A DNA stretch of 64,000 bases from Microvirga sp. 3-52 (GTDB taxonomy: Bacteria > Pseudomonadota > Alphaproteobacteria > Rhizobiales > Beijerinckiaceae). Below, one piece after another: positions 1-64,000 of the stretch (position 1 is its first letter; the number at the start of each line of letters is the position of its first letter). The stretch covers positions 14,049 through 78,048 of the forward strand of contig NZ_JAHAMK010000020.1 in NCBI RefSeq assembly GCF_018383585.1, read 5' to 3'. The translations under genes and the position numbers were made by a program. The notes under the pieces were generated by a model. The model had not been told where the DNA came from. It worked only from the letters and a program-made list of their open reading frames with translations, and searched no databases.

Positions 1-49
1 GTCGGGCCGGGATGAGCACGGGTATAGCCCAGGTGATACACTGTGTCAA

Positions 50-64
50 GAACAAAGTGAGAAC
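50..64. promoter_or_regulatory. Candidate LexA (SOS) box
   Basis: GAAC-N7-GAAC, the direct-repeat LexA operator known from Rhizobium and other alphaproteobacteria, is present exactly at 50-53 and 61-64. It lies about 270 bases upstream of the Ada-like gene and near the left window edge, so it may serve a gene to the left on the minus strand. That gene is not visible. The match is seen; LexA control is inferred. Confidence 0.5.
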
Positions 65-85
65 ATAGCGTTACATCCGCTCTCC

Positions 86-189
86 CCCGTCATCACCGGC
101 CTTGTGCCGGTGATCCCGATAAAGAGAAGCGCCGCGCCTCACCTGACCGTCATGGCCGGGACAGGCCCGGCCATGACGGTCAGGTGAGG
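86..189. repeat. Dispersed palindromic repeats (REP-like, family 1)
   Basis: Two palindromic units lie in tandem. The second is a perfect inverted repeat with 24-base arms (137-160 and 166-189) around a 5-base loop ACAGG. The first carries the recurrent CACCGG...CCGGTG core followed by ATCCCGAT. The same family recurs near 1.3, 9.4, 11.2, 20.6, 26.8, 28.3, 29.7-30.2 and 49.7 kb. The rest of 1-335 holds no gene that I can support. Confidence 0.85.
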
Positions 190-335
190 TGAGGAGCGTC
201 GCATCTGGGGGACATATTCCGCAAGCAATGAGAATGCTCTCTTCCGCCCAGCACTTAAGATAATCCTGTCACAGAAATCGGGTGTCTCCGCCCTCCCCGG
301 CTCGCTAGGATGATCGCCAATAAGGATTCAGAGTC

Positions 336-1241
336 ATGCTCAATACCTTGCGCGACATCACCATCGAACCGGGCGCGATCACCGTGCCGGACGAGCCCCA
401 TTCGGATTACGAGCGGGTGCGCCGGATCATCGCGTTCATCTCGGAGCGCTGGCGCGACCAGCCCTCCCTGGAGGCGATCGCCGACCATGTGGGGCTGTCC
501 ACCACCCATGTGCACCATCTCTTCCGGCGCTGGGCGGGCCTGAGCCCGAAGGCGTTCCTGCAGGCGCTGACCCTCGACAACGCCAAGGCGCTGCTCTCCG
601 ATTCCGCCAGCGTGCTCGACGCCACCTACGAGGTCGGGTTGTCGGGACCTGCCCGGCTGCACGACCTCTTCGTGACCCACGAGGCCATGACCCCGGGGGA
701 TTACAAGGCGGGCGGCCAGGGTTTGACCATGCGCTTCGGCTTCCACCCCTCCCCCTTTGGCGAGGCGGTGCTGATCGCCACCGACCGGGGCCTGGCGGGC
801 CTGGGCTTCGTGGACGACGGCGACCGGCAGGCGGCGCTCTCGGACCTGATTCGCCGCTGGCCGAAAGCTGAGTATGTGGAGGATGAAGCCGCCACCGCCC
901 CGCTCGCGAGGCGCATCTTCAGCCCGTCGCAATGGCAGGCGGAGCAGCCCCTGCGGGTGGTCCTGATCGGCACCGATTTCGAGGTCCGGGTCTGGCAGAC
1001 CCTGCTGCGCATCCCCCGCGACAAGGCGACCACCTATTCCGACATCGCCCGCCATATCGGCAGGCCCGCCGCCTGCCGGGCGGTGGGCGCGGCGGTGGGC
1101 AAGAATCCGGTCTCCTTCGTGGTCCCCTGCCACCGTGTGCTCGGCCGCTCCGGGGCGCTCACCGGCTACCATTGGGGGCTGACCCGCAAGCAGGCCATTC
1201 TGGGCTGGGAGGCCGGGCAGGCTTTCGGGGCCGCCGCCTAG
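336..1241 (+). CDS. Ada-like regulator / O6-alkylguanine-DNA alkyltransferase
   Basis: A 301-residue fusion of an AraC-type helix-turn-helix (about residues 25-110) and an O6-methylguanine-DNA methyltransferase domain (about 130-298). The active site PCHRV is complete, with the acceptor Cys at residue 265. The enzyme would remove alkyl groups from O6-guanine by irreversible transfer to that Cys. Compared with E. coli Ada (about 354 residues), the N-terminal Cys4 zinc domain that senses methylphosphotriesters is missing, so classical Ada self-activation is not expected. It stands alone, with repeats on both sides. A GAAC-N7-GAAC box lies upstream at 50-64. A second alkylation-repair gene, an AlkB homologue, is 10 kb downstream. 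Domain assignment is firm; the regulatory target is unknown. Confidence 0.9.
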   Translation: MLNTLRDITIEPGAITVPDEPHSDYERVRRIIAFISERWRDQPSLEAIADHVGLSTTHVHHLFRRWAGLSPKAFLQALTLDNAKALLSDSASVLDATYEVGLSGPARLHDLFVTHEAMTPGDYKAGGQGLTMRFGFHPSPFGEAVLIATDRGLAGLGFVDDGDRQAALSDLIRRWPKAEYVEDEAATAPLARRIFSPSQWQAEQPLRVVLIGTDFEVRVWQTLLRIPRDKATTYSDIARHIGRPAACRAVGAAVGKNPVSFVVPCHRVLGRSGALTGYHWGLTRKQAILGWEAGQAFGAAA

Positions 1242-1284
1242 GGATTCGATTGCCCGGCACAACGCGATCGCTGCCGCTTCACCT

Positions 1285-1372
1285 CGTCATGGCCGCGCTT
1301 GTTGCGGCCATCCACGTCTTCAAACCTCGGCGCCGTCAGACGTGGATCCCCGGCACGGGGCGGACATGACGG
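1285..1372. repeat. REP-like palindrome (family 1)
   Basis: The recurrent GTCATGGCCG core is followed by an inverted copy and the ATCCACGTC...GACGTGGAT stem, ending in CATGACGG. It follows the Ada-like gene closely and matches the other dispersed units of the window. Confidence 0.7.
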
Positions 1373-1505
1373 CGGAGGGTGTCGTTATGTTGAGCGTGCG
1401 CAATGTAAGGGAGAGCGGCGGGCACCCCGGACCCGAAACGGCTTCCGGGCATCCTTAGGAATCCCGACAATCGGATTTAAAGAACCAGGAGTCGGGCGGT
1501 CGCGA

Positions 1506-1910
1506 TTACGGTTCACTCTCAAGTGGATCCGGCGAACCATCCGAGGGCCCCGGCGATCCCGACAGCGCCGCGGTGCTCGGTGGCAGCACCGCACATTGCG
1601 TGACGTGGAACACGCTGTTGTCGACCTTCTGATAGCTGCGCCCGCACCAGTGTCCCCCGCCCGTCCGACCGGCATCGCCGCTCAGCGCACGGTACTGGAT
1701 CGTGTAGCCGGGCACCTCGACCCACTCCCCGTCGACAAGCATCTGCACGCCCATCGGGGTGACCCGGTAGGGTGCCGGCCGGCAATCCTCGTCGTTGCAG
1801 CAGCTGTTGCCCCACGAGTCCCTGAGATGCGAGTAGATGTCGTGGGCTTCGGCCGGGAGGGGGAACCCCAGCGGGAAAAAAATCGCGGAAAGGATAAGCC
1901 TGATCCACAT
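1506..1910 (-). CDS. Secreted Cys-containing hypothetical protein
   Basis: A 134-residue protein with a clear Sec signal peptide (about residues 1-22, ending AEA). The mature part starts HDIYSHLRDSWG and contains a SCCNDEDCRPAPYR segment, so several Cys probably form periplasmic disulfides. Short secreted proteins with this CC...DC.P..YR pattern occur in Rhizobiales genomes, but I know of no assigned function. The C-terminal 20 residues are Pro/Ser/Gly-rich. ATG at 1910 is preceded by GAGAGCGG. It stands alone on the minus strand. An invented function would not be justified. Confidence 0.7.
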   Translation of the reverse strand: MWIRLILSAIFFPLGFPLPAEAHDIYSHLRDSWGNSCCNDEDCRPAPYRVTPMGVQMLVDGEWVEVPGYTIQYRALSGDAGRTGGGHWCGRSYQKVDNSVFHVTQCAVLPPSTAALSGSPGPSDGSPDPLESEP

Positions 1911-2219
1911 GGGCCGCTCTCGCAGGTGACCTTCAACGGCGCTCGTCGGAGCGTTGGAGAACGCGACGAACGCTTATCCTAGCGTAAGCAGACGGTCGGG
2001 ACCACATGGAAGCGGACAGGTTGACTTTAGCCCTCCAAGCCGCACAATCGCCCTGCCATGATGACGCTATTCCTCAACACCGCATCCGCTTTCTTCCAAG
2101 GGAAGTAAGCCCAGGCCTGCCTCGGCGCGGGCCTCGAGACGGGTGTCATGCACCCGGGATGCCATTTGCCGGCTCGTTTGCACAGCAGACGGGAGAGCCG
2201 GTCTGTTGAGAGATTTTCC
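1911..2219. other. Divergent intergenic region
   Basis: This 309-base gap between the minus-strand secreted protein and the plus-strand dioxygenase must hold both promoters. I see only a short ACGCT-N6-AGCGT inverted repeat near 1971-1986 and no convincing sigma70 pair. A reading frame open from 2148 continues into the dioxygenase, but its first 24 codons look non-coding. Confidence 0.4.
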
Positions 2220-3023
2220 ATGCCTTCGAACCAGGAGACGCGCGCGCTGAGCGCCGCGCAGATTCAGCATTTCATCGACAGCGGCTTCGTCAGGGTCGAC
2301 GACGCTTTCCCGCGCCGGCTCGCCGACGAGGCCCGTGCCATCCTGTGGCGCGACACCGGATGCGATCCGGACGATCCCGCCACCTGGACGCGGCCCGTGA
2401 TCCGCCTGAACCAGTATGGGCAGGAGCCTTTCGTCCAGGCGGCCAACACGCCGGTCCTGCATCGCGCCTTCGACCAGCTCGTCGGACCGGCCCGGTGGGT
2501 GCCCCGCGCCACCTTGGGGACTTTCCCGGTGCGGTTTCCTTCGCCCGACGATCCGGGCGATGCCGGCTGGCACATCGATGTCAGTTTCGGAACCGAGACT
2601 CCGGACTTCCTGTCCTGGCGCGCGAACGTCACGTCGCGCGGGCGGGCCCTGCTGATGCTCTTCCTGTTCTCCGATGTGGGGGAGAATGATGCGCCGACGC
2701 GGATCCGGGCCGGCTCCCATCTGGAAATGGCCCGCATTCTGGCGCCGGCGGGAGAAGCCGGCCTCACCCTCGGCGAGATGGCGGCCGACGGCTTTGCGGA
2801 GACCGCCCATCTCGCCGAGGTGGCGGCGACCGGGGATGCGGGTACGGTGTATCTGTGCCATCCCTTCCTCGTTCATGCCGCTCAACCCCATCGCGGCACG
2901 AGGCCGAAATTCATGGCCCAGCCGCCCCTCCTGCCCGCGCAGTCCCTGCGTCTCGAGCGCCGGGGCGGCGCCTATTCTCCGGTCGAGCAGGCGATCCGGA
3001 TCGCCCTCGGGATGATTCCTTAA
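2220..3023 (+). CDS. Phytanoyl-CoA dioxygenase (PhyH) family oxygenase
   Basis: A 267-residue protein of the Fe(II)/2-oxoglutarate-dependent PhyH family. The iron-binding facial triad is visible: WHID with His118 and Asp120, and the distal His219 in FLVHAAQPH. A basic R-x-K region after it suits 2-oxoglutarate binding. ATG at 2220 was chosen over an in-frame upstream start at 2148 because the conserved N-terminal helix (ALSAAQIQHFIDSGFV) begins just after it and a GAGAG lies upstream. The family hydroxylates diverse small molecules, and the substrate cannot be read from sequence. It may be transcribed toward the convergent GFA gene; no operon partner is apparent. Confidence 0.85.
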   Translation: MPSNQETRALSAAQIQHFIDSGFVRVDDAFPRRLADEARAILWRDTGCDPDDPATWTRPVIRLNQYGQEPFVQAANTPVLHRAFDQLVGPARWVPRATLGTFPVRFPSPDDPGDAGWHIDVSFGTETPDFLSWRANVTSRGRALLMLFLFSDVGENDAPTRIRAGSHLEMARILAPAGEAGLTLGEMAADGFAETAHLAEVAATGDAGTVYLCHPFLVHAAQPHRGTRPKFMAQPPLLPAQSLRLERRGGAYSPVEQAIRIALGMIP

Positions 3024-3095
3024 GGCAATGGCCCGGCAGTCGAGCTGCCGGGCCTCACGGCCGCACCTGCTCGACGCACCCTGCGCATGCAAAGC

Positions 3096-3524
3096 CTAGT
3101 CCGGTTCCCCCGGATAGTGCCGGTTGCCCTCGGGGATGATCACGCCCCTCAGCTTGCGGGAGGTCCAGATGTGGATCGCCTCGGTGAGATCGACCGGCTC
3201 GTCGAGGGAGCCCCCCTTGATGCTGATCTCATCCTCCCGATCCTTGTCCCCATGCCACACGCGCGAGCCGCAATCCGGGCAGAAGAAGCAGGTCAGGGAC
3301 CGTCCGGCATCGGTCGCACGCGTCCAATGGCCGAGCCTGCCGGCCAGGAGCAGGACATCGGCACTGCGGGCCATGACCGAAGTCCCGAAGGCGGAGGCCG
3401 ACTGCTTCTGGCACTCCCGGCAGTGGCAGACATAGATCTCGTGCGGCGGCTTCGTGAGCTCGTACCGCACCTGGCCGCATTGGCAGCCGCCCTTGAGAGA
3501 ATAGGCTTGCTTCGACGTTCCCAT
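3096..3524 (-). CDS. GFA (Gfa/CENP-V) family zinc protein
   Basis: A 142-residue protein with the GFA beta-tent fold signature: GGCQCGQVRYE near the N-terminus, CHCRECQKQSAS in the middle and CPDCGSRVWH later. These give the Cys ligands for two zinc ions. The founding member, Gfa, was proposed to join formaldehyde and glutathione, but most family members are uncharacterised, so a formaldehyde role is not claimed. ATG at 3524 is preceded by GGGGAG, and the longer upstream frame looks non-coding. It is convergent with the PhyH gene. Confidence 0.85.
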   Translation of the reverse strand: MGTSKQAYSLKGGCQCGQVRYELTKPPHEIYVCHCRECQKQSASAFGTSVMARSADVLLLAGRLGHWTRATDAGRSLTCFFCPDCGSRVWHGDKDREDEISIKGGSLDEPVDLTEAIHIWTSRKLRGVIIPEGNRHYPGEPD

Positions 3525-3865
3525 GACCGCTCCCCTGCTGCGACGGTTCCTGGCTAGGTAGGGCACAAGGTCTCGCCGACGCACCCTGCCGCAACGACGT
3601 ATCGTGTCTCTCCGGGGAGATTTCGTGTCCCCCGGCCCGCAGGGCTCCTCCTATTGCAGCCATGCAACAGACCCCGGCTCCGACGAAATGAGTCGATCTA
3701 GCCTTCAGGATCGTCTTGCGGCGCTGAAAAGCCCTTCTTATATCAGCGCCAGCACAGGGCACGGCTCGGGTTGAGGCGGTCCTTGCATTTAGTCATCAAC
3801 ATGTAAGCCATGGGCCGAGCTGCTTTTAGGGCTCGGCGGTCTGCTTGAAAGTGAGGGATCCCGCC
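3525..3865. other. dnaK upstream region
   Basis: This 341-base gap holds the promoter of the minus-strand GFA gene and the control region of dnaK. Besides the RpoH-like promoter at 3715-3744, a hairpin GCCGAGC-N10-GCTCGGC lies at 3814-3837 in the dnaK 5' leader, ending about 15 bases before the ribosome binding site GAGGGA. Confidence 0.6.
3715..3744 (+). promoter_or_regulatory. RpoH (sigma32)-type promoter of dnaK
   Basis: CTTGCG (3715-3720), 16 bases, then CTTATATC (3737-3744). This fits the alphaproteobacterial heat-shock consensus (CTTGnn, then CYTATnT) and closely parallels the element in front of grpE at 14369-14398. It would give a leader of about 115 bases. The match is seen; heat induction is inferred. 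Confidence 0.65.
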
Positions 3866-5788
<1,923 letters not shown>

Positions 5789-5812
5789 AGCATGAGCGCT
5801 CTGTAAGGAATT

Positions 5813-5845
5813 CGGCACCCGGTTTCATGACCGGGTGCCGTTTTC
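5813..5845 (+). terminator. Rho-independent terminator after dnaK
   Basis: A 10-bp stem CGGCACCCGG / CCGGGTGCCG (5813-5822, 5831-5840) with an 8-base loop, followed by TTTTCGT. It lies 25 bases after the dnaK stop and would reduce read-through into dnaJ. Confidence 0.8.
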
Positions 5846-5993
5846 GTGAATAGGCTCGACACAATAATGACCGATCAACCAACCGATTTTCGCACCCCTT
5901 CGGCAGAAGCTGCCGGGGCCTCTCCCTTTCGGATGCATGCGAAACGGTCCGGCAGCATGATGGAGCGGCCGACCGCTCCCAGGGGCGCCTGAT

Positions 5994-7145
5994 ATGTCCA
6001 AGCGCGACTATTACGAGGTTCTCGGCGTCTCGCGGACCGCGACCGAAGCGGAGATGAAATCCGCCTTCCGCAAGCTCGCGATGCAGTACCACCCGGACCG
6101 CAACCCGGGCGACCACGAGGCCGAGGTCAAGTTCAAGGAAATCAACGAGGCTTACCAGACCCTCTCCGACGGCCAGAAGCGCGCGGCCTACGACCGCTTC
6201 GGCCATGCCGCCTTCGCCAACGGCGGACCGGGCGGCGGCGGACCGGGCTTCGGCGGCGACTTCTCCGACTTCATGTCGGACATCTTCGAGAATTTCTTCG
6301 GTGATGCCGGGCGCGGCAGCGGACGCGGGCGTGGAGCCGGCGGCGGGCGCGAGCGCGGCGCCGACATGCGCTACAACCTCGAGATCTCCCTCGACGAGGC
6401 CTATAACGGCAAGACCGCCGAGCTGAAGATCCCGACCTCCATCACCTGCGAGGCCTGCTCCGGATCCGGCGCGAAGCCCGGCTCCAAGCCCAAGGCCTGC
6501 CCCACCTGCGGCGGCGCGGGCCGGGTGCGGGCGACGCAGGGCTTCTTCTCCATCGAGCGCACCTGCCCCAACTGCCACGGGCGCGGCGAGGTCATCGACG
6601 ATCCCTGCGGCCAATGCGGCGGCGCCGGCCGCGTCACCCGGGAGCGTACGCTCTCGGTCAACATCCCGGCGGGCGTCGAGGACGGCACGCGCATCCGGCT
6701 GGCGGGCGAAGGCGAGGCCGGCCTGCGCGGCGGGCCTCCGGGCGATCTCTACATCTTCCTGTCCCTGAAACCCCATCCGTTCTTCCAGCGCGACGGGGCC
6801 GACCTGTTCTGCCGGGTTCCGATCTCCATGGTGACGGCGGCGCTCGGCGGCGAGTTCAGCGTTCCGACGCTCAGCGGCACCGACGCGCTCGTGAAGGTTC
6901 CCGAGGGCACCCAGACAGGCAAGCAGTTCCGCCTCAAGGGAAAAGGCATGCCGGTGCTGCGCTCGCGGGACGTGGGCGACCTGTACATCCAGGTAGTTGT
7001 GGAAACTCCGCAGAAGCTCACCAAGCGCCAGCGCGAACTCCTGACGGAGTTCGACCAGGAATGCTCCAAGGAAAACCACCCGGAAAGCTCGGGCTTTTTC
7101 TCGCGTTTCCGGGAGTTTATCGACGGGCTGGGTGGATCAACTTAA
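5994..7145 (+). CDS. dnaJ: Co-chaperone DnaJ (Hsp40)
   Basis: A 383-residue class I J-protein. The J domain occupies about residues 1-70 with HPD at 33-35. A Gly/Phe-rich linker follows (about 75-125), then a zinc-finger region with four CxxCxGxG-type repeats ([32 protein letters not shown]) and the C-terminal substrate-binding domains. It stimulates DnaK ATPase and delivers substrates. The start at 5994 gives the standard [13 protein letters not shown]-terminus. The 205-base gap after dnaK contains a terminator, so dnaJ depends on read-through or on a promoter that I could not locate. Confidence 0.98.
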
Positions 7146-7165
7146 CTTGACGGTCGTTTTCCTCA

Positions 7166-7268
7166 GCGCATCGTGCGGAAGAAGTGGATCCGGTTTTTCC
7201 GCTCTAGACGATGCGCCCGTTAAATGAGAAGCATCGGGTTGATCCCAAAAGTGGCTTCCACTTTTGGG
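7166..7268. repeat. Dispersed palindromic repeat (family 3)
   Basis: Two nested palindromes. One is GCGCATCGT (7166-7174) with ACGATGCGC (7208-7216). The other is an 11-bp stem CCCAAAAGTGG / CCACTTTTGGG (7244-7254, 7258-7268) with loop CTT. A related CATCGGATCCCAAA...TTTCGGGATCC...CCGATG unit occurs at 24657-24705. It fills the dnaJ-pmtA gap and lacks the T-run of a typical terminator. Confidence 0.7.
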
Positions 7269-7327
7269 TCCGAGGCTTCGGGGTTCTAAACAGCCAACGT
7301 GATCCGTCGCACAAGGGGTCCTGATCA

Positions 7328-7951
7328 GTGCTTCAGTCGTTCCAACGGCCAACGGCCCGGAAAATTCCCCTCAAGAAGGATCGTTTCCAAGACGAGGCCC
7401 GGTTCCTGCGCTCCTGGCTCGAACGGCCCCTCGTCGTCGGCGCCGTCACCCCGTCCGGCAAGATTCTGGCCAGGACCATGGCCTCCTACGTGGATCCGCG
7501 CATTCCCGGTCCAGTCATCGAGCTCGGCCCCGGCACGGGTCCGGTGACCGACGCCCTGATCCGGCGCGGGGTGGCACAGGAGCGGCTGGTCCTCATCGAA
7601 TACAGCCCTGAATTCTGTCAGCTCCTGAAGCGCCGCTTCCCCAAGGCGACGATCATCCAGGGCGATGCCTACGATCTCAAGGAAACGCTCTCCGGGATCC
7701 TGAAGGAGCCGGCGGCCGCCACCGTGTCCAGCCTGCCGCTCTTCACCAAGCCCATGGACCAGCGCCTGGACCTTCTGGAAGCCGCTCAAGGGATGATGCA
7801 CCCCAACGGGCCCTTCATTCAGTTCACCTATGCGGTGGTGCCGCCGATCCCGGCGCGCTCGCAGGCCTACAAAGCCAAAGCCTCCAACCGGATCTGGCGC
7901 AACCTGCCCCCGGCCCGCGTCTGGATCTACAACAAGGTCAACCATCCATGA
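7328..7951 (+). CDS. pmtA: Phospholipid N-methyltransferase (PmtA-type)
   Basis: A 207-residue SAM-dependent methyltransferase with motif [11 protein letters not shown] near residues 64-73 and an acidic motif II ending IEYSPEF. The N-terminal amphipathic helix ([19 protein letters not shown]) and overall layout match bacterial PmtA, which methylates phosphatidylethanolamine to phosphatidylcholine at the inner membrane. Similarity to KsgA-like rRNA methylases is a caveat, but the length and N-terminus favour PmtA. The start codon is GTG at 7328 with AAGGGG about 10 bases upstream. Its stop overlaps the pyrF start (ATGA), suggesting translational coupling. Confidence 0.82.
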
Positions 7952-8688
7952 GCGCCGCGATGTCTCTTTCGACGAATCCCATTCCCGCAGGAGACATTCG
8001 CGACAAGCTCATCATCGGCCTCGACGTTCCGTCCGTCGAGGAGGCCCGCGCCGTCGTCGGCCGCATCGGGGAGGCCGGCACGTTCTACAAGATCGGCTAT
8101 CAGCTTGCCTACGCGGGCGGTTTCGAGTTCGCCCAGGAGCTGATCGGACAGGGCAAGAAGGTCTTTCTCGATCTCAAGCTCCACGACATCGGCAACACGG
8201 TGGAGAAAGGCGTGCGCTCCGTGGCCCGCCTCGGCGCCACGTTCCTGACGGTCCATGCCTATCCGCAGACCATGCGCGCGGCCGTCGCCGGGAAAGCCGG
8301 AACGGACCTGAAGATCCTCGCCGTGACCGTGCTCACGTCCTATGACGACAATGACCTCGTCGAGGCGGGCTATGCCCACACATCGGCCGCGGACCTCGTC
8401 GCCCGCCGCGCCGGGCAGGCGCGCGATCTCAACGTGGACGGCGTCGTCTGCGCCGCGCCGGAAGCGCAGCGCGTGCGCACCGTCGTCGGCCCCGACCGGC
8501 TCATCGTGACGCCCGGCATTCGGCCTGCGGGTGCGGATGCGGGCGACCAGAAGCGCATCGTGACGCCGGCGCAAGGCATTCGGCTCGGAGCCGACCACCT
8601 CGTGGTCGGCCGCCCGATCGTGAAGGCCGCCGATCCGCGTGCGGCCGCGGAAGCGATTGTGCGGGAAATTGCCGACGTGAAGGCTTGA
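7948..8688 (+). CDS. pyrF: Orotidine 5'-phosphate decarboxylase
   Basis: A 246-residue TIM-barrel enzyme that makes UMP from OMP in the last step of de novo pyrimidine synthesis. The signature [11 protein letters not shown], with the catalytic Lys and Asp, is intact, and the C-terminal phosphate loop LVVGRPIV is present. Its start overlaps the end of pmtA by 4 bases. DUF1330 genes follow after 54 bases and may be co-transcribed. Confidence 0.96.
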
Positions 8689-8742
8689 CGATAATGCCCC
8701 TCTGGCGTTCGCTGCCTCCCCGAAAACCAAGAGGAACGCTTC

Positions 8743-9030
8743 ATGCCTAAAGGCTATGTCATCGCCCGCGTGACCGTCACGAACCCCGAAGCCTATGCGG
8801 AATACGCTAAAGGCGCGACGGAGGCGATCCGCAAGTATGGCGGGCGCCCGCTGGTGCGCGGCGGCGCCTACGAGGCGCTGGAGGGCGAGGCAAGGCCCCG
8901 CAACGTGGTGATCGAGTTCGACTCCGTCGAGCAGGCCCGGACCTATTACAACTCACCGGAATATCGGGCCGCCAAGGCCAAGCGCGAAGGCGCCTGCGTG
9001 GCGGAATTCGTTCTCGTGGAAGGAGCCTGA
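8743..9030 (+). CDS. DUF1330 family protein (copy 1)
   Basis: A 95-residue protein matching DUF1330, a dimeric alpha/beta-barrel (ferredoxin-like) fold: N-terminal GYVIARVTVTNPEAYAEYA, central GGRPLVRGG, and RNVVIEFDS followed by a YYNSPEYRAAKAKRE helix. AGAGGAA precedes the ATG. The biochemical role of the family is not settled. It has a tandem paralogue 4 bases downstream. Confidence 0.9.
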   Translation: MPKGYVIARVTVTNPEAYAEYAKGATEAIRKYGGRPLVRGGAYEALEGEARPRNVVIEFDSVEQARTYYNSPEYRAAKAKREGACVAEFVLVEGA

Positions 9031-9034
9031 AGCG

Positions 9035-9337
9035 ATGAAGGGTTATTGGATCGGCCGCGTCGACGTCTCGAACCCCGACGCCTACCAGAATTACGTGAAG
9101 GCCAATGCCGTGCCGTTCGCCAAATACGGCGCCCGCTTCCTGGTGCGCGGGGGCAAATACCGGGTCGCCGAAGGCGAAGCCCGCGCCCGCAACGTGGTGA
9201 TCGAATTCCCGACCTACGAGGCGGCCCTGGAATGCTGGGACTCGCCCGAATACCAGGCGGCCAAAGCCGAGCGCGACGGTCATGCCGTTGCCGACATCAT
9301 CATCATCGAGGGCTACGAGGGCCAGCAGCCGGGGTGA
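9035..9337 (+). CDS. DUF1330 family protein (copy 2)
   Basis: A 100-residue paralogue of the preceding gene, separated by 4 bases and clearly from tandem duplication: GYWIGRVDVSNPDAYQNYV, FLVRGGKYRV, RNVVIEFP and SPEYQAAKAERDG align along the whole length. AAGCG precedes the ATG weakly, so coupling to copy 1 is likely. The two products could form a heterodimer, since family members dimerise (inference). Function unknown. Confidence 0.9.
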   Translation: MKGYWIGRVDVSNPDAYQNYVKANAVPFAKYGARFLVRGGKYRVAEGEARARNVVIEFPTYEAALECWDSPEYQAAKAERDGHAVADIIIIEGYEGQQPG

Positions 9338-9348
9338 GTTCCCTCAAC

Positions 9349-9565
9349 CGTCATGGCCGGCCTTGTGCCGGTGATCCCGATGATGAGAGACGCGGTGCTT
9401 TTCTGACCGAGATGACCGGGACTGATCCCCGGATCAAGTCCGGGGACGGCCATGACGCGGTGGATGTCATTCCCGGCCGGAGCGAAGCGGAGGGAAAGGG
9501 AATCCAGAGCGCTAAGCGTGTCATTGGATCCCCTTCCCGGTCCTTGCGGACCGCCGGGGATGACA
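9349..9565. repeat. Cluster of REP-like palindromes
   Basis: This fills almost all of the 305-base gap between DUF1330 copy 2 and dapB. The left part has GTCATGGCCGG and GTGATCCCGATGATGAGA. The middle has a CCCCGGATC/ GATCCGGGG-like stem and GGCCATGACG. The right part has the GTCATTCCCGGCCGGAGCGAAG unit ending near GGGGATGACAAG. No gene is supported here. Confidence 0.8.
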
Positions 9566-9642
9566 AGAGGAGCGCGATCCTCCGCGCTTCTCAGCCGTTC
9601 CCCGAGCGGCTATACCCGACCGTCTAACAACAGGAGAGCGGC

Positions 9643-10458
9643 ATGAGCGAGATGCGACTCGTCGTGGTAGGTGCGGCCGGACGCATGGGGCGCATGCTCA
9701 TCAAAACCGTCGCCGAGACCGAGGGCTGCACCCTTGTCGGCGCCATCGAGCGGGAAGGCTCTCCGGCGCTCGGGCACGATGCCGGGCTTCTCGCCGGGGT
9801 CGGCCTGCTCGACGTGGACGTGACCGACGATCCGCTGACCGTCTTTGCCCAGGCCGACGGCGTCCTCGATTTCACGGCGCCGGCCGCCACCATCGCGTTC
9901 GCGGCGCTTGCCGCCCAGGCGCGCATCGTCCATGTGATCGGGACCACCGGCCTGCAGGACGCCGATTTCACCAAGCTGGAGGCGGCCGCGCGCCACGCGC
10001 GCATCGTCCAGTCCGGCAACATGTCGCTGGGCGTAAACCTGCTCGCCGGCCTCGTGCGCAAGGCGGCGGCGACCCTGGGCGAAGACTTCGACATCGAGAT
10101 CCTCGAGATGCACCACCGCATGAAGGTGGATGCGCCCTCGGGCACCGCTCTCCTCCTCGGCGAAGCGGCCGCAGAGGGACGCAAGATCCCGCTGAAAGAG
10201 CGCTCGGTGCGCAGCCGCGACGGCCATACCGGCGCGCGCAATCCAGGCGACATCGGCTTTGCCACCCTGCGCGGAGGCTCCGTGGTGGGCGAGCATTCGG
10301 TGATCTTCGCAGGCGCCGGCGAGCGCCTGGAACTCTCGCACCGTGCCGAGGATCGCACCATCTTCGCCCGCGGCGCGGTAAGAGCCGCCCTCTGGGGCTT
10401 CGACAAGAAGCCGGGCTATTACACCATGGCCGATGTTCTTGGCCTCGATCAGCTCTAA
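9643..10458 (+). CDS. dapB: 4-hydroxy-tetrahydrodipicolinate reductase
   Basis: A 271-residue DapB, which reduces the dihydrodipicolinate precursor with NAD(P)H in the lysine/diaminopimelate pathway. The nucleotide-binding motif GAAGRMGRM is at residues 10-18, the GTTGL loop is in the middle, and the catalytic [15 protein letters not shown] (His pair and Lys) is intact. ATG at 9643 has CAGGAGAG upstream. gpmA follows after 39 bases and may be in the same transcript. Confidence 0.97.
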
Positions 10459-10497
10459 AACACGCCATTCACGGGTATCAATCGGAGACGCCAAGAC

Positions 10498-11118
10498 ATG
10501 AACCGCCTTCTCGTCCTTGCACGCCACGGCCAGAGCGACTGGAACCTCAAGAACCTGTTCACCGGCTGGAAGGATCCGGGGCTCACCGATCTCGGCATCG
10601 AGGAGGCGCGCAATGCCGGCCGTCGCCTGAAGGAAATGGGCGTCCAGTTCGACATCGCCTTCACGTCGGATCTGTCGCGCGCGCAGGCCACCTGCAAGCT
10701 GATCCTCGAAGAGATCGGCCAGCCCGATCTGAAAACCATCGCGAACCTGGCCCTGAACGAGCGCGATTACGGTGATCTCTCCGGCCTCAACAAGGACGAC
10801 GCCCGCGCCCGTTGGGGCGAGGAGCAGGTCCATGTCTGGCGCCGCTCCTACGACGTGCCTCCTCCCGGCGGCGAGAGCCTGAAGGACACGGTGGCCCGCG
10901 TGCTGCCCTACTACATCCGCGAGATCCTGCCCCGGGTGATGCGCGGCGAGCGCGTGCTCGTGGCGGCCCACGGCAACTCCCTGCGCGCCCTCGTGATGGT
11001 GCTCGACGGCCTCACCTCGGAGACGATCCCGAGCCTCGAGCTCGCGACGGGCATCCCGCTGGTCTACACCCTCAACGAGGATACGACTGTCGCCGACAAG
11101 AAGGTGCTGGAGGGGTGA
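10498..11118 (+). CDS. gpmA: 2,3-bisphosphoglycerate-dependent phosphoglycerate mutase
   Basis: A 206-residue short-form dPGM, the usual alphaproteobacterial length, interconverting 3- and 2-phosphoglycerate in glycolysis/gluconeogenesis. The phospho-acceptor His10 lies in [19 protein letters not shown] supplies the catalytic Glu, and [10 protein letters not shown] carries the second His. It follows dapB by 39 bases. Family-1 repeats begin right after its stop. Confidence 0.96.
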
Positions 11119-11141
11119 GATAGGCCTTAACGTCTCGTCTT

Positions 11142-11230
11142 GTCATGGCCGGCACAAGGCCGGCCATCCCGATCCTGTGAAGCGCCGCGCCTTTCCGATC
11201 GGGATCACCGGCACAAGGCCGGTGATGACG
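11142..11230. repeat. REP-like palindromes (family 1)
   Basis: Two back-to-back units, GTCATGGCCGGCACAAGGCCGG then GGGATCACCGGCACAAGGCCGG, each self-complementary around CACAAG/CAAGG. They lie directly upstream of alkB and are in frame with it, so they could be mistaken for an N-terminal extension. Confidence 0.85.
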
Positions 11231-11260
11231 TGGACGGATCGGACGTGCCAAAATAACCGC

Positions 11261-11881
11261 ATGTCTCCCATCACCCTCAGTCCCGGCCTCACCTATTATC
11301 CCGACTACCTCGACCGTCCTGCGCAGGAGCGGCTGCTGTTATCCCTGCGCGGGATCACGCGCCAGGCGCCGCTCTACACCCCGCGCATGCCGCGCACCGG
11401 AAAGCCGTTTTCCGTGCGGATGACCAATTGCGGGCCGCTGGGCTGGGTTTCGGATGTGGAGGGCTATCGCTACCAGCCGACTCATCCCGAGACCGGCCAA
11501 CCCTGGCCCGCTATGCCGGACCAGGTGCTGCGTGCCTGGAAGGAACTGAGCGACTACCCGCATCCGCCCGATGCCTGCCTGATCAATTTCTACGAGCCCA
11601 CGGCCCGGATGGGGATGCACCAGGACAAGGACGAGGAGGAGTTCGCGGCGCCTGTCGTGTCGCTGTCCCTCGGCGATACGGCGCTCTTTCGCTATGGCGG
11701 GCTGGAGCGCAAGGATCCCACCCGCTCGGTGAAGCTTCGCTCCGGTGACGCGATCGTGTTCGGCGGGCCGGCCCGGCTGATCTATCATGGCATCGACCGG
11801 CTGATGCCAAGAAGCTCGGACCTGCTGCCGCAGGGCGGGCGGCTCAATCTCACCTTGCGCAGGGTGGAGAAGGCGATTTAG
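11261..11881 (+). CDS. alkB: AlkB-family DNA oxidative demethylase
   Basis: A 206-residue Fe(II)/2-oxoglutarate dioxygenase that reverses 1-methyladenine and 3-methylcytosine damage. Visible motifs are NFYEPTARMGMHQDKDE (HxD iron ligands), SLSLGDTALFRYGG, LIYHGIDR (distal His) and RLNLTLRR (2-oxoglutarate and substrate Arg). ATG at 11261 begins the conserved region. The frame stays open upstream only through a repeat element, so that extension is rejected. There is no strong ribosome binding site. It is unlinked from the Ada-like gene at 336. Confidence 0.88.
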   Translation: MSPITLSPGLTYYPDYLDRPAQERLLLSLRGITRQAPLYTPRMPRTGKPFSVRMTNCGPLGWVSDVEGYRYQPTHPETGQPWPAMPDQVLRAWKELSDYPHPPDACLINFYEPTARMGMHQDKDEEEFAAPVVSLSLGDTALFRYGGLERKDPTRSVKLRSGDAIVFGGPARLIYHGIDRLMPRSSDLLPQGGRLNLTLRRVEKAI

Positions 11882-11926
11882 CCTCAAGATCATGATTACC
11901 TGCAGGTTTCCTTCGAAGAGGCATCC

Positions 11927-12865
11927 ATGAAAGCTTTTGCAGCCGCTGCCTTGGGCTTCATCCTGTCGGCCCAGGCCGCCCTCGCAGCCGAGCCCGTCTA
12001 TCCGCCGGCCTCGCGGATCGGCATCGTCCCGCCCGCGGACATGATGGTCTCGAAGCGCTTCAGCGGCTTCGAGAGCGAGGAGAAGGCCGCGGCCATCAAC
12101 TTCGTGGAAATGCCCGCTGCGGCTTATGCGCAGCTGGTCAACGGGCTCTCCAAGGACGCCCTGAAGCGCCAGGGCCTGAGCGAGACATCGCGCGAAAACC
12201 TGAAGCTCGGCGCCAGGACGGGCGTTCTGATCGGCGGCACCATGGCGGGCCCCGTTCCGGGCCGCAAATGGGTGATGGCGGTCAAGGACGAGGACCTCAC
12301 CGCCCTCGTGATCGCGCAGGTGCGCGGCGGCCAGGACGGCTACAGCGAGGCGCAGATGCGCGAGGCCTTGAAGAGCATCGCCCTGCGCGGCCCCGTGTCG
12401 ATCGAAGAGCAGATCTCCGCCCTGCCCTTCCGGCTCGGCGACAAGGCCGGATTCCGCCCGGTGCGGGTGATGGCCGGCAATTCGGTCCTGTTCACCGACG
12501 GACCGCAGGACACGATCAAGGCGGTGGAGCAGCCGATCGTCATCATGGCGGCCACCGTCAACGTCCCGGTTCCGCCGCAGGAGCGGCGCAACCAGTTCGC
12601 CCATGCGGCCCTGAACTCCAACCAGATCCTCAAGGACATCAAGATCGAGCGCTCCGAGTCCTTCCGCTTCAAGGGCCAGGACTGGCACGAGATCGTCGCC
12701 AAGGCCGTGGAGGCGGAATCGGGCCAGCCGATCGTGGTGATGCAGACGCTCCGCTTCGAGCCCGACCGCTACGTGCGCATGGTCGGCCTGACCCGGGTCG
12801 AGCAGCGCGACCAGAATCTGCCCCGCTTCCGGACGATGATCGACGGGGTCGACATGAATCCTTAA
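11927..12865 (+). CDS. Exported protein of unknown function
   Basis: A 312-residue protein with a Sec signal peptide (residues 1-20, ending ALAA). The mature protein is mixed alpha/beta with no membrane segment and no motif I recognise. GAAGAGG precedes the ATG. Its stop overlaps the stop of the convergent TRIC-type channel gene by 3 bases. Conserved-looking composition and codon use like the neighbours support a real gene. A function cannot be assigned. Confidence 0.8.
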   Translation: MKAFAAAALGFILSAQAALAAEPVYPPASRIGIVPPADMMVSKRFSGFESEEKAAAINFVEMPAAAYAQLVNGLSKDALKRQGLSETSRENLKLGARTGVLIGGTMAGPVPGRKWVMAVKDEDLTALVIAQVRGGQDGYSEAQMREALKSIALRGPVSIEEQISALPFRLGDKAGFRPVRVMAGNSVLFTDGPQDTIKAVEQPIVIMAATVNVPVPPQERRNQFAHAALNSNQILKDIKIERSESFRFKGQDWHEIVAKAVEAESGQPIVVMQTLRFEPDRYVRMVGLTRVEQRDQNLPRFRTMIDGVDMNP

Positions 12866-13497
12866 TCGCGGCGGGGAAAAGCCGGCAGCGACCAGCCGCG
12901 CAGGAGGGCGAGCGCCCTTAAGGAAAAGGCCGCGGCGAAGCCAGCCACGGCGCTCAGGAAAGGATCGAGGCCCGTTGCCTGAAGGGCGACCATGACCGAC
13001 GCGCCGAGGGCCGCGGCCGTGACATAGATCTCCTGGCGCAGCACCAGGGGCGTGGTTCCGGCAAAGATGTCGCGGATGATGCCGCCGAAGGTGGCCGTGG
13101 TGGTGCCGAGCGCAACGGCGGAAAGCGCCGGAACGCCGGCCGCCAGCGCCTTGCCGGTGCCCGAGACGGCGAAAAGGGCCAACCCCAGGGCATCCGCCCA
13201 GAGGAGCAGGCGTCCCTGCCGGCCGCCCTCGAGGATCGCCACCCGCTTCGGTCCGAGGGCGAAGACGAGTTCCGCCACGATCAGGCAGACCAGAACGTCG
13301 GTCGGATCGCCGACCCAGAACACGGGGCGCGTGCCGATGAGCAGGTCCCGGATGGTGCCGCCGCCGACGCCTGTGAGCGTGGCAAGCAGGGCGAAGCCGA
13401 ACGGATCCATGCCCTTGCGGGCCGCCATCAGGGCGCCGGACAGGGCGAAGACGGCGACGCCGATGGTTTCAAAAGGGATGCTTCGAAGGAAGTCCAC
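12862..13497 (-). CDS. TRIC/YadS-type membrane channel protein
   Basis: A 211-residue integral membrane protein with about seven hydrophobic segments arranged as two homologous repeats. Each carries a Gly-rich channel motif: GVGGGTIRDLL in the first and TFGGIIRDIF in the second. This is the bacterial TRIC (formerly UPF0126, YadS/YicG) family, trimeric monovalent cation channels in the inner membrane. The physiological cargo in bacteria is unclear. It is convergent with the exported protein, the two stops overlapping. Confidence 0.87.
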   Translation of the reverse strand: MDFLRSIPFETIGVAVFALSGALMAARKGMDPFGFALLATLTGVGGGTIRDLLIGTRPVFWVGDPTDVLVCLIVAELVFALGPKRVAILEGGRQGRLLLWADALGLALFAVSGTGKALAAGVPALSAVALGTTTATFGGIIRDIFAGTTPLVLRQEIYVTAAALGASVMVALQATGLDPFLSAVAGFAAAFSLRALALLRGWSLPAFPRRD

Positions 13498-13523
13498 CGG
13501 GAAAACCTGCCATAATCCCGGAT

Positions 13524-13636
13524 CTCATCCTGAGGAGCAGCCATGAGGCTGCACCCTCGACGATCCGGTACGCACTGGAGCCGCCCTGATCCTTCGAGAC
13601 GGCCACTCGCGTGGCCTCCTCAGGACGAGGGCTCAT
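13524..13636. repeat. Dispersed repeat (family 2)
   Basis: ATCCTGAGGAGCAGCCATGAGGCTGC, CCTTCGAGACGGCCACTCGCGTGGCC and TCCTCAGGACGAGG form nested inverted repeats. A second member at 26791-26897 shares the CTTCGAGAC, GAGGCTGC-like and CTCCTCAGGATGAGG blocks. It lies in the gap between the TRIC gene and grpE. Confidence 0.75.
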
Positions 13637-13705
13637 GGGGTGTTCGCTTACAGCATTTTCAGGCGAAGCGGCTATGGTTCACAAGAAAATCCGTTGACCG
13701 ATCCC

Positions 13706-14329
13706 TTACGAAGCCGCGGACGAATTATCCGCAGCCTCGGCGCCGTTGCCGTTGGTCGCGGCCTTGGGGCCGCCCTTGGAGACGCCGACCAGGGCCGGAC
13801 GCAGGACGCGCTCGCCGATGACGTAGCCGGACTGGACCACCTGCAGGACCGTGCCGTTCGGGACCTCCGCGTTGGGGATCTCGAACATGGCCTGATGCAC
13901 GTTCGGGTCGAACTTCTGGCCCTGCGGGTCGAGCTTCTTCACGCCGTGGCGCTCGAGGTTCTTCAACAGATCGCGCTCGGTGAGGTCGATGCCCTCGATG
14001 AGGGCCTTGAAGGCGCCCTCGGCGGTGCCGCGGGCCTCCTCCGGCACGCTCTCGATAGCGCGGCGGACATTGTCGGCCACGTTGAGCATGTCGCGGGCGA
14101 AATTCGCCACCGCATAGGTCCGGGCATCGGCGACCTCGCGCTCGGTGCGGCGGCGCAGGTTTTCCATATCGGCCATCAGGCGCAGCATCTTGTCCTTCAG
14201 ATCTGCCTTCTCGGCCTCGAGAACGGCGATCGGATCGGCCTCAGGCGTGGAAGCCGCCTCGGGAGCGGCGTCATTGGCGGGCTGGGCCTGCGGGGCCACG
14301 TTCTGGTTTTCCGTGTCGTTCGGATTCAT
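13706..14329 (-). CDS. grpE: Nucleotide exchange factor GrpE
   Basis: A 207-residue GrpE. A disordered N-terminus (about 1-35) is followed by a long coiled coil ([25 protein letters not shown]) and the beta-wing domain with [20 protein letters not shown] and [12 protein letters not shown]. It releases ADP from DnaK. It follows glnD on the same strand after 64 bases but has its own RpoH-like promoter. hrcA, which commonly sits next to grpE, is 17 kb away at 31783. Confidence 0.97.
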
Positions 14330-14368
14330 GGTCGATCAACTAAAGGTGGGAAAGAATGGTTCGGGCCA

Positions 14369-14398
14369 CATATCAGGTCCCTTGCCCAACAAATCAAG
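14369..14398 (-). promoter_or_regulatory. RpoH (sigma32)-type promoter of grpE
   Basis: On the minus strand CTTGAT (14398-14393), 16 bases, then CTGATATG (14376-14369), about 40 bases before the grpE start. Spacing and sequence closely match the dnaK element. The -35 overlaps the glnD stop codon. Confidence 0.65.
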
Positions 14399-17144
14399 CA
14401 CTGCGCCTGTGGAGGGGCTCGGTTTCCTCGGTCTTGAACACGTCGAGAAGGGTGCGGCTGATGGTGGCCTGGCGCCCCGCATGGGTGATCTTGGTACCCG
14501 TCAGGTCCGTGACGTAGAACACGTCCACGGCCTTTTCGCCGAAGGTGACGATGTGGGCCGAGGCGATGTTGAGGTTGAGCTTCCCCAAGGCCGTGGTGAG
14601 ATCGTAGAGCAGGCCCGGCCGGTCGAGGCCCGAGATCTCGATCACCGTCTGGCGGTTCGACAGGGAATTGTCGATGCTCACCTCCGGCGGCACATGGAAG
14701 GCCTTGGAGCGCTCCTTGGCCGGGCGCTTGCCGTCCACGAGATCTGCGATCTTCACCTCGCCCTTCAGGGCCCGCTCGATGGCCTTAGCGACCCGCTCGG
14801 CCCGGCGCAGCTCGTCTTCGTCGCGGTCGAAGGCGCGGGAGAGCACGATGGTATCGAGCGCGATGCCGTCCGTGGTGGTGAAGATCTGCGCATCGACGAT
14901 GTTGCCGCCGGACGCCGCGCAGGCGCCGGTGACGATGGCGAGCAGGCGCGGATGGTCGGGCGAGAGGATGGTGAGTTCGGTCACGCCCCGGAACTGGTCG
15001 GTCTCATAGGCCGTGGTGACCGTGCGCCCGGCCTTGTCGGATTCCCGCAGGAGCCTTGCCTGCTTGGCCCTTCGGGTCTCGTCGGTCTTCAGCCAGTAGC
15101 CCGGCGTGTGGCGGGAAACGTAGGTCTCGAACTCGGCATCCAGCCAGTCGGGCAGCTCGGCACGCAGCTGCTCCTGCGCCAGGCGCACCCGCTCCGAGCG
15201 GGCCAGATCCACCGCGCCGCCGCCGAGGATCACTTCCGTTTCCTGGTAGAGGTTGCGCAGGAGCTGCCCTTTCCACCCGGTCCAGGTGCCGGGGCCCACG
15301 GCCTTGATGTCGGCGATGGTGAGCACGAGCAGGAGCTTCAAGCGCTCCATGGTCTGCACCACCTCGGCGAAGCTCTTGATGGTGGCGGGATCCGAGAGAT
15401 CGCGGCTCTGGGCCGTGTTCGACATGAGAAGATGATGCTCGACGAGCCATGCCACCGTGTCGGTCTCCGCCTCGGTGAGGCCGAAGCGCGGTCCGAGCTT
15501 GCGGGCGATCACGGCGCCCGCTTCCGAATGATCCTCCGGCCGGCCCTTGGCGATGTCGTGAAGGAAGACCGCCACGTAGAGCGCACGGCGGTTGCGGATG
15601 GTGGGAAAGATCTGGTTCGCCAACGGATGCTCGCTGCCGAGCTGACCGGCTTCGATCTCGGTGAGCACGCCGACCGAGCGGATCAGGTGCTCGTCCACCG
15701 TGTAGTGGTGATACATATTGAACTGCATCATCGCGACGATGCGGCCGAAATCCGGAATGAAGCGCCCGAGCACGCCGGTCTCGTTCATGCGCCGCAGCAC
15801 CACCTCCGGGGCGTTCTTGGAGGAGAGAATCTCCAGAAAGAGCTTGTTGGCCTCCGGATCGTTGCGCAGGTTGTGTCCGATGAGCTTGAGGGAGCGGGTG
15901 GCCCTTCGCGTCGCATCGGGATGGATCGCGAGGTTGCGCCGGTCGGCGAGCCAGAACAGGCGGATCAGGTTGACCGGATCGCGTTCGAACGCCTGCTCGT
16001 TCTCCACATTGAGGCGGTTATTGTCGATGACGAAGCCTTCGCTGACGAGCGCGCCGCCGCTGCGGCGGCGGAAGCGGCCGAACACCCGGTCGAGCATGGG
16101 GCGACGCTTGGTCTGGCGCGCCTCGAGTTCGGCGCAGACGATGGCGGTGAGATCGCCCACATCCTTGGCGATGAGAAAGTAGGCCTTCATGAAGCGTTCG
16201 ACGGCCGACAATCCGCCTCTCGGAGGAACGCCGATGCGCTCGGCAATGGCGCGCTGCAGGTCGAAGGTCAGACGCTCTTCGGCGCGGCCGGTGACGAAAT
16301 GCAGATGGCAGCGCACGCGCCACAGGAACTCCTCGCAGCGTGAGAAGAGATTGAACTCCGCTTGCGTGAAGAGCCCGGCCTTGACCAGCTCCTTGGGCTC
16401 CTTGACCCGGTAGACGTATTTCGCGATCCAGAACAGCGTGTTGAGATCGCGCAGGCCACCTTTGCCGTCCTTCACGTTGGGCTCGACGAGGTAGCGCGAC
16501 GCGCCGGCCTTGGCGACGCGGGCATCGCGCTCCTTGAGCTTGGCGTCGACGAATTCCGGCGCCGTGGTCGCGACGATTTCCTGGTCGAAGCGCTTCCCCA
16601 GATTGTCGAAGAGCTCCCGGTCGCCGAAGAGGAAGCGGGCCTCGAGCAGGGAGGTGCGGATCGTCATGTCCGCATGGGCCTCGCGCAGGCAATCCTCGAC
16701 CGAGCGGGTCGCATGCCCGACCTTCAGCTTCAGGTCCCACAGCACATAGAGCATCGCCTCGACGACGCTCTCGCCCCATGCCGTCTGCTTGTAGGGCAGC
16801 AGGAACAGGAGATCGACATCGGAGCCGGGCGCCAGGGTTCCGCGCCCATAGCCCCCGGTCGCCACCACGGCCAGGCGCTCGCCGGCCGATGGATTGGCCG
16901 CAGGATACAGATGCTGGACCACGGCGTTGTGGACGATCTGCACCAGCTCATCCATCCGCTCGCAAAGATAACGGGCGCAGACGAGCCCGTTCTGGCTTTC
17001 CAGAAGCTTCTCCTGAGCCTCCTCATGTCCCCGGTCGAGCAGCTTCTTCAGCTCGGGAACAAGCTTCGCGCGCAAGTCGACCGCATCGCGGATCGGCTGG
17101 CTGCCGAGGCTTTCTAGAACGCTCTGGGGGCTATCGATGGTCAT
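14394..17144 (-). CDS. glnD: PII uridylyltransferase / uridylyl-removing enzyme
   Basis: A 916-residue GlnD, the glutamine sensor that uridylylates PII proteins under nitrogen limitation and removes UMP when glutamine is plentiful. In order: a nucleotidyltransferase domain with GGYGRG...GSDVDLLFL near residues 90-110, a linker domain, an HD hydrolase domain with FLHDIAKGRPEDHSE, and two C-terminal ACT domains (LTILSPDHPRLLA and VIEISGLDRPGLLYDLT) that bind glutamine. ATG at 17144 is the preferred start. A GTG five codons upstream (17159) is possible, and neither has a strong ribosome site. Length fits the family. Confidence 0.96.
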   Translation of the reverse strand: MTIDSPQSVLESLGSQPIRDAVDLRAKLVPELKKLLDRGHEEAQEKLLESQNGLVCARYLCERMDELVQIVHNAVVQHLYPAANPSAGERLAVVATGGYGRGTLAPGSDVDLLFLLPYKQTAWGESVVEAMLYVLWDLKLKVGHATRSVEDCLREAHADMTIRTSLLEARFLFGDRELFDNLGKRFDQEIVATTAPEFVDAKLKERDARVAKAGASRYLVEPNVKDGKGGLRDLNTLFWIAKYVYRVKEPKELVKAGLFTQAEFNLFSRCEEFLWRVRCHLHFVTGRAEERLTFDLQRAIAERIGVPPRGGLSAVERFMKAYFLIAKDVGDLTAIVCAELEARQTKRRPMLDRVFGRFRRRSGGALVSEGFVIDNNRLNVENEQAFERDPVNLIRLFWLADRRNLAIHPDATRRATRSLKLIGHNLRNDPEANKLFLEILSSKNAPEVVLRRMNETGVLGRFIPDFGRIVAMMQFNMYHHYTVDEHLIRSVGVLTEIEAGQLGSEHPLANQIFPTIRNRRALYVAVFLHDIAKGRPEDHSEAGAVIARKLGPRFGLTEAETDTVAWLVEHHLLMSNTAQSRDLSDPATIKSFAEVVQTMERLKLLLVLTIADIKAVGPGTWTGWKGQLLRNLYQETEVILGGGAVDLARSERVRLAQEQLRAELPDWLDAEFETYVSRHTPGYWLKTDETRRAKQARLLRESDKAGRTVTTAYETDQFRGVTELTILSPDHPRLLAIVTGACAASGGNIVDAQIFTTTDGIALDTIVLSRAFDRDEDELRRAERVAKAIERALKGEVKIADLVDGKRPAKERSKAFHVPPEVSIDNSLSNRQTVIEISGLDRPGLLYDLTTALGKLNLNIASAHIVTFGEKAVDVFYVTDLTGTKITHAGRQATISRTLLDVFKTEETEPLHRRSA

Positions 17145-17258
17145 GGAACAACCGCGCACGAGGAACCGTTTGACTTATCACCTGATCGGTCCTCCGCCCA
17201 AGGGCGGACTGGCATTATCCGTCGGAGCCGATAGAGTGTTCTTTATAAGAGATAGTGT

Positions 17259-17287
17259 TTGACATAACAAACACACGGTTCTATAAA
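17259..17287 (+). promoter_or_regulatory. Sigma70 promoter of the ssu-type operon, with overlapping palindromes
   Basis: TTGACA (17259-17264), 17 bases, TATAAA (17282-17287): a near-consensus promoter. The inverted repeat GTGTTTG-N6-CAAACAC (17255-17274) overlaps the -35, and CGGTT-N5-AACCG (17276-17290) overlaps the -10. Such palindromes are the usual form of operators. The regulator is not known, and the leader to the first start is about 115 bases. Confidence 0.75.
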
Positions 17288-17407
17288 CCGGACACGCGCC
17301 GATTTGAGCATGCAGATTGCGGGCGCGAAACAAGTGCAGCTAAAGCGCCGGGCGCGCGAAGACCCGAGGGTCCAAGCTCCCATGCGCACAACATGGGACT
17401 GAACACG

Positions 17408-18376
17408 ATGAGCCTCACCCGCCGCCTTCTGCTCGCCGCTTCCCTCGCCACGGGCCTTGCCTCCTTTGCAACCGCCGCCGCCGCGCAGGTGAAGGAAATC
17501 CGCATCGATTACGCCACCTACAACCCGGTCAGCCTGGTCCTTAAGGATAAGGGCCTCCTTGAAAAGGAACTGGAGAAGGACGGTATCAGCGTGCGCTGGG
17601 TGCAGTCGCTCGGTTCCAATAAGGCGCTCGAATTCCTCAATGCCGGCTCCATCGATTTCGGCTCCACCGCCGGCGCCGCCGCCCTGATCGGCAAGATCAA
17701 TGGCAACCCAATCAAGTCGATCTATGTCTATTCCCGCCCCGAATGGACGGCGCTCGTCACCCGCAAGGATACGGGCATCACGAAGGTCGAGGAGCTGAAG
17801 GGCAAGCGCGTCGCCGTGACCCGCGGCACCGATCCGCACATCTTCCTGGTGCGCGCTCTGCAGGAAGCCAAGCTCACCGAGAAGGACGTGAAGCTCGTTC
17901 TCCTGCAGCATCCCGACGGCCGCACCGCTCTCGAGCGCGGCGACGTGGATGCCTGGGCCGGCCTCGACCCGCTGATGGCAGCGGCCGAAGTGGAAAGCGG
18001 CGCGCAGCTCTTCTACCGCAATGCGGGCGCGAACACCTGGGGCGTGCTGAACGTCTCCGAGGCCTTTGCCAAGGACAACCCGGCTCTCGTCCAGCGCGTG
18101 CTCAAGGCCTACGAGGAAGCGCGCAAGTACGCGCTCGCCAACCCGGCCGAGCTGAAGAAGTCCCTGATCACCTACACCAAGCTCGCCGAGCCGGTGATCG
18201 AGCGCCAGCTCGAGCGCACGGAACTGAGCCATTCCAACATCGGCCAAGCGCAGATCGACACGATCCTCGCCGCAGGCCTCGCCCTGCAGCAGGCCGGTGT
18301 CATCACCCCTAAAACCAACGTGCGCGCCGCGGTCGATTCCCTCATCGACCGCCGCTTCGCCACCGCATCGCGCTGA
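17408..18376 (+). CDS. ssuA: Aliphatic sulfonate-type ABC transporter, substrate-binding protein
   Basis: A 322-residue periplasmic binding protein of the SsuA/TauA/NrtA class, with signal peptide MSLTRRLLLAASLATGL...AAAA. Typical motifs are IRIDYATYNPVSL, GSNKALEFLNAGSIDFGSTAGAAAL and LKGKRVAVTRGTDPH. It would capture sulfonates or related anions for the permease and ATPase encoded next. The start at 17408 was chosen for the signal peptide, and ATG 17393 is a close alternative. The stop overlaps the ssuC start by one base. Aliphatic sulfonates are the likeliest substrate, but nitrate or taurine classes are hard to exclude by eye. Confidence 0.85.
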   Translation: MSLTRRLLLAASLATGLASFATAAAAQVKEIRIDYATYNPVSLVLKDKGLLEKELEKDGISVRWVQSLGSNKALEFLNAGSIDFGSTAGAAALIGKINGNPIKSIYVYSRPEWTALVTRKDTGITKVEELKGKRVAVTRGTDPHIFLVRALQEAKLTEKDVKLVLLQHPDGRTALERGDVDAWAGLDPLMAAAEVESGAQLFYRNAGANTWGVLNVSEAFAKDNPALVQRVLKAYEEARKYALANPAELKKSLITYTKLAEPVIERQLERTELSHSNIGQAQIDTILAAGLALQQAGVITPKTNVRAAVDSLIDRRFATASR

Positions 18377-19254
18377 TGCTTTCATCACGGGAGAGCGCCG
18401 TGACAGGCCAAGCCACAAGCAACGCCTGGTCCTCCCATGAGGGTGCCGCCGCTCTCGCGGCCCCCGCCTTGACCGAGAAGCGACGCGCCTTCGACTGGCG
18501 TATCCTTCTCGGCTTTTTCTTGCCCATCGCCGTTGCGCTTCTCTGGGAGGGGGCCGTTGCGCTCGGCCTCGCGCAGGGACGTCTCGTTCCGCCGCCAAGC
18601 CGCATCATCGCGACGCTCTGGGGGCTGGCTCAGACCGGAGAATTGTGGACGCACACCTGGATGACGCTGTGGCGCGTTCTGGTCGGCTTCGTCATCGGCG
18701 CCGTTGCCGGCATCGTGCTGGGTGCGCTCTCCGGTTCCAGCAAGACCACCCGCCAATTGCTCGATCCGACCCTGCAGGCCCTGCGTGCCATTCCCTCGAT
18801 CGCCTGGGTGCCGCTGTTCATTCTATGGCTCGGCATCTTCGAAGCCTCGAAGGTGGCGTTGATTGCCGTCGGCGTGTTCTTCCCGGTCTATCTCGGCATC
18901 GCGGGCGCGATTCTCTCCGTCGACCGCAAGCTCGTGGAGGTCGGCCACGTGTTCCGTCTCTCGCGCGTTCAGTTGGCGCGCCGCATCCTGCTGCCGGCCG
19001 TTTTGCCCGAAGCGGTGATCGCGCTGCGCTCGGGCCTCGGCCTCGGCTTCATGTTCGTCGTCGCGGCGGAATTCATGGGTGCATCCGAGGGCCTCGGTTA
19101 TCTGCTCGTCGATGGCCAGCAAATGGGCAAGCCCGACCAGATCCTCGCCGCGATCATCGCCTTCGCGCTGCTCGGCAAGATCGCCGACAGCCTGCTCGTT
19201 GCAGGCACCAAGCCGCTCGTTCGCTGGCAGGACACCGTGCGGGAGAGGTTGTAA
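18376..19254 (+). CDS. ssuC: Sulfonate-type ABC transporter permease
   Basis: A 292-residue inner-membrane permease of the BPD transporter type, with about six membrane segments after an unusually long (about 45-residue) cytoplasmic N-terminus. The EAA loop that contacts the ATPase is visible as the EVGHVFRLSRVQLARRILLPAVLPEA region. The coupled start (TGATG) follows ssuA and the stop overlaps ssuB by one base, so the three genes are one operon. Confidence 0.9.
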   Translation: MLSSRESAVTGQATSNAWSSHEGAAALAAPALTEKRRAFDWRILLGFFLPIAVALLWEGAVALGLAQGRLVPPPSRIIATLWGLAQTGELWTHTWMTLWRVLVGFVIGAVAGIVLGALSGSSKTTRQLLDPTLQALRAIPSIAWVPLFILWLGIFEASKVALIAVGVFFPVYLGIAGAILSVDRKLVEVGHVFRLSRVQLARRILLPAVLPEAVIALRSGLGLGFMFVVAAEFMGASEGLGYLLVDGQQMGKPDQILAAIIAFALLGKIADSLLVAGTKPLVRWQDTVRERL

Positions 19255-20042
19255 TGCTTGCCCTCGAACACCTCTCCAAGACCTACGCCGACGGCACGCG
19301 CGCGCTGTCCGACATCAATCTCACCGTGCATGAAGGCGAGATCGTCTCCCTGATCGGCGGCTCGGGCTGCGGCAAGACCACGTTGCTGCGCCTCATCGCC
19401 GGTCTCGACCGGGCAAGCGCAGGACGGATCCGCCTCGACGACGAGGTGCTCACAGGTCCCCATCCTGCCGTCGGCATCGTGTTCCAGGAGCCGCGCCTCC
19501 TGCCCTGGCTGTCGGTTTCCGACAATATCGCCTTCGGCCTCGACGGCGTGGGCGCCGCCGAGAAAAAAGCACGCGTGTCGCATGCGCTCAGCAAGGTCGG
19601 CCTGATCGAACACGCCGACCGCTGGCCGCGCGATCTTTCGGGCGGCCAGCAGCAGCGCGTGTCCATCGCGCGGGCCTTCGTGACGAATCCGAAGGTGCTG
19701 CTCCTCGACGAGCCCTTCTCGGCGCTCGACGCCTTCACCCGCGCGAGCCTGCACGAGCACCTGCTCGGACTGTGGGAGGAGACGCGCCCGACCGTGGTGC
19801 TCGTCACGCACGACGTGCAGGAAGCGGTGACCCTCGCCGACCGGGCGATCGTCATGCAGCCGAAGCCCGGCCGGATCTTAGACGAATTGCCGCTGACCCT
19901 GTCGCGCCCGCGCGACAGGACGGGCCTTCCCTTCGAGACCTCCGTGCGCCGCATCTTGACGGCCCTTGACCATTCCCTCAAAGCTCCGCAATTGCAGCCT
20001 CAGCGTGAACGCGACCGCCAGGCCGCCGCGCTGTGGTGGTAG
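19254..20042 (+). CDS. ssuB: Sulfonate-type ABC transporter ATPase
   Basis: A 262-residue ABC ATPase with Walker A GGSGCGKTT, Q-loop VFQEPRLLPW, signature LSGGQQQR, Walker B VLLLDEPFSALD and the switch His in LVTHDVQEA. It powers uptake with the preceding permease. ATG at 19254 overlaps the ssuC stop (TAATG). The frame stays open far upstream in shadow of ssuC, and that part is not coding. It is followed by the OsmC gene after 19 bases. Confidence 0.93.
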   Translation: MLALEHLSKTYADGTRALSDINLTVHEGEIVSLIGGSGCGKTTLLRLIAGLDRASAGRIRLDDEVLTGPHPAVGIVFQEPRLLPWLSVSDNIAFGLDGVGAAEKKARVSHALSKVGLIEHADRWPRDLSGGQQQRVSIARAFVTNPKVLLLDEPFSALDAFTRASLHEHLLGLWEETRPTVVLVTHDVQEAVTLADRAIVMQPKPGRILDELPLTLSRPRDRTGLPFETSVRRILTALDHSLKAPQLQPQRERDRQAAALWW

Positions 20043-20061
20043 GAACCAAAAGGACTTCATC

Positions 20062-20571
20062 ATGGATGCGACAGCCCTTCGCGCCCTCCAGGCGCCGTTG
20101 AAGGATCAATACCGCAACGATCCCGACAAGGCCGTGATCACCCTGAAGGCGCAAGGCACGCTCGACGACCAGCACATTGCATGCAAGGTCGAGACAGGCC
20201 GCGCGCTCGCCGTCGCGGGCCTTCACCCGGCCACCGGCGGCTCCGGGGCGGAACTCTGCTCGGGCGACATGCTGCTCGAAGCGCTCGTCGCCTGCGCCGG
20301 CGTGACGCTGAAGGCCGTCGCGACCGCGCTCGAGATCGACCTGCGCCACGGTGCGGTGAAGGCGGAAGGCGACCTCGATTTCCGCGGCACGCTCGGCGTC
20401 GACAAAACGGCGCCGGTGGGCTTCAGGAACATCCGCCTGTCCTTCGAGATCGACACGGACGCACCGCAGGAGAAGATCGACCAGCTGCTCAAGCTCACCG
20501 AGCGCTACTGCGTGGTGTTCCAGACCCTCAACAACAAGCCCGAGCTGAGCACCACGCTGACGCGCAAATAG
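20062..20571 (+). CDS. OsmC/Ohr family protein
   Basis: A 169-residue OsmC-fold protein. The two reactive cysteines of the family are present at Cys78 (EALVACAGVTLKAVA) and Cys150 (TERYCVVFQTL), supporting thiol-dependent (hydro)peroxide reduction. It lies 19 bases after ssuB with AGGA before its ATG and so probably belongs to the transporter operon. OsmC proteins near sulfur-acquisition genes are seen elsewhere, but whether this one handles peroxides or a sulfur compound is not known. Confidence 0.88.
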   Translation: MDATALRALQAPLKDQYRNDPDKAVITLKAQGTLDDQHIACKVETGRALAVAGLHPATGGSGAELCSGDMLLEALVACAGVTLKAVATALEIDLRHGAVKAEGDLDFRGTLGVDKTAPVGFRNIRLSFEIDTDAPQEKIDQLLKLTERYCVVFQTLNNKPELSTTLTRK

Positions 20572-20606
20572 GCCTGTCTGTTTGCTCGATCAGTGTGAGA
20601 TTTCCT

Positions 20607-20699
20607 CGTCATGGCCGGGCTTATCCCGGCCATCCCGATAAGGAAACGCGCGGCGTTTCAATCCGTCGGGATCACCGGCACAAGGCCGGTAATGACGTG
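20607..20699. repeat. REP-like palindromes (family 1)
   Basis: GTCATGGCCGGGCTTATCCCGGCCATCCCGATAAGG and GGGATCACCGGCACAAGGCCGGTAATGACG are two inverted units back to back, lying between the OsmC gene and the convergent lipoprotein gene. Confidence 0.85.
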
Positions 20700-20738
20700 G
20701 TGGATGCTGTGGATGAGGGCGAGGATACTGAAATGCCG

Positions 20739-22022
20739 TCAGTTTCCAGCCACCAGGGTTCGCGGTGCGCCGCTGATCGCGACCGCGGTGCCGCCGCGAA
20801 TTTCCTGCACGGTCAGCGCGCGGTCGTTGGTGCCGTCGGGATTGAAGCGGAACACGCCGTCGGCCCCGGCGAAGCCTGCAGGGTTCGTGAGCATGGCATC
20901 GGTAAAGGCCTGTGCGCCCTGCATCCGCGCGAGCGCGGCCGCGAGCGTCACGGCATCATAGGACAAAGTCGCCAGCCTGATCGGATCGACATTGAAGCGC
21001 GCGCGATAACGCTCGGCGAAGGCCGTGAACCCGCGCTTGTCGGGTGCCGCGAACCAGCCCGCCTGCAGGATCGGAAGGGCGGCCACGCGAGGTTCGTCCC
21101 ACAACCCGGTGCCGAGCGGCTTGACCCGCAGCGGATCGAACCCGGCCATCTGCAGTGCCTGGGCGACGGCCGGCAGGCCGTCCCCGTTGTCGGGAAGGAA
21201 CAGCGCATCCGCCTGCGGTGCGGAACCGCCGATGATGGGTGCCATGCGCTGCACGGCCGTCTGCGGCTGCCCCGGCGGATAATACTCGAGCGCCGCGATG
21301 CGGATGCCCTGCTGCGCCGCCGCCTGCTGCAGCCGCGCTCCGGCCACGCGGCCGTACTGGGTCTCCGGGATCAGAGCGGCGACAGAGCGGCGCCCTTGGG
21401 TGGCGGCGAACGAGACGATGCGGTCCACCTCCTCCTGCACGAGGAAGCTCAGGAGATAAACGCCCTGCGTGGCGACGCTCGCATCCGTCGAGAAGCCGAT
21501 CACCGGCTTGCCCCCTTGGCGCGCCGCCTGGCCGGCGGCCTGAACGGAGCCTGCGAAGAGCGGGCCGATGATGAGTTCGGCTCCTTCAGCCAGCGCCTGC
21601 CGGGCCGCAGCCTGCGCGCCCTCCGGCGTGCCGTTGTCGTCCTTCACGAGAAGGGTGAGATCCGAGCCCTGGAATTCGCCGAGGGCCAGCTCCGCCGCGT
21701 TGCGCATGCTCTGCGCCACCACGGCCCCCTGCCCTGCTCCGGTCATGGGCAGGATCAGGGCGACCTTGACGGGACCGTTGCCGAGGGTGGTGCCGGCCAT
21801 GGCCGGTCCGAGCGGAGCGTCCGGCATCGCGGCGCCGGATGGCGCGACGCCTGCCGCGTATGTGGGTTCGACGGGAACCGATTGAGGTCTGCTCGCCTTC
21901 CGCGGCGGCGACAGGCTGCCGGAGCCGACGCAGCCGGACAGAACCAGCGACCCGGCGATGACAAAAATCCAAGCACCTTGGCTCGTAAAGCCTCGGGCCG
22001 CACCCCACGACACCCGCGCCAT
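20739..22022 (-). CDS. LpoA-like lipoprotein, periplasmic-binding fold (penicillin-binding protein activator type)
   Basis: A 427-residue lipoprotein. Signal peptide with lipobox LVLSGC, lipidated Cys at residue 31, followed by a Pro/Ser-rich spacer and a type-I periplasmic-binding fold (VALILPMTGAGQGAVVAQSMRNAAELAL). The family (LppC/LpoA-like, also resembling branched-chain amino-acid binding proteins) is encoded divergently next to rsmI in many proteobacteria and activates penicillin-binding proteins in E. coli. Activation here is inferred. The start at 22022 has GGGGGCGGAG upstream. Longer frames run into the rsmI promoter region and are rejected. Confidence 0.82.
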   Translation of the reverse strand: MARVSWGAARGFTSQGAWIFVIAGSLVLSGCVGSGSLSPPRKASRPQSVPVEPTYAAGVAPSGAAMPDAPLGPAMAGTTLGNGPVKVALILPMTGAGQGAVVAQSMRNAAELALGEFQGSDLTLLVKDDNGTPEGAQAAARQALAEGAELIIGPLFAGSVQAAGQAARQGGKPVIGFSTDASVATQGVYLLSFLVQEEVDRIVSFAATQGRRSVAALIPETQYGRVAGARLQQAAAQQGIRIAALEYYPPGQPQTAVQRMAPIIGGSAPQADALFLPDNGDGLPAVAQALQMAGFDPLRVKPLGTGLWDEPRVAALPILQAGWFAAPDKRGFTAFAERYRARFNVDPIRLATLSYDAVTLAAALARMQGAQAFTDAMLTNPAGFAGADGVFRFNPDGTNDRALTVQEIRGGTAVAISGAPRTLVAGN

Positions 22023-22161
22023 CTCCGCCCCCTTCTGGAAACAGCTATCCGTCCATGGGGAGAAGCGTGACAGCAAAAGGTAAACATTGTTTCCAATGCA
22101 GGATGATGGTCTCAACAACCCCGCTTCCGCGACGGCGTCCCCCATGCGACAGTGAAAAACG

Positions 22162-23100
22162 ATGAGCCAGAGAATCGACAACCGGACCAAGCGGCGCGAG
22201 CCGAACGAGCGGATCGCCACCTTCACCGCCTTCGGCCTCGCCGCCGAGGCGAAACCCCTGTCGCCCGGCCTCTACGTGGTCGCGACCCCCATCGGCAATC
22301 TGCAGGACGTGTCCTTCCGTGCGCTGAACGTGCTTGCCGCCGCGGATACGGTCCTTGCGGAGGACACGCGGGTGACGAAGACCCTGCTCGCCCATTACGG
22401 CATCACTACGCCGCTGGTGGCCTATCACGAGCATTCCAACGATGCCGTGCGCGAGCGCATGGTCCACCGGATCCGTGAAGGCCAGGCGCTTGCCCTCGTG
22501 TCGGATGCCGGCACGCCGCTGGTGTCGGATCCCGGCTACAAGCTCGTGCAGGCGGCGATCGAGGAAGGATTGCCCGTCACCCCCATTCCCGGTCCCTCGG
22601 CCGTGCTCACCGCGCTCGTCGCCTCGGGCCTGCCGACCGACCGTTTCTTCTTCGAGGGTTTCCTGCCCTCGAAGAGCGCCGCGCGCCGTACGAGGCTGGC
22701 CGAGATCGGCGCGATTCCCGGCACGCTCATGCTCTTCGAGGGACCGCATCGCCTGCCCGAAATGCTCGCCGACGCCGCCGCCGTGCTGGGCGAGCGGCAG
22801 GCCGTGGTGGCACGCGAGCTCACGAAGATGTTCGAAACGATCCGGCGCGGCACCCTGCCGGAACTGGCACGGCAATTCGCCAAGGAAGGTCCGCCCAAGG
22901 GCGAGATCGTGGTCCTGATCGGCGAGGCGACGAAAGCCATGCACGCGGCGGAAGCCGATGCGGCGCTCGACGGCAAGCTGGAAGCGGCACTCAAGAACCA
23001 CTCGATCAAGGACGCGGCGGCGCTCGTCGCGGCGGAGCTCGACCTGCCCAAGCGGGAGGTCTACGCCCGGGCGCTGACGCTTGCGAAGAAGGACGAATGA
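22162..23100 (+). CDS. rsmI: 16S rRNA (cytidine1402-2'-O)-methyltransferase
   Basis: A 312-residue RsmI with the tetrapyrrole-methylase fold: [19 protein letters not shown] near residue 36, [29 protein letters not shown] and [16 protein letters not shown]. It methylates C1402 of 16S rRNA with SAM. It is divergent from the LpoA-like gene and overlaps yraN by 4 bases (ATGA), the standard arrangement of this locus. Confidence 0.96.
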
Positions 23101-23474
23101 CGAGCGCGCTCGAACGCCGCCGCGCGACTTTTCTGCGCGGCCATCGCGCCGAGTGGATCGCGCTCCTGTTCCTCGTGATGAAAGGCTACCGTCCGCTCGC
23201 GCGCCGTTATGCGGCATCGGGCGGCGAGATCGACCTGATCGTTGTCCGCGGCGACACCATCGTGTTCGTCGAGGTGAAGGCGCGCGGCCTGATGGACGGT
23301 GCCCTGTCCGCCATCACCGCCCGCAAGCGCCAGCGCTTCTCCCGCGCAGTTCGCACGTGGCTCACGCGCAATGATTGGGCGCGAAGCAGAACATGGCGCG
23401 CCGACGCGGTGTTCATCGCGCCCAGGCGATGGCCGCAGCACATCGTATCGGCGTTCGAGCTGGAGATGCCCTAA
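23097..23474 (+). CDS. yraN: YraN family (UPF0102) nuclease-like protein
   Basis: A 125-residue protein with the UPF0102 core [22 protein letters not shown], which resembles the D...ExK metal site of restriction-endonuclease-like folds. It is translationally coupled to rsmI. Its cellular role is unproven. Its end overlaps the end of the convergent LysR gene by 4 bases. In related genomes gshB follows directly; here it is 2.3 kb away. Confidence 0.9.
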
Positions 23475-24343
23475 GCCGCCATCCGGTGCCGGTCGGCAAC
23501 CGCCTCGCGGATGAATCGCGCCAGCTCCTGCACGACGTGATTGCCGCCGTCGCGCGGCAGATAGAGATTGACCATGAAGGGCGGGAGTGCAGGCAATCCC
23601 GATTCAGGCCCCAGCACGTCGAAACCGCTCGGCACGGTCGAGGCCATCCAGGCCATGACGGCGATGTCGGCGGCAACCGTCGCCACTTGCGCCGATGTAT
23701 TCGTCACTTCCGAGACCGAGCGCCATTCGATCCCGGCCTTCTGCAAGGCCTCGCGGACCGGCGCGCGGAAGGCACAGTCGGAACAGCCGATGGACACCGG
23801 CAACGGGCGCTGGCGCGCCGCATCGCCGCCGCGCCCCCCCACCCACACCAGACGGTCCATTACGAGGTTCTCGCCGTCGGAATCGCAGGCCATCTCGGTG
23901 GCGAGCACCACATCGACCTTGCCGTCATAGAGCTTGGCGCGGAGGGAGGCGCTGGAGCCGCTGTTGAGCGAGATCTGCACGCGCGGATAGCGGCACGCGA
24001 AATCCTTCAGGAAGGTCGGCAGATAGGTGGTGATGATGTCGCTCGGGATGCCGAGCCTCACTTCGCCCTCGAATTCCGGAGTGGTCATCTCGGTCCAGAT
24101 TTCATCGTTCAGGGCGAGCATCCGCTTCGCACGCCCGAACAGGCGCTCGCCTGCGGTCGTGAGCTTCATACCCCGCCGATCACGGGTGATGAGCTCTTCA
24201 CCCAGCGTCTCCTCCAGGCGCTTGATCTGCTGGCTCACCGCCGCCTGGGTCAGGTTGAGAACCCCGGTGGCGGCGGTCATGCCGCCGGCATCCACCACCG
24301 CCACAAAAGCCCTGAGCAGGCTGACATCGAGATTCCGGGCCAT
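23471..24343 (-). CDS. LysR family transcriptional regulator
   Basis: A 290-residue LysR regulator. The N-terminal winged helix ([36 protein letters not shown]) is followed by a type-2 periplasmic-binding effector domain. ATG at 24343 gives the standard [13 protein letters not shown] start. It is divergent from a DUF1127 gene across a 104-base gap. The effector is unknown, and LysR/DUF1127 pairs are common in Rhizobiales. Confidence 0.92.
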
Positions 24344-24447
24344 GGCCGACCTCAATAAACAATCGTTATCGTCGATATAATGAACATTCGTTTCACTTAT
24401 GCAAGGGGTGAGCTCATCATCTCCTCATCGAACTTGAGGAGACAGCC

Positions 24448-24657
24448 ATGACAGCCCATACCACCCCCTGCGATTGGACCTCCGAGCATCCGTCCGCCAA
24501 GCCCTCGCGCGCCAAGAGCTTCTTCGCATCGCTCCTGCGCGAAATTCAGATCCGTCGCGCCCTGCGTGACGTCAGCTCGCTCGACGAGGCGATGCTGCAC
24601 GATATCGGCCTCACCCCAGGAAACATCGAAGATGCCGTCCGGTGCGGCCGGCACTAG
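24448..24657 (+). CDS. DUF1127 (YjiS-like) small protein
   Basis: A 69-residue protein. Residues about 25-65 form the DUF1127 domain, ending in the typical LDEAMLHDIGLTPGNIEDAVR. An Arg/Lys-rich N-terminal part precedes it. Some DUF1127 proteins bind RNA or influence phosphate/carbon metabolism in alphaproteobacteria, but this copy is uncharacterised. GAGGAGA lies 8 bases before the ATG. The divergent LysR gene may control it (inference). Confidence 0.88.
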   Translation: MTAHTTPCDWTSEHPSAKPSRAKSFFASLLREIQIRRALRDVSSLDEAMLHDIGLTPGNIEDAVRCGRH

Positions 24658-24705
24658 AGCATCGGATCCCAAAGGACATGCACTTTCGGGATCCATCCGA
24701 TGCTC
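24657..24705. repeat. Dispersed palindromic repeat (family 3)
   Basis: GAGCATCGGAT (24657-24667) pairs with ATCCGATGCTC (24695-24705), and inside are CCCAAAG and CTTTCGGG. It starts at the last base of the DUF1127 stop codon and may also end that transcript. It is related to the unit at 7166-7268. Confidence 0.75.
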
Positions 24706-24728
24706 ATCCTCTGGGTCCGCACGATGCG

Positions 24729-25610
24729 CTAGGCCCCGGGCTTCGGTGCAAACACCGTCACGGCCGCGGGGCGGATCGAGAAATGGGCGGGCGTTTGGGT
24801 CACGATCTCGCCATCCGCATTGACGGGCTTCGGCTTGCGGGTGCGGATGTCGAATTCCTTGGCCCGGACCGCCCGCACCTCTTCCCAAGCGCCATGCTGC
24901 CCGTAGCGGAACGACCGCGCCATAAGGGCCAGTTTCCAGGCGCGCTCCAGTTCCAGGCTGTAGAGATCGAGATGCTGGTCGTCGATGGCCGCGTCCTTCT
25001 CGACCGCATTGCCACCGCCATAGAAACGACCGTTGCCGACCGCGATCTGCAGCGTCTTCACGCGAACGGATTCGTCCTCACCGTGGATGGTGGCCCGAAA
25101 GGGCTTGGCCTGGGCCAGAACCTTCAGGGCCACGATCGCGTAGCCCAGGCGTCCCCAGCGGCGCTTGATGTCTCGCGTCAGCTTCTGCGCCAACTCGGCC
25201 GAGAGGCCGATGCTTGCGACGTTGAAGAAGGGCTCTCCGTTCACGATGCCGAGGTCGATCCTGCGGGTGAAGCCATCGGCAATGACCTGCGCGGCTCCGT
25301 CGAGATCGAAGGGAATGCCGAGGGTCCGCGCCAGATCGTTCGCGGTGCCGAGCGGCAGGATGCCGAGCGGCAGCCCAGCCTCGATGACCCCGAAAGCCGC
25401 GGCATTCATGGTGCCGTCACCCCCGCCGACGACGGCACAATCCACATCCTGGGCATGCTTGACGATGAGCGGTGACAGGTCCTCCCGGCGGCCGCATTCC
25501 AGATGAATGGGCTCGATGCCATGCCCCTTCAGGCGTTCGATGGCGATATCGCACTGGATCGCGCCGCTGCGGCTCTTGGTGTTGACGATCAGAAGGGCGC
25601 GGCGGGGCAT
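24729..25610 (-). CDS. Diacylglycerol/lipid kinase family protein (YegS/DgkB-like)
   Basis: A 293-residue lipid kinase. It has the nucleotide motif VVGGGDGTMNAAA near residue 60 and LPLGTANDLARTLGIP near 84, characteristic of the DAGK catalytic domain; the C-terminal beta-sandwich ends with INADGEIVTQTP-type features. It would phosphorylate diacylglycerol or a related lipid with ATP. The substrate is not determined by these motifs. It stands alone on the minus strand, divergent from gshB. Confidence 0.9.
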   Translation of the reverse strand: MPRRALLIVNTKSRSGAIQCDIAIERLKGHGIEPIHLECGRREDLSPLIVKHAQDVDCAVVGGGDGTMNAAAFGVIEAGLPLGILPLGTANDLARTLGIPFDLDGAAQVIADGFTRRIDLGIVNGEPFFNVASIGLSAELAQKLTRDIKRRWGRLGYAIVALKVLAQAKPFRATIHGEDESVRVKTLQIAVGNGRFYGGGNAVEKDAAIDDQHLDLYSLELERAWKLALMARSFRYGQHGAWEEVRAVRAKEFDIRTRKPKPVNADGEIVTQTPAHFSIRPAAVTVFAPKPGA

Positions 25611-25773
25611 GGACTATCACATGGAAAAGCTTGAGGGCATCCGCAAGGGGCAACATGGAAGCGGGGCCGTTGGATAACCCGGCTCCCCCGTTTTCGTTCA
25701 CGAAGCCGCGGATCGAGAGTTGCCATCCTCGATTTTAAGGCCAATAACCCTGCTTCCCAAGGAGGCTTGACGC

Positions 25774-26718
25774 ATGACCCTGACCGTTGCGTTCCAGATG
25801 GATCACATCCGAAGCATCAAGATCGCAGGCGATACGGGCTTTGCGCTTCTGCTCGAGGCCCAACGGCGCGGACACCGGATCCTGCACTACACGCCAGACC
25901 GCCTGTCCCTGCGCGATGGGGCAGTGGTCGCGATGGCGGAAGCCATCGAAGTGCGCGACCTGGAGGGCGACCATTTCACGCTTGGAACACCCGAGCGGGT
26001 CGATCTGTCGGCTGTCGACGCGGTGCTCATGCGCCAGGACCCGCCCTTCGATTTGGCCTACATCACCGCCACTCATTTCCTCGAGCGCATCCATCCGAAG
26101 ACCCTCGTGGTCAATGATCCGACCCATGTGCGCAATGCGCCTGAGAAGATCTTCGTCACGCATTTTCCGCACCTGATGCCGCCGACGCTCATCTCCCGCG
26201 ACAAGCAGGAGATCGAGGAGTTCCGGCGCGAGCACGGCGACGTGGTGATGAAGCCGCTCTACGGCCATGGCGGTGCGAGCGTGTTCAAGGTCGGGCGGGA
26301 GGATCCGAATTTCGGCTCGCTCTACGATCTGTTCTCCAACCTGTTCCGCGAGCCCTGGGTGATCCAGCGCTTCCTGCCCAAGATCACGGAAGGCGACAAG
26401 CGCATCATCCTCATCGACGGCGAGGCGGCGGGCGCGATCAACCGTGTTCCGGCGGCGAACGACATCCGGTCCAACATGGTTCGCGGCGGCGCGGCGAAGC
26501 CAACCGACCTGACGCCGCGCGAGCGCGAGATCTGCGAAACCATCGGCCCTGACCTCAAGCGCATGGGCCTCATCCTGGTGGGCATCGACGTGATCGACGG
26601 CAACCTCACCGAGATCAACGTGACCGCCCCCACGGGCATCCGCGCCATCAAGCGGCTCGGCGGGCCGGATCTCGCGGTGACGGTGTGGGATGTGATCGAG
26701 AGCAAGGTGGGGCGGTAG
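25774..26718 (+). CDS. gshB: Glutathione synthetase
   Basis: A 314-residue ATP-grasp enzyme joining gamma-glutamylcysteine and glycine. The N-terminus [20 protein letters not shown], the ATP-grasp loop [15 protein letters not shown] and the C-terminal [11 protein letters not shown] are all typical. AGGAGG lies just before the ATG. rsmI-yraN-gshB is a common order; here a LysR/DUF1127/lipid kinase block separates yraN from gshB. Confidence 0.97.
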
Positions 26719-26736
26719 ACATCATGCGCGTTCCAC

Positions 26737-26945
26737 CGTCATGCCCGCACTTGTTGTGGGCATCCACGCCTTTATGAAGCGATAACCCTGAGCCCTCCTC
26801 CTGAGGAGGTCGCAAAGCGACCGTCTCGAAGGAGTTTCCAGAGAGCGCCGGACCCTCCTTCGAGACGCAGCCTGACGGCTGCTCCTCAGGATGAGGTTGA
26901 GCGAGCACAAGACGTGGATGGCCGGGACAGGCCCGGCCATGACGG
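26737..26945. repeat. REP-like palindromes, families 1 and 2 nested
   Basis: Family-1 halves at 26737-26770 (GTCATGCCCGCACTTG...GGGCATCCACGCC) and 26911-26945 (GACGTGGATGGCCGGGACAGG...CATGACGG) flank a family-2 unit at 26791-26897 with CTTCGAGACG and CTCCTCAGGATGAGG. This looks like one element inserted into another. Confidence 0.75.
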
Positions 26946-26961
26946 GTTTAGGCTCGTTATC

Positions 26962-28122
26962 TTAAGCCGCCAGTTCCGCGATCACCGCGTTGAGTACCGG
27001 AAAACCCTTCGGCGTCACGGCGAGGCGTGAGCCGTCCACCTGAATGAGACCTTCCTCTTCTAGGTTGCGCAGGCGCCTCTGGTTGAGCGACCGGCCGGTG
27101 AACGCCTCGAAGCGCCGCGGATCGACGCCTTCCTTGAGGCGAAGCCCCATGAGCAGGAACTCGTCACCCTCGGCCTCGGAGGTCAGGACCTCCTCGTCGA
27201 TGACGCCGTGGCCTTCGCGCTCCACCAGCTCCAGCCAGGTTTCCGGATGCTTCTCGGTCGCGGTGGCCAGCCGCGCGTTGCCGGTCACGAGGCGCCCATG
27301 GGCGCCGGGGCCGATGCCGGCATATTCGCCGTAGCGCCAGTAGAGCAGGTTGTGCCGCGATTCCGCGCCGGGCCTCGCATGGTTCGAGATCTCATAGGCC
27401 GGGAGGCCGTGCCTCTCGCACGTCTCCTGCGTGATATCGTAGAGCGCCCGGCCCGTCTCCTCGTCCGGTATCGTGATCTTGCCGGCATCGTAGAGACGCT
27501 GGAACCAGGTGCCGGGCTCGATGGTGAGCTGATAGAGGGAGAGATGCTCGACCGCATGGGAGATGGCCTGTTCCAGCTCCGCGCCCCAGGCCTGCGGGGT
27601 CTGGCCCGGGCGGGCATAGATGAGGTCGAAGGAATAGCGCTCGAAAATGGACGCCGCGATCTTCACCGCCCCCAGGGCTTCGTCGACGGAGTGCATGCGA
27701 CCGAGGCGCTTGAGATCGGGATCGTTGAGCGCCTGGACGCCGAGCGAGACCCGGTTGATGCCGGCGCCGCGATAACCGCGGAAGCGCTCGGCCTCGACGC
27801 TGGTGGGGTTGGCTTCCAGCGTCACCTCGGCCTTGGGGTCGACGGACCAGGCGCCGCCGATGGCATCGAGGATGGCCCCCACGGTTTGAGGCTTCATGAG
27901 CGAAGGCGTGCCGCCACCGAAGAAGATGCTCGTGACCGTCCGCCCCGGAATACGCGAAGCCGTGTGGGCGATTTCGCGCCGGAAGGCCGCCAGAAACCGC
28001 TCCTGATCCACCAGCTGGTGGCGGACATGGCTGTTGAAGTCGCAATAGGGACATTTGGAGGCGCAGAAGGGCCAATGGACATAGACGCCAAAGCCCACGT
28101 CGCGCGTCGGATGATCGATCAT
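26962..28122 (-). CDS. hemW: HemW-type radical SAM heme chaperone
   Basis: A 386-residue radical SAM protein with the cluster motif CASKCPYC (CxxxCxxC) followed by DFNSH, IFFGGGTPSL and LEANPTS. The lack of the longer HemN N-terminus and the overall length favour HemW, which inserts heme into target proteins, over coproporphyrinogen dehydrogenase. ATG at 28122 gives the usual short lead before FGVYVHWPFC. In Rhizobiales it normally follows rph-rdgB on the same strand. Here 2.2 kb with two opposite-strand genes intervene. Confidence 0.92.
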   Translation of the reverse strand: MIDHPTRDVGFGVYVHWPFCASKCPYCDFNSHVRHQLVDQERFLAAFRREIAHTASRIPGRTVTSIFFGGGTPSLMKPQTVGAILDAIGGAWSVDPKAEVTLEANPTSVEAERFRGYRGAGINRVSLGVQALNDPDLKRLGRMHSVDEALGAVKIAASIFERYSFDLIYARPGQTPQAWGAELEQAISHAVEHLSLYQLTIEPGTWFQRLYDAGKITIPDEETGRALYDITQETCERHGLPAYEISNHARPGAESRHNLLYWRYGEYAGIGPGAHGRLVTGNARLATATEKHPETWLELVEREGHGVIDEEVLTSEAEGDEFLLMGLRLKEGVDPRRFEAFTGRSLNQRRLRNLEEEGLIQVDGSRLAVTPKGFPVLNAVIAELAA

Positions 28123-28435
28123 GGGGCGTATATGGCAGTTCACGGGCTCTGCGTCACGGGTGCTGGTGTCGCGATCAGAACACGCCGTCATCCCGGGACT
28201 GCGCGGCATCATCCGGAATCGTGGCACGATCACCATGACGATGCGAAAAGGCTCGATGCTTCACATAATCGAGATCACCGGCACGAGGCCGGTGATGACG
28301 GCTCTTAGACAGCATCAACGAAGAACTTCTCTGAACCTCTTCGCCCACAAGGTTGTTCACCCTTATAGAGCCTTCGGTCCTGGCTTCCGCCGCGGCGGGG
28401 TCCTAAGATCGCTAGGCAGACAACAGGAACTCATC
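28123..28435. other. Divergent gap between hemW and tetR
   Basis: 313 bases. A family-1 unit (GATCACCGGCACGAGGCCGGTGATGACGG) lies at 28271-28301. Otherwise I see no gene and no convincing promoter. The tetR ribosome site is ACAGGAA just before 28436. Confidence 0.5.
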
Positions 28436-29104
28436 ATGCGGCATTGGCGCGGCCCGTTCGACCGGCAGGGCTACCACCACGGCAATCTGAAGGAGGCGCT
28501 GATCGAGGCGGCGCAACGCTTCATCGCCGAGCGGGGGATCGGCGGGTTCACACTGGCGGATGCGGCCAAGCTCGTGGGCGTGACGCCCGCGGCCCTCTAT
28601 CGCCACTTCCGGGGCCGGGATGCGCTCGTAGCCGAGGTCGCGTTCCGCGGCTACGACGAGCTGGCGAAACGGCTCGGACGGGCCCTGCAGAGCGAGGGGA
28701 CGGCGCTGGAGCGCTTCACCCGCATGGGCGAGGCCTATCTGGCCTTCGCCGAGCAGGAACCGGGCTTCTACACGGCCATGTTCTCGGCCCGGCCCAGCGA
28801 GGGCGAGACTTGCGGCCCATTCTGGACCAAGGAGATCAAGAACGGCGGCAAGCCCGTGGGCAACGCGTTCGACTTCCTCGTCCAGGCGCTGTCAGAGACG
28901 TTTCCCGACGGCTTCGAGAGCGTCGATGTGCGCTTCATCGCCATAGAGGTCTGGGTCCTGTCCCACGGCATCGCGACCCTCGACGCCGCAGGCCAGCTGC
29001 CGAGGGGTCCGGGCCTGCCGGACAAGTACGAGTTGCTGCGGGCAGGCGTGCTCGCCCTCGTCCACGGCGCCTTGAAGGGCCGCGCCGGCCATTCCGGAAA
29101 ATAA
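28436..29104 (+). CDS. TetR/AcrR family regulator (WHG-type)
   Basis: A 222-residue regulator. The N-terminal TetR helix-turn-helix (FTLADAAKLVGVTPAALYRHFRGRDAL) is followed by a ligand domain with features of the WHG/TetR_C_33 type (EQEPGFYTAMF, VWVLSHGIATL). ATG at 28436 is preceded by ACAGGAA. A perfect palindrome lies between it and the downstream DUF2852 gene. Ligand unknown. Confidence 0.9.
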   Translation: MRHWRGPFDRQGYHHGNLKEALIEAAQRFIAERGIGGFTLADAAKLVGVTPAALYRHFRGRDALVAEVAFRGYDELAKRLGRALQSEGTALERFTRMGEAYLAFAEQEPGFYTAMFSARPSEGETCGPFWTKEIKNGGKPVGNAFDFLVQALSETFPDGFESVDVRFIAIEVWVLSHGIATLDAAGQLPRGPGLPDKYELLRAGVLALVHGALKGRAGHSGK

Positions 29105-29143
29105 CGACGAAACCTCTCTTGAAAGCGCCAAAATCGATCCGCA

Positions 29144-29166
29144 TGTTAATGTTGTTAGCATTAACA
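29144..29166. promoter_or_regulatory. Candidate TetR operator
   Basis: TGTTAATG-N7-CATTAACA, a perfect 8-bp inverted repeat in unusually AT-rich sequence, 12 bases before the DUF2852 start and 39 bases after the tetR stop. Geometry fits a dimeric repressor. Binding by the adjacent TetR protein is inference. Confidence 0.5.
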
Positions 29167-29178
29167 TAGGGACCTCCA

Positions 29179-29655
29179 ATGTCTGACTCTGCCTCTGCCG
29201 CCTGGAACGCGGGCCCGCATGCGGGCCCCTGGAACAACGGCGCTCATCGCCGCTGCGGGCGCAAGCCCGGACGCGGTTTGGAGATCGTCGGCATCATTCT
29301 GGGCTTCATCTTCGTCTGGCCGCTCGCGCTGGCCTATCTGGTATGGAAAATGTGTGGATATCCGAAATACGACGAAGCCAAGAGCTTCTTCCGTGACACC
29401 TTCGGCCGGGCCAGGGACGACTTCTACGCCTCGCGCGGTCCCGCCGGATTCGGTGGCTTCACCAGCACGGGCAACGCGGCTTTCGACGAGTACCGCCGCA
29501 GCGAGCTCGAGCGCCTCGAGGAAGAGCGCCGCAAGCTCGACGAGGAAGCCCGCGACTTCCGGAACTTCGTCGAGGAGCTGAAGCGAGCCAAGGACCGCGA
29601 GGAGTTCGACGCCTACATGGCCAAGCGCCGCGGCAACGGCACGACGAACGTCTAA
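29179..29655 (+). CDS. DUF2852 membrane protein
   Basis: A 158-residue protein. One hydrophobic segment (about residues 36-56, LEIVGIILGFIFVWPLALAYLVW) is followed by a charged C-terminal coiled coil (RRSELERLEEERRKLDEEARDFRNFVEELKRAKDREEF). This matches the alphaproteobacterial DUF2852 family, function unknown. GGGACC precedes the ATG weakly. It may be controlled by the upstream TetR through the palindrome at 29144. A UUCG-loop terminator follows. Confidence 0.85.
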   Translation: MSDSASAAWNAGPHAGPWNNGAHRRCGRKPGRGLEIVGIILGFIFVWPLALAYLVWKMCGYPKYDEAKSFFRDTFGRARDDFYASRGPAGFGGFTSTGNAAFDEYRRSELERLEEERRKLDEEARDFRNFVEELKRAKDREEFDAYMAKRRGNGTTNV

Positions 29656-29673
29656 ATCCAGTAGCAGCTCAAG

Positions 29674-29700
29674 GAGCGCCCTTCGGGGCGCTCTTTTCTT
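29674..29700 (+). terminator. Rho-independent terminator after DUF2852
   Basis: 8-bp stem GAGCGCCC / GGGCGCTC with a TTCG tetraloop, followed by TTTTCTT. Confidence 0.9.
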
Positions 29701-29715
29701 TTGAACGGCGCTCCG

Positions 29716-30262
29716 CCATGGCCGGTCCCGGACCAGCTCCGCCTTATTACCTCTTCGGTTGTCATCACCGGGCTCGTCCTGACCATCCCAGTCGGCTGAC
29801 CGCGGGGCCTTTCACATCGGGATCACCGCTCCTGGCTCGGCCTCCCCGTCATGGCCGGCCCTGTGCGGGCCATGACGCTGCTGGGAGGTGCCGTGCTCTT
29901 CGTGTCGGGATCACCGGGTCAAGCCCGGTGATGACGTCGAAGGATCCGAGGGCCGATGATGACCGGGCGGGAACGGTGATGACGCGGTGGAGCATGACAC
30001 TGTCCTGGTCACAACCTTTTTCGTCCCGCCCTCGTCCTGCACCTGCCTTCGCCCTGCACCCTCCTTGGTCACCCCTCTGCCGTCATGGCCGGGCTTGACC
30101 CGGCCATCCCGATGCGGTGAGGCGCCGCGCTCCAAGCCATCGGCATCACCGGCACGAGGCCGGTGATGACGTCGTGGAGTGCGAGGGCTGAGGGTGCAAG
30201 GGCCGGACGGCGCACGCCGATCGGGACGTGAAAACCGGTCCGGCACCGTCATCCCGGCCGAG
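29716..30262. repeat. Cluster of about five REP-like palindromes
   Basis: The 583 bases between the terminator and rdgB hold no supported gene. Family-1 units occur around 29758-29790, 29818-29878, 29908-29940 (GGGATCACCGGGTCAAGCCCGGTGATGACG), 30083-30115 and 30144-30175, with a trailing GTCATCCCGGCC at 30248. Orientation alternates. This is the densest array in the window. Confidence 0.85.
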
Positions 30263-30282
30263 GAGCCAATTCTCGCGAGGCG

Positions 30283-30924
30283 CTAAATCCGGTGCAAGCA
30301 ACCCGCCGCCAGCTTCACGAAAGCGCGGGCCCGGTGGGACAGGCCGGAAGGTTCCGGCTTTGACCAGTCGATGCCGTGCTTCTCCTCCGAGGAGATCTCA
30401 CCGAACGTCTCGGTGAAGCCGTCCGGCTGGAACATGGGGTCGTAGCCGAAACCCTTGTCGCCGCGCGGCGGCCACACGACCTGGCCGAAGACGCGTCCCT
30501 CGAACAACTCCTCATGCCCGCCGGGCCAGGCGATGACGAGGGCGGAGACGAAATGGGCCCTGCGGTCCGTCGCCTCGCGCTTCAGCAACTCGCGCTCCAC
30601 CCGCTCCATGGCGGAATGGAAATCCTTCTTCGGGCCGGCCCAGTCGGCCGTGAACAGGCCCGGCGCGCCGTCCAGAGCATGGACGCACAGGCCGGAATCG
30701 TCGGAAAGCGCCGGCAGGCCGGTGGTGATCGCCGCCGCATGGGCCTTGATGGCGGCGTTCTCGGCGAACATGTGCCCCGTCTCGTCGGGAACCAGCAGGC
30801 CGAGTTCGCCTGCCGACACGGCCTCCACGCCGAAGGGAGCGAGCAGTTCCTGCATCTCGCGCAACTTGCCCGCGTTGTGGGTGGCGATGACGACCTTGCC
30901 GGTCAGGGAACGATGAATGCTCAT
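30283..30924 (-). CDS. rdgB: XTP/dITP diphosphatase (non-canonical purine NTP pyrophosphatase)
   Basis: A 213-residue RdgB/HAM1 protein that hydrolyses dITP, XTP and ITP to protect DNA. Motifs [10 protein letters not shown] near residue 15, ADDSGLCV-like [21 protein letters not shown] and SHRARAF are all present. Its start overlaps the rph stop (ATGA), so rph-rdgB is one operon with coupled translation. Confidence 0.96.
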
Positions 30925-31634
30925 GCCACCGCCTTCTTCTGCAGATCCACCAGCTGTGCCACGCCGGCTTTGGCGAGGCGAAGCAGGCTCAGGAACTCCT
31001 CTTCGGAGAAGGGCTTGCCCTCGGCCGTGCCCTGCACCTCGACGATGCCGCCGGAGCCCGTCATCACGAAATTGGCGTCGGTCTCGGCGGCGGAATCCTC
31101 CGCATAATCGAGATCGAGCACCGGCTGGCCCTTGTAGATGCCGCAGGAGATCGCGGCGACGGGCTCGCGCAGGGGATTGATCGAGATGATCGAGCGGTTC
31201 TGCATCCAGGTGAAGCAGTCGTGCAGCGCTACCCAGGCGCCGGTGATCGAGGCGGTGCGGGTGCCGCCGTCGGCCTGGATCACGTCGCAATCGACGACGA
31301 TCTGCTTTTCGCCGATGGCCGGCAGGTTGACGACGGCGCGGAGGCTACGACCGATGAGGCGCTGGATTTCCTGGGTACGGCCCGAGGGCTTGCCGGAATT
31401 GACCTCGCGGCGGGTGCGCTCATGGGTGGCACGGGGCAGCATGGAATATTCCGCCGTCACCCAGCCCCGGCCGGTGCCGCGCAGCCACGGCGGGCCCTTT
31501 TCCTCGAGCGAAGCGGTGCAGATCACCTTCGTGTTGCCGAAGGAGACGAGGCAGGAGCCTTCCGCGTAGCGCGCGACGCCGCGCTCCAGGGTGACGGGAC
31601 GCAGTTCGTCGGGCGCGCGGTTGGAAGGACGCAT
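30921..31634 (-). CDS. rph: Ribonuclease PH
   Basis: A 237-residue phosphorolytic exoribonuclease trimming tRNA 3' ends. Visible are [56 protein letters not shown] and [19 protein letters not shown] with the phosphate-site residues. CAGGAGA lies before the ATG at 31634. It is divergent from hrcA across 148 bases. Confidence 0.97.
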
Positions 31635-31695
31635 GGCGGGATTCTCCTGAAAGATCTTGCGATTCCCCGCCTGTTTGAAGCGGCGGGGCGGTTTA

Positions 31696-31713
31696 GGCAA
31701 GCGAAGGCTTGCC
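31696..31713. promoter_or_regulatory. Hairpin/inverted repeat in the rph-hrcA gap
   Basis: GGCAAGC-GAAG-GCTTGCC, a perfect 7-bp stem in the divergent promoter region. It has no T-run. It is not a CIRCE element, whose half-site is TTAGCACTC. Role unknown. Confidence 0.35.
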
Positions 31714-31782
31714 GAAGAGACTTCCGATCCGCACATAATACTGACTTGCAGGGTCGAATTGTGAGAGCGTAGAACCCTTCGG

Positions 31783-32874
31783 ATGCATCCCACCGGTCCC
31801 TTTTCCCATCTGTCGGAAACCCGCGCCATCGCGGAGCTGAACGACCGTTCCCGCGAAATCTTTCGCCAGATCGTCGAGAGCTACCTGACGACGGGAGAAC
31901 CCGTGGGCTCGCGCCATCTCTCGCGCATCCTCCCGATGACGCTCTCCCCCGCGTCGATCCGCAACGTGATGGCGGATCTGGAGATGGCGGGCCTGATCTT
32001 CGCGCCCCATACCAGCGCCGGGCGCCTGCCGACGGAGACGGGTCTGCGCTTCTTCGTCGATGCCATGATGGAGATCGGTGACGTCACCTCCGAGGAGCGC
32101 TCGCGCATTGAGGCGCAGATGCGGGCCGCCGCCTCGGGCCATACCCTGGAAACGGCGCTTGCCGAAGCCTCCGCGCTGCTGTCGGGCGTCTCGCGAGGCG
32201 CCGGCGTGGTCGTGACGTCCAAGTCCAATGCGCGCCTCAAGCACATCGAATTCGTGCGCCTCGACCCGGCCCGCGCCCTGGTGGTGCTCGTCTCCGAGGA
32301 CGGCTCCGTGGAAAACCGCCTTCTCGACCTGCCCGCGGGCCTGCCCGCTGGCGCCCTGGTCGAGGCCGGCAATTTCCTCAATGCCCGTATCCAGGGCAAG
32401 ACCCTCGGCGACGTCAAGCGGGAGATCCAGACCCGCCGCGAGGACATGGAGCGGGAGCTCGACGCGCTGACCGCGAGGCTCGTGGAAGCGGGGCTCGCCA
32501 CCACGGTGGGACCGGCGGATTCCCGTCAGCTCATCGTGCGCGGGCAGGCCAACCTCCTCGACGACCTGAAGGCAGTCGAGGACCTGGACCGCATCCGCCT
32601 GCTCTTCTCGGACCTGGAGACCCAGACCGACGTGATCGACCTCCTGAGTCGGGCCGAGGGCGGCGAAGGGGTGCGCATCTTCATCGGCTCGGAGAACAAG
32701 CTCTTTTCGCTCTCCGGCTCCTCAATGATCGCCGCCCCCTTCCGGGACGGCAGCCAGAAGATCGTCGGAGTTCTGGGCGTCATCGGTCCGACCCGACTGA
32801 ACTACGCCCGCATCGTCCCCATGGTCGACTATACCGCCAAGGTGATCTCGCGCATCCTGGAACAGGGGCGATAG
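31783..32874 (+). CDS. hrcA: Heat-inducible transcription repressor HrcA
   Basis: A 363-residue HrcA. The N-terminal winged helix includes [24 protein letters not shown] and [30 protein letters not shown]. The C-terminal GAF-like regulatory domain ends with [24 protein letters not shown]. It binds CIRCE sites, classically at groESL, and no CIRCE is visible in this window. It is divergent from rph-rdgB. grpE, its frequent partner, is 17 kb away. Confidence 0.97.
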
Positions 32875-32960
32875 GCTCGAACAGTCTTCGGCTGTGACCT
32901 ATCAGGATCGGGGCGTGGCCTCGTGCGAGGTGCAGCAGGACTCTTGTCTTTAGGCGTTTT

Positions 32961-35093
32961 ATGGCAAAGATGAACGGCCGCGCCCAATATTTCAGCAACA
33001 AGGTCCGGCGCCGGAGCGATCAGACAGTGGGCAAATCCTTTTCCGTGTCGGGACTGGGCGGATGGAAGGCCGCCCGGCAGCATCTCCCGTCCGTGCGGGC
33101 ACGCCTCATCCTCCTCGCGCTTGTCCTGCTCATTCCGGCACTCGCGACAGCCGCTATAACCGTCTATGCCGGATACCGACACGATCGTGAGGAGATCGAG
33201 AAGCACCTTCAGGAGACCTCCCGGGCGCTGTCGCTCGTCGTCGACCGCCAGTTCGGCCAGGCCGAGGCCCTGCTCTGGGCGCTGTCCACGTCGCCCCAAC
33301 TCATCGAGAAAGACTATGCGGAGTTCGATGCGAGAGCTCGCGCTGCGATCCGCATTCCGGGCACCTGGATCACTGCTGCGGACGATCGCGGTCAGGTCGT
33401 CAATACGCTGCTCCCACCCGGAAGCCCTCTGCCGCTCATCCAGAACAAGGATCATCGCCAAGGCCTGAGACCTGGGGTGATCAGGATCAGCAATCTGTTC
33501 AACGGCTTGGTGGCGAAGGAGCCGACCGTCGGCATCGACACGCTCGTGACCGCCAGGGACGGGTCCGAGCTTTACATCAGCATCAACATGCTGGCCGAAA
33601 CGGTGAGCCGGGTTCTGGCGGACCAGGGCCTTCCTTCAACCTGGATCGGCGCCATCGTCGATCGCAACGGCACGGTGGTGGCGAGAAGCCGCGACGCCGG
33701 TCGGTTCGTCGGCAACCCAGCGACCCTTGAAAACGTGGCGCGGGTCCGGGCCGAGGTCAGGCAAGGTGTCTTCGAGAGCATCTCCCTGGACGGCATACCG
33801 ACGCTGCTGGCTCTGTCGCGCTCCCCCGGCTCGGGGTGGTCGACCATCGTGGCTGTACCGCGTTCGGAGATCACGGCGGCGCCTTGGCGCTCCGCCCTAT
33901 ATCTGACGGCGGCCGGAGGGCTCCTCCTTACCCTTGGAACCTTCATGGCATGGCTGGTTGGTCGCAGCATTGCAGCGCCGGTCGAGAAGCTGGTCACTCT
34001 GGCACAGCATCTCGGGCGCGGTGAACCGATCATGGTTTCGGCAAGCGGATTGGCGGAGATCGACCGGGTCAGCGACGCACTCGCCTCAGCCTCGACGGAG
34101 CTTCGGCAACGCGAGGCCGCCCTGCGGGCAAGCGAGGCACGCCTGCGCGCCACCCATGAGAACGCCGCGGTGGGGATCGCCGAAGTGGATCGGCAGGGCC
34201 GGTTCATTTCCGTCAACGAGGCCCGCTGCAAGTTGACGGGCCACAGCCGCGAGGAGCTGATCGGACAGCACTTCAGCCATGTCACGCAACCGGGGAGCGT
34301 GAATCAGGATCTGGCCCTCTTCTCCCGTCAGGTTGCGGGCGAGCTGGACACCTATACCACCGAAAGCCTCTTCACCCGCAAGGACGGCAGCAGCGGATGG
34401 GCCCGCGTGACGAGCACCGCCCTGCGGGATGCATCGGGCCACTTCCTCTATGCCGTGCGCGTGGTCGAAGACATCACGGAGCGCTGGGCCGCCGACCGCC
34501 GTCAGAGACTGCTCATCGACGAGCTGAATCACCGGGTCAAGAACACCCTCGCCACCGTCCAGTCGCTGGCATGGCAATCGAACCGCTCCGGCGCATCGCC
34601 CCAGGTGGCGCAGGAACGCTTCCAGGAACGCCTGCTGGCCCTCTCGCGCACGCATAACCTCCTCAACGAGACGCACTGGGAGGGCGCTTCGCTCAAGACC
34701 ATCCTGGAAACGGAGCTTGGGCCTTATCGGACCACCCCGTTACGCGTCACGATCAACGGTCCGGACGTGCATCTCGTGCCCAAGTTGGCGGTGGTCCTGG
34801 GCATGGCATTCCATGAGCTCACCACCAATGCCGCCAAGTACGGGGCGCTCTCGACGGCGTCTGGCAGGGTACAGGTCGACTGGACGATCGAGGGAGCGAT
34901 CCTGACCGTCCATTGGTCCGAGCGGGGCGGGCCGATCCTCGAAACCCAACCGGTTCCGGGCTTCGGCTCGCGCCTCTTACGGCAGACCATCACCAGGGAG
35001 CTTGCAGGACAGCTCGATATGCGCTTCGAGCGGGAGGGCGTTTGCTGCACCATCGAAATCCACATCGAGGCGGCCGAGCAGCAAGCCGCTTAA
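32961..35093 (+). CDS. HWE-family sensor histidine kinase
   Basis: A 710-residue membrane sensor. TM1 is at about residues 46-70, then a periplasmic Cache-like sensor (about 75-310), TM2 (about 313-335), a HAMP-like linker, a PAS domain (about 395-510) and an HWE kinase core. The phospho-acceptor is His524 in ELNHRVKNTL, the family His is in AFHELTTNAAKYGALS, and WSERGGP supplies the WxE motif. There is no C-terminal receiver and no response regulator gene nearby, so it is an orphan. HWE kinases in alphaproteobacteria often feed the PhyR general-stress pathway, but that is only a possibility here. Confidence 0.92.
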   Translation: MAKMNGRAQYFSNKVRRRSDQTVGKSFSVSGLGGWKAARQHLPSVRARLILLALVLLIPALATAAITVYAGYRHDREEIEKHLQETSRALSLVVDRQFGQAEALLWALSTSPQLIEKDYAEFDARARAAIRIPGTWITAADDRGQVVNTLLPPGSPLPLIQNKDHRQGLRPGVIRISNLFNGLVAKEPTVGIDTLVTARDGSELYISINMLAETVSRVLADQGLPSTWIGAIVDRNGTVVARSRDAGRFVGNPATLENVARVRAEVRQGVFESISLDGIPTLLALSRSPGSGWSTIVAVPRSEITAAPWRSALYLTAAGGLLLTLGTFMAWLVGRSIAAPVEKLVTLAQHLGRGEPIMVSASGLAEIDRVSDALASASTELRQREAALRASEARLRATHENAAVGIAEVDRQGRFISVNEARCKLTGHSREELIGQHFSHVTQPGSVNQDLALFSRQVAGELDTYTTESLFTRKDGSSGWARVTSTALRDASGHFLYAVRVVEDITERWAADRRQRLLIDELNHRVKNTLATVQSLAWQSNRSGASPQVAQERFQERLLALSRTHNLLNETHWEGASLKTILETELGPYRTTPLRVTINGPDVHLVPKLAVVLGMAFHELTTNAAKYGALSTASGRVQVDWTIEGAILTVHWSERGGPILETQPVPGFGSRLLRQTITRELAGQLDMRFEREGVCCTIEIHIEAAEQQAA

Positions 35094-35216
35094 GCTCCGG
35101 GTCAGTCGGCGACCGGTCCAGGTCTCACCAGCGTCACAGGAAGCGATCAGGTCGTTGAACTTTCCTCTGCTTCTGCCCAGAGTCAGCCGGATAGGAAATA
35201 ATCTTCTCCTGAGGCG

Positions 35217-35675
35217 TTGAACCTCCGACCCGCGGAAAGCGGCCATGTTTCCCTGACTGAGGAGATTACCGCGAAGGCACTGACACTCATCGCCAGCACC
35301 GGTCTCATGGTGCTCGGCACCATCGGCTTGGCCCAGGCCCAGACGAGCGGCACACCCGGCTCCCCTTTCCCGAACGCTGCTCCGCATGAAATCCGCACGA
35401 TCAACGGCGTCCCCTGTCGCACCATTCTCGACCGCGAGAGCAACCAGCGCATCCCCGTTCAGTGCGCCAGTTCGGCCGGCATGGTCGGCATGGACCCGGC
35501 GACAACCGGCAGCGTCCTCGTCGGCCTGCCTGCCGGAGCTCCCGTGTCCGGTACGCCGGCCTCCGCCTTCCCGACGACCGCCCCGCATGAAATCCGCACG
35601 ATCAACGGCGTCCCGTGCCGGACCGTCCTGGTCCAGGGCACCGACCAGCGCGTTCCCGTCGAGTGCGCCCGGTAA
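35217..35675 (+). CDS. Exported protein with two 41-residue Cys repeats
   Basis: An open frame of 152 residues. A hydrophobic signal (LTLIASTGLMVLGTIGLAQA) ends before two repeats of the form SGTPxSxFPxxAPHEIRTINGVPCRTxL...QRxPVxCA. Each repeat holds two Cys. The core of the repeats is nearly identical in DNA (around 35382-35413 and 35583-35614), which points to recent duplication. The start is uncertain: TTG at 35217 has GAGG nearby, but a GAGGAG lies later (about 35259) without a standard start codon after it. No function known. It follows the HWE kinase by 123 bases. Confidence 0.65.
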   Translation: MNLRPAESGHVSLTEEITAKALTLIASTGLMVLGTIGLAQAQTSGTPGSPFPNAAPHEIRTINGVPCRTILDRESNQRIPVQCASSAGMVGMDPATTGSVLVGLPAGAPVSGTPASAFPTTAPHEIRTINGVPCRTVLVQGTDQRVPVECAR

Positions 35676-35767
35676 TCGTGCCTCTATCCGGCAGGCGCGG
35701 ACGGCTGGTTCCGCGCCTGCCTCACGTCAATGAGGAGGAGCTGACAGCCAAAGCTTGACCGGCTGGT

Positions 35768-37135
35768 CTAAGCCATGTGCCGCTGGGTTTTGGGCCGATA
35801 CAGCGCATAGAGCACGAAAATGCCGGCAAGCAACGCTCCTGCGAGAGCCGGCGCCCGCCAATCGCCGGTGACCACCCGGACGATCACCAGACCCGCGCAG
35901 ACGAAGCACCCGAGAAGCGGCAGGATCAGCGGGATCTCGAAACGCCCGTGCGGCTCCCCTTCCCTGTTCTTCAGCAGCACCAGCGCGCCGTTCAGCAACG
36001 CGAAGACGAGGAGCAGCAGGAGCACGGTGGCAGCGGCAAGTTGGCCGATGGTGCCGATGAGAGCGAGCGGAGCCACGACCACGAACAGGGCGAGAATCGC
36101 CAGATGCGGAGTGCGCCGGCTCGGATGAACGCGACCGAGCCAGGACGGCAGGAGACCCTGATGGGCCATGCCGTAGGCCAGCCGCGAGGCGGTCACGTAG
36201 TTGACGAGCGCCGTATTGGCGACGGCAAACAGGGTGATCAATGCATAGACGATGGGCGGAAGCCACGGGGCCGCCTTTTCCATCACGGCCGTCAGAGGAC
36301 CGGGTGCCGCGGCGAGCTCCCGCCAAGGCAGCACGGAAACGGCCGTGACCGCGACCCCCATATAGATCACCGCCGCCATGCTCATGGCGGCGATCAAACC
36401 GATGGGAATGGTGCGTTGAGGATCATGACATTCCTCCGCAACATTCAACGAATCCTCGAAGCCGATGAAGGCGAAGAACGTGAGCACGGAGCCCTGCAGC
36501 ACGAGCAGGATCATCACGTCGCTGGCGCCCTCTCCCGGCGGCGGCGTCTCCAGGAGATCGACCGTTCCCCAATAGCTGATGCCCACGGCGACCACGAGCA
36601 GCAGGCCGCCGGCCTCGATGCAGGTGCAGAGCACGTTGACCCACATGGATTCCCGGATGCCGCGCAGCACCAATCCGGTCAGGAGCAGGAGGAATCCCAG
36701 CGCCAGCCAGGTCACGGTCTGCCCGCCAGTTCCCGTGAGGGAGGCGAGATTGGCGGCAAAGACCCGGGACTGGGTGGCCACGGAGGTGAGCGACGAGCAG
36801 GCCACCGCCAGCCCCACGACGAAGCCGACGAGCGGCGAACGATAGGCCCGCTCCGCCACGTAGGCGGCGCCTCCTGCCCGCGGGTAACGAGAACCGAGGG
36901 AGGCATAGGTGAGTGCTGTCAGCAGCGCCGCCACGAGGGCCACGAGGAAGGCCAACCAGACCGCATTGCCCACCTGTCCCGCCGCCTGCCCGATCAGCCC
37001 GTAGACACCGGAGCCGAGCATGCTGCCGAGCCCATAGAGCGCCAACTGGAAGGAGCCGATACTCCTGTGAAGATCGGGGCGCCCCGTGCCGTCGAGATTG
37101 TCCGCACCTTCGGTAACGACTGGAGTTCCGGCCAT
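35768..37135 (-). CDS. APC family amino acid/amine permease
   Basis: A 455-residue transporter with about 12 membrane segments. It begins [25 protein letters not shown] (the TM1 GSG motif of the APC superfamily) and includes [26 protein letters not shown], the conserved FxGFE region after TM6. Substrate is not determined; amino acids or amines are usual. ATG at 37135 has GGAAGA upstream. It is divergent from lepA. Confidence 0.9.
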
Positions 37136-37300
37136 GGCGTCTTCCCGGATTGTTGTCCTCTTCGAAGGAATGATAGGGCGCGCCGGACGCTTGGCGACGG
37201 GAAGGTCCTTCCCGACACGCGACACGGCCTTCCCTTGGCATATGGGGGCCAGGCTGCTATTGCCCGGCCAACAGGGTTTCACACCCGCCAGAGTTTACTG

Positions 37301-39106
<1,806 letters not shown>

Positions 39107-39146
39107 AAGAAAAGCCGTCGAAGCTTCCGCTGCAAACTCTTTGACA

Positions 39147-39177
39147 GGCCCGGCTCGGTCGCAAGCCGGGCCTTTCT
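39147..39177 (+). terminator. Rho-independent terminator after lepA
   Basis: 9-bp stem GGCCCGGCT / AGCCGGGCC (39147-39155, 39164-39172) with an 8-base loop, then TTTCTCTT. Confidence 0.88.
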
Positions 39178-39382
39178 CTTGCCGTTTGCACTGCAGCAAC
39201 AAACGCTGGAACCTGCCCTCCCTCCCAGAGTTCAACCCAGGCACGGGGCTTGGTCTCGCACATGTCGCAGGCTGAAGAACGGGGTCTCCGGACGCCGGGC
39301 TTCGGCACGTCCATGCCAGGAAGGCCGAGCCTCTCACAAACCGCACATCCGAGCCACAGGATCTCGCTTCACAGGAGAGCCC

Positions 39383-40618
39383 ATGTCTTCGCCCCTGCGG
39401 GCCACGCTGCCGACCCTCTTTGCGCTTCTTCTCGGCTACGCTCTCATGCAGGTCGGCAATACCTTGCAAGGAACGCTGCTCAGCGTGCGCGGTAGCATCG
39501 AGCAGTTCACGCCGACGGAGATCGGGGCCGTGGGCTCCGCCTTCTGGGGCGGCATCGTGATCGGCTCCCTTTATGCCGGGCGGGTGATCCAGCAGGTGGG
39601 CCACACCCGCGCATTCGCGGCGCTGGCAGCCGTCGCGGCATCGACAGCGCTCTTTCATCTTCTCGTGATCAGTCCGGCCGTATGGATCGCCGCGCGGGCC
39701 CTTACCGGCTTCTGCTTTGCCGGCCTCTTCATCGTCGTTGAAAGCTGGCTCAACGCATCGGTCACCGCACAGACGCGCGGGCAGGTTCTCAGCGTCTATG
39801 GGATGACCGGCCTGATCGCAGGGATCGGCGGGCAGATGCTACTGCCGGCAGGCGATCCCTACGGCTATCGGCTGTTCTGCTTCGTCGCCATCCTCATTTC
39901 GCTCGCTCTCGTTCCGACGGCCCTGTCGCGGGCTACGGCACCGGCTCATGCGGTCAGCGACACCAAGATCAACCTGATGAAGCTCTATCGCCAATCACCC
40001 TTCGGCGTCGTGGCAGCTGTTCTCTGCGGTGTCACCACCAGCTCGTTCTTCGCGCTCGGACCCATCTGGGCGCAGGAGCGCGGTTTAAATTCGGCGGAGA
40101 TCGCGATCTTCATGGCCTGCGGCACGCTCGGCGGCTTTGCCACCACCTATCCTCTCGGCTGGCTCTCGGACCGCATGGACCGGCGCCATGTGATCATCGG
40201 CGCCTCGGGAATGGCGGCTGCGATCCTGCTCGCGCTCATCCATTTCGTGTCGCCGACGGTACCGGTCTGGCTGATCTTCCTCTATGTCGCTATCTTCGGC
40301 GGCAGCGTGATCCCCACCTACAGCATCGTCACCGCGCATGTGAACGACATGGTGAAACCGGGCGAGTTCGTGGCAGCAGCGGGCGGCCTCCTGATCCTGC
40401 AGGGCGTCGGCGCCACCATCGGACCCATCATTGCCGGCATGGCCATGACGGAGTTTGGACGATTGGGCCTTCTCTACGTCGTCATCACCGCCCAGGCTCT
40501 CATGGCGATCTGGGGCGCTTATCGCAGCCTGCAGCGCGCTGCGCCTCCGACGGAGGAAAAGGAGAGTTTCAGCATCGAACCTGCCGTTCCCGTCGGAACG
40601 CAGCTGGAGGCGTCATAG
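39383..40618 (+). CDS. MFS transporter (YcaD-like)
   Basis: A 411-residue major facilitator with about 12 membrane segments. Loop 2-3 (YAGRVIQQVGHTRAFA) and the later GWLSDRMDRRHVIIG, a good copy of the MFS G-x3-D-R-x-GRR motif, support the family. The layout resembles the YcaD/YfkF subgroup. The substrate is unknown. ACAGGAGAG precedes the ATG at 39383. The gene is convergent with the SDR gene that follows (23-base gap). Confidence 0.88.
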   Translation: MSSPLRATLPTLFALLLGYALMQVGNTLQGTLLSVRGSIEQFTPTEIGAVGSAFWGGIVIGSLYAGRVIQQVGHTRAFAALAAVAASTALFHLLVISPAVWIAARALTGFCFAGLFIVVESWLNASVTAQTRGQVLSVYGMTGLIAGIGGQMLLPAGDPYGYRLFCFVAILISLALVPTALSRATAPAHAVSDTKINLMKLYRQSPFGVVAAVLCGVTTSSFFALGPIWAQERGLNSAEIAIFMACGTLGGFATTYPLGWLSDRMDRRHVIIGASGMAAAILLALIHFVSPTVPVWLIFLYVAIFGGSVIPTYSIVTAHVNDMVKPGEFVAAAGGLLILQGVGATIGPIIAGMAMTEFGRLGLLYVVITAQALMAIWGAYRSLQRAAPPTEEKESFSIEPAVPVGTQLEAS

Positions 40619-40641
40619 CGCCTCCAGCTGAAGCGGGAAAC

Positions 40642-41421
40642 CTACACCAGCAGCGACTGCCCGCCATCGATCCAGACGGGCGTACCGGTGATGTGCCGCG
40701 CTCGGTCGGAGGCGAGGAAGAGCACGAGCTCGGCCACCTCCTCGCTTGTGCCGGGCTCCTGGCCGGTGAGTGGGATCGGGCCGGCCGGATATTCGGCCGG
40801 AACCTCCGCCTCCTGCGTATCGCGCTTCTCGGTGTTGTCGGAAATCTCCGTATCGATCTTGCCGGGGCAGACCACGTTCACGCGGATCTTGTGCTTCGCG
40901 AGTTCGACCGCCAGCATCTGGGCCATCGCCACCTGGGCTGCCTTGGTGGCGGAATAGGCGGTCGCGCCGGCACTCGTGAAGGTGCGCGATCCGTTGATGG
41001 AGGCCGTGATGACGATGGAGCCTCCGGCCTTCTTCAGATGCGGCACGGCATAGTGAAGCGTGAGATAGGTGCCGCGCAAGTTGGTGTTGATGGTTCGGTC
41101 CCATTCCTGCGGCTGCAGCTCGTCGATGGGCGCCCAGACACCGTTGATGCCTGCATTGGCGAAGACGATGTCGAGCCGGCCATGGGCCTGCACCAGATCG
41201 GCCACCGCCTTGCGCATCTGGCCTTCATCCGCCACATCGGCCACGAGCGCGATGGCCCTGCCGCCCGCTCGCTCGATCTCCTCGGCGACCTTTCGGATCT
41301 CATCTTCCGTGTGGCTGAGCACACCGACCATGGCGCCCTCACGCGCGAAGCGCAGGGCCGTCGCCTTGCCGATGCCCGATCCTGCGCCTGTGACGAGCGC
41401 GACCTTGCCTTGAAGCTCCAT
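40642..41421 (-). CDS. SDR family oxidoreductase
   Basis: A 259-residue classical short-chain dehydrogenase. The cofactor motif TGAGSGIG is at residues 11-18, NAG is in FANAGINGVW, the catalytic Ser lies in ITASINGS, YSATK carries the Tyr/Lys pair, and CPGKIDTEI follows. It resembles gluconate/3-oxoacyl reductase-type enzymes, but the substrate is undetermined. A GGAAC-N16-GGTT sequence upstream is one base off an EcfG promoter. Confidence 0.9.
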   Translation of the reverse strand: MELQGKVALVTGAGSGIGKATALRFAREGAMVGVLSHTEDEIRKVAEEIERAGGRAIALVADVADEGQMRKAVADLVQAHGRLDIVFANAGINGVWAPIDELQPQEWDRTINTNLRGTYLTLHYAVPHLKKAGGSIVITASINGSRTFTSAGATAYSATKAAQVAMAQMLAVELAKHKIRVNVVCPGKIDTEISDNTEKRDTQEAEVPAEYPAGPIPLTGQEPGTSEEVAELVLFLASDRARHITGTPVWIDGGQSLLV

Positions 41422-41493
41422 GATGCTGCCTTTCCTTCAAGCGGGATTGTCCTGTCCCTGAACCGGAGGAAGAGCGGCTTGTTCCCTTGCGCC

Positions 41494-41919
41494 CTAGGCC
41501 AGACCGATGCGGCGCCCGGAGGCATCGACCACCGGCTCGCCGTCTTCCTTGATGAATTCGCCCTGCTGCGGCGGCAGGATGTCGAGCACCGTCTCGGACG
41601 GGCGGCAGAGCCTGACGCCCAGGGGCGTGACCACGATGGGCCGATTGAGCAGGATCGGATGCGCCATCACCGCGTCAATCAACTGATCGTCGCTCAAGGA
41701 AGGGTCGCCGAGGCCGAGTTCCGTGTAGGGCGTACCCTTCTCGCGGATCACGTCGCGGACGCTTACGCCCATGCGTTCGATCAGCTGGTGCAGGAGCAGC
41801 CGCGTCGGCGGCGTCTTCACATACTCGATGATATGCGGCTCGATCCCGGCGTTGCGGATCAGCCCAAGGGTGTTGCGGGAGGTCCCGCATTGCGGGTTGT
41901 GGTAGATGATCACGTCCAT
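41494..41919 (-). CDS. arsC: ArsC-type arsenate reductase (glutaredoxin-dependent class)
   Basis: A 141-residue protein of the ArsC/Spx thioredoxin-like family. The active-site Cys11 lies in NPQCGTSRNTL, and HPILLNRPIVVTPLGVRLCRP gives the conserved Arg residues of ArsC (R and R flanking VVTP). It would reduce arsenate to arsenite with glutathione/glutaredoxin. There are no arsB/arsR neighbours, so a housekeeping reductase role is possible. ATG at 41919 was chosen over an upstream in-frame start because the fold begins there. Confidence 0.87.
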   Translation of the reverse strand: MDVIIYHNPQCGTSRNTLGLIRNAGIEPHIIEYVKTPPTRLLLHQLIERMGVSVRDVIREKGTPYTELGLGDPSLSDDQLIDAVMAHPILLNRPIVVTPLGVRLCRPSETVLDILPPQQGEFIKEDGEPVVDASGRRIGLA

Positions 41920-42005
41920 GGTTTGTCCTGACGATCGCACGAAGTGGCATCCAGGGGTGCCATTGCATGTCGGGAATGGCTAGCGGCTAATGCCGTTGCA
42001 GGAGA

Positions 42006-42629
42006 TCAGCTCCGGCAGGCCGCCCTGCCCTGCACCTTCAATCGCGCGAGCAGGTGCCGTGCGAGACCATTGTAGGCTTCCTGAGTCTCGATGCCGGAGA
42101 GGGACAGTTCGAGCACCCATTCGCTCGAGAGCGGCACGATCAGGGTCTCGATCGTCATGGCATGCGACGCCGCCGGCAGACTGGCATCGACCCAGGTTGC
42201 GGACCAGCGGGTCGCCCCAGCGTCGGAAGACAGGGATACCGATTGTGCGGGACGCCCGAGAAGCTGCTCGTAGTCCTCCTGCAGGACAGCGGCATCCCGG
42301 GTCGCGAGATCCGGCTGCGGCATATCGCGAAGCTCCTGGGAGGAGCGAAGGTTTATGGAAAGCTCCCCATCGGAGAGAAGAGCCTTGACGCCGTCGTCGG
42401 TCCGCCGCCATTCATCCGGCAGAGAGAGCGAGAAGCAGAGATCAGGCGCAGCCCGACCCGTCACCCATGTCTGGCGTGTAACTGGATCGAACCGAGTCTG
42501 AACGGAGCCGTTCACGGTGGCAGTATCCGGCGGGCCATTGGCTGCCTGCGCGACGGAGGCAATGGCAAGTCCTGCCAGAACGACCGCTCTGCGAGCCCAT
42601 GCCCCCAACTTCTTTGCTCTGCGCACCAT
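42006..42629 (-). CDS. Exported protein of unknown function
   Basis: A 207-residue protein. A twin-basic-rich n-region (MVRRAKKLGAWARR) and hydrophobic core (AVVLAGLAIASVAQA) form a Sec signal peptide. The mature part has no membrane segment, two widely spaced Cys (near CFSLSLPDEW and the C-terminal CRS), and no motif that I recognise. GGAGG lies only about 2 bases before the ATG at 42629. It follows the TRAP protein on the same strand, beyond a terminator. Confidence 0.72.
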   Translation of the reverse strand: MVRRAKKLGAWARRAVVLAGLAIASVAQAANGPPDTATVNGSVQTRFDPVTRQTWVTGRAAPDLCFSLSLPDEWRRTDDGVKALLSDGELSINLRSSQELRDMPQPDLATRDAAVLQEDYEQLLGRPAQSVSLSSDAGATRWSATWVDASLPAASHAMTIETLIVPLSSEWVLELSLSGIETQEAYNGLARHLLARLKVQGRAACRS

Positions 42630-42776
42630 GGCCTCCAGCCGTAGCGCCCCCTCACATTCATGGCAACGCGTCCAAAGGGCAACGGTTGCCTGTCCACAGC
42701 TACGGCCCTGAGCCGTCATGGCTGGGTCCGGTGGCGGCTGCCAGCCGGGATTACTGGCGAGCCAGTATTTGTCCAA

Positions 42777-42804
42777 GAAAAAGGCGGGCCGAAACCCGCC
42801 TTTT
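42777..42804 (-). terminator. Terminator after the TRAP binding protein
   Basis: GGCGGG-N6-CCCGCC (42783-42788, 42795-42800) flanked by AAAAA on the left and TTTT on the right, so it works in both directions. On the minus strand it follows the dctP-like stop by 11 bases. Confidence 0.8.
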
Positions 42805-42810
42805 CATCGC

Positions 42811-43899
42811 TCATCCGCGGGCGCGGGCGCGGATCATGAAGGTGTCGTAGGCGTATTCGGCCACCTGGAACCAGAGGTATTCCTCACCGCGGAACGCCTT
42901 GTAGCTGTCGTAGATCTTCTTGAAATCGGCGTTCTTGGCCGAGATCTCGTCGTAGACCTCGTTGGACGCCTTGTAGGCCGCGTCCATGATCTCCTGCGAG
43001 AAGGGGCGCAGCTGCGCGCCGTTGCCGATCAGGCTGCGCAGAGCGGCCGGATTCTTGGCATCGTACTTGGCCTGCGTGTCCACGTTCACATAACCCGCGG
43101 CAGCCTGGACGGCGGACTGGTAATTCTTGGGAAGCTCGTTCCACTTCTGCAGGTTGATGTAGAGGTGAATGGCAGGGCCGCCCTCCCAGAAGCCGGGATA
43201 ATAGTAATAGGGCGCGACCTTGTTGAGACCGAGCTTCTCGTCGTCGTAGGGCGCGACCCACTCGGCGGCATCGATGGTGCCGCGCTCGAGGGAGGGGTAG
43301 AGATCGCCGCCGGCGATCTGCTGCGGCACGACGCCGAGCTTGCCCATGATCTGGCCGGCAAGACCCGCGATTCGCATCTTCAGGCCCTGCAGGTCCTGAA
43401 CGGTCTTGATCTCCTTGCGGAACCAGCCGCCCATCTGCACGCCGGTGTTGCCGGCGGGCAGAGCATACACGTTGTGCTTGGCATAGAACTCGTTCAGCAG
43501 GGCATTGCCGCCGCCCTGGTAGAGCCAGGCGTTCATCTGACGGGAATTGAGGCCGAAGGGCAGACTCGTGCCGATGGCGAAGGTCGGGTCCTTGCCCACG
43601 TAATAGTAGGAGCAGGTGTGCCCCATCTCGACCGTTCCGCCGCCGATGGCGTCGAGCGCCTGAGGCGCGCCGACGATTTCGCCGGGCGCGAAGGTCTGGA
43701 TGATGAACTTGCCGTCGGTGGCTTCCGCGACGAGCTTGGCGAAGGTCTCGCCGCCGCCGAACAGGGTGTCGAGGGATTTCGGGAAGGCCGAGGTCAGGCG
43801 CCAGCGGATCTCGGGGTTCGACTGGGCGATGGCCGGCTTGGCTACGGCTCCGGCGGCTGCACCGATTGTGGCGGCCTGGAGGAATGCACGACGTTTCAT
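42811..43899 (-). CDS. TRAP transporter substrate-binding protein (DctP/TakP family)
   Basis: A 362-residue periplasmic binding protein with a twin-arginine-like signal (MKRRAFLQAATIGAAAGAVAKPAIA). IRWRLTSAFPKSLDTLFGG, MGHTCSYYYVGKDPTFAIGTSLPFG and the conserved Arg of KMRIAGLAGQ suit the TakP/mannitol-chloroaromatic group of DctP receptors, which bind carboxylates through that Arg. No DctQ or DctM genes are adjacent, so it is an orphan receptor within the window. AGGGAC precedes the ATG. Confidence 0.9.
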   Translation of the reverse strand: MKRRAFLQAATIGAAAGAVAKPAIAQSNPEIRWRLTSAFPKSLDTLFGGGETFAKLVAEATDGKFIIQTFAPGEIVGAPQALDAIGGGTVEMGHTCSYYYVGKDPTFAIGTSLPFGLNSRQMNAWLYQGGGNALLNEFYAKHNVYALPAGNTGVQMGGWFRKEIKTVQDLQGLKMRIAGLAGQIMGKLGVVPQQIAGGDLYPSLERGTIDAAEWVAPYDDEKLGLNKVAPYYYYPGFWEGGPAIHLYINLQKWNELPKNYQSAVQAAAGYVNVDTQAKYDAKNPAALRSLIGNGAQLRPFSQEIMDAAYKASNEVYDEISAKNADFKKIYDSYKAFRGEEYLWFQVAEYAYDTFMIRARARG

Positions 43900-44122
43900 G
43901 GGCGTCCCTTTCGTTCGTTTACGTTTTAAGGCGCGCATGAGACAGAAAGTTTCAACACGGCGCGCTCAAACGAATAGTTGAGATGCCCCTATAGCGGGCC
44001 ACACGGAAGAAGGGAGGGCTTCCGGAGCAGGGACTTCATGCATCCAGTGCATGCATGGGCCGGCTTCAGGCCAAAGCTCAGAGTTGGTTTTCGATCGGCA
44101 TGGGACTAACGCGGTAGGTTCG

Positions 44123-44296
44123 TCAGAAGATCAACTCGCCCGCTCCCCAGGCGAGGAGGAACAGAAGGATGAAGGCGAGGAGGAACAGGCCGAACAGGAT
44201 CTTGGCGATGGTCTTGGCGCCGGAGGCGACGCCCGTGAAGCCCAGCGCTCCCGCGACCAGGGAAACCACCAGGAAGATCAGAGCCCATTTGAGCAT
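44123..44296 (-). CDS. DUF1328 small membrane protein (YtjA-like)
   Basis: 57 residues, almost all hydrophobic, forming two membrane helices ([20 protein letters not shown] and [21 protein letters not shown]) joined by TGVASGAKT. This is the DUF1328/YtjA family, frequently induced by general stress in alphaproteobacteria. The function is unknown. AAGGG lies a few bases before the ATG at 44296. It is below the size usually called, but the family match is good. Confidence 0.85.
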
Positions 44297-44370
44297 GTCC
44301 GTACCCTTGCCGCTTACCGTCCAGCTACGGACATAAGCGCTCACGCCCGATCCGGTTCCGGGCATCCGGT

Positions 44371-45462
44371 TCAGACCACGACGGTGACCTTTTCGGCGGC
44401 CCGCGTCAGGGCGGTGTAGAGCCAGCGGCTGCGATGCTCGCGGAACGCATAGGATTCGTCGAAGAGCACGAGTTCGTCCCATTGCGAGCCCTGAGCCTTG
44501 TGCACGGTGAGCGCGTAGCCATAGGTGAATTCGTCGGACTCCTTGCGCAGGACGAACGGCACCTCCTCCTCCGTCCCCTCGAAGAAGGCCTTGTGCACGG
44601 CGACCTCCACCGACCGGCGGCGGGCGTCGTCGTCAGGCAGCACGTCCATGCGGATGAAGTCGTTGCGGATGCCGCGCAGGGCCTGGATGCTCCAGGTGCC
44701 GCCGTTGAGCAACCCCTTGGTCTTGTCGTTGCGCAGACAGACGAGCTTCTCGCCGGCCGCCGGCATCAGGTCGCGGTAGCCGTTCAATTCGCGCAGGCGC
44801 GTGTTGTAGAGGCGTCGCGTCTTGTTGAGGCCGACCAGAACCTGATCGGCCGCCATGACGGCGTTCGCGTCGATCTCGCGTCGGCGGATGATGCGGCTCT
44901 CGCCATAGGTGCCCGGCTCCAGCCGCCCGCCTTCGCGAACCTGCATCGAGAGATGAATGATGGGATTGTCCTTGGCCTGCCGGTGCACTTCCGTGAGCAT
45001 CACGTCGGGCTCGCCTTCCGTGAAGAATCCGCCGCCCTTCACCGGCGGCAACTGCGCCGGATCGCCGAGCACGAGAACAGGCTGCCCGAAGGACAGGAGA
45101 TCGCGCCCCAACTCCTCGTCCACCATGGAGCATTCGTCGATGATGATGAGGTCGGCCTTGGAGGCCGGACTCTGGCGGTTGAGCACGAATTGCGGGCCGT
45201 TCTCATCCGACTCCCGCGAGCGGTAGATCATCGAGTGAATCGTCGAGGCATCGGGGCAGCCTTTGGTGCGCAGCACGAGCGCGGCCTTGCCCGTGTAGGC
45301 ACCGAAGGCCACATCGCCATCCACGTTCTCGGCGATGTGCTTGGCGAGGGTCGTCTTGCCCGTGCCGGCATAGCCGAAGAGACGGAATACCGGACGATCC
45401 CCGCGGCGGAGCCAGTCGGCGACGGCTTTGAGGGCAGCATCCTGTTGCGGCGACCAGGTCAT
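44371..45462 (-). CDS. Small SF1B (RecD-like/Dda-like) DNA helicase
   Basis: A 363-residue helicase with a complete motor: Walker [10 protein letters not shown] at residues 30-38, [11 protein letters not shown] (Walker B), [14 protein letters not shown] (motif III), a TEVHRQ motif IV-like segment and [16 protein letters not shown] (motif V) ending in [12 protein letters not shown] (motif VI). This is the RecD2/Dda class without the long N-terminal domain and without RecBC neighbours. 5'-to-3' polarity is expected. Its ATG overlaps the EamA stop (ATGA), an odd pairing. Confidence 0.9.
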
Positions 45463-46325
45463 GCGGATTTCGCCTCGCGATGCAGAGAATAGAGAAGCCC
45501 CATGATGATGATGCCGCTCCCCAGGAAGACGTATGGATCGAGCGCCTCACCATAGAACTGCCAGCCCACGAAGGCGATCAGCGGGATGCGCATGAAGTCC
45601 AACGGCACGACCATGGTGGCGTCGCCCCGGCGGTAGGCATTGGTCAGGCAGTAATGCGAAAGAAGCCCTCCGACGCTGATGCCCACGAGGGCCAGGATAT
45701 GGGACGGCTGGACCTGAAGCCAGAAGGCGCGGCTCACGCCCGCGAGGTTCATGGGAAGCTGCAGCAGGTTCATGAAGAACAGGATCGAGAAGGTGCTCTC
45801 CGTCATCGTCAACCGCTTGGTCATGATCGCCACGAGGGCAAAGCTGAACGCCACGCCGAGCATGAGGAAACTGGCTGGCTGCAAGGTTTCCAGCCCCGGG
45901 CGCAGGATCACGAGAATGCCGATGAAACCGAGCACGATGGCGACGAGACGTCCTCTCGTCATCTGCTCCTTGAGCAGCGGGATCGCCAGCAAGGCGACCC
46001 ACGCCGGCGTGGTGAACTCGAGCGCGAAGACGGTTGCGAGCGGCAGGAGCGTGAGGCCGAACGCCCATCCGTCCGTGCCGAGAAAATGAAGGACGTTGCG
46101 CGCGAGGTGCAGCGGGAAGCGGCGCGGCTTCAACCCGGGCCGCAGATCCGGCTTGAGGAGCGCGAGCACGAGCAGGATCAGGACTCCGGCCGCGTTGCGA
46201 ACGGCCAGCATCTCGAAGATCGAGAAGGTGGGCGAAAGCGCGCGCACCGCAATGGCCGTTGCGGAGAAGGAGAAGAGTGCGCCGCTCATCCAGAGGACGA
46301 CGGCAAGGATGCTGCGATGAGGCAC
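45459..46325 (-). CDS. EamA/DMT family exporter
   Basis: About 288 residues with ten membrane segments in two EamA halves (first half about 10-140, second about 150-285), typical of drug/metabolite exporters. The start is uncertain: GTG at 46325 puts the first helix right after the N-terminus (PHRSILAVVLWMSGALFSF), while a GTG at 46421 would add 32 poorly conserved-looking residues. It is translationally coupled to the helicase gene downstream. Substrate unknown. Confidence 0.85.
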   Translation of the reverse strand: MPHRSILAVVLWMSGALFSFSATAIAVRALSPTFSIFEMLAVRNAAGVLILLVLALLKPDLRPGLKPRRFPLHLARNVLHFLGTDGWAFGLTLLPLATVFALEFTTPAWVALLAIPLLKEQMTRGRLVAIVLGFIGILVILRPGLETLQPASFLMLGVAFSFALVAIMTKRLTMTESTFSILFFMNLLQLPMNLAGVSRAFWLQVQPSHILALVGISVGGLLSHYCLTNAYRRGDATMVVPLDFMRIPLIAFVGWQFYGEALDPYVFLGSGIIIMGLLYSLHREAKSA

Positions 46326-46976
46326 GGCGTTCCAACCGATGTGAGGGGCTTCTCGCTTAACCTGCCTCCGCGACCGCGTGAAGCCTCCATCGTCATGCCA
46401 CCAGCAGCGACCAAGGCGCACACGGCGGATGAGCCCGGGAGCGAGTCACGGATGAGGCTCCGCTCATCCCCTCATGCACGAGTCGCGGATCGTGATTCTC
46501 GACTCGTGCACGACCCGTGGACCGATTTTCGACTCCGATCGACAAATTTTTTTGCGCTTCACGCACGAGGTCTCCGAAGCGCATGGAAAGCGTCTTCGAC
46601 CCTCTCCAAGTGAAGAGGTTTCCGGTTGCGACGTTGAACGTTCTTGAACACATCCGAATACTCTGCGGACGTTTAACATCTTCTTTACCCATTGGCTAAG
46701 TCTTTGCCACCCAATGTTATTTTCAACTCATCGGAACTGCGCTCCGTCGCGTGCACCGACATCGACGCAACTGAAGAAGAGACCCTAACTGTCTCATCTT
46801 GAACCCGATATTGAGTCTTGGATCTGCAAGTGAAGAGAGACATGCCAAGCAACATATCCACAGAAAAAGTGAGCGTTCTACTGTCAACACTTTCCGATAA
46901 TCGGAACCCCGTTGGTATAACGACGTTGCCTTGCAAGCGTGACGGTTGCACGCGAAGGCCCTTGAAGGAGGCGGCA
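46326..46976. other. Long divergent region between eamA and the histone-like gene
   Basis: 651 bases, less GC-rich than its neighbours from about 46530. It holds an 11-bp inverted repeat TGCACGAGTCG / CGACTCGTGCA (46475-46485, 46500-46510), a poly-T run in 46551-46557 and, near its end, an EcfG-type promoter. I see no supported gene. A small RNA is possible but not shown. Confidence 0.5.
46903..46927 (+). promoter_or_regulatory. EcfG-type general stress promoter of the histone-like gene
   Basis: GGAAC (46903-46907), 16 bases, CGTT (46924-46927): an exact match to the alphaproteobacterial sigma-EcfG consensus GGAAC-N16/17-CGTT, about 50 bases before the start codon. Confidence 0.75.
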
Positions 46977-47642
46977 ATGCCGACAGACACCAAGTCAAAC
47001 CCGCTGACGATGCTGTTCACGGGAGACACCGGTGCGACCAGCACCAAGAAGACCGCTAAGAAGAGCAGCGCACGCCGCAGCTCGACCAGCACCGCCAAGA
47101 AGGCTGGAACGAAGAAGACCGCTGCCAAGAAGACGGCAGCGAAGTCGACCTCCCGGTCGGCAACGAAATCTTCGGCCAAGTCAGGCGCGAAGAAGACCAC
47201 TGCCAAGAAGGCCGTCGCCAAGAAGACCACGGCGAAGACCACGGCAAAGAAGACCGCTGCCAAGAAGACCTCGGCCCGTCCGTCGGCCAAGTCGGCAGCT
47301 AAGAAGACCACCGCCAGGACGGCCGCCGCCAAGAAGACGACCGCCAAGAAGACGACTGCGAAGAAGACTTCGGCCAAATCGGCCGCCAAGAAGTCCTCTG
47401 CTCGTTCGGCTTCGACGTCGGCTCGTTCGACGGCCCGGAAGTCTGCCTCTCGCAGCTCCAGCCGCGGTGCGGTGAAGACGGCTTCGAAGTCGCGCAACGC
47501 CTCCAAGTTGACCCCGAAGCGTGCAGCGGCCGCTTCGAGCCGGACCTCTGCCACGAAGAAGTCGGGCACGGTCGCCAAGCGGTCTTCCGGCTCCCGCTCC
47601 TCGAGCGCTCGCAAGAGCCCCTCGAAGTCGCGGAAGCGCTAA
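46977..47642 (+). CDS. Histone H1-like Lys/Ala-rich DNA-binding protein
   Basis: A 221-residue, very basic, low-complexity protein built from KKTTAKK, AKKTAAKK and SAKSAAKK-type units, like the C-terminal tails of histone H1 and bacterial Hc1/AlgP-like proteins. It would bind and compact DNA non-specifically. AAGGAGG lies 7 bases before ATG 46977, so the frame open from 46818 is not the start. An EcfG-type promoter upstream suggests production in stress or stationary phase. A strong terminator follows. Repeat number probably varies between strains. Confidence 0.88.
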   Translation: MPTDTKSNPLTMLFTGDTGATSTKKTAKKSSARRSSTSTAKKAGTKKTAAKKTAAKSTSRSATKSSAKSGAKKTTAKKAVAKKTTAKTTAKKTAAKKTSARPSAKSAAKKTTARTAAAKKTTAKKTTAKKTSAKSAAKKSSARSASTSARSTARKSASRSSSRGAVKTASKSRNASKLTPKRAAAASSRTSATKKSGTVAKRSSGSRSSSARKSPSKSRKR

Positions 47643-47704
47643 GACAAGCATGCCGCAAGCGCCGGGAGTGGATCTTTCCTACCGCCCGGCGCCTGCGCAT
47701 AGAA

Positions 47705-47737
47705 AATCGCCCGGCGAGAGCCGGGCGATTTTGTTTT
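47705..47737. terminator. Bidirectional terminator between convergent genes
   Basis: 11-bp stem AATCGCCCGGC / GCCGGGCGATT with loop GAGA (47705-47730), followed by TTGTTTT and preceded by GAAAA. It serves the histone-like gene and probably the convergent PRC-barrel gene. Confidence 0.88.
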
Positions 47738-47756
47738 GACAGGATCGCCGTTCGGG

Positions 47757-48170
47757 CTATCGACCGGTGCTCATCGGGTCGCTTCCGCCCCAATAGGGCG
47801 TCGCGTTGTAATAGCGATGAACGTGCTCTTCCCATTCGCGGTCGTAGGAAGCGTCATGCCCTTCCGCGCTGCGGCGCGGCGCCCCACGCAGCTGATCCTC
47901 CGTGAGGTTCAGCTCATAGGCGTCGAGCTCGATGTTGTACTTCAGGACGCTCCAGGGAAGCGTGTAGTATTCCTCACCGAGCCCCATGAAGCCGCCGAAG
48001 CTCATGACCGCATAGGCGACCTTGCCGGATCGCTTCTCGATCATCACGCGCTCGATCGTTCCGATCTTCTCGCCGTCCGAGCGGCGCACCGGCGTTCCTT
48101 CGACCTTGTCGCTGGCAATCAGGCTGTGGGTTTCGCGAACGTCGCTGCTTTGTGCCGTCGTCTGCATCAT
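47757..48170 (-). CDS. PRC-barrel domain protein
   Basis: A 137-residue soluble protein. Residues about 14-90 form a PRC-barrel (SLIASDKVEGTPVRRSDGEKIGTIERVMIEKRSGKVAYAVM, LPWSVLKY). The C-terminal 45 residues are hydrophilic and rich in Tyr/His/Glu. Such proteins are common in rhizobial stress regulons, but their partner is unknown. AGGGAG precedes the ATG. A sigma-EcfG promoter match (GGAAC-N17-CGTT) lies immediately upstream. It is divergent from the SDR gene, which also has one. Confidence 0.88.
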   Translation of the reverse strand: MMQTTAQSSDVRETHSLIASDKVEGTPVRRSDGEKIGTIERVMIEKRSGKVAYAVMSFGGFMGLGEEYYTLPWSVLKYNIELDAYELNLTEDQLRGAPRRSAEGHDASYDREWEEHVHRYYNATPYWGGSDPMSTGR

Positions 48171-48201
48171 TTCGCTCCCTTCGTGTGTGAGATCATAAGG
48201 C

Positions 48202-48227
48202 AACGCCCGGGTTGAAAGGCGGGTTCC
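48202..48227 (-). promoter_or_regulatory. EcfG-type promoter of the PRC-barrel gene
   Basis: Minus strand GGAAC (48227-48223), 17 bases, CGTT (48205-48202), 32 bases before the PRC-barrel ATG. Exact consensus match. Confidence 0.75.
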
Positions 48228-48294
48228 GGTTTCGGGCCGGAAGCCCAGGGTTTCCAACACTCTCGTCGGGTTTCTCCCACCAAGCGCTGCCGTA

Positions 48295-48319
48295 GGAACC
48301 CCCTTCCCGACCTTACGTT
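48295..48319 (+). promoter_or_regulatory. EcfG-type promoter of the SDR gene
   Basis: GGAAC (48295-48299), 16 bases, CGTT (48316-48319), about 42 bases before the SDR start. Exact consensus match, divergent from the element at 48202-48227. Confidence 0.75.
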
Positions 48320-48360
48320 GACCCACGTTTACGAAACTTGAGGCTATGAAGGAGAGTGCC

Positions 48361-49524
48361 ATGGCGGTTCGCCAGAAGCCGGTTGAAGACCAGGTCGTCG
48401 TCATCACCGGCGCATCCAGCGGCATAGGACTTGCGACGGCCCATCTGTTTGCCGAACGCGGCGCCAAGGGTCTCGTCCTGGTCGCCCGCAACGAAGACGC
48501 CTTGCGCAAGATCGCCGACGAGCTCGGCCGCGGGTCGACGCGTGCGATCGCGGTTGCCGCAGATGTCAGCAAGCGCGAAGATCTCGAGCGGGTGGCACGC
48601 ACCGCCATCGAGACCTTCGGCGGCTTCGACACCTGGGTGAACGATGCCGCAGTGGCCCTGTACGGGAACCTCAACGACATCCCGCTGGAGGACCAGCGCC
48701 AGCTCTTCGACGTGAACTATTGGGGCGTGGTCAACGGCTCGATGATCGCGGCGGACCACCTGCGCCAACGCGGCGGCACCATCATCAATCTGGGGAGCGT
48801 CCTGTCCGAGCGGGCCATGATCCTCCAGACCCAGTATTCGGCCTCCAAGCACGCCGTGAAGGCTTTCACGGAGGGCCTGCGCATGGAGCTGGCAAACCAG
48901 GGTGCGCCGGTCTCGGTCACGCTCATCAAGCCCTCGTCCATCGACACGCCTTACGTCGAACATGCCCGCAACTATCTCGATCGGGAAAACGCCGTTCCGC
49001 CTCCGGCCTACGATCCGCATCTCGTCGCCAAGGCGATCGTGTACGCCGCGGAGCACCACAGGCGCGAAATCACCATCGGGTTCGGCGGCTGGGTCATCGG
49101 CGCCATGGGCAAGGTCGCGCCTCACCTCGTCGACAAGGCGATGGAATGGACGGGCTATGGTTCGCAGACGACGGATCACCCCGAACGGCCGGGAATGCGG
49201 GACAACCTCTATCGCGCCCGCGAGGACGGCGACATGTATTCGTCTCTTCCCGGCGAGCCGCGCAAGACGAGCCTGCTCCTCGAAGCGCAGATTCACCCGA
49301 TCGTGACGGCCACTCTGCTGGCCGGCGTCGCTGCCGGCCTCGCGGCCCTGTTCCTGCCGTCTCTGGCGGCGAGCCGGCGTCCGAAGCGGTTCAAGCGGCC
49401 GACACCCCGCTATCAGCCTCAGCCAGCCATGCGCCGCAGCGGCAATGGTCATGACAAGCGCACCTTCGGGCCAGGTCACATGAGTCAGCGCGGTCCTTAT
49501 GAAGGCCGTCCGCAGCCGAGGCAC
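48361..49524 (+). CDS. SDR family oxidoreductase with C-terminal membrane segment
   Basis: A 387-residue SDR. The cofactor motif TGASSGIG is near residue 17, the NNAG motif is replaced by WVNDAAVA, the catalytic Ser is in INLGSVLSERA, and YSASK supplies Tyr/Lys. After the Rossmann domain (about 1-250) comes an extension with one hydrophobic segment (about 318-340, IVTATLLAGVAAGLAALFLP) and a basic Arg/Pro/Gln-rich tail. ATG 48361 follows AAGGAGAG, so it is preferred to ATG 48346. The stop codon TGA occupies 49525-49527. An EcfG promoter match places it in the general stress response. Substrate unknown. Confidence 0.9.
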
Positions 49525-49532
49525 TGAGGATG

Positions 49533-49566
49533 CGGAAAGGCCGGATCACAGGGTCCGGCCTTTCCG
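49533..49566 (+). terminator. Hairpin terminator after the SDR gene
   Basis: 13-bp stem CGGAAAGGCCGGA / TCCGGCCTTTCCG with an 8-base loop (49546-49553), 5 bases after the stop. The T-run is inside the stem rather than after it. Confidence 0.7.
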
Positions 49567-49935
49567 AAACTCCCGCGCGTCGTTCGGCCCTTGCTCGGTT
49601 TCGCATCCTGGGAGTCTGGCCCACAAATCCGTTCCCCACTCAGGAGCGGGCTTGGGAAGTTGCAGATTTTCGAAGCAGGCTCCGAAGCCCTCGGACCCTC
49701 CGACGTCATCACCGGGCTCGTCCCGGTGCTCCCGATTGTTTTGAGCGCAGCGCCGTTCAGTATCGGGACAGCCGGCCCAAGGCCGGCCATGACGGGGGAG
49801 GAGGATGCCACCCGAAGTTTGCTTACGGAAGGCTTGTGTGCCCTGGGTTCCGGTTTCCGGTGGATCGTCGAAGAGCGACAAGATGGCCGCATCCGGCACG
49901 TTCCGAAGTCGACGGTTGCAGGCTAGCCTTTCTCC
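49567..49935. repeat. Gap with REP-like palindromes (49702-49796)
   Basis: 369 bases between the terminator and mepA. Family-1 units: GACGTCATCACCGGGCTCGTCCCGGTGCTCCCGAT and TATCGGGACAGCCGGCCCAAGGCCGGCCATGACGG. The remainder shows no gene that I can support. Confidence 0.75.
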
Positions 49936-50847
49936 ATGATCCCGATTCGCTCTCTCGCCATCACGCTCGCTCTTCTCATCGGCGGCTCCGCCACCGCTCA
50001 GGATAAGGGCACCCTCGATCCGAAGCCGCTGCCGCCGCTCGCCAACCCGAACGATCCCAGGCTGGCCGCGAAGGAATTGTTCGGGCGGCGCGCCACGCCG
50101 GCCGATCTTCGCTCGCGATCCATCGGAAGCTATGCCCGCGGCTGCGTTGCGGGCGCGGCGGCAATCCCAATCGATGGCGACAACTGGCAGGTCATGCGCC
50201 TGTCCCGCAACCGCAACTGGGGCCATCCGCAGATGATCGGCTTCCTGCAGCGGTTCGCCACCCGGCTTCCGGGCATCAACGGATGGCCCGGCCTTCTCGT
50301 CGGCGACATTTCCCAGCCGCGCGGCGGGCCGATGATCACGGGCCATGCCTCGCACCAGGTCGGCCTCGATGCGGATATCTGGCTCACGCCCATGCCCAAT
50401 CGCCGCCTCTCGCGGGCGGAGCGCGAGGAGATGTCGGCCACCAACATGGTGCGCGAGGACTGGCTCGACGTCGATCCCGCCAGATGGACGCCGCAGCACA
50501 CCGCGCTCATCCGTGCAGCCTCTTCGGAACGAAGCGTCGCCCGGATCTTCGTGAACCCGGCGATCAAGAGGGCGCTCTGCCGGGAAGCGGGCACGGACCG
50601 GTCCTGGCTGACGAAGGTTCGGCCGATGTGGGGCCACAACTACCATTTCCACATCCGCCTCGCCTGCCCGGCGGGCGAAGCGGGCTGTTCCGATCAGGAT
50701 CCGCCGCCGCGAGGCGACGGCTGCGGCGCCGAGCTCGACGCCTGGTTCACGCCGCAGATGCTGCATCCGAAGCCCGGCAAGCCCCGTCCGCCGCTGACCC
50801 TGGCGCAGCTGCCGAACGAGTGCCGCGGCGTGCTCAATGCGCCTTGA
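49936..50847 (+). CDS. mepA: Penicillin-insensitive murein endopeptidase
   Basis: A 303-residue periplasmic LAS-family metallopeptidase (M74) cutting D-Ala-mDAP cross-links of peptidoglycan. Signal peptide residues 1-21 (ending TAQ). Zinc-site motifs are GHASHQVGLDADIWL and the C-terminal WGHNYHFHIRLAC. Four Cys in the last part (CPAGEAGC, GDGCG) probably form disulfides. It stands alone, convergent with msrA. Confidence 0.95.
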   Translation: MIPIRSLAITLALLIGGSATAQDKGTLDPKPLPPLANPNDPRLAAKELFGRRATPADLRSRSIGSYARGCVAGAAAIPIDGDNWQVMRLSRNRNWGHPQMIGFLQRFATRLPGINGWPGLLVGDISQPRGGPMITGHASHQVGLDADIWLTPMPNRRLSRAEREEMSATNMVREDWLDVDPARWTPQHTALIRAASSERSVARIFVNPAIKRALCREAGTDRSWLTKVRPMWGHNYHFHIRLACPAGEAGCSDQDPPPRGDGCGAELDAWFTPQMLHPKPGKPRPPLTLAQLPNECRGVLNAP

Positions 50848-50861
50848 GACGGCTCTGAAAC

Positions 50862-50893
50862 GAAAACGGCTTGCACCCGAAAGGGTGCAAGCC
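50862..50893. terminator. Bidirectional terminator between mepA and msrA
   Basis: 11-bp stem GGCTTGCACCC / GGGTGCAAGCC with a GAAA tetraloop (50868-50893). CGAAAAC on the left provides a T-run on the minus strand, so it works best for msrA. Confidence 0.85.
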
Positions 50894-50927
50894 GCCCTCT
50901 GACGCTGCTTGAAAGTCGGCTCGGTCC

Positions 50928-51587
50928 TTATTCGGCAGCCACGCCGACGCCGATCTGGCACGACACGCCCGTGCCGCCGAGGCCGCAATAGCCGTTCGGA
51001 TTCTTGGCCAGGTACTGCTGGTGGTAGTCCTCAGCGAAGTAGAACGGTCCCGCATCGAGGATCTCGGTCGTGACCGGCCCATAGCCCTTGGCGGCCAGAG
51101 CCTGGCCGTAGGCCGCTTTGGAGGCCTCTGCGGCCTTCCTCTGTTCGTCGTCGAACACGTAGATCCCGGAGCGGTACTGGGTGCCCGCATCGGTGCCCTG
51201 GCGCATGCCCTGGGTCGGATCGTGGTTCTCCCAGAAGGTCTTCAGCAGGGTTTCGTAGGAGATCACTTTCGGGTCGTAGACCACCAGCACGACCTCGTTG
51301 TGCCCGGTCAGGCCGGAGCACACTTCCTCGTAGGTCGGGTTCGGCGTGGTGCCGGCGGCATAGCCCGCAGCGGTGATCCAGATGCCGTCACCCAGCTGCC
51401 AGAACTTGCGCTCCGCGCCCCAGAAGCAGCCGAGGCCGAACAGGGCCTTTCCCATGCCCTCGGGATAAGGCGGCTGAAGGGGACGGTCGTTGATGAAATG
51501 CCGCTCAGCCGTTGGAATCGCGCTGGTCCGGCCGGGCAGAGCCTCGGCGGCAGTCGGCAGATCGAGTCGTTTGCGGAAGCTGAACAT
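50928..51587 (-). CDS. msrA: Peptide methionine sulfoxide reductase MsrA
   Basis: A 219-residue MsrA reducing the S epimer of methionine sulfoxide. The catalytic Cys54 lies in [14 protein letters not shown]. Downstream are [30 protein letters not shown] and the C-terminal [11 protein letters not shown], whose Cys residues can act as resolving Cys. GAGGGA precedes ATG 51587, rather than an upstream in-frame start. The roughly 45-residue N-terminal lead matches the long MsrA of Rhizobiales. Confidence 0.95.
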
Positions 51588-51671
51588 GGAGATCCCTCGC
51601 GTGACCTCGCTGATGTAAGCACTGCCTCGCAGTTTCGGGAGTGTCCGGGCCGTCACCTTCCCGTGAAAAGC

Positions 51672-51992
51672 TCAGCGGCCCGCGAGGTACCCGATCGGCT
51701 CCAGCGGCTTCTGGCCCAGCCACATCAGCAGCGCCCCCACCAGGAAGCCCGTGACCGAAGCAGGCATCTGCAGGACGTAAGTCGCGATCGGATCCCACAG
51801 CCAGGGATAGCCGCGCTGCGCAATGCTTCCCTCAAGCCCGGCCATTCCGCTCGGGAAGAAGGTTCCGCCCACTTTTCCGATGGAGGCGAACGATACAGCA
51901 TTGTTGACGATGGATCGGGTTCCATCGATCACCAACCCGATAAATCCCGCCGCGATCAGCAGGAGGCCAAGGCTACGCGCTAGAAACTTCAA
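51672..51992 (-). CDS. Small membrane protein of unknown function
   Basis: A 106-residue protein with two hydrophobic segments: residues about 5-24 (ARSLGLLLIAAGFIGLVIDG) and 78-95 (ASVTGFLVGALLMWLGQ). Between them is an extracytoplasmic-looking loop. The start is TTG at 51992 with AGAGGTG upstream. It resembles conserved Rhizobiales hypothetical proteins (RSIVNNAVSFASIG), with no known role. It lies between msrA and the tRNA gene. Confidence 0.72.
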   Translation of the reverse strand: MKFLARSLGLLLIAAGFIGLVIDGTRSIVNNAVSFASIGKVGGTFFPSGMAGLEGSIAQRGYPWLWDPIATYVLQMPASVTGFLVGALLMWLGQKPLEPIGYLAGR

Positions 51993-52200
51993 GGAAAGAC
52001 ACCTCTATGAACAGAGGGGGATTATCTAGAGCGTTTTGTCGCAATGGCAAAGGCGATTCCGGCTAGTTCGTCACAAGTTCGGTCTTGCCTTTTGCCCCGA
52101 TTTAGCGATACACGGGCGCTCCGCAGACGCAAGCGGCGAACCTGACCGACCCGTGTCGCGCGGTGAGTTTGAAGGTTTGTGAGCCCGAGAGGCTCATGCT

Positions 52201-52290
52201 GGAGGGGTGGCCGAGTGGTTGAAGGCGCACGCCTGGAAAGTGTGTATACGGGAAACCGTATCGCGGGTTCGAATCCCGCTCCCTCCGCCA
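52201..52290 (+). tRNA. tRNA-Ser (anticodon GGA)
   Basis: 90 bases including an encoded CCA. Acceptor GGAGGGG pairs with TCCCTCC (one G-T pair). D-arm GCCGAGTGGTTGAAGGC, anticodon loop CTGGAAA with GGA, a long variable arm (TGTATACGGGAAACCGTA) and T-arm GCGGGTTCGAATCCCGC. All features fit a type-II serine tRNA. An integrase gene starts 98 bases downstream. Confidence 0.97.
52262..52290 (+). other. Probable attachment site (attL) of the genomic island
   Basis: The T-arm and 3' end of tRNA-Ser, the usual crossover for tyrosine integrases, directly precede the island integrase. I saw no second copy of the TTCGAATCCCGCTCCCTCC-type sequence up to 64000, so attR lies outside the window or has decayed. 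Confidence 0.6.
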
Positions 52291-52388
52291 TTTATTCCTA
52301 ACATACTGAAATCAACCGTGTTTTTATCGGCGACCTGAATGAAGGTGGTGACACCGTGTCACCGCTCTGACAGGCAGGATGCAGCCGA

Positions 52389-53711
52389 GTGGGTCGCTCG
52401 GACTACCTTCAATGTCGTCGAGGATGGTGGTTCGTGCGCCTTCGCGTACCAGCCCATCTGATTCCAGTGGTCGGTCAGACGCATCTCGTCCGGTCGCTCG
52501 ATACGAAAGATGCGGTTGTGGCGCAGCAACGGCGGTGGGTGGCATTGGCCGAGCTATGGCGCTGGATTGGCTCACAAACCGTTTCAGACGGTTGGTCGCC
52601 CGCCTGGGCGGCTCATCTCATCGGTCCCGACGGTGCCCTCGAACCTCCAGACCCAGTAATCTCAAGGCCCGCTCTGTCTGGTCCTGGCATACGCAGCCCC
52701 AGGAGAGGTCGGTCACAGTCTTTCCATTCGCGCCTGAACATTGACTTCACCATCACAGCCATGATGGAGCAATGGTTGAAAGAGATGAGGGACGAGCACA
52801 CCCGTCAAACCATTGCCCAGCATCGAGCAGCTATCAGTCAGTTTGTGAAATTCCGTTCGGGAAACATGTCGATCCGAAGTGTAGACCGAAGGGCGGCGGG
52901 TGAGTTTGTGAGCAACTTCCTAATGGTATCCGGCTCAGGCCAAAAGACCATAAACCGGAAGATAAGTTCCCTTTCGTCTATGTGGCGCTGGCTCATAAAG
53001 CGGGGATTCGTCGAGATAAACCCATGGATAGGCCAAGGTTCCTTCTCCGCACGAGCCAAGCGCAACACGGAGAGAAAGCGCGCCTACCGCAGCGACGAAC
53101 TCTGCGCGCTCTTTAAATCCTCCCCAGAAAATATCGTGGGTGAGCGCTACGGGCGGATAATCTCCGACTTGCAACGACTGGCTCTATTGACAGGATGTCG
53201 CCTTGGGGAGCTTTGCGACATTCATGCAAATGATGTGCTGACATCTCAGAAAGCCTTTCAGATTCCTAGCGGAAAGACGGAGAATGCCCGCCGAGTCATG
53301 CCCGTCCATCAGCTTGGATGGCCAATCATAGAGCGTCGTCTGAGCAGCACTTCAGATGGATGGTTATTCTCTGGCCTTACCCCCGCAGGGCCAGACGCTA
53401 AAAGGAGTTGGATTGTCGCGAAGCGGTTTGCCACCTTTCGGCAGACTGCTCTCGGGCCTGACAAGGCAGTTGACTTCCATAGTTTCAGGCGGACGTTCGC
53501 CACATACCTCGAACGGGCATCAACACAAACCCATGCGGTAAACACGAGCACAATTGCGGAGTTGATGGGGCACGTGAAGCCGACTTTGGCTTTGGCTGTG
53601 TATTCGTCGGGCCTCGTCCCCGCCCAACTCCGTTCCGCCATCGATGCGCTCGATCTCGTTTTGGAAACCGAAGTCATCGCCGTATTAGCAGGAGAACGTA
53701 CTCGTAGCTGA
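52389..53711 (+). CDS. Tyrosine-type site-specific integrase
   Basis: A 440-residue phage-type integrase with GTG start. The N-terminus YLQCRRGWWFVRLRVPAHL resembles the DUF6538 arm domain. A SAM-like core-binding domain follows (about 118-215), then the catalytic domain with Arg in TGCRLGEL, Lys in PSGKTENARR, HSFRRT (His-x-x-Arg), the later His in LMGHVK and the nucleophile Tyr in AVYSSG. All catalytic residues are present, so it should be active. It points away from tRNA-Ser, its likely target. Confidence 0.93.
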   Translation: MGRSDYLQCRRGWWFVRLRVPAHLIPVVGQTHLVRSLDTKDAVVAQQRRWVALAELWRWIGSQTVSDGWSPAWAAHLIGPDGALEPPDPVISRPALSGPGIRSPRRGRSQSFHSRLNIDFTITAMMEQWLKEMRDEHTRQTIAQHRAAISQFVKFRSGNMSIRSVDRRAAGEFVSNFLMVSGSGQKTINRKISSLSSMWRWLIKRGFVEINPWIGQGSFSARAKRNTERKRAYRSDELCALFKSSPENIVGERYGRIISDLQRLALLTGCRLGELCDIHANDVLTSQKAFQIPSGKTENARRVMPVHQLGWPIIERRLSSTSDGWLFSGLTPAGPDAKRSWIVAKRFATFRQTALGPDKAVDFHSFRRTFATYLERASTQTHAVNTSTIAELMGHVKPTLALAVYSSGLVPAQLRSAIDALDLVLETEVIAVLAGERTRS

Positions 53712-53814
53712 TGCTGTGCGACTGCCCCGTCACACCATGCGAGCGTCCGATCCCAATACTCTTTTCCGCTCTTACACCGCCTGCGGCTTACAACTTCTAG
53801 TATTTACACCTTGA

Positions 53815-55329
53815 GTGTCAGCTATCCAGCCCGCAATGATCAGTATAAGTTTACCTTTGAAGCTCCTTGCATACGACAACTGGTGCGTCATGGCCGAAAT
53901 TCATGATGACGATCTCATTGTTCATACTGTTCATGGGACGTGGCCATATGGGTTTGTTCGCCATGTCGGTAGGCGCATCTTCGGCAGTCGCGCAAGTTCA
54001 CGAAACAAGCCGTCCTGGTTCGAAGAAGGGTCAGGCTTCTGCAAAGATATAATCGGTCAGGTCAACAGCCCCATCGTATGGGTTCCCTTCTCTTGGAGTG
54101 GAAACAATTCTTTCCTTTCACGTCGGACCGCAGCCATTGAGCTTGCTGAACGTCTGAGGCTCTGGTTTCGCGAAAGACCCAATGCCCGCCACATTGTCAT
54201 TGCACACAGCCACGGAGGTACAGTTGCCATCTCGGCCTGCAATATTTTAGCCAATTCAGACGACCCTCTGCCAGAAATTATAACGCTCGCAACTCCTTTC
54301 ACGAGAATTTTTATTGCTGATGATCCTATATTCGTGATGGTAGCTAGGTATATGCTACTCCAGTATGGGCCAATCGCAGTAGCTTTGTTTACGGCGATTT
54401 GGGTTTATATACATCATTCCGCTGAAACGACACTGCTTACAAGCTTTTTATTGTCATTCTTATTTTTCTGGATTGTAGCTATCGTTGTCTACTTGCCAAT
54501 TATAATAATTGGAATGTATCGAAAGAATTATATTAAGAAGCTTAGATATACAGACAGCCTATCAATCAAGCGAGCCCTACCTATTCAGAAATACAATCTG
54601 CTCGCATTGCGAGGAACTTTCGACGAAGCGAGTCTTTCGATTGCCACCTCCCAGTTTTTGCTGTTTGTTTCAGAAACTGTCATCATGCGCGGAATAGTTT
54701 CCCCCTTCTATAAAGTCGGAATATATTATAGATCGATCAAAAGGAGACATTTTGGTAAGAGAGCCAAACTCATTATCATTGGAATCATTGCCATTTTACT
54801 TTTACCCAATGTATTGCAAAATATAAATAACATCTATGACTTCTATAAAAATTATACTGATATAAGCGTTGATATTTCCAGCCATAGCAGCATACCCGTC
54901 ATTGAGTCCGCTGTCTTATTCATTCTCGCTATATTTAACTACATAATATACTGGGGAATATTATTAGCTGACGTTGGCGGAATAATTTTTGCAGCGTACT
55001 GCGCTATTCTGCTTGTCGGTGCCGCTCTTCTTTTACCCGCCCAAATTGTTTTAGCGATTGCAGTTGGCAGTGAGGTTTTGAAGACTGCTGGTCTTGGCAT
55101 TGTTGAGAGTGAACCAATCCCATCCGGCGTATCAGGCAGACTCATGACCATCAGTGCGACTGAGGCGGAAAAGGCTAGTGGTATCCACCTAACAAAAGAG
55201 TCCGCATGTACGATACGTGTTGTCGCGCAGTTTCTGAAGCGCCGTCCAAGAGATGCAATATCGTCGCCGGAGGTCATTACCACAATATCCGGATCGTTCT
55301 CGGGGATCAGCAGGAATGCCGGAGGATGA
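53815..55329 (+). CDS. AT-rich alpha/beta-hydrolase-fold membrane protein
   Basis: A 504-residue protein from a GTG start. ATG 53836 or 53890 are alternatives and none has a good ribosome site. Residues about 33-155 look like an alpha/beta hydrolase: an HTVHGTW strand-loop and the nucleophile elbow IVIAHSHGGTVA with Ser132, then ITLATPFTR. Several membrane segments follow (about 185-240, 320-340, 365-425). Base composition is far more AT-rich than elsewhere in the window, with many ATA/TTA codons, indicating transfer. The last about 130 codons lie antisense to the convergent gene. An esterase/lipase activity is plausible; the role is unknown, and island cargo such as defence or envelope modification are guesses. 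Confidence 0.72.
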   Translation: MSAIQPAMISISLPLKLLAYDNWCVMAEIHDDDLIVHTVHGTWPYGFVRHVGRRIFGSRASSRNKPSWFEEGSGFCKDIIGQVNSPIVWVPFSWSGNNSFLSRRTAAIELAERLRLWFRERPNARHIVIAHSHGGTVAISACNILANSDDPLPEIITLATPFTRIFIADDPIFVMVARYMLLQYGPIAVALFTAIWVYIHHSAETTLLTSFLLSFLFFWIVAIVVYLPIIIIGMYRKNYIKKLRYTDSLSIKRALPIQKYNLLALRGTFDEASLSIATSQFLLFVSETVIMRGIVSPFYKVGIYYRSIKRRHFGKRAKLIIIGIIAILLLPNVLQNINNIYDFYKNYTDISVDISSHSSIPVIESAVLFILAIFNYIIYWGILLADVGGIIFAAYCAILLVGAALLLPAQIVLAIAVGSEVLKTAGLGIVESEPIPSGVSGRLMTISATEAEKASGIHLTKESACTIRVVAQFLKRRPRDAISSPEVITTISGSFSGISRNAGG

Positions 55330-56066
55330 TCCATCTTCTGAATCCATCGCGAAAAAAAGGACGCAAGATCAGTTTTGCGATTGAAATTTTCGACAGATTG
55401 CCGAATGGCCTCCTCAGTCGCCGACGAAACGGTGTTCCGGATAAGAGTGAGGGCAGCATTTGCATCTTTCGCATCAGAGACGCTTTGGAGGCGCGTCAGA
55501 ATATGCTCATGAACCAAGGCTGGATCGAGATGTTGGATGATCTCAATCTGGGTTGCATTGATCGGGCCGGACTTCTGACGCAGTACATCACGCCTTACGC
55601 TGTGCTGCGGGTCGGCAAAAGTCTCGAACACGGTAAAGTAGAGATCGGGATTAGGGAGCGGATTATCGCCGATCCGATTGAGAACACCGAGAAGACCCTC
55701 TGGGACTGTTCCGAAGACGCTCCAGACAATCTCCCTCGCCCGATGAGAGGCCATCAAGGCACTGGCAATTCGCCCGTGCGGGTCATCATTGCAGACATGA
55801 GAACCAGTGGCTGCAAGGGGCTGGAGACGGGAGGCAAGGCGATCAGGACCGTCTCGGGTCAGGACGGCCAGGGCCGCAAAGATGGCCTGCCGCCGGAGGG
55901 TGGATGTGCAGAAGGTGAATGACAGGAAATTTGGATATTTCGTATCCAATTCGACGGCGATGCTCAGAGGCCAACCGGAAAAGGAACGGGGTCGAAGATG
56001 TTGGCTCGCCGTGTTTGGTTCCAATAGCAGGCTCCATGATGGTCTCGGATGAGACGAGACTCGCAT
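54939..56066 (-). CDS. Island protein of unknown function, 3' overlap with the hydrolase gene
   Basis: About 375 residues from ATG 56066. A TTG at 56084 is possible. The part encoded between about 55230 and 55990 reads like real protein: helical, charged, with QIEIIQHLDPALVHEHILTRLQ and DDIASLGRRFRNCATTRI, the latter loosely like the LG..LrNC motif of PcfJ-type proteins (weak). The C-terminal about 95 residues are antisense to the 3' end of the hydrolase gene and look unnatural, so this gene may be truncated or end by overlap. No ribosome site is clear. No function assigned. Confidence 0.5.
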   Translation of the reverse strand: MRVSSHPRPSWSLLLEPNTASQHLRPRSFSGWPLSIAVELDTKYPNFLSFTFCTSTLRRQAIFAALAVLTRDGPDRLASRLQPLAATGSHVCNDDPHGRIASALMASHRAREIVWSVFGTVPEGLLGVLNRIGDNPLPNPDLYFTVFETFADPQHSVRRDVLRQKSGPINATQIEIIQHLDPALVHEHILTRLQSVSDAKDANAALTLIRNTVSSATEEAIRQSVENFNRKTDLASFFSRWIQKMDHPPAFLLIPENDPDIVVMTSGDDIASLGRRFRNCATTRIVHADSFVRWIPLAFSASVALMVMSLPDTPDGIGSLSTMPRPAVFKTSLPTAIAKTIWAGKRRAAPTSRIAQYAAKIIPPTSANNIPQYIM

Positions 56067-56137
56067 GGAGGCTATTTTTAGCAACTAATTTCTGCTTCGA
56101 CGACAGGACTGTCTGATCGACTATTTGGAGTCATCTG

Positions 56138-56602
56138 TTGCGCCGCCTACTCATATGTCTGCTTCTTATTCCATTACCTGCTTTCGCCCAGCGGATCACC
56201 GGTCAGGCAACTGTCATCGACGGTGACACTATCGAGATTGGTAAATCCCGCATCCGCCTACACGGGATCGATGCGCCGGAGAGTGGCCAAACGTGTCAGG
56301 ATGCAAACAGGCGAGTTTATCGCTGCGGGCAGAAAGCAGCGTTTGCATTGGCCGACTGGATTGGTCGGACGACCGTCTCCTGTAAGCCCCGCGACACCGA
56401 CCGGTATGGTCGGGTGGTCGCGGTCTGCTATGCCCGAGGGAAAGATATGAACCTATGGATGGTCCAGCAAGGATGGGCCATCGCTTACCAAGAGTACAGC
56501 CAGGATTATGTGCCGGACGAACTTACCGCGCGGCGTGTCCGAGCGGGAATGTGGACTGGAACCTTCGTGCCGCCTTCAGAGTGGCGCAAGGGACGACGCT
56601 GA
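56138..56602 (+). CDS. Secreted thermonuclease (SNase-like) family protein
   Basis: A 154-residue SNase-fold protein with a signal peptide (RRLLICLLLIPLPAFA). Catalytic positions resemble staphylococcal nuclease: Arg40 in RIRLHGIDAPE, Glu48 and Arg92 in DRYGRVV. The calcium Asp of VIDGDTIE is also present. Extra Cys pairs (CQD...YRCGQ, SCK...VCY) suggest disulfides. The start is TTG with GGAG 8 bases upstream. Secreted or periplasmic nucleic-acid degradation is the likely activity. Confidence 0.88.
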   Translation: MRRLLICLLLIPLPAFAQRITGQATVIDGDTIEIGKSRIRLHGIDAPESGQTCQDANRRVYRCGQKAAFALADWIGRTTVSCKPRDTDRYGRVVAVCYARGKDMNLWMVQQGWAIAYQEYSQDYVPDELTARRVRAGMWTGTFVPPSEWRKGRR

Positions 56603-56967
56603 CTTGCACATAATCAAATAGTTAGAGGCAATGCCACCTGCGTCCGGCGGTAGTGAGCAGCGGAGTTGAGCCCGCACTATCCGAACTTATTGATCCGGCT
56701 TGGGTGCAGTTGAAACACTGGCGGCCATCGATAGGATCGAACAGGCCAGCCAAGCTCTGGCACAGTTCAAGATCACCCAAGCCGTCTCTATAAATCTCAA
56801 TTCTCGGCAGGAGTTGACTCAGGCATATCGACAATTGCGAGGTGACTGCCACAAGGCGTGACCTACACTTTAGATATCTACCAAAGAGCTATGATTTCAC
56901 CATCTTCAATCCATGACAAAGGCAACGCTATAAGTCATATTTTCCCGTCCAAGAGAAAAGAGACTCC
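56603..56967. other. Intergenic gap with a possible small reading frame
   Basis: 365 bases. A 53-codon plus-strand frame (56700-56861, TTG start, no clear ribosome site) reads ETLAAIDRIEQASQALAQFK, which is protein-like and helical. It may be a small gene or the remnant of a longer one. The promoter of the five-gene envelope run must lie between 56862 and 56967, and I see no clear match. Confidence 0.3.
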
Positions 56968-58125
56968 ATGGTTGAGACGACAGTACAAGTGAGTCCTCGT
57001 GAGCAAGCAGAACAAGCTCGCGATGAAGTTCGTGGCTATCGCATCAACATGAAGTATCTTGGGATCGCCTTCGTCAGCGAAGGGATTGTGATCGTCCTGT
57101 CCCTGGTTGGAGCCGTCCTGTTCGCCATCCAGTATGGCCACAATGACTGGGTTTTGATGGGCTTCATGTTCCTGGCTCCCATCGGGTACGCCGTGGTCGA
57201 GTTGACCCGCGTCCCGCTGGCGATCCTGGTCCGGACGCAGCCGAACTATTTCCTGAAGCTCCTGTTCTTCATCGGCATCCTCTGCGCGAGCGCCGTGACC
57301 ACCAAGAGCCTGTCCCAGTTGGGCGAGATGATGTTCCGGCCCCGCATGATGGACGTGAACAAGGCCCGCCACGACTATCACGAGGCCATGGGCAAGCAGA
57401 ATGCCTTCCAGGGTGCGTATGCCGCCCGTAAGGAGGTTCTTGATCAGGCCAACAAGTCCCTGACCTCTGCCAATGAGGTCGCGGCCAAGCAGGTCGATGC
57501 CCTGAAAGATACCGGCAAGGTCCAGATGTGCCCCACGACCTATACCTACCGGGATCGCAACGGCAAGACCCAGCGCGGCACCCGCACGGTTCCCTGCCCC
57601 GAGTCGGCAGCCTCCAAGGCCATTCGTGGTCAGATGGCGGACCAGCAGGGCTCGGTGACGGCAGCCCGCCTGGATGTCGATCAGGCCCAGAAGAACCTGC
57701 AAGCCCTTGGAACGGCGGAAGAGGTCGATGCCAACGTCATTGCTACCAGGAAGGTCTATGACGACGCCATCGCCCATTCGCAGCTTCACGCCTTCACCGG
57801 CATGTTCTTCGCCAAGGACCCGGCGGATGTGACCGAGGGCGAGCTTTTCAACTTCCTGCGCCTGTTCGTCTTCGTCCCGGCAATCTGCGCCTCTCTGGCC
57901 TCCACGCTGCTCGCCATGGGCTCCGTCACCCGGATCAAGCCGAAGAAGATCGCCCAGGTCGCTGCCGTCAAGGCCGCCCGCAGCGGTGTTCCGCTGACTG
58001 GTGGCCGGTATGTTCTTGACCCCCTCCACAAAGTAGTAGTGGAGAAGGCTATCGATTCTGTAGTTGATGGAGTGAAGAAGCCCGAGCCCTCTCCTCAAGC
58101 GACTTCAAACCTCAAAGTCGCATAA
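56968..58125 (+). CDS. Four-TM coiled-coil membrane protein, unknown function
   Basis: A 385-residue protein with membrane segments at about 30-55, 60-86, 93-112 and 290-315. Between TM3 and TM4 is a long, helical, coiled-coil-prone domain (about 120-280) that includes a small Cys pair region (MCPTTYTYRDRNGKT...VPCPES). AGAGA precedes the ATG. The next gene starts 11 bases after its stop. No family recognised; the shape suggests a structural or sensor component in the inner membrane. Confidence 0.78.
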   Translation: MVETTVQVSPREQAEQARDEVRGYRINMKYLGIAFVSEGIVIVLSLVGAVLFAIQYGHNDWVLMGFMFLAPIGYAVVELTRVPLAILVRTQPNYFLKLLFFIGILCASAVTTKSLSQLGEMMFRPRMMDVNKARHDYHEAMGKQNAFQGAYAARKEVLDQANKSLTSANEVAAKQVDALKDTGKVQMCPTTYTYRDRNGKTQRGTRTVPCPESAASKAIRGQMADQQGSVTAARLDVDQAQKNLQALGTAEEVDANVIATRKVYDDAIAHSQLHAFTGMFFAKDPADVTEGELFNFLRLFVFVPAICASLASTLLAMGSVTRIKPKKIAQVAAVKAARSGVPLTGGRYVLDPLHKVVVEKAIDSVVDGVKKPEPSPQATSNLKVA

Positions 58126-58136
58126 GAGAGGCCCTC

Positions 58137-59198
58137 GTGTCCGCACCAAACTACGTTTTCGAAGGCACGGAAGAGCAGAAGGCCTATGCGGCGGAGATGG
58201 TCAACAACCGCCTCCGCTCCGAATCCCGCCTCCTGAACGCCAAGGCCGGGCTCTGGTGGCTCAGTGGGGCAGGAGTGCTCCTGGCCTTGCTCGGCCTGGG
58301 TGTCGGCCTCGGCTTCTGGGGATATGCCCGCTACGCCGATGTGAGTTCGACCGCCGACAAGCTCGCCGACACGCTCGCGCAGGTCCTGTCGAAAGTGACT
58401 GTCGAAGCTAAAGGCGAGGTCTCCTTGCGGGACGGTGAGATGGTCCTGCTCGATGCCAATGGCCAGACCGTGAAGGTGGAGCCCGGCGGCACTGTTGCCC
58501 TTCAGCCCGGTGGTATCGTCGCTCGTCAACCGGGCGGCACGGTGCGCGTCGAGGATGGCCCGGCCATGGTCAGCAGCACCGACCAGACCTTCAAGCCGAC
58601 CCAGCGCCAGCTTTATGGCTCGAACCCGACGCCGGAGCAGTTGAAGGAGGTCGTGGAGTTCACGCGGTTCACGAGAGCCCAGTACGGCAAGGGGACCGTG
58701 CACACCGGCTGGAACTATCAGTCGAGCCGGGACGACGCGCCCTCCGAGCAGTACTGCTACTATATCGAGTCGAACCCTGGCGTTGGGGAAACCAAGATCA
58801 ATCTCGCCCAAGACGGGGTTCTGATCCCTGGCTCCAGTGATATGGTCAACAAGGCCGACGCCGCACGGTTCTGCCGCTGGTTCGACAGTTCGGCGACCAA
58901 GATGACGGCTAACGCGCCCGTCTCCACGCCTGCGGTCACCGGGCCTGCTCCGAAGACGGGACTGAGCCGTCCGATGCCTCCTCCCGGAACGGCCACCGCT
59001 GCGGACTGGCGCTCCTGGTGCAAGGACACCTACCCTGACTCGATCCAGAACTGGTGCATGACCACGTTCGCGCCCACGAACCCGAGGCCGCAACCGATCA
59101 CGGAACCGGCCCCGGCGCAGCCTCCTAAGGCTGACCCCAAGGTTCCCGTGGTCAATGAGCGACTGCGGATGGACCCGGTTCAGCGAAAGGTCCTTTGA
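58137..59198 (+). CDS. Single-TM periplasmic-anchored protein, unknown function
   Basis: 353 residues from GTG 58137 (GAGG just upstream). A cytoplasmic N-terminus (about 1-38), one membrane helix (about 39-66), a short coiled region, then repeats VEPGGTVALQPGGIVARQPGGTVRVE (about 118-143), a folded domain with YCYYIESNPG...RFCRWFD (two Cys) and a Pro-rich tail with another Cys pair (WCKDTYPDSIQNWCMTTF). It is co-oriented with and 11 bases from the upstream membrane protein. Function unknown. Confidence 0.78.
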   Translation: MSAPNYVFEGTEEQKAYAAEMVNNRLRSESRLLNAKAGLWWLSGAGVLLALLGLGVGLGFWGYARYADVSSTADKLADTLAQVLSKVTVEAKGEVSLRDGEMVLLDANGQTVKVEPGGTVALQPGGIVARQPGGTVRVEDGPAMVSSTDQTFKPTQRQLYGSNPTPEQLKEVVEFTRFTRAQYGKGTVHTGWNYQSSRDDAPSEQYCYYIESNPGVGETKINLAQDGVLIPGSSDMVNKADAARFCRWFDSSATKMTANAPVSTPAVTGPAPKTGLSRPMPPPGTATAADWRSWCKDTYPDSIQNWCMTTFAPTNPRPQPITEPAPAQPPKADPKVPVVNERLRMDPVQRKVL

Positions 59199-59287
59199 TC
59201 CCGCACCATGCAACGCTGCTGATGGTGAATGGAATGAACTTGAACATGTCGGTTCGGAAATGCTTCCGGGCGGACTATCGATTTTCT

Positions 59288-60763
59288 ATGCAGAAGGTAC
59301 AGATCGTGAAGCGCGTGTTCGCTACCGCCATTGCCGCTGCCTTACTGACAGTTCCAGCCCTCGCACAGACGGGCAGAGATCGACCCTATTTTAATGATGC
59401 TGCGCTCGATTGGAAAGAACTCGATCCCTACCAACGGGTTCGCCTTCAGGTCTATTTGACGGCAGATGGTTATTGGAGCGGTGTACCGAACCAAGACTTT
59501 GGTAACCGGCTATACGACGCCATGGCAAAATTCCAGGCCGATCATGGTTTTCCTATCGCCGGTATGCTGACGGACGAGCAGATCGCTGTGCTGACGAAAG
59601 AGGCCGAGCCGAACCTGCGCCTCTGGGGTCTGCAAGAGATCGCGCATCCGGATCGGGGCGTTCCGATCTGGGTTCCGATGGGTTTAGGGCTCACTCAGAA
59701 CCGGACTCGCGAAGGCTACGAATTCAATGACCCGCAGAAGCGGGTGTTCATGGCCTACAAGTACCTCGGCAATGTTGGCCTTAAGCAGGTTCATGACTAC
59801 CTGTTGCAACAGGCGGTCGCGGATGGTTCAACCGTCCATTACGAGGTCCTGAAGAAGGATTTTTTTGTCGTGGCCGTCTACAAAGACGGTATCACCCGCT
59901 ACATACGTTACCATCTTGATGGCACCGGCCTGCTTGGCTTCGCGTTCGCCTGGAATGACGACGGCGCGAAAATCTACGGTGAGCGGATCGTGACCCTGGT
60001 ATCGTCGTCCCTGTGGGCGGTCGCCAACGGGGCTCCCTTTGTTACGCCTCCCACAGTCGTCCAGGAAGCAGCCAATCCCCCGGCGCAGCGCCTTGTTCCG
60101 AAAGAAGCTCCAAAGGCTGAGGCAGAGAAAGGCGCGGGCGGCGTGAAGTCCGGGACCGGCTTCTTCGTCACGAACTCCGGCTTCATCCTCACCAACAACC
60201 ACGTGATTAACGGCTGCTCCAACGTGGCGGTGGTTTCCGACGACTACCAACCTACTCCGGCGAGGATTGTTGGGACCGACCCGACCAACGATCTGGCCCT
60301 ACTTCAAGCCAACATCGTTCCCGGCACCGTTGCAACCTTGCGGCCTAATGCCCGTCTCGGTGAATCGGTTGCTGTGTTCGGGTATCCCTTGTCGGAGGTC
60401 TTGGCGAGTTCAGGCAACTTCACGCTAGGTAGCGTCACGGCATTGGCCGGTCTACGGGACGATACCCGTCACTTACAAATCCAGGCCCCGGTCCAGAGCG
60501 GTAACAGCGGTGGTCCGCTGCTCGATGCCAGTGGAAATGTGATCGGCGTTGTGGTGGCCATGATGGATGCCAAGCGCATGCTCGAAGTGACTGACACCCT
60601 GCCTCAGAACATCAACTTCGCGATCAAGACGAGCGTGGCGGCGAATTTCCTCGAAAGTAAAGGGGTCCAGTATGCTGTGGCGTCCTCTAACACGAATCCG
60701 ATGAAGCCGGAGGATATCGCAGAGCGGGCAAAGAAGGTCAGTGTGATGGTGGTCTGCAAATAG
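59288..60763 (+). CDS. Secreted peptidoglycan-binding / trypsin-like serine protease
   Basis: 491 residues. ATG 59288 gives a good signal peptide (QKVQIVKRVFATAIAAALLTVPALAQ), though frames open upstream to TTG 59195 overlap the previous stop. A PG_binding_1-like domain lies at about 40-100 (DGYWSGVPNQDFGNRLYDAMAKFQ). A linker domain follows, then a Deg-type trypsin domain (about 285-480) with the complete triad His305 (TNNHVI), Asp335 (NDLALL) and Ser407 (GNSGGP). There is no PDZ domain. It probably acts on proteins at the cell wall, likely together with the two upstream membrane proteins (inference). Confidence 0.88.
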   Translation: MQKVQIVKRVFATAIAAALLTVPALAQTGRDRPYFNDAALDWKELDPYQRVRLQVYLTADGYWSGVPNQDFGNRLYDAMAKFQADHGFPIAGMLTDEQIAVLTKEAEPNLRLWGLQEIAHPDRGVPIWVPMGLGLTQNRTREGYEFNDPQKRVFMAYKYLGNVGLKQVHDYLLQQAVADGSTVHYEVLKKDFFVVAVYKDGITRYIRYHLDGTGLLGFAFAWNDDGAKIYGERIVTLVSSSLWAVANGAPFVTPPTVVQEAANPPAQRLVPKEAPKAEAEKGAGGVKSGTGFFVTNSGFILTNNHVINGCSNVAVVSDDYQPTPARIVGTDPTNDLALLQANIVPGTVATLRPNARLGESVAVFGYPLSEVLASSGNFTLGSVTALAGLRDDTRHLQIQAPVQSGNSGGPLLDASGNVIGVVVAMMDAKRMLEVTDTLPQNINFAIKTSVAANFLESKGVQYAVASSNTNPMKPEDIAERAKKVSVMVVCK

Positions 60764-60774
60764 GAGAATAGCCT

Positions 60775-61032
60775 ATGTACATCCGTAAGCACGAAGACGG
60801 GTCATTCGTCGCCGAACTCGGCTGGTCCGATCCCCTCGTGACATTCCCCTCGTCCATCGACCACGACCGCGTCGTTCTTCATCGCGAGGTCCGGTCCTGG
60901 TTGGAGGAGAACACGCCCCTGTCCCAAGTGCGGGAAGGCGAGAAGGAAGTGGCGATTGCCTTCGTGAACGAGGAAGACGCCTGGGCTTTCAACAGCCGTT
61001 GGGGCCAGATCGAACAGGTTGCCGCAGAGTAA
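60775..61032 (+). CDS. Small acidic protein of unknown function
   Basis: 85 residues, soluble, acidic, with no signal peptide or Cys: WSDPLVTFPSSIDHDRVVLHREVRSWLEENTP and VAIAFVNEEDAWAFNSRWG. AGGAG lies 8 bases before ATG 60775, and the gene begins 11 bases after the protease stop, supporting co-transcription. It does not match any family that I can name. Confidence 0.75.
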   Translation: MYIRKHEDGSFVAELGWSDPLVTFPSSIDHDRVVLHREVRSWLEENTPLSQVREGEKEVAIAFVNEEDAWAFNSRWGQIEQVAAE

Positions 61033-61066
61033 TTTGCGGCCCCACCCCTCAATCCGTGGAGAAAAC

Positions 61067-61366
61067 ATGTTCAAGTGTATGGCTGCTGGTACCCTGTCCC
61101 TGTTCCTGTTTGCGTCTGAGCCTGCCTTGGCACAGACCACGCTCCGAGTCATGGGAGTTCGCAAGAACGATGTTCTCAACATTCGGGAGTTCCCGACGAA
61201 CCAGAGCCGGATCGTCGGGGTGATCCCACCCGACGGTACCGGCATTGCGACAACTGGTGAACGAGAAGGCAACTGGGTTTTCGTTCAATACAATGGTGTT
61301 GAAGGGTGGACTTATACGGCCTTCCTGTCGCGCGAGGTCCGGCGCGGCGGGCCTATGTCTGAGTAG
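61067..61366 (+). CDS. Secreted SH3-domain protein
   Basis: 99 residues. A signal peptide (FKCMAAGTLSLFLFASEPALAQ) is followed by one bacterial SH3 domain (about 25-92): VLNIREFPTNQSRIVGVIPPDGTGI and WVFVQYNGVEGWTYTAFLSRE, the usual NVR.gpst..vig.l and W..V...g..GWv...yL pattern. Such domains often bind cell-wall peptides. GGAG precedes ATG 61067. It is the last member of the five-gene run. Confidence 0.85.
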   Translation: MFKCMAAGTLSLFLFASEPALAQTTLRVMGVRKNDVLNIREFPTNQSRIVGVIPPDGTGIATTGEREGNWVFVQYNGVEGWTYTAFLSREVRRGGPMSE

Positions 61367-61676
61367 GAGGCTGCCGCAGAATAATCACGCTGCGGTACTT
61401 GCCCCCGATCAGCAGATCGCTCCGATCAAGGAAGGCTCCGGTGTGATGCATCGCACAGCAGCCAGTGTCTCACTGGAGGGCCGGACGGAGTGGCCGAGAG
61501 GCGGGGTGAGCGTCGTGAAGGATAAACGTCCCGTCTGGAAGATCACATAGCATCCAAGGTCCGCCCCCGCCGAGGCACCCTCAGCAACTGCGGCATTCCC
61601 TTAGTTCGTCGTTCAGCATTTTGAAGTATCGTACCGCTCAAAATGAAAGCAACGTTGTTCTATTGGGCAAGCCCTC
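61367..61676. other. Intergenic gap before the sensor gene
   Basis: 310 bases. A short plus-strand frame ends at 61550 but has no convincing start or family. I see no terminator hairpin and no clear promoter. Confidence 0.4.
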
Positions 61677-64000
61677 ATGTCGCCGCCTGTTACCGAGAGT
61701 GGCCTCCCTCGTTGGACGGAGTCAGATCGTCTGGCCACTCTTCGAACTTATGAGATTCTCGATACCGAACCGGAGGCTGCCTTCGACAATCTCGCAAAGA
61801 TTGCCGCCCACGTCTGCGATGCTCCAATTGCTTTCATCTCCCTCGTCGATGAGAAGCGGCAGTGGTTCAAGTGCGAGATCGGCTTGAACGGGCTACAGCA
61901 GACCCCGCGCGAGATGGCTATCTGTGCCCACGCCATCCTCCAGTCAGACGTGTTCGTCGTTCCCGATACCACCAACGACCCTCGATTTGCCGGTAACCCT
62001 CTGGTCACAGGCGACCTGCACGTGCGCTTCTATGCCGGGGCTCCCCTTGTGACGGACGAGGGCCTACCCCTCGGCACACTCTGCATCCTCGACAACACGC
62101 CCCGTCCTAGCGGTCTCACGCCGTTTCAGACAGAGACCCTGGTTGCTCTTGCGGGTACCGTGGTAGACCACCTTAAGTTCAGAAGGATCAACAAGGTCCT
62201 CGAGCAGCACAAAAGGGAATTGATAACCCTCACTAACGCACTGCCGCAGATGATCTGGTCGGCTTGCCCGGACAAGCGCTCCGATCATAAGAACAGACGG
62301 TGGTACGAGTTTACCGGGATGGAGCCCGGTTCCGCCGGGGCGAACCACTGGGCCGACCTCATTCATCCCGAAGACCGGGAGCAGGTCGCAGCACTCTGGC
62401 GGCATTCTCTCCAGACGGGCGAGCCATACGAATGTCGTTACCGCCAGCGCCACCACTCGGGCGAGTACCGTTGGATTCTGTCCCGAGGCAACCCCGTATT
62501 CGATGATGAACAGCAGGTAAGACGGTGGTACGGAACCAATACGGACATCCACGAGTGGAAGAAAGCCGAAGAAGCTCTCGTTGAGAGCGAGAATCGTTAT
62601 CGCGCCTTGATCGAGGCGAGCACCGCACTTGTCTGGCGCGCCGGGCCGGATGGTTCCATCATCCATGGTTCCCCTCAGTGGAAGGCACTCACCGGACAGG
62701 AACCTGAAAGGTCCGAAGGACACGGCTGGTTGGAGGCCGTTCACCCGGATGATCGGGATCAGGTGACAGCCGTATGGCATCAAGCTCGCGCCGATTGCCA
62801 ATTGCTGCTGAACGAGTTTCGCCTCGGCAACAGCAGCGGGGAATACCGCTGGGTCCGCGCCAGAGGCGTTCCGCTGCTCAACGCGGACGGCAGTGTTCGA
62901 GAGTGGGTCGGTACCCTAGCCGACGTTCATGACCGGAAGCAGGCTGAGGACAGGCTCCGGGCCAGTGAAGAAAGGCTCCGGCTTGCAATTGAAGCAACAT
63001 CTCTCGGCATCTGGGACATCGACCTCGTCACAGGTGAACGTCAATGGACCCCGGAGGCCCGAAAAATCCTGGGCATCGCAGCCGATTCTCCGATCACATC
63101 CGAGACGTTCCTGCCGTGCGTTCATCCTGACGACCGCGACCGCGTCAAAAAGTGGTTTGCCCGGCGCTCTCCCAATGGAGCACGAACCTATCAGGACCAC
63201 TTCCGCATCATTCCGCCAGGGGCTGGAGAGGAGAGATGGATTGCCGCACTTGGCCGCGATGCCCTAGATGAGAATGATCAGCCCATTCGAAAGATCGGAA
63301 CGGTCCAGGACATCACTGAGCGCAAGCGCGCCGAAGCTGAACTTGCTGAGAAGGCGGCGCTTCTTGAAGCGATTCTGGAGCACATGGACCAGGGCCTGAT
63401 CATGGCGGATGCTGTCGACAGGGTGACGGTCTATAACAGACGCGCTCTAAACCTCCTCGATCTGCCGTCTGAGTTCATGGAAGATGGCCCTCTCGTTCAG
63501 GAGGTAAAAGCAGTCCAGAAGCGCATGGGGGATATCGCCCCTGAAGACAATGAGCTTCTGAAGTCAGCACAGACCGGAGGCTTCCTTTCCGATCCAAGCA
63601 TCTACGAGCGAACCCGGAAAAACGGCACTGTTCTTGAAATCAGGACGGTACCACTCCCTGATGGTGGCGCAGTCCGCACCTACACCGACATAACCGCCAG
63701 AAGGGAAGCAGAAGGTGCACTTCGCGCCAGCGAGGAGCGTCTCCGCCTCGCTTTCCAGGCGGGTCGGATGTTCGCCTGGGAGCAGGACCTGATAACGAAC
63801 CATGTCACCCGCTCGCAGCACACAGTCGAGTGGCTCGGAATTGGTTCTGGTCCGATCTCCGAATTCGTTGAGCGGTTCCATCCTGACGATCAGCATCTGC
63901 GTGAGCAATTTCTCGACCGTATCCTGGAGAGCGGCTCCGGCACGATGGAGTTCCGCTACATGCTTCCAGGCGGAAAGGCGTTGTGGCTTGGAACCCGAGG
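61677..64000 (+). CDS. GAF and multi-PAS sensor protein (5' part; runs off the window)
   Basis: An uninterrupted frame of 774 codons from ATG 61677 to the window end, so the stop and C-terminus are missing. A GAF domain at about residues 25-165 has the classic RLATLRTYEILDTEPEAAFDNLAKIAA and VSLVDEKRQWFK-type features. At least five PAS/PAC units follow, starting near residues 182, 306, 435, 567 and 690; PAC ends such as GTNTDIHEWKKAEEAL, GTLADVHDRKQAEDRL and GTVQDITERKRAEAEL are visible. The fourth (ILEHMDQGLIMADA) is of the PAS-7 type. Proteins of this layout usually end in an HWE or HisKA kinase, or a GGDEF domain; which is not visible. No membrane segment is seen, so it is probably cytoplasmic. 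Confidence 0.88.
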   Translation, partial: MSPPVTESGLPRWTESDRLATLRTYEILDTEPEAAFDNLAKIAAHVCDAPIAFISLVDEKRQWFKCEIGLNGLQQTPREMAICAHAILQSDVFVVPDTTNDPRFAGNPLVTGDLHVRFYAGAPLVTDEGLPLGTLCILDNTPRPSGLTPFQTETLVALAGTVVDHLKFRRINKVLEQHKRELITLTNALPQMIWSACPDKRSDHKNRRWYEFTGMEPGSAGANHWADLIHPEDREQVAALWRHSLQTGEPYECRYRQRHHSGEYRWILSRGNPVFDDEQQVRRWYGTNTDIHEWKKAEEALVESENRYRALIEASTALVWRAGPDGSIIHGSPQWKALTGQEPERSEGHGWLEAVHPDDRDQVTAVWHQARADCQLLLNEFRLGNSSGEYRWVRARGVPLLNADGSVREWVGTLADVHDRKQAEDRLRASEERLRLAIEATSLGIWDIDLVTGERQWTPEARKILGIAADSPITSETFLPCVHPDDRDRVKKWFARRSPNGARTYQDHFRIIPPGAGEERWIAALGRDALDENDQPIRKIGTVQDITERKRAEAELAEKAALLEAILEHMDQGLIMADAVDRVTVYNRRALNLLDLPSEFMEDGPLVQEVKAVQKRMGDIAPEDNELLKSAQTGGFLSDPSIYERTRKNGTVLEIRTVPLPDGGAVRTYTDITARREAEGALRASEERLRLAFQAGRMFAWEQDLITNHVTRSQHTVEWLGIGSGPISEFVERFHPDDQHLREQFLDRILESGSGTMEFRYMLPGGKALWLGTR

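Follow-up and report, generated by a model that had tools for sequence, protein, structure and literature searches.

Candidate sigma-EcfG promoters of a histone H1-like, a PRC-barrel and an SDR gene in Microvirga, and a near-invariant control region at the histone gene

Introduction

In the alphaproteobacterial general stress response, phosphorylated PhyR sequesters NepR under stress and thereby frees sigma-EcfG. The motif of R. etli EcfG1 is GGAAC-N16-CGTT (PMC3892343), and in S. melonis the EcfG motif is enriched within 100 bp of starts, one example being PRC-barrel gene #1478, whose start lies 27 nt from its motif (PMC6599016). The RpoE2-dependent genes of S. meliloti include the PRC-barrel gene SMb20522 and the short-chain dehydrogenase gene SMa0187 (PMC6180224); a start site has been mapped at the RpoE2 promoter of the former (PMC6180224, PMC3616915), in a start-site study that allowed promoters 5 to 12 nt before the start (PMC3616915).

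In the current study, we analyzed a 64,000-nt stretch of the genome of Microvirga sp. 3-52 (the window), in which a histone H1-like, a PRC-barrel and an SDR gene are each preceded by such a motif. The locus shares with the sigma-EcfG (ECF15) regulons of these three organisms the two boxes, their spacing and a PhyR-NepR-EcfG locus, and the published sections covered here already contain PRC-barrel and SDR targets. It differs from them in its histone: among the papers listed for PhyR, EcfG or sigma factor together with histone, none reported an H1-like EcfG target, although one may stand in supplementary tables, and the main text of a Methylobacterium paper (PMC4814048) contains neither "histone" nor "PRC." Among the papers listed for Microvirga together with "general stress response," there was likewise no study of that response in the genus; the one that mentions Microvirga most often has a single, generic use of the phrase.

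Results

The window contains four exact matches to GGAAC-N16/17-CGTT on its two strands. Three of them had been reported in a preliminary description of this DNA, at 46903-46927 (+, N16), 48227-48202 (-, N17) and 48295-48319 (+, N16), and we recovered them as given and in the correct orientation (Table 1). The 35 to 55 bases to the start codon that it gave were roughly right; counted from CGTT, we obtained 49 for the histone gene (ATG at 46977), 31 for the PRC gene (ATG at 48170) and 41 for the SDR gene (ATG at 48361). The last of these start codons is preceded by AAGGAG, and an in-frame ATG at 48346 would give 26 nt from CGTT. Approximately one chance match per window had been expected, in agreement with the mean of 0.89 that we found in 100 shuffles of the window, 2 of which reached at least four matches. 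The fourth match (17145-17170, +), which the preliminary description did not contain, reaches into the beginning of an ORF on the reverse strand, whose product we take to resemble that of glnD; between the end of the match and the earliest possible start codon of a forward ORF there are 84 bases. It has no clear target and is probably a chance occurrence.

Table 1. Features of the histone-PRC-SDR locus (positions in the window)
Feature	Position	Strand	Evidence
Conserved upstream block (ATATCCACAGAAAAAGTG...TTCTAC...ACTTTCCG)	46854..46896	+	29/60 columns before -35 box invariant
Operator-like dyad TTCCG-N5-CGGAA(C) over EcfG -35 box	46892..46907	+	27/31 named loci; absent from L041, L042, L043, L068
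Putative -35 box GGAAC, histone promoter	46903..46907	+	31/31 named Microvirga loci
TGGTATAAC, extended -10-like (housekeeping sigma); hypothetical second promoter	46913..46921	+	columns 46914-46923
Putative -10 box CGTT, histone promoter	46924..46927	+	motif scan; locus comparison
49-nt leader, dyad GCGTG-N7-CACGC and Shine-Dalgarno AAGGAGG	46928..46976	+	46/49 columns invariant
Histone H1-like gene, 221 aa, Lys/Ala/Ser/Thr-rich, pI ~12	46977..47642	+	Pfam HC2 39.1 bits vs cut-off 40; composition
PRC-barrel gene, 137 aa	47757..48170	-	Pfam PRC E 1.3e-14
Putative EcfG promoter of PRC gene, N17 spacer	48202..48227	-	31/31 named Microvirga loci; 16/28 other-genus relatives
Putative EcfG promoter of SDR gene, N16 spacer	48295..48319	+	30/31 named Microvirga loci
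SDR oxidoreductase gene, 388 aa	48361..49527	+	adh_short E 1.6e-46; NCBIfam PRK07109 subfamily 367 bits, cut-off 264

A motif this short invites the explanation that its three matches are chance occurrences and that the genes are expressed from other promoters. The whole-genome scan proposed in the preliminary description did reveal an excess over a backwards control, but a mild one (124 versus 85 matches). Summed over 41 Microvirga genomes, the counts were 5336 for the motif and 4290 for the control, with the motif ahead in 34 genomes and the control equal or higher in 7. Most matches genome-wide are at chance level, and the counts by themselves are barely convincing as evidence for the motif; this modest excess and the fourth match, with its lack of a clear target, are the observations that favor chance. 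The clustering is more unusual: at the genome's own motif rate, the probability of at least three matches within a preset 1425 bp is approximately 6e-6, and the control rate leads to a rough estimate of 0.015 such clusters per genome. We nevertheless judge the motif to be real because the comparison across loci, unlike the counts, settles the matter.

For this comparison, a search of the named genomes with the SDR protein gave 35 loci, 32 of them from Microvirga and 3 of them distant matches at 28-35% identity. Exclusion of the distant loci and of one contig fragment (L070) left 31 Microvirga loci with a full match (L040-L069 and L071), of which L040 is close to the window (94% identity). Upstream of all three genes the exact motif is present throughout this set (Table 1), the one exception being the SDR gene of L068, where an exact -35 box is missing. 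All four CGTT columns of the PRC and SDR promoters are invariant, while the spacers drift (0 of 17 invariant columns for PRC and 1 of 16 for SDR) and alternate between N16 and N17 among loci. Leader columns are similarly free, with 4 of 31 invariant for PRC and 3 of 41 for SDR in gapped alignments, the PRC set including three loci with inserted sequence. The low counts of invariant -35 columns in the alignment (2 of 5 for PRC and 3 of 5 for SDR) we ascribe to L068 and to the way the aligner placed gaps, because the motif scan finds the exact box present. From the end of the PRC motif to the gene there are 27-33 nt in 28 of the loci and 142-143 nt in the other three (L041, L042 and L068), since in these ca. 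110 nt of other sequence intervenes between promoter and start; the insert has inverted-repeat ends (GCGCATCGTGCGGAAA...). Six further Microvirga genomes (L204-L209) all have the histone and PRC motifs, and the SDR motif occurs in the four stretches with an SDR match, one SDR being only 40% identical.

The PRC promoter could also be followed beyond the genus. A PRC match (E <= 0.001) was obtained in 44 of 60 genomes of the GTDB family, of which 42 belong to genera other than Microvirga, and we took the best 28 of these 42 as a test set of relatives. Their orthology is not proven, and more than one PRC gene is present in several of the genomes. Over the 250 bp upstream, the coding strand carries the motif in 9 of the 10 closest relatives and in 7 of the remaining 18, and 12 of the 28 are without it. 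Control spacers of 6-7 and 26-27 scored 1/28 each, and every other pair tested (8-9 to 28-29) scored 0/28. On the reverse strand the motif was found in 4/28, some of which may be divergent promoters. The 359 other permutations of the boxes averaged 0.10 per 28; the highest scores among them (8, 4 and 2) apparently reflect the true site displaced by a single base. That 30 or 31 of 31 loci keep the motif while the PRC and SDR spacers drift, and that 16 of 28 relatives in other genera have it against 0 or 1 for other spacers, makes chance a very improbable explanation of the three matches.

Two sister-genus genomes bear on the gene order. The order helicase, EamA, slot gene, PRC, SDR and M74 is retained in G095, with extra sequence between EamA and the slot gene (the gene at the position of the histone gene), and three EcfG motifs with different spacers stand at places matching the window. 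The slot gene itself is preceded by GGAAC-N16-CGTT and a partly similar leader. Its protein (L175 2939-3688) has a different N-terminus (MPRGDKSKYTDKQ..., DKSKYT-type), followed by a basic, low-complexity tail rich in Lys, Ala and Ser. We found no Pfam match for it and one relative in the genome of Microvirga sp. 3-52 (C78, 62% over residues 1-86), at a locus from which the motif is absent. In G132, PRC and SDR are still paired and have EcfG motifs, and the stretch read contains no H1-like gene beside them.

The genome of Microvirga sp. 3-52 encodes the regulators as well. On one contig (G000:C52, locus L035), genes for PhyR (7460-8266, -), NepR (8391-8672, +) and an ECF sigma factor with Pfam sigma regions 2 and 4 (8669-9214, +) adjoin, and GGAAC-N16/17-CGTT precedes both phyR (8340, -) and nepR-ecfG (8347, +). 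Ten EcfG motifs fall within the 6 kb around these genes (5110-10907), several in divergent pairs and one before another PRC-barrel gene. NepR was found in all seven family genomes tested, this one included. There are four NepR-like genes in this genome, three of them outside the phyR locus (G000:C40:20253, C60:44661 and C70:15812), and their presence weakens our preferred explanation as to which sigma paralogue acts.

The proteins are described with differing precision. The PRC-barrel and SDR assignments rest on clear family scores (Table 1); by eye, the SDR protein also has a C-terminal hydrophobic stretch. The histone-like protein contains 22% Lys and 21% Ala, and "histone H1-like" is a description rather than a tested membership because its score lies just under the curated cut-off of the Hc2 family (PF07382), which is exceeded in two further genomes of the genus (G010 and G030) by their histone genes. 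Like chlamydial Hc2 and the Burkholderia H1-like proteins (PF07382, NF038052 and NF038053), it is rich in Lys and Ala and very basic; unlike them, it misses the Pfam cut-off narrowly and the NCBIfam cut-offs by a wide margin, and the likeness is possibly one of composition without common descent. An HC2 search over the GTDB family matched 38 of 80 genomes, largely through low-complexity sequence, and among the matches listed the leader motifs accompany only the two Microvirga loci of other genomes. A search with the histone N-terminus returned one match.

The region from 46854 to 46976, which comprises the histone control region and leader, is near-invariant across Microvirga, far above neutral constraint. 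In an alignment of 32 sequences (the window and the 31 loci), leader sequences have a mean pairwise identity of 0.981, compared with 0.572 at fourfold-degenerate SDR columns, 2 of 91 of which are invariant. A 95-base query over promoter and leader (46896-46990) found a match in 47 of 48 Microvirga genomes, Microvirga sp. 3-52 included; only G026, whose assembly is fragmented into 780 contigs, gave none. With a 151-base query (E <= 0.001), 10 of 10 Microvirga genomes and none of 189 other family genomes matched, the split following the complete genus list, though a diverged version could escape such a search. The element accompanies the histone gene even where no close SDR relative was found (G005 and G010).

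Several readings of its parts were considered. In the upstream block, TATCCACAGAAA has one exact match in the genome, and up to one mismatch gives 4 matches versus 13 for the backwards control. The DnaA box is TTATCCACA. TATCCACAG, considered as a candidate, resembles it but differs in the first base. None of 9 Rfam matches (E <= 5, 46400-48400) overlaps the leader, whose folding z-score of -0.25 leaves unusual RNA stability unsupported. The 42 available sequences reduce to 9 leader variants, too few for covariation, and the divergent leader of G007 has a different minimum-energy fold. An RNA thermometer was discarded: with one assumed 5' end, the predicted mean unpaired probability of the Shine-Dalgarno sequence rises only from 0.47 at 20 C to 0.56 at 50 C. 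No structural switch is predicted over alternative 5' ends and temperature. A leader peptide seen by eye (GTG ACG GTT GCA CGC GAA GGC CCT TGA) was set aside, since G005 (L177) has lost the start codon of this peptide. By eye, there is also an inverted repeat (TGCACGAGTCG...CGACTCGTGCA, 46475-46510) in the long stretch of intergenic DNA that precedes the histone gene.

Discussion

We consider it highly likely that all three sites serve as sigma-EcfG promoters in the general stress response, driving the histone-like, PRC-barrel and SDR genes. This interpretation, put forward in the preliminary description, gains support from conservation throughout the genus, from PRC promoters of other genera in which the same boxes flank unrelated spacers, and from a phyR-nepR-ecfG locus with the same motif. 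The boxes lie 16-17 nt apart at all three genes, and at PRC and SDR they are kept while the spacer drifts. At the histone gene, the spacer differs clearly only from that of G095, and conservation of its boxes is weak evidence alone because the surrounding sequence is equally frozen; the better argument for a putative EcfG promoter there comes from G095, with boxes at a matching place around a different spacer. The term "mini-regulon," also used in that description, is too narrow as a label, since the three genes seem to belong to a larger set in which the phyR locus is included.

The boxes might instead be read by another ECF sigma factor of overlapping specificity, for example of the ECF26 type. 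Such overlap is known, 27 of 40 RpoE6 targets in S. meliloti being RpoE2 targets as well, according to the sections of that study covered here; by the same source, however, the ECF26 motif is GGAATA/GT (PMC6180224), whereas exact GGAAC and CGTT fit the EcfG consensus. Given also that the motif is shared with the upstream regions of phyR and nepR-ecfG in this genome, we regard a different ECF sigma as improbable.

With sigma-EcfG as the preferred reader, one would expect stress to lead to phosphorylation of PhyR and sequestration of NepR, and the freed sigma factor to guide RNA polymerase to GGAAC-N16/17-CGTT. The three genes would then be transcribed from three separate starts, ca. 5-12 bases downstream of CGTT, the histone gene having its near-invariant control region and leader in addition to the EcfG promoter. 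EcfG dependence and these start sites are predictions from sequence. The proteins may serve in nucleoid compaction or protection (histone-like), an envelope or membrane-linked function (PRC-barrel) and redox metabolism (SDR), and the link proposed earlier among DNA compaction, a dehydrogenase and a PRC protein would be a functional one if so. As likely EcfG regulon members the three genes are ordinary in kind, PRC-barrel and SDR targets having been published elsewhere.

EcfG recognition alone is insufficient to explain the frozen histone control region and leader, which may reflect a DNA-binding regulator, a vegetative promoter or tuned translation. One specific version treats the histone gene as primarily of the housekeeping kind, with TGGTATAAC as a vegetative extended -10 that overlaps the EcfG promoter and confers dual or chiefly non-stress control; PRC and SDR would still be EcfG targets. 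In its favor, TGGTATAAC is near-invariant in Microvirga (GGTATAACGA, in the histone spacer, has 9 of 10 columns invariant), whereas the PRC and SDR spacers drift freely; pertinent too is G095, the only genome of the sister genus in which the slot is occupied, where TATAAC is absent and the EcfG boxes are kept. A strict sigma-70 scan, however, found no promoter at TGGTATAAC, no good -35 hexamer is seen, and conservation of the spacer need not imply a promoter because the sequence beyond it is equally frozen. On balance, we think such dual or chiefly vegetative control unlikely, if a good deal less so than the alternatives discussed above. Somewhat more plausible, albeit still tentative, is that a genus-specific composite element of ca. 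123 bp (TATCCACAG block, dyad, TGGTATAAC, EcfG boxes and 49-nt leader) adds a second layer of control on top of EcfG, by a vegetative promoter, a repressor or the leader RNA, and so keeps a nucleoid-compacting protein poised and tightly dosed.

Because the slot in G095 is filled by another protein, with a basic tail and an EcfG motif before its gene, a stress-controlled slot for a nucleoid protein may predate the histone now found there. An H1-like nucleoid protein becomes a further candidate target of the general stress response in Alphaproteobacteria. What is concrete and new is the near-frozen histone control region, under constraint far above that of neutral sites and of the neighboring stress promoters, a constraint that none of our tests explains.
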